This document shows, in pieces, positions 1 to 33,115 of a stretch of 33,115 bases of DNA. This DNA is from Methanobacteriota archaeon. GTDB taxonomy: Archaea > Thermoplasmatota > Thermoplasmata > UBA10834. The stretch spans positions 687,321 to 720,435 of the forward strand of contig CP070736.1 in NCBI GenBank assembly GCA_020347645.1, given 5' to 3'. The notes beneath the pieces are model-generated. The model was not told the DNA's origin. It was given only the letters and a program-made list of their open reading frames with translations, and did not search any database. How positions within the stretch are numbered: the stretch's first letter is position 1; every line of letters begins with the position of its first letter. The translations under genes and the position numbers were made by a program.

Positions 1-159
1 ATAAGATCCATCGTCGTCTCCGGCAACAGAGCTAGCGTTCAGGCGGGCGCAGGAATCGTAGCGGACTCGATACCCGAACGCGAGTATCAGGAGACGGCGC
101 ACAAGATGGGCGCCATGCTGGAGGCGATATCATCGGCATCCAACGGTGGTAGGACATGA
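1..159 (+). CDS. trpE: Anthranilate synthase component I, C-terminal end (left-truncated)
   Basis: The first 52 codons are open from the window edge to a TGA at 157-159. They read as the extreme C-terminus of the chorismate-binding subunit of anthranilate synthase: QAGAGIVADSIPEREYQET is the conserved family motif, including the GAGIV-DS-P stretch, and is followed by the usual terminal helix (HKMGAMLEAI). The enzyme makes anthranilate from chorismate with ammonia delivered by the TrpG subunit. Its stop overlaps the trpG start by four bases (ATGA at 156-159), so the two subunits are probably co-translated. The rest of the gene and any promoter or operator for the trp operon lie outside the window. 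Confidence 0.93.
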   Translation: MRSIVVSGNRASVQAGAGIVADSIPEREYQETAHKMGAMLEAISSASNGGRT

Positions 160-731
160 CACGAATACTGATCGTAGATAACTATGACTCATTCGTATAC
201 AACATAGCCCAATACCTCGGGGAACAGGGCGCGGAAGTGTTTGTAGAGAGAAACGACTCTGCTCGACTCGACATCTATATGGGAAAAGTCGATGGGTATG
301 TTGTATCTCCTGGACCCGGCCACCCCCGGGACACGAATCGGTCGCTCGAGGTCATATCGAATGGCGGCTTTAAAAGGCCCGTTCTCGGCGTGTGTCTTGG
401 CCATCAGGCAATTGCTTTCTCCTACGGCGGTTCGATAACGAGGGCGAACCAAGTTGTCCACGGAAAGGTGTACACGATATCGCATTCACCGGATCCTCTC
501 TTCGAAGGCGTTCCTGAGAAGTTTCAGGCAACACGCTATCATTCGCTGATCGTCTCGCGGGACGGATTTCCCGACACGCTCGACATACTCGCCCAATCAG
601 ACAATGGCGAGATCATGGCTCTCAGAACGAAGGACCGTGATATGTTCGGAGTTCAGTTTCACCCCGAGTCCGTAATGACATCCCATGGCAGAACTATACT
701 AGCGAATTTCCTAAGGATGTGTGCGCGATGA
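156..731 (+). CDS. trpG: Anthranilate synthase component II, glutamine amidotransferase
   Basis: Class I glutamine amidotransferase of 191 residues, the normal length for a stand-alone TrpG. It hydrolyses glutamine and passes ammonia to TrpE. Visible landmarks are the oxyanion loop SPGPGHP (51-57), the nucleophile Cys80 in GVCLGHQ, and the rest of the triad, His169 and Glu171, in GVQFHPES. The ATG at 156 overlaps the trpE stop by four bases, and its own TGA (729-731) overlaps the next start in the same way. The close homologue PabA (folate synthesis) is the main alternative, but the trp gene context settles the role. Confidence 0.96.
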   Translation: MTRILIVDNYDSFVYNIAQYLGEQGAEVFVERNDSARLDIYMGKVDGYVVSPGPGHPRDTNRSLEVISNGGFKRPVLGVCLGHQAIAFSYGGSITRANQVVHGKVYTISHSPDPLFEGVPEKFQATRYHSLIVSRDGFPDTLDILAQSDNGEIMALRTKDRDMFGVQFHPESVMTSHGRTILANFLRMCAR

Positions 732-2689
732 TACAGGAAGGCATACGGCTTGCAGTCGAGGGCAGAGACCTCTCATCAGACGCGGCAAGCGAAATCATGG
801 AGGAGATGATGTCAGGCTCGGCTTCTCCGAGCCAGGTCGCATCTTTCCTGACAGCCATGCGTATGAAGGGAGAGACAAAGGACGAGCTTCTCGGATTCGT
901 GAGGACCATGCGCTCGCGAGCAGGCAAGGTGCGAGCTCCGGATGGAGCCGTCGACATGTGCGGAACGGGAGGGGACGGAGTCAACACCTTCAACATAAGC
1001 ACTGCCGCCTCCTTCGTTGTAGCGGCAACAGGTGTTCCTGTCGCAAAGCATGGCAACAAGGCCGTATCAAGCAGATCGGGATCTGCCGACATGTTGTCAG
1101 CAATGGGCATACCGATAGACCTCGGACGCGATTCTGTCGAAAGATGCTTGCATGATACCCGCATCGGATTCATGTTCGCCCCAGAGTTCCACAAATCCAT
1201 GAGGAACGTCATGCGCACAAGACGGGAGATGGGTGTGCGCACCTTCTTCAACATCCTGGGACCCATGGCTAACCCAGCCTCTGTGAAACGTCAGCTAATT
1301 GGAGTTTACGACCCGAAGGTAGCTCCTACCATGGCAGAGGTTCTGGGAGAACTAGGGGCTGAGCATGCCATGATAGTCCACGGGAGCGGCATGGACGAGC
1401 TGACGAACCTTGGCCCGACCGAAGTCACCGAACTTCGTGAAGGGAATATCGTCCGATACGACCTTTCTCCTGGAGAGTTCAGCCTTGATATCGCAGAGCC
1501 TCGCGAGATTGAAGGGGGGTCTGCACTGGACAATGCCCGGACTACGCTGAGCATCCTCAGGGGGGAGAAGTCTCACCGATCAGACATCGTCGCGCTGAAC
1601 TCTGCGGCTGCGCTGTACGTCGCTGGAAAGGTTGAGGACATTCATCAAGGCCTATCGCTCGCGCGCGAGACCATCCGAGACGGCAGTGCCCTCACCAAGC
1701 TGAAGGAGTTCCATGATGCATCCAGAAGACTGGAATCAGAGGCACAGCGCGAAGCCGACATCTCGCAGCTCCGCGGTAAACGCGTGCAACCGGAAGTCCT
1801 CATGGAGAGATGCAGCGAGATCTCCGCGGATCTGGTGGATCAAATTACCAGCACTGAGGGTGGCCCGGAAGCCATCGGAAGGCTCGATCCTGACATCATA
1901 TCGAACCCGACCGTGTTGACGGTCGTCACATTGAACCGTCTGCACAAGATCCTCACAAATCCAAGCGAACTTTCCAAAGAGACTGTTGGCAAAGGCGGAA
2001 AGCTATCGGAAGCGATTTCGGCAGCGTCCGGAATCGCGGTCATTGGCGAGTATAAGCCACGTTCGCCCTCAACATCCACCTTGGTGGTTCCGCCGGAAGT
2101 CGCAGAAACTGCGGAGGCTTATGCCGATTCGGGAGTCGCTGGCATGTCTGTGCTGGCGGAGGAGGATTATTTCGCAGGAGGAGCGACCCTTTTCCTGGAG
2201 TTCCGTTCGAAGGTCGCGATGCCGCTTCTGTTCAAGGACTTCGTGACCTGCGAGAAACAGATAGAAGTCGCCCATGATGTCGGTGCAGACGCCATCCTGC
2301 TCATTGCGAAAGCTCTTCGAGCAGAACGCATTGACGACCTCGTCAGGGCATCCGTCTCCGCTGACATCGAGCCGCTCGTTGAGGTTCACGACGAAATTGA
2401 CCTCGAAAAGGTCACTTCATGCGAATCATACGGATTGGTTGATATGATTGGAATCAACAGCAGAGATCTTAGGACGCTCGACGTGAACGTCGAGCGTGCA
2501 ATCGATATCAGGAAGAGCATTGCAGAGGACAAGCTCGTGATAGCGGAGAGCGGAATCAGATCTCCGGAGGACGTAAGGTCGCTCAGTGGTTTTGACGGTG
2601 TTCTCATCGGTTCGATGTTCATGAATTCACCAACGATAGGCCGAATCGTCGAAGAGGTCACAGCCGTCGCGAGGAGTGTGGTTCGATGA
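728..2689 (+). CDS. trpDC: Fused anthranilate phosphoribosyltransferase / indole-3-glycerol-phosphate synthase
   Basis: One uninterrupted 653-residue frame carries two enzymes. Residues 1 to about 335 are TrpD, which adds phosphoribosyl to anthranilate: the PRPP loop GTGGDG at 79-84, KHGNKAVSS at 107-115 and RTFFNILGPMANP at 171-183. Residues about 430-653 are TrpC, the indole-glycerol-phosphate synthase barrel: EYK at 441-443 (catalytic Glu and Lys), FKDF at 502-505, EVH at 552-554, GINSRD at 575-580 and ESGI at 607-610. A roughly 95-residue helical-looking, charged linker joins them. The ATG at 728 is preferred over an in-frame GTG at 719 because it gives the same ATGA four-base overlap seen at the other junctions. 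The product of the first domain must pass through TrpF before reaching the second, so the fusion joins non-consecutive steps. Confidence 0.95.
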   Translation: MIQEGIRLAVEGRDLSSDAASEIMEEMMSGSASPSQVASFLTAMRMKGETKDELLGFVRTMRSRAGKVRAPDGAVDMCGTGGDGVNTFNISTAASFVVAATGVPVAKHGNKAVSSRSGSADMLSAMGIPIDLGRDSVERCLHDTRIGFMFAPEFHKSMRNVMRTRREMGVRTFFNILGPMANPASVKRQLIGVYDPKVAPTMAEVLGELGAEHAMIVHGSGMDELTNLGPTEVTELREGNIVRYDLSPGEFSLDIAEPREIEGGSALDNARTTLSILRGEKSHRSDIVALNSAAALYVAGKVEDIHQGLSLARETIRDGSALTKLKEFHDASRRLESEAQREADISQLRGKRVQPEVLMERCSEISADLVDQITSTEGGPEAIGRLDPDIISNPTVLTVVTLNRLHKILTNPSELSKETVGKGGKLSEAISAASGIAVIGEYKPRSPSTSTLVVPPEVAETAEAYADSGVAGMSVLAEEDYFAGGATLFLEFRSKVAMPLLFKDFVTCEKQIEVAHDVGADAILLIAKALRAERIDDLVRASVSADIEPLVEVHDEIDLEKVTSCESYGLVDMIGINSRDLRTLDVNVERAIDIRKSIAEDKLVIAESGIRSPEDVRSLSGFDGVLIGSMFMNSPTIGRIVEEVTAVARSVVR

Positions 2690-3273
2690 AAGTGAAGATC
2701 TGCGGGATTACCAATCTCGCGGATGCCCAATTGTGTGAGGACGCGGGAACGGATGCCCTGGGATTCGTTCATTTCCCCAACCGCAGAAGGAGCATTCCTC
2801 TCGAAGAGATCGCTACGATTTGCCATGCGGTTGGCCCGATGGTCACCAAAGTACTAGTTTGCGCCCCTCGCGACGCCGCTGATGCTCTGGACATGGTCGA
2901 ACGCAGCTCGACTGACGCCATTCAGCTGTATTCCATGGACCACGCCTCCATGAACGACATTCGCGATCAAGGCATCAAAGTGATCAGAGCGGTCCGGCCC
3001 GTGAGGTCCGAAGCGCTCAGGTTCGCTGATGCAGCGGACGCTTTGCTGTTCGAAGAAGGCGTACCCGGCACAGGCACCAGCCATGACTACTCGCGCATAC
3101 CGGTAGGGTGTTGCTCCAGAGCGATCATAGCGGGCGGCCTAAACATAGGCAATCTAGATGATGCCAAGCGAATGGAACCATATGCCCTCGATGTCTCATC
3201 TGGCGTCGAATCTGCATCAGGAAGAAAGGATCCAGACCTCGTATCAGAGTTCGTAAGGAGGTGCAGGTTGTGA
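2686..3273 (+). CDS. trpF: Phosphoribosylanthranilate isomerase
   Basis: TrpF of 195 residues, a TIM-barrel that isomerises phosphoribosylanthranilate to CdRP, the substrate of the TrpC domain encoded just upstream. The N-terminal KVKICGITN motif holds the general base Cys6. The general acid is Asp134 in GTSHDYS. Phosphate-binding segments IIAGGLN (147-153) and LDVSSGVES (168-176) are intact. The ATG at 2686 overlaps the trpDC stop by four bases. The gene ends with TGA at 3271-3273, which overlaps the GTG start of trpB. Length and motifs are normal for the family. Confidence 0.95.
3256..3263 (+). promoter_or_regulatory. Shine-Dalgarno sequence of trpB
   Basis: AAGGAGGT lies inside the end of trpF, six bases before GTG 3270. 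A competing in-frame GTG at 3261 overlaps this sequence and is therefore an unlikely start. The site decides the trpB start and keeps the four-base overlap pattern of the operon. Confidence 0.75.
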
Positions 3274-4448
3274 CAGGTGAGGGATATTTCGGCCGTTTCG
3301 GTGGATTCTACGCTCCCGAGGTCCTCGTCTATTCGCTCAAGGAGCTGCAAGCGGGCTATTCCAAACTCTCTCGCGATCCTGGCTTCAAAGAGGAACTGAA
3401 TGGACTCCTGTCGACTTACGCTGGGCGACCCACTCCGTTGTACTGCGCCAGGAGGCTCTCTGAAAAGATTGGCGGCGCGACCATCTATCTGAAGCGCGAA
3501 GACCTGGCACATACGGGATCTCACAAGATCAACAATGCTCTCGGCCAGGCATTGCTGGCCAAGAAGACGGGAAGGTCGAGGATCATAGCAGAAACCGGCG
3601 CAGGCCAGCATGGTGTTGCCACTGCTACCGTGAGCGCCTTGTTGGGATTGGATTGCGAGATATACATGGGCGAGGTGGATGTCGAGAGACAGAAACTCAA
3701 TTGCTACAGGATGAATCTCCTCGGAGCGAAGGTCAACGTTGTGAAGTCTGGCTCACGAACATTGAAGGATTCCATCAACGAGGCGATGCGCGACTACGCC
3801 TCCACGAGCGACCACACACACTATCTAATAGGCAGCGTAGTAGGGCCGCATCCGTATCCAACGATGGTTCGTGACTTTCAGTCGGTCATAGGCGCCGAGA
3901 CGAAGGACCAGATGGCATCGGCCACGGGAAAGCTCCCCGATGCTTTGGTGGCATGTGTTGGCGGAGGCAGCAACTCGATAGGGCTCTTCCATCCTTTTAT
4001 AGACGACCGGGAGGTGCAGATGTTCGGTGCCGAAGCGGCGGGCGAAGGCATCGACACCGGAAGTCACTCTGCCAGCATCGTTGCAGGCAAAGAAGGAGTG
4101 TTGCACGGTTCGAGGACACTCATACTCCAGGATGAAAACGGACAGGTCTCGGAGACTGCCTCCGTGGCAGCGGGCCTAGACTATCCAGCAGTCGGTCCAG
4201 AGCACGCTTTCCTGAATTGCATTGGAAGAGCCGCCTATACCGCCGTGACGGACCGCGAAGCCCTTTCAGCGTTCCACCTTTTATCGGAGACAGAAGGGAT
4301 CATTCCCGCCCTCGAAAGCGCCCACGCGATACATCTCGCCGCGAATGTTGCGCGCGAGTTGGGCCCCGATAAGAACGTTGTGGTGAGCCTCTCGGGCCGT
4401 GGTGACAAGGATGTGGATCAGGTGGCAAGACTCGAGGGAAAGTCATGA
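3270..4448 (+). CDS. trpB: Tryptophan synthase beta chain
   Basis: TrpB of 392 residues (TrpB1 type by length and motifs) makes tryptophan from indole and serine with pyridoxal phosphate. The cofactor lysine is Lys86 in [13 protein letters not shown], the catalytic glutamate is Glu108 in AETGAGQHG, and the phosphate of PLP is held by GGGSN (231-235). The C-terminal SLSGRGDKD signature is present. The start is taken at GTG 3270, which gives a GTGA overlap with trpF and a strong Shine-Dalgarno six bases upstream. The usual N-terminal [13 protein letters not shown] follows directly. It overlaps trpA by four bases, matching the obligate TrpA-TrpB complex. Confidence 0.96.
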
Positions 4449-5269
4449 GCGCGATAGCGAAGGTCTTCGAGAACCTCAAGCGCGCGGGAGACGGTGCGTA
4501 CATACCCTATGTCTGCTGCGGCGACCGCGGCACACGATTCACGACCGGGCTCGTCAAACGGCTGACGTGCGCAGGGGCGGACATCGTGGAGCTCGGACTA
4601 CCCTTCTCGGACCCATTGGCTGATGGTCCCACCATCCAGTCAGCGATGGTGAGGGCATTATCATCCGGATTCAGGACCCAGATGCTATTCGACACCATAT
4701 CGACCGTTCGGAGCGAGGATGTGAAAGTGCCGATTGTCGTCATGACATACTACAACCCGATTGTTAGGATGGGTGAAAAGGCGTTCTGCGAGAACTTGTC
4801 GAAGGTAGGGGCGGACGCGGTCCTTGCTGTCGACCTTCCCATCGAAGAGTCGAGCGAACTGGACGCTGCCGCTGCGGACAACGGCCTGGACGTCATAAAG
4901 CTCGTGGCTCCGACGACCGGTGACGAGCGGGCTAGACGCATAATGAACTCTGCGTCGGGATTCGTGTATGCGGTGTCGGTTTCTGGCGTGACCGGTGCAA
5001 AGGACAGTCTGCCGGATACCGCGCTCGCACTGCTGAAGAGACTGTCGGACATCTCCGCGATTCCAGTTGCTCTGGGGTTCGGCATATCGAATCGCAGACA
5101 GGTGATGAATGCCATGTCAGCGGGTGCGTCCGGAGTGGTGGAGGGATCTGCGCTAATCAGCATATACTCACAGTCATCCTTGGAAGAAGACGCTTTGCTC
5201 GATCTTGTGGAGAAGCACGCTAGGGAACTCAAGAACGCCACAAAGCAGACGCTCCATTGCGACGAATAG
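4445..5269 (+). CDS. trpA: Tryptophan synthase alpha chain
   Basis: TrpA of 274 residues, a TIM barrel that cleaves indole-glycerol phosphate and channels indole to TrpB. Catalytic Glu49 and Asp60 sit in [16 protein letters not shown]. Other family motifs are [18 protein letters not shown] and GFGIS, and the phosphate site is VVEGSAL near residue 233. The ATG at 4445 overlaps the trpB stop by four bases. The gene ends with TAG at 5267-5269 and closes the operon. The next start lies more than 50 bases downstream behind a possible TATA box, so the operon probably ends here. Confidence 0.96.
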
Positions 5270-5273
5270 GAGG

Positions 5274-5285
5274 AAAATCTTAATC
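5274..5285 (+). promoter_or_regulatory. Possible TATA box for the surface-protein gene
   Basis: AAAATCTTAATC follows the trpA stop immediately and lies about 40-70 bases before the possible starts of the next gene. Its composition and spacing suit an archaeal TATA element, but the match is loose. Confidence 0.3.
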
Positions 5286-5325
5286 GTCAATAAGGCCATT
5301 CAAGCCATCGGAAACTTGGGCACCC

Positions 5326-6750
5326 ATGCCTGAGGCGAGGATGGTGATGCATGTGAAAAAAGTGCTTGTCGCCGTAGCCAGCGCGGTCATGAGCCTGCTG
5401 TTGATTACGAATGCCGGTGCGTTCCCTCCAGCTGTTTGGACCGAAGGGGACGAGGTTGAGATCTTGGGGCATTCATTTGATGAGGAATACTGGACCAACT
5501 CGTCCATGAACGCCACGAGTCCGGCAGGAGACGATTTTGAGTTTTCAGCATCGTATGTTAACGACAACGATGTCCAGGCATTCCTGTTGGCGCTGAACAA
5601 GATCGAGGATGAGAACGGCAGCGGAACGGTACCATTCCAGCTCTTTGGCATGCACTACATCACTCCAGACGGAAATGAGGTGTTTATCAGCGCTATACTC
5701 GCATTCCTGATGGTTTTCGACGACACCTACAATGGAACGGGACCTGGTCCGAACGGCCTGCCGGATCCGGGAAATGAGAACATATCGTATGTGATTCCGT
5801 TCGGAATAGGGAATGTCCTTGACGAAGAGTACCCTCCGGAAGTGGAAGTCCAGCAAGTGGAGAAGATCGGTGATGGGCACTACAGATTCGGGATGCAGTA
5901 CAGGAATCTGTACGCTTTTGTGAGCCCTAACTTGCTGGCAAGCATCATCTTCAGCACTGGCTTCCTGGCCAAGTTCAGTGAACTGACCATAAGTTATGAG
6001 ATCACCATGGATGACGAGACGGGCGAAGTCAAAGCGGAGACATGGTACACGATCGGCCAGGTTACTGAGCTCTGGGGATTATTCCTAGGAATCCCAGGAA
6101 AACTCGATGTTGAGGATCTGCCCGATACCCTTGGCCTTAGTGTGGTCCACTTCGTCACCGTATTCACATCGAAGTACCAGGGAGCCGCAGTAAACTCGAC
6201 AGGAAATACGATCGACACGAACATCAACGCGCCTATCGAGGATGACATAGTCCTGAAGGTAGGAGATGATGGCGAACGAGCGATGAAGATTGGCACCAGG
6301 GGTACCTTCGACCTCATAAACGAAAGCACGGACGATGTAGTCAAAGACGACGAGCCGGCCATGAATGCCGTCGTCGGCGCGAATCTGATGGATCTTGTTC
6401 TAGTAGCTTGGCAGTTGGGCTTTGCGGCGGGCGCAATGAGCATCTTTGCGTACGGGCTGAGTGACCATGTGCAGACGACATATGATAGCCCGCTCGACCT
6501 ATGCCAGAGGAGCCTTGTACCAGCCAACGAGGATGGATTCAATGCCCACCCCCTTTGGTACGCGGTCTCTTTTCCACAGTGGAATGGATACAGAGTGGTT
6601 CACGATCCGGTCTACACTGCATACGCGGATTTCGAAGTCTCAATCGATGATGAGGAAACCGAATTCGACCCAATGGGCTTGGTGTTGTTGGTGTCGATTG
6701 TCGCCATAGCCGTCGTTGCCATCGTTGCTGTGGCGACCAGAAAGAAGTGA
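5326..6750 (+). CDS. Membrane-anchored surface protein, unknown function
   Basis: A 474-residue protein (from ATG 5326) that I do not recognise. ATG 5341, ATG 5347 and GTG 5353 are alternative starts; the last gives the most typical signal peptide (MKKVLVAVASAVMSLLLI, cleavage near NAGA). The body is acidic, with several N-X-S/T sequons (for example NSS, NAT, NGT, NIS, NES). It ends in one strong transmembrane helix (about residues 448-470, GLVLLVSIVAIAVVAIVAVA) followed by RKK. This predicts an extracellular domain anchored by its C-terminus, with the short basic tail inside. An internal hydrophobic stretch (about 355-380) could be a second membrane segment or a buried core. It stands alone between the trp operon and an oppositely oriented gene. 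Confidence 0.75.
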   Translation: MPEARMVMHVKKVLVAVASAVMSLLLITNAGAFPPAVWTEGDEVEILGHSFDEEYWTNSSMNATSPAGDDFEFSASYVNDNDVQAFLLALNKIEDENGSGTVPFQLFGMHYITPDGNEVFISAILAFLMVFDDTYNGTGPGPNGLPDPGNENISYVIPFGIGNVLDEEYPPEVEVQQVEKIGDGHYRFGMQYRNLYAFVSPNLLASIIFSTGFLAKFSELTISYEITMDDETGEVKAETWYTIGQVTELWGLFLGIPGKLDVEDLPDTLGLSVVHFVTVFTSKYQGAAVNSTGNTIDTNINAPIEDDIVLKVGDDGERAMKIGTRGTFDLINESTDDVVKDDEPAMNAVVGANLMDLVLVAWQLGFAAGAMSIFAYGLSDHVQTTYDSPLDLCQRSLVPANEDGFNAHPLWYAVSFPQWNGYRVVHDPVYTAYADFEVSIDDEETEFDPMGLVLLVSIVAIAVVAIVAVATRKK

Positions 6751-6853
6751 GTGGGTCGCGAGGGGCGCATCGCTCCGGTGATTCGCAGATAGCATGCGGT
6801 AAAGCCATAGCGTTTCATTAGAAATCAGAGGAGGGATTCGCGATACCCGCTCA

Positions 6854-8263
6854 CTAGAATCTTTTCCAACCCGAGATTCTCTTCCGAACGTCTTTGCTGA
6901 GCAGATTCCTAGTGATTACGGTTCTGGCGGTCTTGTTGGCCAGGACTGTCCGCGCCAGCTCCCCGATGCAATCCAGACTCTTCCATGCGTCAAGATACGC
7001 TGCATAACCGCGGTTGACAGCGGCCTCCAAATCGGCCCTGGTCAGGCCGTTCAGGCTATATTCGTAGATCCTATGGTTCGTCCGCCAATCGTCGGATCCT
7101 ATCAGCCCCTCTCTCTCTAGTTCGTTCCAGATATCCGTTCCAACAAGGCAATCCAGTATGTTTATCTGGACTCCATGTGCGCGGACGTTCCTTATCAGGT
7201 CGATCGTACCGTCAATATCCTCCAAGGATTCCACAGGGGCACCGACAATGTACGATGTCACGACTATCATGCCTGCACGCTTCGCATTATCGATGGCCTT
7301 CTTGGCCTGTTCCACACTGATCATCTTTCGATAGTAATCCAGAACATGCTTCCGGGCACTCTCGACACCGAAGTAGATTACGTTGAACCCGGCTCCTCTC
7401 ATCTGTTTCATAAGATCGTACGGAGAGTTGTCCACTCTTCCCTCGCAGTAGAATTGCATCTTAATCCTTCGTTTGCGAATCATATCGCACATCTTCTCGA
7501 TTCTGCTCCTGTTGAGCGTGAGGTTGTCATCTACAAACACACAACACTCGTAACCTTCCCTGAACAGCTCTTCAAGCTCGTCGACGACGTTCTTTGGGCT
7601 GCGCGGTCTCCACGTCCTCTGTGTAAATGCAGCACACGAGCAGTAAGAGCACCTGAATGGGCACCCTCGGGAACTCGATATCGTCGTGAACTTGCCGAAG
7701 GTCAGCCTGATGTTCTCATGTAGATATCCGTAGTCGAGCTCAGGGAGAAGATCACGCGCAGGAAACGGAAGCGAATCTAGGTCATCTATCGGGGTGTTCG
7801 GATTCAGGGTGACACCGTTGTCGGCAGCAAATCCGATCCCTGGAACGTCCGAAGGAGGAACCCCCCTCTCGATGCAGTCCAGAAGTCTGGGAAACGATTC
7901 TTCGCCCTCACCTTTGACGACGAAATCCACAAACGGATAGTCTCTCAATATCTTGTCTGCAGCGAACGTGGCATGGATCCCGCCAAGCACTAGCTTTGTC
8001 TCTGGCAGCGTCTCATGCAAAGTTCTCAGGGTGTTTATTGTATCCATAAAAGTGTGTGTCGAGCAGTTCATCCCTAAGACGTCGGGCTTCTCCATCCTCG
8101 CTTTATCGACTAACTCCTCCGAGGACATGTTCTCGCAGAAAGCGTCGATAATCTTGATGTCGTCGGAGCGCTTGTCCAAGCAGGAAGAGGCGATGTAGAG
8201 AAGGCCAAGCGGCGGCCAACGCTCAGTAGTCTGTCCGGGAGGCGTGGACAATACAACCTTCAA
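6854..8263 (-). CDS. B12-binding-domain radical SAM enzyme (first copy)
   Basis: A 469-residue protein of the cobalamin-binding radical SAM class (BchE/HpnJ-like). Residues 1 to about 135 are the B12-binding Rossmann-like domain (PPLGLLYIAS, VLGGIHATF, VVKGEGEESFP). The SAM domain carries CPFRCSYC with cluster ligands Cys201, Cys205 and Cys208. Such enzymes often methylate or cyclise unreactive carbons; the substrate cannot be read from the sequence. The start is TTG 8263: GAGGTGGA lies about eight bases upstream and the protein opens with the expected MKVVLSTPPG. The stop is TAG. It lies 134 bases downstream of an MttB-family gene on the same strand, so co-transcription is possible, though a TATA-like element lies between them. 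Confidence 0.9.
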   Translation of the reverse strand: MKVVLSTPPGQTTERWPPLGLLYIASSCLDKRSDDIKIIDAFCENMSSEELVDKARMEKPDVLGMNCSTHTFMDTINTLRTLHETLPETKLVLGGIHATFAADKILRDYPFVDFVVKGEGEESFPRLLDCIERGVPPSDVPGIGFAADNGVTLNPNTPIDDLDSLPFPARDLLPELDYGYLHENIRLTFGKFTTISSSRGCPFRCSYCSCAAFTQRTWRPRSPKNVVDELEELFREGYECCVFVDDNLTLNRSRIEKMCDMIRKRRIKMQFYCEGRVDNSPYDLMKQMRGAGFNVIYFGVESARKHVLDYYRKMISVEQAKKAIDNAKRAGMIVVTSYIVGAPVESLEDIDGTIDLIRNVRAHGVQINILDCLVGTDIWNELEREGLIGSDDWRTNHRIYEYSLNGLTRADLEAAVNRGYAAYLDAWKSLDCIGELARTVLANKTARTVITRNLLSKDVRKRISGWKRF

Positions 8264-8310
8264 GCTAAATCCACCTCAACCACCAACCCCTCGCTAGATT
8301 AGAAGATTCT

Positions 8311-8323
8311 CAAAATACTTAAG
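8311..8323 (-). promoter_or_regulatory. Possible TATA box of the radical SAM gene
   Basis: On the minus strand CTTAAGTATTTTG lies about 50 bases before the TTG start of the radical SAM gene. It is A/T-rich in an otherwise mixed region and sits between the gene and the inverted repeat at 8344-8368. Confidence 0.35.
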
Positions 8324-8343
8324 ACTCGTCCCTCCAAATTCGT

Positions 8344-8368
8344 CAATTGCTGCCAAATACGGCAATTG
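8344..8368. repeat. Inverted repeat CAATTGC / GCAATTG
   Basis: Perfect 7-base arms at 8344-8350 and 8362-8368 are separated by 11 bases. The element lies 30 bases after the MttB-family stop and just upstream of the putative TATA box of the radical SAM gene. It could be an operator or a transcript-end hairpin. There is no T-run behind it, so I do not call it a terminator. Confidence 0.4.
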
Positions 8369-8397
8369 CCAACAAGCCAGGGGTCATCCTAAGAATC

Positions 8398-9822
8398 TCA
8401 ACCATTCTCATAACGACGGATTATCGAATCACCCTGTTCAACGGCTGAGCGGTCCAACTCAGCTACACGATGCTCCGACAGGAGTTTCTTGACAATGGAT
8501 TTCGCCTCTGCAACCATGCCTCTCGAAAGAGTCGCTTCCCAGGCGAGGATGGCATCGTCCCTGCGAAACACGGAGTCTCTGAAATTCCGCAGAGTATGAG
8601 GATGTGCTATGAACGTTCCACCGTGGCCCACTTCCTTCAGGACGTCCAGGGCAACGGACTTCTCGTCAACTACCATACTTCTAAGACTCGGTCGGAAGTT
8701 CTTCCAGGTGTAAGCATCAATCACGACCTGCTCCAAGGAGGCTCCCTTCGCACCATCCAACGAGCCCATGCCGCAGGTCAGATCCACCGCCGAATAGATC
8801 TCCGTGCCGTAGCTTAAAACCTCAGACAGAGCCATGGTCGCTCCTGGCTTTGTGTCATTGCAGAGTCCCCAACCCCCAGCCATGCAGGGCAACCCGTATC
8901 GAAGGGCCAACTGACTCACCCCTGCAGCGAGAGGTGGAGACTCCGCGGGACCTGAAGGCACAGAGCCCGTCCTCATATCCGCTGGCACGCCGGCTGAACT
9001 GTAGATGAAAGGCGCTCCCTCGGCCGCAGTCTGCGAAATCACCAGACTGGCAAGATTTTCGACGTTGATGACATTCATCGTCCCCGCGACGGTCACAGGG
9101 GCTGTGAAACCTGACAGAGGCATCGTCATGCAAACAATCGGTATGCCGGCCTTCGACAGTTCCACCTGGGCCTCAATTGCGCCCTTCTCGAACGATAGCG
9201 GTGAAACGGGAGAGGACACCACTGAGAATATCGGTCTCTCCTTCAACGCGTCCCTGCCGCCGACGAGCAAGGCCCCGAGGTCTATCTGTGCGTTCGCATC
9301 TTCCGCATCCATGACCTCGACCTGCTGAACGTGTTTGGAAGTATTCTGAAGGGATGTCCAAAGTCCATGTAACGCGTGTGATTTGTCCGGAACGTCCATC
9401 GGTACTACAACGGTCCAGAAGAAGTCCACCGAATCGATGGCGTCCGCGAGTCTCGCGAAATCGGCCAGGTCTGCCTTATTGGCGTTCCTCCTCTCTTCAG
9501 TCTCCAAGTCCGTCATGTAGTTTGCCAGGCCCGTCGTCGCTGCGAAGGGCATTCCAGACACAGGTATCTTTAGATCGTGCATCGAGTCTCGAGAGCAGAG
9601 AGTGAAGCTTCCAGGGGCTTTCCTAATCGCCTCGTTGACAATGTCCTCGGATATTCGCGCCGTTTGCCGGTCGTAATCTACGCAGGCGCCCGCGTCCTCC
9701 AACATCTTGAGAACCCGTGGACTTCTGACCAGCACTCCGAGCTCTTCGAGGCATCTTATGCTCTGATCATGGATCAGGTCTTCTTCGTCGCCGGACAAGA
9801 ACTTGAGTTGTGCGCGCGCCAT
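8398..9822 (-). CDS. MttB-family corrinoid methyltransferase, non-pyrrolysine
   Basis: A 474-residue member of the trimethylamine methyltransferase (MttB) superfamily, full length. Family members move a methyl group from a methylated amine or betaine to a corrinoid protein. Recognisable segments are the N-terminal helical start (LIHDQSIRCLEELGV), FAATTGLANYMTD (93-105), the barrel core ending in MPLSGFTAPVTVAGT, and the C-terminal EVGHGGTFIAHPHTLRNFR (397-415). No in-frame TAG interrupts it, so pyrrolysine is absent, as in the betaine-demethylating branch. The start ATG 9822 is chosen over ATG 9867 because AGGAGGT precedes it by five bases. The active substrate is unknown. No corrinoid protein or reactivase gene is adjacent; the nearest corrinoid protein is at 31796-32455. 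Confidence 0.88.
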   Translation of the reverse strand: MARAQLKFLSGDEEDLIHDQSIRCLEELGVLVRSPRVLKMLEDAGACVDYDRQTARISEDIVNEAIRKAPGSFTLCSRDSMHDLKIPVSGMPFAATTGLANYMTDLETEERRNANKADLADFARLADAIDSVDFFWTVVVPMDVPDKSHALHGLWTSLQNTSKHVQQVEVMDAEDANAQIDLGALLVGGRDALKERPIFSVVSSPVSPLSFEKGAIEAQVELSKAGIPIVCMTMPLSGFTAPVTVAGTMNVINVENLASLVISQTAAEGAPFIYSSAGVPADMRTGSVPSGPAESPPLAAGVSQLALRYGLPCMAGGWGLCNDTKPGATMALSEVLSYGTEIYSAVDLTCGMGSLDGAKGASLEQVVIDAYTWKNFRPSLRSMVVDEKSVALDVLKEVGHGGTFIAHPHTLRNFRDSVFRRDDAILAWEATLSRGMVAEAKSIVKKLLSEHRVAELDRSAVEQGDSIIRRYENG

Positions 9823-9827
9823 ACAGA

Positions 9828-9834
9828 ACCTCCT
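9828..9834 (-). promoter_or_regulatory. Shine-Dalgarno of the MttB-family gene
   Basis: AGGAGGT (minus strand) ends five bases before ATG 9822. It rules against the longer open frame starting at 9867. Confidence 0.75.
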
Positions 9835-9960
9835 ATGTGTTGTGTGTCGACTCGCTACGATTGCCAATAGCCGTTTCCGCTATAGTCCTATCGTACATAA
9901 GCATGACCATTGTCGTCCGTTTGAGCGCATATGCATTCGGGTGAAAGAAAGAATTTGGCA

Positions 9961-12912
9961 TCACGCCATTTCGTCGCGTCCCTCTCTTTGGAGCCTGCCT
10001 GGAGCCCACCAGGCCCACTTGCCCAGGATCGTCATCATAGCGGGAACGATGTAAGTGCGAACGACCATCGCGTCCAGCATTATGGCGAACGCAAGGGCGA
10101 AACCCATCTCTCGCAGCATCATTGTACTTGATATCATCATCATGCTGAATGCAGATCCCATGATTATCGCTAGCGCAGTTATTATTCCGCCAGTCCAGTC
10201 AAGCGAATCCACAATCGCGTCCCTGTTCGATTTGCCCTTGTGCTTCTCCTCACGGATCCTTGTGAGGATGAAGACGTTATAGTCCATACCGATTCCCATC
10301 AGCATTATGAAGAGTATCAATGGGATGATCCAGAGTATCGAATGGTCGAGCACGTATCCAAAGATGCCTACAGTCGCGGCGAAGGCCCATGAGATGCTGA
10401 GGAGTATCGAGATTATTGCGAACAACGAGAGGAACACCGCTCCCAGCACAACAAGGAGCACCAGGAATATACCGATCACAACCACGATCTCCATGATGTC
10501 GAATTGTCTGTTCAGGTCGTTGGCGAGATCGTATATGACCGCTGTCGCGCCGCCTACATAGATATCGGCGGATGACAGGATGGGATCCTCAGAAGACATC
10601 GAGGTCGCCAGCTCCCTTATCGCCTCGATTGAATCAAGCGACTCGGGAGTCATCGGTCCTGCCTCCAGAACGACAGTTATGAGAACGGTTCGGTTGTCAA
10701 GTCCCACGCTCTCAAGCATGAGGGATTCAACGTCCGCCCGCATTTCAGGCGACATTGAACTCAGGTTCCCGTAGTCGATGGTAGGACCTTGCGGATTCGT
10801 CGTGCCGGTGGCCTGCTTGACGTTATCCACTGCCGAGATCGAGGTGGTGACCGACTCGATCGCCTTCAGGTTCTCAAGGCTGAAATTCCCGTTCTCGTAG
10901 ACCGGGGAATCCAGCACCAACACAATCTGCGTGGGCATTATCCTTCCCGCGCCGAAGGCTTCGGTCATGGCGGTTATGCCTTCGTTGCTCTCGACGCCGG
11001 ACGACATTCCCTCTATGAAATCGAAGCTCGTCTCGGCCGTTACGAAGATATAGGTTGTAGGAATCGAAATGAGAATAGCCACTGCCATGACTGCTTTTGC
11101 ATGCCTGATGGAGAAGTCTGCCGCCTTGAAGAAGTATCCGCGATGTCCTGCAGCCCTCTTCGCCATGAACTTCTCTGCGTACCTGTACCACCTCTTCTTG
11201 TTGTTGGGCCAGAATACTCTGTTTCCCAGCAGCATCAGTATCGACGGCACCAGCGTAAGAGCGACCAAGAGGGCGATGCCGATGGACATCCCCATGACAA
11301 GGCCCATGGTGCGTATCATGGAGAAATCAGCTATCGTGAGGGCGAAGAAGGACACCATCACTGTTGCGCCACTCGTGGAGATGCTCTCGCCAGCCCAGGT
11401 GACCGACGTCCTAACGGCTTCCTCCCTCACATGGCCTTTGATGCGTTCCTCCCGGTACCTGGCAACAATGAAAATCGCATAATCGGTGCCGACCCCCATC
11501 AGTATGCTGAAGAGCATCATTGTAACGGAATAGTGGACATCGGCGATGAGCAGACCGATAACAAACACCATCGCCTGACTGACCCCCAAAGCCACCATTA
11601 CGCTTCCGAGTGGGACAAACTGCGCTACCACGGAGCGGAAGAAGAATCCCATCAGAACGATTATCATGATTATTGTGATCGGCTCAATCAGCATCATCTC
11701 TGTCTCCATGGAATGCTCCATGTCAGCGGTCAGCGCTGCGTCCCCTGTGATATAAACCTTGTACTCAGACGTAAGATGGGCAGCCTGGGTATCGTCGACT
11801 ATACCACGGAGAATCTCTACATTGACCAAGACTGGCTTCTCCCCCTCCTCCACGAAGTTTGATTCACGTGAGAAGCTCAGAATAATCAACATGGCGCTGT
11901 TGTCTGGGCTAAGGAAGCTGGCTATATACTCCTCCGGGAGAGACACAGGATACTCCGATATCGTACCAGAGGATACTACCTCTCTGGCCAAAACAGCACA
12001 TTCGTCGTACGCGTACTCTGGTCCTAGAGCGTAGACGCTCTCCAAGAAGTAGAGGTCGCCGATTCCGGCAGTCTGGGATATCATGGAGAGAGCAAAGGCG
12101 CGCTGAGCGGTAGCGTTCGAATACGAGTCGAGGTCAAATGCCGATAGTGCGGCTATCATCATCGCCTTCTGCTCTTCCGCATACGGAAGCCCCTCAATGA
12201 AGACCGGTGCAGCTGCAGAGATTGCATACACTGTGCGAGACTGGGGCTCAGCTGTCAGAGTGGAATTGCCCGATGTAGAATTCCAAACGTCCGCAAATGC
12301 GAAGTAGTACTGGTAACTCGCCTGAGCGGTTGCTTCATCCATAAGAAGCGACATGTCTTCGAGAGTGTCAATCATCTGAAGATATGCTGCAGCATCCAGC
12401 TCGGTTATGTTCATGGCAGGATTGTCCTCCGCGATATCCTGCCAAATGTCAAGGTGCATCTCTGGTACACCGAATAAAAGGTACAAGGTAGAATTCAACT
12501 GGTACTCAGTCTCGTACATCATTGGTCCAATTTCATACGCGAGGCCTGAAATCATCGCTTCGTGAAGAGAATAGACGGAAGAGATGTCTTCTAGGTACGA
12601 CATGTCTTCTGATCCCGTCACCTCATCTCCGAGTTGAAGGGAGAAATCTCTTGACTCTGAAGAGGTCACATCTGGGCCAACGACAACAATCATCAGCGTG
12701 CTGTTAGCTAGTGAGGTAGGGAACTGCTCGTTGACGATCTCCTGGGCAACCAGAGATTCGATGTCGCCTTCTACCATTTCGGATTCCTGGTACGCCAATA
12801 TCTCTCCTACTTTGGTGATTGCAGGCACAGCGAGCAGGAGGATTATGACCCAAAGGGCTAGTATCTTCTTGTGGTGTTTGACTACGACGTCTGCAAGTCT
12901 GGCGAATATCAT
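9961..12912 (-). CDS. MMPL/RND-superfamily membrane transporter (HAE3-like)
   Basis: A 983-residue polytopic protein with the classic duplicated RND layout. Helix 1 (about 17-33) is followed by a large outer domain (34-405) and five helices (about 410-562). Then come helix 7 (607-625), a second outer domain (626-805) and five more helices (808-965). Each half carries the MmpL signature with an intramembrane Asp: GVGTDYAIFIVARYREE (473-489) and GIGMDYNVFILTRIREE (873-889). Family members export lipids or other hydrophobic compounds using the ion gradient; the cargo here is unknown. The start is ATG 12912. It is transcribed alone, 138 bases upstream of the MttB-family start, and divergently from the RIO1 kinase. 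The C-terminal tail (GRLQREGRDEMA) is cytoplasmic and charged. Confidence 0.92.
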   Translation of the reverse strand: MIFARLADVVVKHHKKILALWVIILLLAVPAITKVGEILAYQESEMVEGDIESLVAQEIVNEQFPTSLANSTLMIVVVGPDVTSSESRDFSLQLGDEVTGSEDMSYLEDISSVYSLHEAMISGLAYEIGPMMYETEYQLNSTLYLLFGVPEMHLDIWQDIAEDNPAMNITELDAAAYLQMIDTLEDMSLLMDEATAQASYQYYFAFADVWNSTSGNSTLTAEPQSRTVYAISAAAPVFIEGLPYAEEQKAMMIAALSAFDLDSYSNATAQRAFALSMISQTAGIGDLYFLESVYALGPEYAYDECAVLAREVVSSGTISEYPVSLPEEYIASFLSPDNSAMLIILSFSRESNFVEEGEKPVLVNVEILRGIVDDTQAAHLTSEYKVYITGDAALTADMEHSMETEMMLIEPITIIMIIVLMGFFFRSVVAQFVPLGSVMVALGVSQAMVFVIGLLIADVHYSVTMMLFSILMGVGTDYAIFIVARYREERIKGHVREEAVRTSVTWAGESISTSGATVMVSFFALTIADFSMIRTMGLVMGMSIGIALLVALTLVPSILMLLGNRVFWPNNKKRWYRYAEKFMAKRAAGHRGYFFKAADFSIRHAKAVMAVAILISIPTTYIFVTAETSFDFIEGMSSGVESNEGITAMTEAFGAGRIMPTQIVLVLDSPVYENGNFSLENLKAIESVTTSISAVDNVKQATGTTNPQGPTIDYGNLSSMSPEMRADVESLMLESVGLDNRTVLITVVLEAGPMTPESLDSIEAIRELATSMSSEDPILSSADIYVGGATAVIYDLANDLNRQFDIMEIVVVIGIFLVLLVVLGAVFLSLFAIISILLSISWAFAATVGIFGYVLDHSILWIIPLILFIMLMGIGMDYNVFILTRIREEKHKGKSNRDAIVDSLDWTGGIITALAIIMGSAFSMMMISSTMMLREMGFALAFAIMLDAMVVRTYIVPAMMTILGKWAWWAPGRLQREGRDEMA

Positions 12913-13211
12913 ACGGACTTCCCCTTGGTCGTCTGCAATCCTTAGGCGACTTTTGTGCCGTTAATCCGATACTCACTTATGTGCATTTCGCAGCAACATA
13001 TCAGCCGACCAGGGGTCTTACGACTTTATGCGGACAATCGCAACGCTTAACTAGAAGCTATGCATTGGCGACATCGATCGAAGGATCCAGGAGGTTTCCA
13101 GCAATGATGTCAGAATCGGTTTTAGTCGCAGCGCTGGGAGCCGTGTGATCCTCGACGGATTTCCTGGCGTTTGGCGATAGTTGAGCCTGCAATGAGAATG
13201 CCAAATCTATC
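12913..13211. other. Divergent intergenic region (MMPL transporter / RIO1 kinase)
   Basis: About 300 bases between two divergent genes should hold both promoters. I see no convincing TATA box. It contains a very short plus-strand frame at 13104-13148 (ATG ATG TCA..., 14 codons) behind a textbook AGGAGG at 13089-13094, spacing nine. A second one of seven codons, 13192-13215, has a stop that overlaps the RIO1 ATG by four bases. Either could be a leader peptide, but neither is long enough to be sure. Confidence 0.4.
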
Positions 13212-13967
13212 ATGAGAATCGCAAATATGCCAAACGATCCATATCTAGACGCCAGCGTCGTCTGGCGCATCAAATCCGGTAACCTGGAATTCAAGGAATC
13301 CAGCTACCGTTCAGTGAAAGAGGCCATCCTATCCTCAGGCTTGGCCACCGAAGTCATAGGCCTAATCAGCTCAGGCAAGGAGGCGGACGTGTATCTATGC
13401 ACATACCGCAGCGCGCCGATAGCAGTCAAGGTTTACCGTTTGTACAAGACCAGCCATCGGGGTGGAAGGCCGATAAAGCTGGATTCGCTGGGATGGCTTG
13501 CAGCTCGCGAGTTCGAAATGACTCGACAGGCTTGGAAGGGTGGCGCACTTGTCCCGGCGCCTGCGCGCCGTGTAGAGAACATGTTCTCGATGCGTTACCT
13601 GGGTACCGATGAGCGTCCTGCACCGAAGCTACATGAAATTGAACCGAGCGACCCAAGCGCAATGATGAATCAAGTGCTGAGCGGCGTCGAGGGGCTTTCC
13701 CATGCAGGAGTTGTACACTCCGACCTCAGCGCTTTCAACATACTCGTGCACGAAGGTCGCCCATGGTTCATCGACCTCGCACAAGCCGTTCGAGTGGACC
13801 GGACTGGAGACGTCCCTTGGCAACGGCTCCATGAAGCGTCTGTTGCTCTTGACCGCGGTTTGAACGCTCTACAGGGGTACTTCGACAAGTACGGACTTGA
13901 TGTGAGGAAGGACGCATTGGCCAGTCGAATACTGAAATCAATAGACAAATTCCATGTGCTTAGCTGA
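13212..13967 (+). CDS. rio1: RIO1-type atypical serine/threonine kinase
   Basis: A 251-residue RIO-family kinase, nearly a bare catalytic domain. Visible are the flexible P-loop SSGKEADVY (53-61), the ATP lysine Lys73 in AVKVYR, the catalytic loop HSDLSAFNIL (Asp171, Asn176) and the metal-binding IDLAQAV (Asp188) that replaces the DFG motif. The winged helix typical of RIO2 is not apparent, so RIO1 is preferred. RIO1 proteins act in late small-subunit ribosome maturation in archaea and eukaryotes. The start is ATG 13212; ATG 13227 is an alternative. No strong Shine-Dalgarno precedes either. Its neighbours show no functional link. Confidence 0.92.
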   Translation: MRIANMPNDPYLDASVVWRIKSGNLEFKESSYRSVKEAILSSGLATEVIGLISSGKEADVYLCTYRSAPIAVKVYRLYKTSHRGGRPIKLDSLGWLAAREFEMTRQAWKGGALVPAPARRVENMFSMRYLGTDERPAPKLHEIEPSDPSAMMNQVLSGVEGLSHAGVVHSDLSAFNILVHEGRPWFIDLAQAVRVDRTGDVPWQRLHEASVALDRGLNALQGYFDKYGLDVRKDALASRILKSIDKFHVLS

Positions 13968-14126
13968 CATGCTTGACCCATTGGAAATATTGACATGTTG
14001 CCTTATCGACGCTCGACGTAGCGCCATATGAGCGACGCATTCTGCCGACCCTGCCGCTCTGTCGACATCGGTGGGAAAAAGCTTAACGGAAGCCATGGAT
14101 TCGCATGAAGGAGTTACGGAGCAAGG

Positions 14127-14564
14127 ATGATACACGCACAAGATGACATCAACATAGATGAGAGGCACCCTTCGCCCAAGAGACTGAGACGGCTGAGGGT
14201 TCTGTTTTGGGACTCCGCGGGTACGCTTTTCCTGGCGATAGGTCTCGTCGGCGTCGTGCTGCCCATCCTGCCGACGACGCCATTCCTCCTATTAGCCGCT
14301 GCGTGCTATCTGAAAGGCTCGAAGAGAATGCACACATGGATGACCAATAACAGATGGTTCGGTCAGTATCTGCGAGACTACATGGAAGGCAAAGGCATTC
14401 CAAGGAGAACCAAAGTGGTTTCCCTATCAGCGCTTTGGCTTGTTATCGTGCTCTCGGCCGTCTTTGCGACGGAGAGCCTTGTCATCCGAGTGGTCCTATT
14501 GATTGTCGCGATAGGCGTCACCGTCCATGTGACGACGATAAAGACAAAACCGACGAAATCGTGA
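14127..14564 (+). CDS. YbaN/DUF454-family inner-membrane protein
   Basis: A small membrane protein of 145 residues. Its core GLVGVVLPILPTTPFLLL (39-56) is the hallmark of the YbaN/DUF454 family, followed by a short positively charged loop (KGSKRMHTW) and two more helices near 95-135. A charged cytoplasmic N-terminus of about 24 residues precedes the first helix. No biochemical function is established for the family. A possible TATA-like AAAAAGCTTAAC lies near 14076-14087. It is followed by a convergent aminotransferase gene with a 131-base gap. Confidence 0.85.
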   Translation: MIHAQDDINIDERHPSPKRLRRLRVLFWDSAGTLFLAIGLVGVVLPILPTTPFLLLAAACYLKGSKRMHTWMTNNRWFGQYLRDYMEGKGIPRRTKVVSLSALWLVIVLSAVFATESLVIRVVLLIVAIGVTVHVTTIKTKPTKS

Positions 14565-14695
14565 AAGGCTGTGTTATCGAGTTTGTGATTCGGCGCTCCG
14601 ATCTGCAACCGTCTTTGGAACAGTTGGCAAACCGCCCCTTCTGCCATGCCGGGCGACGACAACAGCACTTGCAGATTTTCCACCGCGAAGCCGCG

Positions 14696-15826
14696 CTACT
14701 CAGAAAGCTCATCTTCGAATGAGTTCAATAGCTCATCGAGGCGGCTGAGTCCGAAGTTCAAAAGGTCTTCCTTCACGCTTGTGCCTATCCGCACGTATCC
14801 ATCCATTCCCATTTGGCACCCCGGAACCACGAGTACGGATTTTTCCTTCAGCAAACGTTTGGCGAATTCAAAGGAGTCTGCAACGGGCGAGTGATTGATG
14901 AAGCACATCGGGCCCGCTTCTGGTGAAGAAAACGAAAACTTCGGGTCGTGTGATGACGCCCATTCCTTGAGGTTACGATGACCTTCACGTATGACTGCCT
15001 GGTTCCGCGCTATTATTCTCTCCCTCCTTTCCGGCTCGAGCACAAGTCTGGCGAGGTGGTCGCAAGGCATTGCATGCGTCAATGTAAGGTAGTCATGGTA
15101 GGATGTTATCTCCTGGAGGATTTCGGGCATGCCCACGAGCCATCCGATTCGTAGTCCTGGCAATCCGTACGCCTTGCACAGGCCGTTCGTGACAAGCGTG
15201 CGCTCGTAGTCTCCCCAGAGGGATTTCGTTCTGTCACGCTCCAATTCCGCTCCGATGTATACTTCGTCCGAGAGAATCCATGCGCCGGAGTCTTTGGCGC
15301 AGTCTACAAGGACGGTTCGTTGCTCGTCAGCCATAACAGCACCGGTCGGGTTATTGGGATTGCATACCTGTATCGCCTTCGTCTTCTTGTTCACCATGGT
15401 CTTCAGGTCTTCCGGATCGAACTGCCATCCTGTATCCTCACGAAGAGGCAATGGCGTGATCTTGAGACCCCATGATCTTGCCAGGTTCCGGGTCTGCATA
15501 TAGCCGGGCACCATCACGACAATCTCATCGCCCTCTTCGAGGATACGCCACGCTCCCAGAAAATTCGCTTCGGTAGCACCGTTCGTGACATGGATATGAT
15601 CGGATGACGCATTCTGATACAAGGAGGCGATCGCCGCTCGCAATTCCGACGAACCGCCTGACGGTGGATAGTTCTGTGAGGCTTCGGACACAAACCGAAC
15701 CGCCTCAGCGCCATCGGCCAAATCAGCCAGGCTCAAGGAGGGAACACCGCTCCCAGACAGATCGCATTCAACCTTGTTCTCATACGCGCATTGCATGCGC
15801 ACCATTTCAAAAGGCTCTTGTCTCAC
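14696..15826 (-). CDS. Class I/II PLP-dependent aminotransferase
   Basis: A 376-residue fold-type I aminotransferase. Motifs in order are YPPSGGSSELR (53-63, substrate/PLP region), NPNNPTG (156-162), SDEVY (186-190), the Schiff-base Lys218 in NGLCKAYGLPGLRIGW, and the C-terminal VRIGTSV arginine that binds the substrate carboxylate. The substrate is undetermined; an aspartate or aromatic amino acid transaminase is plausible. The open frame runs on to 15919, but the family normally begins near EPFEMVRMQ, so GTG 15826 is preferred. The extra 31 codons would read through A/T-rich promoter-like sequence. The stop is TAG. It is divergent from the first C11 peptidase. Confidence 0.88.
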   Translation of the reverse strand: MRQEPFEMVRMQCAYENKVECDLSGSGVPSLSLADLADGAEAVRFVSEASQNYPPSGGSSELRAAIASLYQNASSDHIHVTNGATEANFLGAWRILEEGDEIVVMVPGYMQTRNLARSWGLKITPLPLREDTGWQFDPEDLKTMVNKKTKAIQVCNPNNPTGAVMADEQRTVLVDCAKDSGAWILSDEVYIGAELERDRTKSLWGDYERTLVTNGLCKAYGLPGLRIGWLVGMPEILQEITSYHDYLTLTHAMPCDHLARLVLEPERRERIIARNQAVIREGHRNLKEWASSHDPKFSFSSPEAGPMCFINHSPVADSFEFAKRLLKEKSVLVVPGCQMGMDGYVRIGTSVKEDLLNFGLSRLDELLNSFEDELSE

Positions 15827-15840
15827 GAATACCGCCGGAG

Positions 15841-15870
15841 GATAAATACACGCACGGGGATTAAAAGCCC
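15841..15870 (-). promoter_or_regulatory. Possible promoter of the aminotransferase gene
   Basis: Two TATA-like elements lie 15-44 bases upstream of GTG 15826 on the minus strand: GGGCTTTTAA (15861-15870) and GTGTATTTATC (15841-15851). Either could direct a leaderless or short-leader transcript. This supports the shorter gene start. Confidence 0.4.
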
Positions 15871-16051
15871 TTGATATTCCATGCATCGCTTGCGAATCGC
15901 GTCGCGTGCAGTTGCGCAAGCACAGAGAAGTCGGAGAGCATCCCTTACCAGCGTGTCAACGCAATCGGTCACCCGACCGATGGTTCGAAAAATGTACCAA
16001 AATCGATATCAAGCGCCAGTTCATCAACGCTATCAGTGAGGGGGAAGTTTC

Positions 16052-17401
16052 TTGAGGAGAGATTTCACAAGAACCTTTGTGATTGGAGTAGCACTGGCAA
16101 TGGCTTTGACGACTGTGAGCGGCGCGGCAATCGCTGGGAAGAACGGACTGTCAGCCAATAGAGCGTCTCCGGTGATGGAGGCCGAATGGACCTTTATGGG
16201 CTACATCGCTGGAGACAACAACCTGGAGTTTGATGCTGTCAGCGATCTGATCGAGATGGAAAGCGTTGCTTCGGTTGATGGAGTTGAGCTCATCGTCCTT
16301 ATGGATACTTACTCTTTGATTGAGGGTACCCACTGGTACTACCTTGAACCGGGGGTAACACACGTCGAAGTGGCGGAGGATGGCACCTACATTTCCCACT
16401 GTGACTGCACAGACATAGTCGGAGAATGCCCAGGTGAACTGAATACGGGAGACGGGAAGACCCTCACCTACTTCATCGATAACGCAATAGGATACGCGCC
16501 TGCAAGTCGATACATGCTGGACCTATGGGATCACGGCGGCGGCTGGTACGGTCTATGCGTCGATGACACCGACCTCCTTCCGAGTGGCAGCAAAGACAGG
16601 CTCACACTGGACGAGACCGCGTCGGCGATAGCCGATGCCAGAGAAGTAGTCGATGACGAGCCGACTCCTGTTCACCTGGACATAATCGCCTATGACGCCT
16701 GCTTCATGAGTACGATCGAGACTGCCTATGAGAACAGATACATAGCTGACTTCATGGTTGCGTCAGTAACGACCGTCCCTGGCTGGGGATGGAATTACAG
16801 CCTCTTCCTTCAGGACATGCATGCCCTGGATGATATGAACCCATACAGTGTATGCGTGGCTGCTGTGGATGCCTTCGTAGAGACTTATGACCTATGTCTC
16901 GGGAGGGGTATAGGCGGATGGCCTTATCCAAGCTGTTCCATGATAGACCTCACGAAGATAGACGATCTTGTCAATGGCATCGACGGTTCTGAGGGCGGCG
17001 TCCTTCAGTTGGCTGAGGAGCTGCACGAGCTTGTGAACATAGACAGCTACAGAGGCGCAATCGAATCGGCGGAATCACAGACGCCTCAGATACAGTTCAA
17101 GGGAGAGATCTTTCCGTTCGCAGACCTTGGTTGGCTGGTCACGCTGCTCGGCGAAAATATTCCCGAGATAAAGGAAATCACCGATGGCACTTTTGAACTC
17201 CTCAGCGCAGCAGTGCCCTACTGGGATTCAGTGACGACGGACACCGACGCCTGTATCAACACCTTTGGACTTTCGATATACTTCACATGCTCACTCGAGA
17301 AGTTCAGAGACTACTACGGCGACGAAGACTACGGGATTGACTTCTGCGAGGACACGGAATGGGATGAATTCCTCGAGGACTTCGTCAAGGTCTATCAGTG
17401 A
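16052..17401 (+). CDS. Secreted clostripain-family (C11) cysteine peptidase, first copy
   Basis: A 449-residue protein with a signal peptide (MRRDFTRTFVIGVALAMA, cleavage near AAIAG, residue 29) and a peptidase C11 domain. The catalytic dyad is His161 in WDHGGGW and Cys217 in AYDACFMSTIE. The domain opens with WTFMGYIAGDNNLE (46-59), typical of the family. Cys117, Cys119 and Cys126 form a small cluster that may make a disulfide or metal site. C11 enzymes cleave after Arg or Lys, so extracellular protein degradation is likely. The start is TTG 16052 with a GAGGGGG-type Shine-Dalgarno. There is no C-terminal anchor. A second copy lies at 27637-28812. Confidence 0.9.
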   Translation: MRRDFTRTFVIGVALAMALTTVSGAAIAGKNGLSANRASPVMEAEWTFMGYIAGDNNLEFDAVSDLIEMESVASVDGVELIVLMDTYSLIEGTHWYYLEPGVTHVEVAEDGTYISHCDCTDIVGECPGELNTGDGKTLTYFIDNAIGYAPASRYMLDLWDHGGGWYGLCVDDTDLLPSGSKDRLTLDETASAIADAREVVDDEPTPVHLDIIAYDACFMSTIETAYENRYIADFMVASVTTVPGWGWNYSLFLQDMHALDDMNPYSVCVAAVDAFVETYDLCLGRGIGGWPYPSCSMIDLTKIDDLVNGIDGSEGGVLQLAEELHELVNIDSYRGAIESAESQTPQIQFKGEIFPFADLGWLVTLLGENIPEIKEITDGTFELLSAAVPYWDSVTTDTDACINTFGLSIYFTCSLEKFRDYYGDEDYGIDFCEDTEWDEFLEDFVKVYQ

Positions 17402-17434
17402 ATGAGGCGGACTGGACCCGAAGAAGGATTCACC

Positions 17435-17477
17435 CTCCTGAGAGGCAGGAGCACGTCCACATTAGTCGCACCTGCCT
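17435..17477. terminator. Convergent-gene hairpins, possible bidirectional terminator
   Basis: Two mutually exclusive hairpins lie between the convergent C11 peptidase and catalase genes. CTCCTG/CAGGAG (17435-17440 and 17446-17451) has a five-base loop. AGGCAGG/CCTGCCT (17443-17449 and 17471-17477) has a longer loop. No T-run follows, so termination is inferred from position only. Confidence 0.4.
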
Positions 17478-17506
17478 GAGTCCGCTCGCGAGCTGCTTTG
17501 CCGCAG

Positions 17507-19021
17507 TTACGATGTAGCCTTCACGCGGTCTTCCTGAGACAGACTCGCTAGCCTCTCGACTTCCCTCGTCTCGAGACCCAGTCCTTTTGCCACGCGGAGG
17601 CCGTAATCAGGGTCTGCCTTGTAGAAGAGGGCGGTCTGTCGAAGCTGTATCCGCTTCTGTGCGTTGCCCAAGTGGTTTACAATATTGCCCACCAGGTTCT
17701 TGCGATCCCCCTCGGTCATTACATCTCTGTATAGATTGCCCGGTTGGACAAAATCATCGTTGAGGTGGGTGTATGGATGGTGGTCGGCGTTTCCCGTGAC
17801 CTCGAACGGCGGCTCCTTCGCGGAAATGTCCGGTCCTGGTTTACCGAAGCTGTTTGGCCAGTAATTCGGACCGCCGCCCTGATTCGAATCGGTTCGCATG
17901 AACCCATCGCGCTGGTAGCTATGCTCTGGCGAGTTCTTCGGTGCGTTCACAGGTATAAGATGGTAGTTGGATCCCAGCCTGTGCAGGTGAGTGTCGTGGT
18001 AGGAGAACAGACGAGCTTGTAGCATCTTGTCGGGAGAGGCAGCGATTCCAGGCACTAGGTTGCTGGGCGAGAAGGCCGCCTGCTCCACCTCGGCGTAATA
18101 GTTGACAGGGTTTCGGTCAAGCACTAGCTTGCCAATCTTGATTGGAGGAATATCCGCATGAGGCCAAACCTTCGTTATGTCAAGTATGTCGAATCGATAA
18201 TCCTTCGCCTGATCAGGGGTCATTATCTGCATTTCGAGGGTCCATGAGGGATGATCTCCTCCATCGATTGCGCTGTACAGATCCCTAGTCGCATGATCTG
18301 GATCTCTGCCGCGAATGACCTCAGCCTCCTCCCTCGTCAGATTCTTGATGCCCTGGTCCGTCTTGAAGTGATACTGTACCCAGAAGTGTTCTCCGTTCCC
18401 ATTCTGCCACTTGTATGTATGACTGCTATAGCCATTCATATGACGATAAGTTGCGGGAATACCGCGATCAGAGAACAATATTGTGACCTGATGGATCGAC
18501 TCAGGAGTCAGGGAGAGGAAATCCCAGAACATATCCGGGTCTTTCAGATTGGTAGCGGGATTCCGCTTTTGAGTGTGTATGAAGTCCGGAAACTTCATGG
18601 GATCGCGGATGAAGAACACAGGCGTGTTGTTGCCAACCATATCGTAGTTGCCTTCCTCTGTATAGAACTTGACAGCGAACCCTCTGGGATCGCGTTCCGA
18701 ATCTGCTGATCCCTTCTCCCCACCGACTGTTGAGAACCTGACAAACACTTCAGTTCGCTTGCCGATCTCGGACAGAAACTTCGCCTTGGTAAACTCGGTC
18801 ACATCTGCGGTGACCTCGAAGTATCCGCCTGCGCCTGCTCCCTTTGCGTGCACCACCCGCTCCGGAATACGTTCGCGGTCGAAGTGTCCCAGTTTCTCCA
18901 ATAGGTGCAGATCCTGAAGCAGAACGGGACCACGCTCTCCTGCCGTCAGACTGTTCTGATCATCGCCAACGGGCATCCCGAAGGCCCTTGTGAGCCTCTT
19001 CTGACCAATATTACCACCCAT
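17507..19021 (-). CDS. katA: Haem catalase (monofunctional)
   Basis: A 504-residue small-subunit haem catalase that disproportionates hydrogen peroxide. The distal His58 is in [12 protein letters not shown], the distal Asn in [10 protein letters not shown] (near 131), and the proximal haem ligand Tyr341 in [30 protein letters not shown] (22-37) is the usual N-terminal arm. The start is ATG 19021, with GGAGG nine bases upstream; an in-frame GTG at 19042 would place that site inside the gene. The stop is TAA. Most close relatives are bacterial, so transfer is possible, but codon use looks like that of the neighbours. The Cys-rich membrane protein and ferritin-like protein next door suggest a shared redox-stress role. 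Confidence 0.95.
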
Positions 19022-19030
19022 GCGCTTGTT

Positions 19031-19035
19031 CCTCC
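19031..19035 (-). promoter_or_regulatory. Shine-Dalgarno of the catalase gene
   Basis: GGAGG on the minus strand lies nine bases before ATG 19021 and decides that start against GTG 19042. Confidence 0.65.
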
Positions 19036-19113
19036 AATTCACAGAGTGCTGAGTGTCTATTAAGATATTGCCACAGATATGTTCGCTTATTGCATTCCAG
19101 AAGACCGAGGCTC

Positions 19114-19124
19114 ATTTTGAAAAT
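19114..19124. repeat. Palindrome ATTTTGAAAAT between catalase and membrane-protein genes
   Basis: Five-base arms around one central base lie in the roughly 220-base divergent region between the catalase gene (-) and the Cys-rich membrane protein (+). An 8-base direct repeat CGAGGCTC flanks it (near 19106 and 19139). An operator is possible, but nothing else supports it. Confidence 0.25.
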
Positions 19125-19239
19125 CGGTCAAAGAGCACGAGGCTCCGAAATCTCTCGAACCCATATTGTCCAAAGGATTCGTGGGGTACTATTCAATGAT
19201 AAAAGACATGAAGGTTTACACAGATGACCACTGAAGAGC

Positions 19240-19764
19240 ATGAACGACAATGATAGGTTTGAGAGCTTCCCGATAGGGGCGGTTCTCCTGGCAAATCTGG
19301 TGTCATTTTCAATCTATGCTGCCGGCATCTACATTCTCTGGCAGCTCGCACCTATCGTATCGGTGTTGTATATCGCATACTGCGCGGCCATCGAAGTCAG
19401 ACTCCTCAAGCACAGCTGCGTCGACTGTTACTATTACGGCAAGATCTGTTGCTTCGGAAAAGGACTGCTGTGCTCGCATCTCTTCAAGAAGGGTGATTCG
19501 AAAAAGTTCAATAAAAAGGAAGTATCATGGTACGATATTATACCTGACTTCATGGTCACCATAATCCCGGTCATTGGTGGAATGATTTCCCTAGTAGGCG
19601 AGTTCTCGTTGGTCATCGTTGCGTTGATTGTGATAATGCTCGGCCTCGGATTTGCAGGCAGTGCAATCATAAGAGGCTCGTTTGCCTGCAGATATTGTAG
19701 GCAGAGGGACCTTGGCTGTCCTGCACAAGCTTTCTTTGAGAAGAAGCTCGCGGAGAGCGAATAG
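19240..19764 (+). CDS. Cysteine-rich four-helix membrane protein, unknown function
   Basis: A 174-residue membrane protein with about four transmembrane helices (13-33, 36-55, 103-120, 123-145) and nine cysteines arranged in two groups. A loop after helix 2 carries Cys60, Cys63, Cys70, Cys71 and Cys78 (HSCVDCYYYGKICCFGKG). The C-terminal tail carries Cys150, Cys153 and Cys160 (CRYCRQRDLGC). Both groups should face the same side of the membrane, which would suit a metal cluster or a thiol relay. The pattern looks like a conserved archaeal family, but I cannot name it. ATG 19240 follows a TATA-like GATAAAAG near 19199. It is divergent from catalase. Confidence 0.7.
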   Translation: MNDNDRFESFPIGAVLLANLVSFSIYAAGIYILWQLAPIVSVLYIAYCAAIEVRLLKHSCVDCYYYGKICCFGKGLLCSHLFKKGDSKKFNKKEVSWYDIIPDFMVTIIPVIGGMISLVGEFSLVIVALIVIMLGLGFAGSAIIRGSFACRYCRQRDLGCPAQAFFEKKLAESE

Positions 19765-19887
19765 AATCCCGAGATCGAAGACGTCTCGATAGCCATATGT
19801 CTGTCATGAGTGCCACGCTGGAACGGCAATTGTAGCCTATTCGCCTCCACCAGTTGCGGCGTGGACTCGCAAGTCGCGTTTGTTCCG

Positions 19888-20361
19888 TCAGCGGAGTCTA
19901 TCCAATTTCCTGACGTACTTCGAGGTCGTAGTCAAATGCCTGGTTTCGTCATCAATCAGATTCTCCAGCGCGGTCAGGAAGGGTCTGGCCTCATTCTTGT
20001 CGATAAGGATCTTGGTCATATCTGATTCCTTGAGAGCATCTCTAATGTCCGAGTATATGTCGAGCATTATATTCTCAATCTTAGATATTTCCGTCAAAAT
20101 CTCCAGCTCGTTCTTTCCTTTGAAGTTGAATACTCTTTGTTGAATGGGAGGACCTCTGTAATCCTGTTCGGTGCGAATCTTCTCTATCATTGATTCCAGA
20201 GTCCTCACGTGTCCGTTTGTCTCTGACACAAGAAGGAACAAGATTTCTCTGAACTCCTTCTTTCTTACGCCGACATAACCTTCCCATTGCGCGATCAACT
20301 CAAAGCCTCTTTCGATCTCCAACGCCTTGTGCATGAGATCGGCCAGTTCATCTCCAGACAT
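19888..20361 (-). CDS. Ferritin-like four-helix protein (rubrerythrin-type fold), putative
   Basis: A 157-residue, all-helical soluble protein. Its acidic and His residues follow a ferritin-like diiron spacing: Glu21 (helix A), Glu47-x3-His51 (SETNGH), Glu96/Asp101, then Glu139-x2-His142 (DDETRH). Each falls in a different predicted helix, with a long crossover (residues 65-90). No rubredoxin-like Cys motif is present. Iron or peroxide handling is inferred from the fold and from the catalase nearby; no exact family is claimed. ATG 20361 is preferred because GGTGGT lies five bases upstream; ATG 20394 is the longer option. It is convergent with the Cys-rich membrane protein gene. Confidence 0.65.
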   Translation of the reverse strand: MSGDELADLMHKALEIERGFELIAQWEGYVGVRKKEFREILFLLVSETNGHVRTLESMIEKIRTEQDYRGPPIQQRVFNFKGKNELEILTEISKIENIMLDIYSDIRDALKESDMTKILIDKNEARPFLTALENLIDDETRHLTTTSKYVRKLDRLR

Positions 20362-20770
20362 GATTACCACCAAACGACCATCTCCCGCAGACATGATTCG
20401 TCAATCTCATATTTCAAGAAATCTCCGGGAATGTTTGAATTCGAGATGGTAATCAGGAAGCCGTGACGTTCAAAGCAGAGGGCCTGCTAGAGTATCGAGG
20501 TTGACAGAGAGTAGACGATACTGAAAGGGCGGCGAGAGGAGAGAGTTGTCGAAAGGAATTCCACAACCTCTCATCTAAGCACTCCTGTTTCAGAATTTGA
20601 GCGCCAATTGTATCCTCGCCACCTTAGAAACGGATCACACTCGGTCGGAAGTCATAAGCGATAGTCTTCCGCATCACTGATAGCTCTTGCAGAGTCTCGC
20701 AGCTCTTCGTGCAAGTCTACACAACTATCTAATACCGCAGGCGGATGGCGGGGGCGACTGGAAGAGGCCT
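20362..20770. other. Gene-poor region with an RNA-like hairpin
   Basis: No protein gene is convincing in these roughly 400 bases between two divergent genes. A hairpin can form between GAGAGTTGT (20541-20549) and ACAACCTCTC (20563-20572), with a single bulge and a 13-base loop. It sits in a purine-rich stretch (20520-20560) unlike the rest. The plus-strand frame from TTG 20687 could extend the EamA gene by 28 codons, but that extension looks non-coding. Confidence 0.35.
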
Positions 20771-21652
20771 ATGGTCGAAGATGCAGTCGCGCTCGCCCTT
20801 TGTGCGCTTGGGATATATGGTCTGAATCAAATCATAGCGAAAGCGACCGTAGGAACTATCGACGCCACATCGATGGTAGCCGTCAACGTCGTCGTCTCTC
20901 TGCCGATATTCGTGTTCATCTTCGCTGGAGCGGCCCTTGTGTGGGGGGAGTACCTCAATCATGTAGAATACGTCCTTTACGGTCTCGTCGGCGCAGCGAC
21001 CGCGAGAGGAGGATACTTCATCTACCTCGAGGCACTCGAGCGAGGTGCTGTCAGTCTGGTCGGCAGCGTGACCGCAGCCTACCCTGCGATAACGGCGCTT
21101 CTCGCAGTTACGTTGCTGGGTGAGAAGCTCGGCTTCTTGAGCTGCGTGGGCATATCGTTGATCATAATGAGCATGGTCGCTCTCTCGATATCACACGGTC
21201 GTTCGACAGATCGATTAGCGGGTTTCAATAGAACCTCATTGGTGCTCAGCTTGGCAACCTTCTTCCTGTGGGGTGTGGGTGCGATATTCATCAAGATGGC
21301 CCTCGACGGCCTCCCTTTGATCGGCTACCTAGGTCTCTATGTCTTCGTTCTACCGCCGATAGCCTTCGTATACCTTCGTCATAAACGCGCCCCGATGCAA
21401 ATCCTATTCCCTAGCTGGACTGTGCCGATCGTCGGTGCTATCATTGTTGCAGAACTCTGGCAGCTAGGATACTTCGCCGAAACTGCTGCGGTATCACGAG
21501 GGGCAGCGTCGATAGTGTTTCCGCTCATCTCGGCATATCCGATCGTGACCATACTGGGAGCACGCATCTTCCTGAATGAGAAGCTGTCATTCCTCGATTG
21601 GATGCTTCTGAGCATCGTCATCTTGGGCATCATCCTGATATCAGCAGCATAG
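20771..21652 (+). CDS. EamA/DMT-family transporter, first copy
   Basis: A ten-helix drug/metabolite transporter of about 293 residues, made of two EamA repeats of five helices. The first repeat ends with AAYPAITALLAVTLLGEKL and the second with the matching SAYPIVTILGARIFLNEKL. This internal duplication, with a Glu-Lys pair after helix 4 of each half, is the family hallmark. The substrate is unknown; amino acids or other small metabolites are typical. ATG 20771 puts the first helix close to the N-terminus. A TTG at 20687 gives a longer form with an unlikely hydrophilic leader. The start is therefore uncertain. The stop is TAG. Confidence 0.85.
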   Translation: MVEDAVALALCALGIYGLNQIIAKATVGTIDATSMVAVNVVVSLPIFVFIFAGAALVWGEYLNHVEYVLYGLVGAATARGGYFIYLEALERGAVSLVGSVTAAYPAITALLAVTLLGEKLGFLSCVGISLIIMSMVALSISHGRSTDRLAGFNRTSLVLSLATFFLWGVGAIFIKMALDGLPLIGYLGLYVFVLPPIAFVYLRHKRAPMQILFPSWTVPIVGAIIVAELWQLGYFAETAAVSRGAASIVFPLISAYPIVTILGARIFLNEKLSFLDWMLLSIVILGIILISAA

Positions 21653-21805
21653 ATGAGAGTTCTAAGAGCATGAAGCAGTAGGGAGCCGCTTCTCAATCTC
21701 AATGACCGTTGAGCGTTCCGTCAAACTTGAAGGATAGACTTGCCATCTACGACGAAAGTTACTTATTCGCCTATCAACGTCCGAACTCGCAGAGGGGGGG
21801 AATTT

Positions 21806-22171
21806 ATGACTTATTGTCAGAAGTGCGGACATCAGAACCCGGACGAAGCGACATTCTGCAATAAATGTGGCGGGCCACTCCATGCTCAACATGCTGTTTC
21901 AGGAAAGGATTGGCATAAGGATTGGGACAAGGACTGGAACAAGCAATGTGAGAACGAGTGTGCAGGTGGTCCCAAGGGAGCTTCGGTCTTTTGGGGAATC
22001 ATCGTGACTTTGATCGGCGTCTCCATAGCTGTATGGGCGCTCAAGGAGAGCAGTATTGACTTGCCGCAATGGCTCGAAGACCTCGACCTCGGACTGATCT
22101 TTGGAATTGTGATTGCCGCCGCTCTCATAGTAACGGGCATATCGATAATCGCCAAGAGGCCAAAAGGCTGA
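21806..22171 (+). CDS. Zinc-ribbon protein with two membrane helices, first copy
   Basis: A 121-residue protein with an N-terminal zinc ribbon (Cys4, Cys7, Cys18, Cys21: YCQKCGHQNPDEATFCNKCG). A repetitive Lys/Asp/Trp segment follows (KDWHKDWDKDWNK, 34-46). Two C-terminal transmembrane helices lie at about 60-80 and 95-116. ATG 21806 follows GAGGGGGGG by five bases; upstream in-frame codons are ignored. A TATA-like TTACTTATTC lies near 21768. The function is unknown. Such ribbon-plus-membrane proteins are common in archaea. It is convergent with the next gene, separated by only two bases. Confidence 0.8.
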   Translation: MTYCQKCGHQNPDEATFCNKCGGPLHAQHAVSGKDWHKDWDKDWNKQCENECAGGPKGASVFWGIIVTLIGVSIAVWALKESSIDLPQWLEDLDLGLIFGIVIAAALIVTGISIIAKRPKG

Positions 22172-22173
22172 TG

Positions 22174-22878
22174 CTAATACATCTTGCACGCCTGGGAGCA
22201 CTTGCAGCACGTCATAGTATGATGCCATTGCGAGATTTCGATTCTCGTGTCCATCCAAAGGAATGAAAACAGGACTGGCAAGAGACCAGCGTAGAGATTG
22301 TTGGTAATCTCAAACATGCCTGCAGTGAGGAGGAACAGACTCGGAACCATCAAGGCGTTCGCGAAGGTATTGATAAGTACGCCTCGGCTCTGCATCAGGC
22401 TCACAATAAGTGCAAATGACAGAGCACAAAATCCGACTGGAATAGCGAGGTCAGATGCGTATCCAGGAATGCTAGGCATCATGAAAATATACACGACCAT
22501 CAATAAAATGGACGCTGCTGCACCAATCATCAAGCCGAAGCACCCGGAACAGAGCTCGATTTCACCCCAGACAATTCTATGATCGCGGAAACTGTCGCAG
22601 TCCGGATGATGAGCGATAGATCCTCTGGCGGAGTCAATTCCTTCTCCTCCAGTCATTTCGTGAGCTCGACGTCTCCTGAATACACTAGGCCAATTCGGAT
22701 AGATGGTCATAGAAATGCATACGACGCATCCTGCTATGAAAGCCCCGCTCACAAATAGCTTGTCCGAGGTATTCATTGATTCTTGAGGAGCGTATGCGAT
22801 GTGAGCAACAGCCAGTAGCAGCCCAGCCGCTATTATCGATAGGAACAGGAAGTAGACGATCCTAGCATTTGGTCTCAT
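22174..22878 (-). CDS. Cys/His-rich polytopic membrane protein (DUF2085-like)
   Basis: A 234-residue membrane protein with about six helices. The loop after helix 2 holds HHPDCDSFRDH (90-100) followed by ELCSGCFGLMIG (108-119), with the spacing His-x2-Cys, His, Cys-x2-Cys. This resembles the DUF2085 signature, though the match is loose. The C-terminus is also metal-site-like, with WHHTMTCCKCSQACKMY. ATG 22878 overlaps the stop of the upstream radical SAM gene by four bases (ATGA), so the two are translationally coupled. A role tied to that enzyme, in a membrane-linked modification, is inference. Confidence 0.72.
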   Translation of the reverse strand: MRPNARIVYFLFLSIIAAGLLLAVAHIAYAPQESMNTSDKLFVSGAFIAGCVVCISMTIYPNWPSVFRRRRAHEMTGGEGIDSARGSIAHHPDCDSFRDHRIVWGEIELCSGCFGLMIGAAASILLMVVYIFMMPSIPGYASDLAIPVGFCALSFALIVSLMQSRGVLINTFANALMVPSLFLLTAGMFEITNNLYAGLLPVLFSFLWMDTRIEISQWHHTMTCCKCSQACKMY

Positions 22879-24314
22879 ATCAAATCCCTCAACTTCTTCA
22901 AGACGCGTTGAGAGGCCATGTGGCGGTACATCGTCCTCTTGAGCTTATTCTTAGAGAAGATTCCGGATATGCTCTTGGTATATGATCCGTAGAACGCTCT
23001 GTAGCAGTAGTACAATTCGCGTTGAACCTCGTCCCGGGACATAGTCTCAGTTGGCATCACCGCATGGGCCATGTCGTAGTGGGAGTAATTGAAATCCTCG
23101 ACCCATCCGTTGTTCTTTGCAGTCTCGCAAAATGATGTACCCGGAAATGGTGTTAGTACCGTATAGATCGCCAAGTCTGCTCCGAGATCGAGCGAGAAAT
23201 CTCTCTGGGCTTCTATTGATTTCACGCTATCCTTTCTCGCGCCCGTGACGAACATTGTATGAGAGAAGATGTCATTATCGTTCAGCACCTTCACCGCCTT
23301 ATAAGCATCAGAGGGCGTGATATTCTTGCGGAATTCCTTCAACCTCTCCTCAGAGTTGCTTTCAACTCCCATCATCACCCAGTAGTTGCCTACGTCCCTC
23401 ATCTTGCTAACAAGGTCTGGATTTGAGGCAATGTCGTCTGTTCGCGCTTGGAAGAAGAGCATAACCGACTCCCTGCATTTACGTCGTCGAAGTTCGTCCC
23501 ATATTCCCTTCGATCTTGTGCCGTACTCGAAATTGTCGTCTGTTAGCCAGAGAAATACACCACCATAAGTGTCGTTGAGAAACTCGATCTCGTCCGCAAT
23601 CCTCTTTGGCGACTTCTTCCTGCACATACCCTGCCAATGTCTCCACTGAGTGCAGAAGGAACATTTATGGGAGCATCCTCTAGCTCCCTCTAATATCATG
23701 TAACGAGTGTTGCGGCCAGCCATCATTGAGAAGTGATATCGTCCTATGTTGTCCTCCACAAGGTCATACGCCGGATATGGAAGTCTGTCGAGGTTGTCAA
23801 TCAAGGGGCGGTCGGCATTGTGAATTATCTTCCCATTCGCTCGATAAGAGATGCCTCGCACATCGCCAATTCGGGATTCGCTCCTCAAGGTTCCCACGAG
23901 CTCGACAAGGGTGACCTCTCCTTCTCCCCTCACTATGTAGTCGATCTCCGGAAATTGCGTCAACGATTCTTCGGGGGTGAAGCTGAAATGTGATCCGCCA
24001 ACAATCGTCGTAATACGACTGTCGACTGCTTTAGCGATTTCAGCAGTTCGAGCGCAGGTGTAGGCATTTGCAGTGAACCCTGAAGTCGCGACGATCGATG
24101 GTTCCAAGGATTCGATCGCCTTGCGGAGACCGCGCCAATCTACCCTTTCCGCTTGGCAGTCCAATACCGCGGTTTCGACCTCCGAGTCCTCTTCCCTCAG
24201 ATATGCTGCAAGCGACAGCAGTCCTGTTGGAGGTGGAAGATACTCTCCCATCACAAACCAGTAATTCCGCGGCGGCTCAACGAACAGGATTCTGGAAGGC
24301 TTGCTCGTCGACAT
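22875..24314 (-). CDS. B12-binding-domain radical SAM enzyme (second copy)
   Basis: A 479-residue cobalamin-binding radical SAM enzyme (BchE/HpnJ-like). The B12-binding half spans residues 1 to about 175 (PPPTGLLSLAAYL, IVGGSHFSF, YIVRGEGEVTLVELV). The SAM core has CSHKCSFC, with ligands Cys214, Cys218 and Cys221, followed by a typical WLTDDNFEYG and MMGVESNSEE. It shares domain order with the enzyme at 6854-8263 but clearly differs in sequence, so it is not a recent duplicate. The start is ATG 24314, where an A/T-rich TATATC stretch lies close upstream. It is followed by a four-base-overlapping membrane protein gene. Lipid or cofactor methylation is plausible, but the substrate is not visible. 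Confidence 0.9.
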   Translation of the reverse strand: MSTSKPSRILFVEPPRNYWFVMGEYLPPPTGLLSLAAYLREEDSEVETAVLDCQAERVDWRGLRKAIESLEPSIVATSGFTANAYTCARTAEIAKAVDSRITTIVGGSHFSFTPEESLTQFPEIDYIVRGEGEVTLVELVGTLRSESRIGDVRGISYRANGKIIHNADRPLIDNLDRLPYPAYDLVEDNIGRYHFSMMAGRNTRYMILEGARGCSHKCSFCTQWRHWQGMCRKKSPKRIADEIEFLNDTYGGVFLWLTDDNFEYGTRSKGIWDELRRRKCRESVMLFFQARTDDIASNPDLVSKMRDVGNYWVMMGVESNSEERLKEFRKNITPSDAYKAVKVLNDNDIFSHTMFVTGARKDSVKSIEAQRDFSLDLGADLAIYTVLTPFPGTSFCETAKNNGWVEDFNYSHYDMAHAVMPTETMSRDEVQRELYYCYRAFYGSYTKSISGIFSKNKLKRTMYRHMASQRVLKKLRDLI

Positions 24315-24592
24315 CTTCGAAATAGATATACCTTGCTTGAGTTATCTTTTTCTGTTGTGCCCAGCCCAAGTGTCGTGACCTCGAGTCTGGATGAGGAGTT
24401 TTCTATTAGGCGGGGCTCAGGTAATCGCTAGAAGGTAATTGACGCGTCTATGCCGTACGGTTCTGCAATTCTCGGAGCATTTGCCGTTGGATGAAGACCG
24501 AAGAAAGTGGACGAGTTCTGAGATTCGTAATAGGGTTTCTTGATGGCAAGTAATCTCGAATCGACTCTCAGAGGTCCATCTTGAGCTGCCTG

Positions 24593-25699
24593 TCATTCTC
24601 TTGGCTTTCCGTCTGTATCATAATATCGCCGCTTCAACCAAAGCGATACACTGACAAGGCTGATTAACACAGGTACTTCCATCAATGGGCCTATCACCGC
24701 GGTAAACGCCTCGGTCGATGCGATCCCGAAGGTCGCCACTGCAACTGCAATTGCTAGCTCGAAGTTGTTGCTGGCCGCGGTGAACGATTGAGTGGCTCCC
24801 TGGCCATAAGTGAATCCGAGTTTGAAGGAAAGGCCGAAACTCAGAAAGAACATCAGGAGGAAGTACACGAGTAGAGGAAGGGCTACCCGCACCACATCTA
24901 TAGGTTGATCGACTATCTTCTCACCCTGCAATGAGAACATCACTACGATTGTGAACAGCAACCCGACCAGCGCCAAAGGGCTAATCTTCGGAGCGAAGAC
25001 CGTATCGAACCACATCCTGCCCTTCCTGCGCGCAACAAAGAACCATGTCGCGACGCCGGCACCAAATGGTATGCCCAGGAAAATCAAGACATTCTTCGCA
25101 ATCTCGGCCATGGTTATATCGACTGCAATCCCCTCAGACGACGGAGACACCACCGGAGTCATGACGGTTATGAACACGTATGCAAGAACCGAGTACATCA
25201 CGATCTGAAACACGGAGTTCAGGGCCACAAGCACAGCGCAGTACTCACAATCACCCTTTGCGAGCATGTTCCAGACGAGAACCATCGCGATGCATCTGGC
25301 GAGGCCGATGAGTATCAGACCATTTCTGAATGCCGAGTCCTCCGGATTGGGGAAGAATATCCACGCCACCAGAAACATCAGAGCTGGGCCAACTGCCCAA
25401 TTCAGAACAAGTGATAGGCTCAACATCTTCTTGGCCCCACGGAGTCTGCCAAGCTCGTCGTATCGAACCTTGGCCAAAGGCGGGTACATCATCACGAGGA
25501 GACCTACTGCAATCGGTAGCGATACATCAAAAACCTTCACAGAATCCAGTGAATCGGCGATTTCCGGAAATGCATGGCCGAGGCCGATGCCAAGCCCCAT
25601 TGCCATGAAGATCCATACAGTCAGGTACCTATCAAGAAACGAAAGCCTGCTGCGCTCTTGAGGTTCGCAATCCTGTGAATATCGCGCGTCCGTGGACAT
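24593..25699 (-). CDS. acr3: ACR3-type arsenite efflux permease
   Basis: A ten-helix member of the BASS superfamily, 368 residues from the chosen start. It opens with the diagnostic RLSFLDRYLTVWIFMAMGLG. It also has the conserved GLARCIAMVLVWN with the essential family cysteine, and FKLGFTYGQGATQSFTAAS before FELAIAVAVATFG, a transport motif. ACR3 exports arsenite using the proton gradient. ATG 25699 is preferred, preceded by a GGTAATC-type Shine-Dalgarno; the open frame extends to ATG 25789. No arsR, arsM or arsenate reductase gene is adjacent, so its regulation is not visible here. Confidence 0.93.
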   Translation of the reverse strand: MSTDARYSQDCEPQERSRLSFLDRYLTVWIFMAMGLGIGLGHAFPEIADSLDSVKVFDVSLPIAVGLLVMMYPPLAKVRYDELGRLRGAKKMLSLSLVLNWAVGPALMFLVAWIFFPNPEDSAFRNGLILIGLARCIAMVLVWNMLAKGDCEYCAVLVALNSVFQIVMYSVLAYVFITVMTPVVSPSSEGIAVDITMAEIAKNVLIFLGIPFGAGVATWFFVARRKGRMWFDTVFAPKISPLALVGLLFTIVVMFSLQGEKIVDQPIDVVRVALPLLVYFLLMFFLSFGLSFKLGFTYGQGATQSFTAASNNFELAIAVAVATFGIASTEAFTAVIGPLMEVPVLISLVSVSLWLKRRYYDTDGKPRE

Positions 25700-26049
25700 C
25701 TGATTACCTACGAGTGTATGCACGTCTATCATAGGAATCTTTCGAGAATAGTAGAATTTGAAGCATGAAGAGTGAGCATCGAGGTGCATTCTCCCGAAAG
25801 ACCTGGAAAGTTGGTCATACGCTTTTACTCAGAGATAGCGCTCGGCATCTACTGCCTCCAGAACTGAGCCTACAAAGATCGATTCACAGAGACGCCTTCT
25901 CCTCCATCTCAACGGCATTTTCTAACGAGAAAGAGGCTCGTTGATTAGATAACAGTACAGTCGCGCTCTCAGGGAAATCCAAAAAAGACTATGGAAAAGG
26001 GTTTGAGGGAAAACGCCTGAAATCTTTGGGCTCGCATCGCCGTTCTCGT
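25700..26049. other. 350-base non-coding region upstream of acr3
   Basis: The region lies between the FAS1 gene end and the acr3 start, both on the minus strand. It contains the T-run at 25981-25986. It should also hold the acr3 promoter, where AGTAAAAGC near 25822 is one weak A/T-rich candidate. I see no ORF worth calling and no clear operator. Confidence 0.4.
25981..25986 (-). terminator. T-run terminator behind the FAS1 gene
   Basis: Six T residues on the minus strand, in the context AGTCTTTTTTGG, lie about 65 bases after the FAS1 stop. Short T-runs like this end transcripts in archaea. No hairpin is needed or seen. Confidence 0.5.
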
Positions 26050-26448
26050 TTACGGTATGAGAACGGAATCTATGACGTGAATAACGCCGTTGCTGGCCTC
26101 TATGTCGGTCTTCACGACTCGGGCTTTGCCGACCTTGACTCCTCCAGTCAGATCAACCGCTAGTTCCTTTCCCTGAGCCGTCTTCAAAGACTTCTGGTCA
26201 GCGACCTTCTGCACCGTCATCTTCCCAGGCACAACGTGGTACTTCAGAATGGCGCTGAGCTTTTCCCTGTCACCGAGAAGGCCCTCTATCGTTCCTGGGG
26301 GCAACTTCGCGAATGCCTCGTCCGTCGGAGCGAACACCGTAAGCGGCCCTTCGCCCTTGAGTGTGCTCACGAGACCTGCCGCTTCCGCTGCCTTCAACAG
26401 CGTCTTAAAGGAGCCTGCCTCGGAGGCTACATCCACTATGTCCTTCAA
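26050..26448 (-). CDS. Single FAS1 (fasciclin) domain protein without signal peptide
   Basis: A 132-residue protein made of one FAS1 domain. The H1 motif is [15 protein letters not shown] (39-53), YHVVPGKM follows at 70-77, and the H2 end is [15 protein letters not shown] (118-132). FAS1 domains usually mediate adhesion outside the cell. This one begins directly with the domain ([14 protein letters not shown]) and has no signal peptide, so it may be cytoplasmic or use another route. The start is the second TTG (26448), five bases after GAGGTGG; the adjacent TTG at 26451 is too close to that site. The stop is TAA. A TATA box (26595-26603) and intergenic repeat copy A lie upstream. Confidence 0.9.
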
Positions 26449-26546
26449 CAAACCACCTCACTCCCGGGCATGTGCAGCCACGGGAGAGGGACGAATGGTG
26501 TTATGGGGTGTATTGGTATTCCCGAACACTTGGGGCATCTATCATT

Positions 26547-26570
26547 CCCTATGGCCTATTCTCTCAGAGG
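26547..26570 (-). repeat. Intergenic repeat, copy A
   Basis: The plus strand reads CCCTATGGCCTATTCTCT followed by CAGAGG. It matches the core shared by copies B-F (CCCTATGGCC plus a T-rich flank ending in TCTC). It lies about 100 bases upstream of the FAS1 start and about 25 bases after its TATA box, so it would fall at the very 5' end of that transcript. It lacks the CCGC upstream of the core found in the better copies. Confidence 0.6.
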
Positions 26571-26594
26571 TTCTGTTTGAACATAAATACATCA

Positions 26595-26603
26595 GTATAA
26601 ATC
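26595..26603 (-). promoter_or_regulatory. TATA box of the FAS1 gene
   Basis: GATTTATAC on the minus strand is a good archaeal TATA match. Transcription would start about 25 bases downstream, near 26570, giving a leader of about 120 bases that begins with repeat copy A. Confidence 0.5.
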
Positions 26604-26716
26604 AAAATACGCTAGGAGCGGGATATTGATCCTGTGTCTATCGGTTTCTAAAGGATAAAGCTTGAAGGTTCAGGATCGAACCCTTTGTCGGCGGAAAATG
26701 ACCAGTTCAGAGCTGT

Positions 26717-27271
26717 TTAAAGCGTATGCTCTATCAGGATTCTTATCCCTATCAGAATGAGAATTAGGCCACCAATAACTCTAACCTTTCTGCCAAAGAT
26801 CGCCCCCATCTTCGAGCCGAATGTGAAACCCGAGTAGGATAGAACAAGGGTAACCACCCCGATGACTAGAACTGGAACCAAGATGGAAATTTCCAGAAAT
26901 GCAAAGCTGAGACCGACCATCAAGGCATCTATGCTGGTCGCGAGGGCAAGAACAAGTGCTACGGATAATGTGACGGCTGTCTCTTTTGCGTCTTCGCTCT
27001 TTGTCGAATCATAAATCATCTTCGCCCCTATGAAGCTAAGCAATCCAAATGCGACCCAATGATCGACTTCCATGATTGTATCTCTAAGGCCCAAACCTGC
27101 AAACCAGCCGATCACCGGCATAAGTGCCTGGAACCCTCCGAAAAGGGATGCGAGAAAAAATGCCGATCTTCTTCTGTTTCTCTCTACCGATATCCCCTTG
27201 GCGATCGACACGGCGAAAGCGTCCATAGCTAAGCCAATCGCAATCAGAATTACCGTGACGAAATCCATCAT
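26717..27271 (-). CDS. mntP: Manganese efflux protein MntP
   Basis: A 184-residue, six-helix protein of the MntP (formerly DUF204) family, which exports Mn2+. The two inverted halves carry the key intramembrane aspartates: Asp17 in GLAMDAFAVSIAKG and Asp115 in ATSIDALMVGLSFAF. A third acidic site is IMEVD (66-70) before helix 3. ATG 27271 is followed at once by a second ATG, and GGTG lies just upstream; either could be used. The stop is TAA. No manganese riboswitch is recognisable in the leader. It is divergent from the second C11 peptidase. Confidence 0.93.
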   Translation of the reverse strand: MMDFVTVILIAIGLAMDAFAVSIAKGISVERNRRRSAFFLASLFGGFQALMPVIGWFAGLGLRDTIMEVDHWVAFGLLSFIGAKMIYDSTKSEDAKETAVTLSVALVLALATSIDALMVGLSFAFLEISILVPVLVIGVVTLVLSYSGFTFGSKMGAIFGRKVRVIGGLILILIGIRILIEHTL

Positions 27272-27474
27272 TACACCGTCAGATTAAATCAGACCTGGGG
27301 ATGTGTTCTTTCCATGGCTTTCTCTCCTCAGCGGCGAACAGTCACATACGAGGCGTGAATGCCTCAGGATACTATCACTGGATTTAACGACTTCGGGAAT
27401 ACTCAACATGATCGACATCACGCCGATCTCGACATGGCCAGCAACAACATATGAATATATCTATCACAATTAAA

Positions 27475-27558
27475 ATGTGCGAGGACCCTGGCATTTGCCA
27501 CATCGACTGGCACAGATTGCGCATAATTGGACTTCCTGAAAACAAAACCGCCTTATAA
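27475..27558 (+). CDS. Possible 27-residue small protein
   Basis: ATG TGC GAG GAC CCT GGC ... TAA encodes MCEDPGICHIDWHRLRII and nine more residues. A TATA-like GAATATATC lies about 22 bases before the ATG, as expected for a leaderless archaeal gene. The first seven codons and the A/T-rich sequence before them recur, diverged, at 28966 (MYEGPGI). The Cys-x5-Cys-His pattern is suggestive only. It may instead be an untranslated leader of the peptidase gene. Confidence 0.3.
   Translation: MCEDPGICHIDWHRLRIIGLPENKTAL
27551..27558 (+). promoter_or_regulatory. TATA box of the second C11 peptidase gene
   Basis: CCTTATAA precedes the peptidase frame. Transcription from about 27580 would give a leader of about 55 bases containing the GGGGGGAT ribosome-site-like stretch at 27607-27614. 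Confidence 0.4.
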
Positions 27559-27636
27559 CATGGCGTCGTTTCAGTTCAGCCAGTAGCTCGCTGTAGCGTT
27601 GGAGACGGGGGGATATGAATCATAGCGAATCGGACG

Positions 27637-28812
27637 TTGAGTTCTCTTCTGGCGATAACCGTCGTGTGTCTTCTGGTCGCTTCGGGTGTATCATCAGGAA
27701 AGCAGAATGGCAAGCCTTCTGATGAGACTGCGTGGACTGTCGCAATATACGTCTGTGCTGACAATGACCTTGAACCCTACTGGGATGACGGAAGTCTTGC
27801 GATGCTCCTGAACATACCGCAAAGCGAACGCGTCGAGTTTGTCGCATATGTGGACCGCCCGGGCACCGGAGGGACGGAAATAGTCAAGATATCAGGCGGC
27901 GCTGTGGAAGTCGTCGACGACACTATTGAAGAAAAGAACTTCGGAGATGGGGCTACCTTCCAGTGGTTTCTGGAAGACGTCAGCGTCAGATATAACGCGG
28001 AGAATCTAGCGGTGATTGCATGGGACCATGGAGGGGCTTGGAGGGGATTCTGCCTCGATTCCACCAGCGGCGACCAGATAAGGCCTGTCGAGATGCGCGA
28101 GGCCATACTGGGCGCCGGCGTAGCCATCGACATCCTTGCCTTTGATGCGTGCATGTGTGCGTGCATCGAGACAGCCTATGAGGCAGCAGCTTCGGAATTG
28201 GTGGATCTGATGGTCGCATCGGAAGAGTTGGTTGCCATGGATGGATTTCCATACGACTTGATGTTCACACCATTGGCTCTGGACCCGAAGAAGACCGCAG
28301 TCGATGTGGCCTTCGATATGGTCGACGGATGGGCGGATTACTACTGCGAGCTCGGATCAGGATGGTACGCAACCCTCGGTGTGATTGATGTTAGCGTGAT
28401 CCGCGATGGGTTCGAGATACTCAACACTTGGACCGAGGAGATGCTGGAAGGACTTACCGAGCACCTGATGGACTACAGTTACGCGCTCAGGCACAGCAGC
28501 AGCGTCTCGTGCGTGGGCCATTACCAGGTTGACATTATCGATCTCAACAGGTACCTGTTAGCTTCCGAGGCAATCGCCGGAGATACAGGGCTGGCAGATG
28601 CAATCGGGCAGGTCATGGAATGCGTGGACCAAGCAGTTCTGTATGTCTACAATCCTGACAGGAAGGTCGACAGCACTGGGCTCTCGATATTCTGGGGAAT
28701 CAACGATGTATGGGAGAACAGCATGGAGAAGTATACCGTGTTTGCCTCGTTCGGGGTCGATACATCCTGGTCAGAATTCGTGGACCAGTACAATCTGTTG
28801 ATTCCATCGTGA
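27637..28812 (+). CDS. Secreted clostripain-family (C11) cysteine peptidase, second copy
   Basis: A 391-residue C11 peptidase. The dyad is His131 in AWDHGGAW and Cys172 in AFDACMCACIE. The domain opens with WTVAIYVCADNDLEPYW (33-49). It resembles the copy at 16052 in layout but is shorter and lacks that copy's Cys cluster. A hydrophobic signal sequence (LLAITVVCLLVASGVSSG) is clear, but the start is not. TTG 27637 has no Shine-Dalgarno and leaves no positive charge before the core. The well-placed ATG 27615, behind GGGGGG, is one base out of frame. In-frame upstream codons include Arg (NRTLSS) but no normal start before a stop at 27616. An unusual start or an indel is possible. Confidence 0.87.
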   Translation: MSSLLAITVVCLLVASGVSSGKQNGKPSDETAWTVAIYVCADNDLEPYWDDGSLAMLLNIPQSERVEFVAYVDRPGTGGTEIVKISGGAVEVVDDTIEEKNFGDGATFQWFLEDVSVRYNAENLAVIAWDHGGAWRGFCLDSTSGDQIRPVEMREAILGAGVAIDILAFDACMCACIETAYEAAASELVDLMVASEELVAMDGFPYDLMFTPLALDPKKTAVDVAFDMVDGWADYYCELGSGWYATLGVIDVSVIRDGFEILNTWTEEMLEGLTEHLMDYSYALRHSSSVSCVGHYQVDIIDLNRYLLASEAIAGDTGLADAIGQVMECVDQAVLYVYNPDRKVDSTGLSIFWGINDVWENSMEKYTVFASFGVDTSWSEFVDQYNLLIPS

Positions 28813-29132
28813 TGCATTGCGAGGCAATCTCAGGAGAAGGTCTCGCTGCGAACATCCATTGACGGAGTTCGGACTAGTCCTCAATGACCGCGGGGGCTCG
28901 CTTCGCCCTTGTAGCCCTTTCTCGGGGGTTGCTGTTCGCACATAGATTCATGTTTCATAATTAAGATGTACGAGGGCCCGGGTATTCACCTGTAAACTAC
29001 CGGTGCTCAAAGGTAGGAGCTTGGAAGATTCAAAGTGGAATTCTTTGATGGTAGAGAATGGATCGGTTCAGAAGAGGTGAACATAAAGGGGATTATGCTC
29101 CCCCTATGGCCTTTCCTCTGGAGGGCTCGACC
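28813..29132. other. Gene-free 320 bases between C11 peptidase and flavodoxin gene
   Basis: The region lies between convergent genes. It contains the perfect palindrome GGACTAGTCC (28871-28880). It also contains a nine-codon frame at 28966-28995 (MYEGPGIHL, TAA) that matches the start of the small ORF at 27475, and repeat copy B at its right end. I see no other ORF with a ribosome site. Confidence 0.4.
29101..29125 (-). repeat. Intergenic repeat, copy B
   Basis: The plus strand CCCCTATGGCCTTTCCTCTG, then GAGGG, lies about eight bases after the stop of the flavodoxin-like gene on the minus strand. The core agrees with copies C and D, with one change in the T-rich part. It lacks the TTCCG part on its other side. 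Confidence 0.65.
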
Positions 29133-29615
29133 TCAGCCTTCCTGCGAAATTCGGGCAGCGAAATCCTCCACCTTCTTCTGCCAGCCCTCCTCCAAAGGTC
29201 CCTTCATGCTTGTCACGAGGACGTGCCCCTCCGCGACCTTCTCCAGGCCTTTTGCCTTGAGCATCTCGTTCATAATCGGTCTCACGCGCTGCCATTTTGT
29301 GCGTTCTTCCTCCGTCGGCATCTTGCCGGTCTTCTTGTCAGGCTGGGGAGCTGATTCGGTAGTCAGGATGGCATATTTGGCGCCCGGGGCGATGGCTATC
29401 TTCTTCAGGAATCGACGTACGCTGCCGATGGGTTTGCCAATCCGGCCGGGCGAGCTGAAGACATACAGGTCTGCAGGGGCCAGTTCCTTCGGTCGCACGT
29501 TTCTTATGTGGTGAACGTTCACAGCGACTCCTTTCACGGTCATCTGTTTCTTGAATTCCTCTGCAACTCTAGCTCCGTTGCCGAACTTCGAAGCATGGAA
29601 GTATTCGATCTTCAT
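29133..29615 (-). CDS. Flavodoxin-domain protein
   Basis: A 160-residue flavodoxin-like protein. The first strand and phosphate loop read YFHASKFGNGARVAEEF (5-21), where SKFGNG stands for the usual SxTGNT FMN-phosphate loop. The second loop is VFSSPGRIGKPIGSVRRF (52-69). A strand AILTTES (82-88) and helices at the end complete an alpha/beta fold. An electron-transfer or NADH:quinone-oxidoreductase-like role is plausible but not proven. The phosphate loop lacks the canonical Thr, so FMN binding is likely rather than certain. ATG 29615 lies about 20 bases after repeat copy C, and copy B follows the stop. Confidence 0.75.
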   Translation of the reverse strand: MKIEYFHASKFGNGARVAEEFKKQMTVKGVAVNVHHIRNVRPKELAPADLYVFSSPGRIGKPIGSVRRFLKKIAIAPGAKYAILTTESAPQPDKKTGKMPTEEERTKWQRVRPIMNEMLKAKGLEKVAEGHVLVTSMKGPLEEGWQKKVEDFAARISQEG

Positions 29616-29634
29616 ACCAACCGGATTGGATTTC

Positions 29635-29655
29635 GCCCCTATGGCCTTTTCTCAC
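29635..29655 (-). repeat. Intergenic repeat, copy C
   Basis: The plus strand is CGCCCCTATGGCCTTTTCTCA, identical to copy D over CGCCCCTATGGCCTTTTCTC. On the minus strand it lies about 20 bases before the flavodoxin-like start and directly behind the hairpin/T-run at 29657-29684. Confidence 0.75.
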
Positions 29656-29656
29656 G

Positions 29657-29684
29657 AAAAATGGACATGCGGCCGCCGGGCCGC
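29657..29684 (-). terminator. GC hairpin plus T5, intrinsic-terminator-like
   Basis: On the minus strand GCGGCC/GGCCGC (arms 29679-29684 and 29669-29674, loop of four) is followed seven bases later by TTTTT (29661-29657). It stands 130 bases after the stop of the 93-residue gene and would end that transcript before the flavodoxin gene. Confidence 0.55.
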
Positions 29685-29815
29685 GCATCCTGCTCGAGCC
29701 AGTTACCCTTTTCTGATTTCAGTCAAACGGGGAATTGGATGCAGACCTAGCGCTCTTCATTCTTCTGTGCAGTGGAGTCTTGGATCTGTATCCACTTCCT
29801 GCAGGCGCCAGGAGG

Positions 29816-30097
29816 CTAATCACTCATTATCTTGATCGTGGTCTTGAAACCTGCCTTGCCGCCAGGGAGAAAGCCCGTGCTAGTCTCCAAAGTACCCTCT
29901 ACCGTGACCTCCCATTTCGCAATTCCCGAGTCCTTAATTCGCTTGCGGAGAGCCTTCAAGAACTCATCAAGCTTCTTGATTTTGTCCCCCATCCCCTTGC
30001 CATCTGCGAATACCTGCATCTCTTCTGCTGACATTCCTGTCGGGGTGAAGTAGAAATCCTCGACTACATCTCTCAATTCGGTACCACCTTCGGTCAT
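29816..30097 (-). CDS. Hypothetical 93-residue protein
   Basis: A short soluble protein, unrecognised. The N-terminal half is acidic and helical (LRDVVEDFYF, SAEEMQVFADG), followed by a basic helix (KIKKLDEFLKALRKRIKD). The C-terminal part looks like paired strands (WEVTVEGTLETST, AGFKTTIKIMSD). ATG 30097 follows AGGGGAATGAC. The sequence from the CATAGGGG of repeat copy D to this start codon (47 bases) matches the leader of the zinc-ribbon gene at 30173-30460 at about three quarters of positions. The stop is TAG. There is no signal peptide and no helix in the membrane. Confidence 0.6.
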   Translation of the reverse strand: MTEGGTELRDVVEDFYFTPTGMSAEEMQVFADGKGMGDKIKKLDEFLKALRKRIKDSGIAKWEVTVEGTLETSTGFLPGGKAGFKTTIKIMSD

Positions 30098-30128
30098 GTC
30101 ATTCCCCTCGACCGTCTTGCGTATGCCA

Positions 30129-30155
30129 TTCCGCCCCTATGGCCTTTTCTCTGAG
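30129..30155 (-). repeat. Intergenic repeat, copy D
   Basis: The plus strand is TTCCGCCCCTATGGCCTTTT followed by CTCTGAG, the best full copy. It lies 18 bases after the stop of the zinc-ribbon gene and upstream of the 93-residue gene. Seventeen bases (CCATTCCGCCCCTATGG) are identical to copy F. Confidence 0.8.
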
Positions 30156-30172
30156 ATTGCCAGCCTGCTAAG

Positions 30173-30460
30173 CTAGCGGTGTGATAGCATGTAGAGCGTG
30201 AATGCCCAGCCGATCCCACCTATGCAGAGGAATAGAAGTGCGAACCCCGACATATCCCACAGGAGACTGACAATAAACAGGGCTGAGCCAAGAATGGCCA
30301 TGGAAATGAATCTCAGCAACCAGTCCAGCTTCATCAGAGAGTGTAATCTGGGTCTTTCAAGTTGAACACTCTCTGCTAGCTCACCGCTCATGTTCGCTCC
30401 GCAGTTGTCGCAGAACCTAGCTATCTCCCGGTTTTTCGCTCCACATTTCAAGCATTCCAC
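30173..30460 (-). CDS. Zinc-ribbon protein with two membrane helices, second copy
   Basis: A 95-residue protein with a zinc ribbon (Cys3, Cys6, Cys17, Cys20: CLKCGAKNREIARFCDNCG) and a linker rich in Glu and Arg. Two membrane helices follow (about 50-66 and 71-91). It resembles the protein at 21806-22171 in design, but the linker and helices differ. The start is GTG 30460, with AGGGGA about seven bases upstream. The stop is TAG. It lies between repeat copies E and D. The role is unknown. Confidence 0.75.
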   Translation of the reverse strand: MECLKCGAKNREIARFCDNCGANMSGELAESVQLERPRLHSLMKLDWLLRFISMAILGSALFIVSLLWDMSGFALLFLCIGGIGWAFTLYMLSHR

Positions 30461-30491
30461 GCCATTCCCCTAGCCCATTCAGCGTATATCC

Positions 30492-30515
30492 TTCCGCCCC
30501 TATGACCTTTTTCCG
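30492..30515 (-). repeat. Intergenic repeat, copy E
   Basis: The plus strand is TTCCGCCCCTATGACCTTTT with TCCG following; one G-to-A change in the core distinguishes it from copy D. It lies about 32 bases before the zinc-ribbon start. A TATA-like TTATTTGC (minus strand, 30536-30543) is about 25 bases upstream of it. Confidence 0.75.
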
Positions 30516-30626
30516 ATTGAAGAGATTGAATCTCGCAAATAAGGCCAATTTCAAGATGCATTTTCAATCAGATGGCAAAGAGTTATGTGAACTCTCCAGC
30601 ATTGTACCGATGGAGGAATCGGCGAG

Positions 30627-31511
30627 TTGACTCTAACCAGAACTAGAGCCTATGGGCTTCTTATCTTTGCAGTAGTCCTATGGGCGGCGTCGGGAACCAT
30701 TACGACACTTGCGCTCGATGAAGGTGTGTCTGTAATTGAACTCACAACCTTCGCATACATTTTCGCTAGCGTCGTCTTTCTTCCAATTGTGGCTATATTC
30801 GACCGGCGATCTCTGAGGATAGACCGAAGGGACATTCCGACCTTCATAGCATTCAGCTTCGTTGCGGGTGCGATGGTGAGCCTCGCGTTCTTCGGAGCGA
30901 TTGACGAGACCACGGTGGCAATCGCAGTCATCTTGGAATTCGCATATCCGAGCATGATAATCGTTGCGTCCTTCTTCATATTCAAAGAGGGTTTGTCAAA
31001 GCAGAAGCTTTTAGCTCTGCCACTTACCTTTATAGGGTGCGTCCTAGTGGCAGGTTCTCCTGCCTTTGAAGGAGGAATACCAGCGAGCTGGCTTGCCATA
31101 GCTCTCGGCCTCTTGTCGGCGGTCGGGACAGCAGCCTATTTCGTATGGGGAAAGAAGCTTCAGGAAAAGTACTCCGCAAACACCGTAACGCTCTATCTGT
31201 TTGTGCTTGCGGCCATAATGCTCTTGATAGCCTCGAATCCATTGACCCTCTTTCAAAGCTCCTTCACTCCCAAAGCTTGGATTCTCATCTTCCTGCTCGG
31301 AGTGCTTCCTGGAATAGTAGGGTTTCTGGCATCATTCGTCGCTCTGCGATATATAGAGGCAGGGAAAGCCGGAATTATCTCCAGCATGGAACCGATGTTG
31401 GCAATCGGAATCGCTTTTATGATTCTGTCGGAAGGAGTTACCGGCCTCCAGGTGATAGGGGCTGCCGTTATTGTAGGCGGCGTCATGCTTCTGAGCCTGT
31501 GCGAGAGCTGA
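30627..31511 (+). CDS. EamA/DMT-family transporter, second copy
   Basis: A 294-residue, ten-helix transporter with two EamA repeats. The first repeat contains FAYIFASVVFLPIVA and EFAYPSMIIVASFFIFKEGL. The second contains SSMEPMLAIGIAFMILSEGV, the usual 'EP' motif after helix 9. It differs strongly from the transporter at 20771-21652, which has AYP instead of EP, so the two belong to different DMT branches. The start is TTG 30627 with GGAGG ten bases upstream (30612-30616). It is the only plus-strand gene within the repeat-bounded stretch and lies between copies E and F. The substrate is unknown. Confidence 0.88.
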   Translation: MTLTRTRAYGLLIFAVVLWAASGTITTLALDEGVSVIELTTFAYIFASVVFLPIVAIFDRRSLRIDRRDIPTFIAFSFVAGAMVSLAFFGAIDETTVAIAVILEFAYPSMIIVASFFIFKEGLSKQKLLALPLTFIGCVLVAGSPAFEGGIPASWLAIALGLLSAVGTAAYFVWGKKLQEKYSANTVTLYLFVLAAIMLLIASNPLTLFQSSFTPKAWILIFLLGVLPGIVGFLASFVALRYIEAGKAGIISSMEPMLAIGIAFMILSEGVTGLQVIGAAVIVGGVMLLSLCES

Positions 31512-31536
31512 CTGTCGGTAAGGGTAGACTCTTCCA

Positions 31537-31560
31537 TTCCGCCCCTATGGGCTCTTCTCA
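31537..31560 (-). repeat. Intergenic repeat, copy F
   Basis: The plus strand is ATTCCGCCCCTATGGGCTCT followed by TCTC. It lies 25 bases after the EamA stop and five bases after the stop of the small ORF at 31565-31735. No minus-strand gene follows it closely, so it cannot serve there as a leader. Confidence 0.75.
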
Positions 31561-31564
31561 ATGA

Positions 31565-31735
31565 CTATGATTCTATGAACTCAGATATGTCTGGTGCTAC
31601 CTCACATATCCCCCGAAAAACTTCCTTGGACATGTGTTTGCCGTCCACAACTATCTCTGCCTGATGAGCCGCTTTGCGGAATTGTCTCTCAATCTCTCTG
31701 CATATTAGCCGGTCCATGAATCTCCGTTTCTCCAT
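31565..31735 (-). CDS. Possible 56-residue small protein downstream of the corrinoid-protein gene
   Basis: An open frame from ATG 31735 to TAG 31565, starting MEKRRFMDRLICREIERQ. A second ATG at 31717 has GGAG four bases upstream. The N-terminal half is a strongly basic amphipathic helix (RLICREIERQFRKAAHQ). The rest reads EIVVDGKHMSKEVFRGICE and an acidic end (DISEFIES). The composition looks like a real protein rather than chance, and it lies 60 bases after the corrinoid-protein stop on the same strand. I recognise no family. It could be a small accessory factor or an unrelated orphan. Confidence 0.5.
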   Translation of the reverse strand: MEKRRFMDRLICREIERQFRKAAHQAEIVVDGKHMSKEVFRGICEVAPDISEFIES

Positions 31736-31795
31736 CTTCCTCGTGAGAAGGCGAAGCTGTCCGCCCTTGAGACCTCACTTCACCAAGGAAATCAC

Positions 31796-32455
31796 CTAGC
31801 TCTTTGCATTCAGAAGCTGCTTGGCGACTTTAACCGCTTCGCTGGCGTTCTCCGCAAAACTGTCTGCTCCTATCTCACGAACCCATTCCTCGGTAACAGG
31901 CGCTCCACCCACCATGATCTTCACATTGCCCCGCAGTCTCTCAGAATCGAAAGCCCTGACGATGTCGTGCTGGATTGGCAGCGTCGTGCTCAGAAGCGCA
32001 GATGCGCCCACTATGTCTGCACGCACTTCCTTCGCCTTCCTGAGAAACTCAGCGACAGGCACGTCCTTGCCAAGATCGTGCACCTCTAGGCCTCCGGCAA
32101 TGGCCATTGCAGCGACAATATTCTTGCCGATATCGTGTATGTCGCCGGCTACGGTACCTATAACTACCCTCCCAAGCGGTTTCGTCTCAGTATTGGTCTT
32201 TACCATCTCAGGCTCTAACACTTCAGACATTGCGGTCTTCACGGCATCAGCCGCGGCCATGAGGTGCATTAGGAAGAACTCGCCCTCTTCGAACTTCTTC
32301 CCGATTGTCTCAAGCCCTTTACCCAGTCCATCGGCGATTATCTCTGTTGGACCAAGCCCCATCTCCAAGCCTTTCCTGGAGGCCTGTACGACGACGTCTG
32401 CATCGAAACTCAAGACCGAGTCCGCCAGTTCATGATAAATTGCTTCCTTCGTCAA
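31796..32455 (-). CDS. Corrinoid (B12-binding) methyltransferase protein, MttC/MtbC type
   Basis: A 219-residue corrinoid protein that carries the methyl group between an MttB-type methyltransferase and the next acceptor. Residues 1 to about 85 are the helical cap domain (EEGEFFLMHLMAAADAV). Then comes the Rossmann domain with the base-off signature GDIHDIGKN, where His107 is the lower cobalt ligand, and ASALLSTTL and VGGAPVTEEW for the nucleotide tail. TTG 32455 is preferred, because AGGTG lies six bases upstream; GTG 32464 overlaps that site. It lies 13 bases after the stop of an MttB-type gene, so the two form an operon. The stop is TAG. Confidence 0.92.
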   Translation of the reverse strand: MTKEAIYHELADSVLSFDADVVVQASRKGLEMGLGPTEIIADGLGKGLETIGKKFEEGEFFLMHLMAAADAVKTAMSEVLEPEMVKTNTETKPLGRVVIGTVAGDIHDIGKNIVAAMAIAGGLEVHDLGKDVPVAEFLRKAKEVRADIVGASALLSTTLPIQHDIVRAFDSERLRGNVKIMVGGAPVTEEWVREIGADSFAENASEAVKVAKQLLNAKS

Positions 32456-32468
32456 TATCCCCACCTTC

Positions 32469-33115
32469 CTAGCGTTTCATACTGTCCTTTTTGATTGACT
32501 CGATCCGCGCTCGAACGTCCGAAGGTATCGGTTCCACCTGATGATCCTTCAGAATCTTCCTGATCTCGTCTCTGACATTCTCGACCAGAGTCTTTCCTCC
32601 GGCCTTCTTCCATGAGTCGTGCGAGAATGTCCGATCCATGATAGAGCTTATACGATGCTCGCTCTCGAAGAATTTCAGTGAGTGCTTCAGGCCCAAGAAT
32701 GATCCTCCATGCTTCGCGTTCTTTATCTCTTCCACAGCAAGAGTTTCATCGTCGACGCGAATGCCTCGCATGATCCTCTTGAGCATCCCAATAATCTCAT
32801 CGCATACCACGATAAGCTCCTGACTTCCGCTCTTCGCGGATTCGGTGAGACCGACGTCATGTATGAGGTTCTGGCCGCTCATAGCAGCGGTAGACAGGTT
32901 CATCGACGCCTCCACGAAGGCCTGAGCATCTAAGGTCTTTGAATCAGTACATCCTCCCGTGCCCCATATGGGCATCTCCAGGTGATGCGCCAATTGGGCT
33001 TGGGCGATGCCAAGCATCATGGTCTCTGGTGTGCCATATTGGCAGAGGGTAGTTCTCATGTTCATCGTCAGTGGCACGAAGCCGAACACAAACGGTGTTC
33101 CGGGCCGCGTGAACT
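32469..33115 (-). CDS. MttB-family methyltransferase, C-terminal part (truncated by window edge)
   Basis: The frame is open from the right window edge to TAG 32469, about 215 residues. It corresponds to the C-terminal half of MttB-type methyltransferases. Recognisable segments are TRPGTPFVFGFVPLTMNM at the edge, YGTPETMMLGIAQAQLAHH, WGTGGCTDSKTLDAQAFVEA, SGQNLIHDVGLTES, CDEIIGMLKRIMRGI and KHGGSFLGLKHSLKFFESE. An in-frame GTG at 33089 is not the start, since homology continues upstream of it. No in-frame TAG interrupts the visible part. Its direct partner is the corrinoid protein 13 bases downstream. It is only loosely similar to the copy at 8398-9822, so the two probably act on different substrates. 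The N-terminal half is outside the window. Confidence 0.93.
   Translation of the reverse strand, partial: FTRPGTPFVFGFVPLTMNMRTTLCQYGTPETMMLGIAQAQLAHHLEMPIWGTGGCTDSKTLDAQAFVEASMNLSTAAMSGQNLIHDVGLTESAKSGSQELIVVCDEIIGMLKRIMRGIRVDDETLAVEEIKNAKHGGSFLGLKHSLKFFESEHRISSIMDRTFSHDSWKKAGGKTLVENVRDEIRKILKDHQVEPIPSDVRARIESIKKDSMKR

Follow-up and report, generated by a model that had tools for sequence, protein, structure and literature searches.

The short repeats that divide a run of small genes in this archaeal DNA probably serve as recombination sites for mobile gene cassettes in one Thermoplasmata family. Integrons are the classical platform for the capture of ready-made gene cassettes. If the present reading is true, a second system would follow integron logic with other sites, which would give cassette capture more than one origin, and it would explain how uncultured sediment archaea gain and shuffle small membrane-protein genes. 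Some sediment archaea seem to exchange genes as pre-cut blocks, much like bacterial integrons, by means of a different tag, and the site described here offers a concrete sequence for tracing the enzyme. The window, which is the whole stretch of 33,115 nt analysed (G000:C1:687321-720435), belongs to a 1.42-Mb, 65%-complete archaeal MAG (G000); it contains no gaps and stops at the contig end at 33115, which is followed by a 100-N gap.

Core site and organization of the arrays

Alignment of 117 copies with 60-nt flanks yielded the consensus core TTCCGCCCCTATGGCCTTTTCTC, a site of about 24 nt with sharp edges, as the information was confined to about -2 to +22 with background on either side. Across the array regions of six genomes, 740 kb in all, a search with the profile derived from the copies found about 230 sites scoring at least 10, the cores being sampled from fetched regions rather than complete genomes, and the identical 740 kb after shuffling gave a single site at a score of at least 11. 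Inspection of the profile revealed no evident inverted arms or dyad in the core consensus, and core variants were too scarce to place the crossover point.

In the source genome the 17-mer occurs exactly 22 times, and 44 copies are counted when up to 3 mismatches are allowed, including a 17-copy array (C1:1067374-1078460) larger than that of the window; on the extent of the repeat, the sequence-only reading of about 5 kb was therefore correct inside the window only. Neighbouring cores less than 3 kb apart share the same orientation in 149 of 151 pairs, and 203 of 213 cores are intergenic. By the simple gene calls made for this analysis, 90 of 138 units hold exactly one gene, and the called unit genes read against the plus orientation of the core in 95 cases and along it in 45. 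The units have a median length of 578 bp, 56% of their proteins are shorter than 150 aa, and a strongly hydrophobic stretch occurs in 65% of unit proteins compared with 24% for genes lying over 3 kb away from any core, so that the arrays are enriched in small membrane proteins. All of the genomes are MAGs, with 100-N scaffold gaps in G000, G002 and G006; arrays are present also on gap-free contigs of the separately named assemblies G001, G004 and G005.

In many units the core lies 20-50 nt 5' of the start codon. Two leaders recur between core and start codon in cassettes with unrelated genes, one ending in CGACGGTCGAGGGGAATGGC-ATG (24 copies) and the other containing CCCTTAAGCC (20 copies), as exemplified at 30094-30151 and at loci L001, L012 and L015.

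The array in the window

The copies and units found in the window are as follows.

26543-26563, plus strand: degenerate core CATTCCCTATGGCCTATTCTC, 4 mismatches, profile score 11
28901-28923, plus strand: very degenerate core CTTCGCCCTTGTAGCCCTTTCTC, tentative, from a sequence reading; a core-associated repeat of about 150 nt follows at 28906-29059
29098-29118, plus strand: core CTCCCCCTATGGCCTTTCCTC, profile score 21, bounding the flavodoxin unit on its left
29119-29632, minus strand: candidate flavodoxin-like cassette, gene 29133-29615
29633-29653, plus strand: core TCGCCCCTATGGCCTTTTCTC, profile score 42
29654-30130, minus strand: candidate cassette of a 93-aa orphan, gene 29816-30097, flanked by two cores
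30131-30151, plus strand: core CCGCCCCTATGGCCTTTTCTC (consensus), exact match, profile score 44
30152-30493, minus strand: candidate cassette of a zinc-ribbon membrane protein (Zn_Ribbon_1), gene 30173-30460, flanked by two cores
30494-30514, plus strand: core CCGCCCCTATGACCTTTTTCC, 1 mismatch in the 18-mer, profile score 27
30515-31538, plus strand: candidate EamA transporter cassette, gene 30627-31511 (EamA, 1e-38)
31539-31559, plus strand: last core of the window array CCGCCCCTATGGGCTCTTCTC, profile score 33

The solid array spans 29098-31559 and comprises four one-gene units, namely flavodoxin-like, 93-aa orphan, zinc ribbon and EamA. Six copies had been proposed from the sequence, all intergenic and in one orientation, and both of these properties were confirmed for every window copy. 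Four copies (29631, 30129, 30492 and 31537) match the proposed 20-mer with 0-2 mismatches, with 0 expected in 100 shuffles, and the copy at 29098-29118, with 3 mismatches in 18 positions, is weaker than the other array copies yet real. The leftmost copy at 26543 stands at noise level by itself, since one such score arises in 740 kb of shuffled sequence; the stretch 26543-26560 is probably a degenerate core, because a repeat of about 150 nt that starts at good cores elsewhere also starts there. The proposed role of the copies as gene separators held for the four one-gene units and failed at both margins, where the mntP and C11 peptidase genes have no clean core boundaries and the small ORF and corrinoid operon lie beyond the last core. 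EamA had been singled out as the only inverted gene, and it is indeed the sole array gene reading along the plus core.

The flavodoxin-like gene matched Flavodoxin_5 only under the Pfam cut-off, and a Pfam search with the 93-aa orphan gave no match. The leader of the orphan cassette (30094-30130) recurs in unrelated cassettes, and relatives of the EamA cassette (about 71%) adjoin cores in the 779000 region of G000:C1 and in G002.

Recurrence of units and breaks of homology at the core

When every array region was compared between loci, 713 alignment ends resulted, of which 101 fell within 25 nt of a core; rotating the core positions 300 times gave a mean of 7.4 and a maximum of 18. Alignments with both ends at cores numbered 17, against a rotation mean of 0.12 and a maximum of 2. 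Reciprocal alignments were counted twice in the data and the control alike. Unit homology thus stops at the core far above chance, which supports the earlier suggestion of a cassette array or insertion hotspot.

Individual units recur with different neighbours. The flavodoxin unit of the window (29098-29632) is 98.4% identical to a G006 unit bounded by cores on both sides, and G000 and G006 also share a 234-bp unit at 96% and a 1.6-kb unit at 90% identity, each among different neighbours; one G002 unit is a fusion of two G006 units. Recent lateral transfer of the units shared by G000 and G006 is likely, because their identity is high while the xerA locus of the two genomes is only 70.7% identical. 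Some stretches longer than units were also transferred, for example the corrinoid operon beyond the right end of the window array, which is 95% identical in G006.

Turnover is also seen beside tRNA genes. A core lies 5-50 nt 3' of a tRNA gene in eight cases (Pro, Gly and Ala twice each, Arg and Val), always in the same relative orientation, and by our estimate roughly 0.5 would be expected by chance for the 32 tRNAs of the fetched regions. At the tRNA-Pro locus, G001 and G004 are 92.3% identical along the 6,469 bp that lead to the core, after which unrelated units follow. At tRNA-Ala (cgc), an array is present in G005, and the homology of G006 ends at the tRNA end with no core. The repeat is therefore not an ordinary dispersed one: the even dispersal amid conserved gene order that the sequence-only reading had named as the sign of such a repeat is absent, the copies form clustered arrays in one orientation, and orthologous anchors carry different genes beyond the core.

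Distribution of the core

Searches of the source genome and its relatives revealed cores throughout the genus and diverged versions in its sister genera of the same family. Exact cores occur in all seven genus genomes (the source and six sampled). The sister genus g3 has arrays with a core of its own, CCTCCCCTATGG(T/G)CTTTTCC, whose conserved flank is longer and whose neighbours share the same orientation in 23 cases and are opposite in 0; in G014 of this genus the flavodoxin unit is found at 80% identity adjoining a g3-type core. Sister genus g2 contains few and more degenerate copies. Among 400 genomes of the class, only single one-mismatch matches were detected outside the family, at about the frequency of a reversed-pattern control, and the core is essentially absent from the rest of class Thermoplasmata.

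Cores in a Thorarchaeota MAG (JAEOUG01; L177, L179) were set aside as probably misbinned, as the contigs resemble Thermoplasmata ones and carry Thermoplasmata-like genes, and single bacterial matches are probably due to chance. In the viral contigs searched, neither type of core occurred as an exact copy, and the flavodoxin cassette had no relative there.

Search for the recombinase

No recombinase consistently adjoining the arrays was found among tyrosine recombinases (PF00589), serine resolvases and IS110 proteins, none near other copies was convincing, and no gene family is conserved at the array starts. The only tyrosine recombinase common to nearly all genomes examined in the PF00589 search is a XerA-like protein of about 190-216 aa that consists of the catalytic domain only, with no N-terminal SAM-like domain (L065, L068-L074); it matches the archaeal XerA model at positions 94-263 only, under the cut-off, and is present in lineages without arrays too. 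Element-borne integrases and resolvases occur patchily. The responsible enzyme would most likely be a tyrosine recombinase.

Several other candidates were rejected. A G007 integrase gene beside a core, reminiscent of intI with attI, was discarded because its class-wide homologues have no adjacent core and the genus itself lacks it; integrase/resolvase pairs near cores were discarded because these genes end at tRNA genes or other sequence and not at cores. Neither serine resolvases nor IS110 recombinases are common to the array-bearing genomes.

Several genera of the family harbour mobile elements in which a tyrosine integrase gene comes after a serine resolvase gene (L044, L047, L051, L097), and some of these integrase genes end directly against the 3' end of a tRNA.

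Proposed mechanism and alternative explanations

In the proposed system, each unit would consist of one core and usually one small gene, with the order, in the majority gene direction, of GAGAAAAGGCCATAGGGGCGGAA, a short leader with a ribosome-binding site, the gene and the gene end. Units would enter and leave at the asymmetric site of about 24 nt with the crossover within the core, giving rise to direct-repeat arrays in one orientation, several of them anchored just 3' of tRNA genes. Such a process may be a conservative, site-specific recombination in which an enzyme provided in trans acts on circular units; the class-wide XerA-like protein and a tyrosine recombinase carried by a visiting element are candidates for this enzyme. 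Conservative exchange at the core fits, because there is one copy per junction, in the same orientation, with breaks on both sides, and from this pattern we infer excision and insertion of units. Counting against it, the sites of tyrosine recombinases usually have inverted arms, and an asymmetric core is unusual; neither a circular intermediate nor a vector came to light.

A different account holds that tRNA-linked integrative elements, each with its own integrase and this core, accreted and decayed serially through repeated integration at the same site, leaving units that are remains and not independently mobile. The tRNA anchors agree with it, as do the proximity to a core, at a distance of a few kb, of about half of the genus' non-XerA integrases or fragments and the G007 integrase gene that ends 22 nt ahead of a good core. 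It is nevertheless unlikely, given that integrase-free units of 0.2-1.6 kb recur intact in other contexts, that the G007 integrase is missing from the genus with its homologues elsewhere in the class lacking an adjacent core, and that integrase/resolvase pairs abut tRNA genes or other sequence instead of cores. Somewhat less probable again is a core acting as a regulatory or RNA element at many genes, whose neighbours were swapped by ordinary homologous recombination or together with imported DNA. The short distance to the start codon in many units and the two leader types common to unrelated genes speak for such a role, but about one third of the unit genes are reversed and have the core at their 5' side in reverse, and an Rfam search at the cores matched no family. 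This account fails to predict the 149:2 orientation bias across both gene directions, and predicts neither tRNA anchoring nor homology that ends at a 24-nt core.

In layout, the arrays match integrons. As in integron and CALIN arrays (PMC9668308), the units are in one orientation and mostly single-gene, with one site copy between units; units recur in other contexts, and clusters exist without an integrase. Integrons have also been described from nine phyla of archaeal MAGs (PMC9668308). Actual integrons of the CALIN type, that is, attC clusters without an integrase, are very improbable here and largely excluded. The site is asymmetric, about 24 nt long and free of palindrome. As anticipated from the sequence, the classical attC core is lacking: in a search for the R boxes (GTTRRRY / RYYYAAC), GTTRRRY lay within 10 nt of 0 of 183 cores, and the flanks of the same core (z 0.22) or the ends of one unit (z 0.61) were no more complementary than mispaired flanks. 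No IntI was recognised, the two recombinases scored on the integron-integrase model reaching 74 and 54 bits, far under the cut-off of 265, in MAGs that are incomplete; and the anchors stand beside tRNA genes, not as attI beside intI.

The sites of pdif modules alternate in orientation, unlike the nearly constant orientation of the core here (149/151). The Acinetobacter pdif/dif modules, small gene modules between sites of about 25-30 nt supposedly mobilised by Xer (PMC6449649, PMC12907356), resemble the present arrays in their small gene units bounded by short sites, and a host-encoded Xer is supposed to act in trans there. Two kinds of module, C and D, are distinguished there (PMC13141974). 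A dif site has two 11-bp inverted arms around a centre of about 6 bp, and the archaeal dif is a 28-bp inverted repeat (PMC2958812); the asymmetric core here has no such dyad of 11-bp arms. Tandem tRNA integrative elements of archaeal tyrosine recombinases (PMC8371274) share the tRNA anchor, a direct-repeat core and nearby integrases with these arrays, but the units here are integrase-free and about 0.2-1.6 kb, and the core lies outside the tRNA sequence and is found again at many sites away from tRNA genes.

Because the arrays work like integrons but lack the attC features tested and the site symmetry and orientation of dif modules, the system would be of the gene-cassette kind, as a new variant and possibly an independent one. 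With somewhat less than even confidence, it may be an archaeal cassette system unrelated to integrons and of independent origin, in which the core is short and asymmetric, the arrays are anchored at tRNA genes, each genus has core sequences co-evolving with their recombinase, and the enzyme is either a minimal XerA-like recombinase encoded by the host or an undescribed one. Literature searches returned no description of this cassette system, and Thermoplasmata are not mentioned in the main text of the archaeal integron survey (PMC9668308) or of the tyrosine recombinase review (PMC8371274).

Further observations around the window array

The non-coding repeat of about 150 nt (26547-26699 and 28906-29059) has 25 copies in the fetched regions, and it may be a gene-less cassette, because several copies begin exactly at a core. 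Clostripain-like C11 peptidases (27637-28812, L014, L060) recur near cores; they belong to a cluster with 36 members across the fetched regions, of which 23 lie within 1.5 kb of a core, and this cluster was linked loosely and may be mixed. On the minus strand at 32852-32951, a sub-threshold match (25.8 bits, cut-off 38) to PYLIS_3, the mttB pyrrolysine insertion element, sits in a methyltransferase gene adjoining the corrinoid protein gene.
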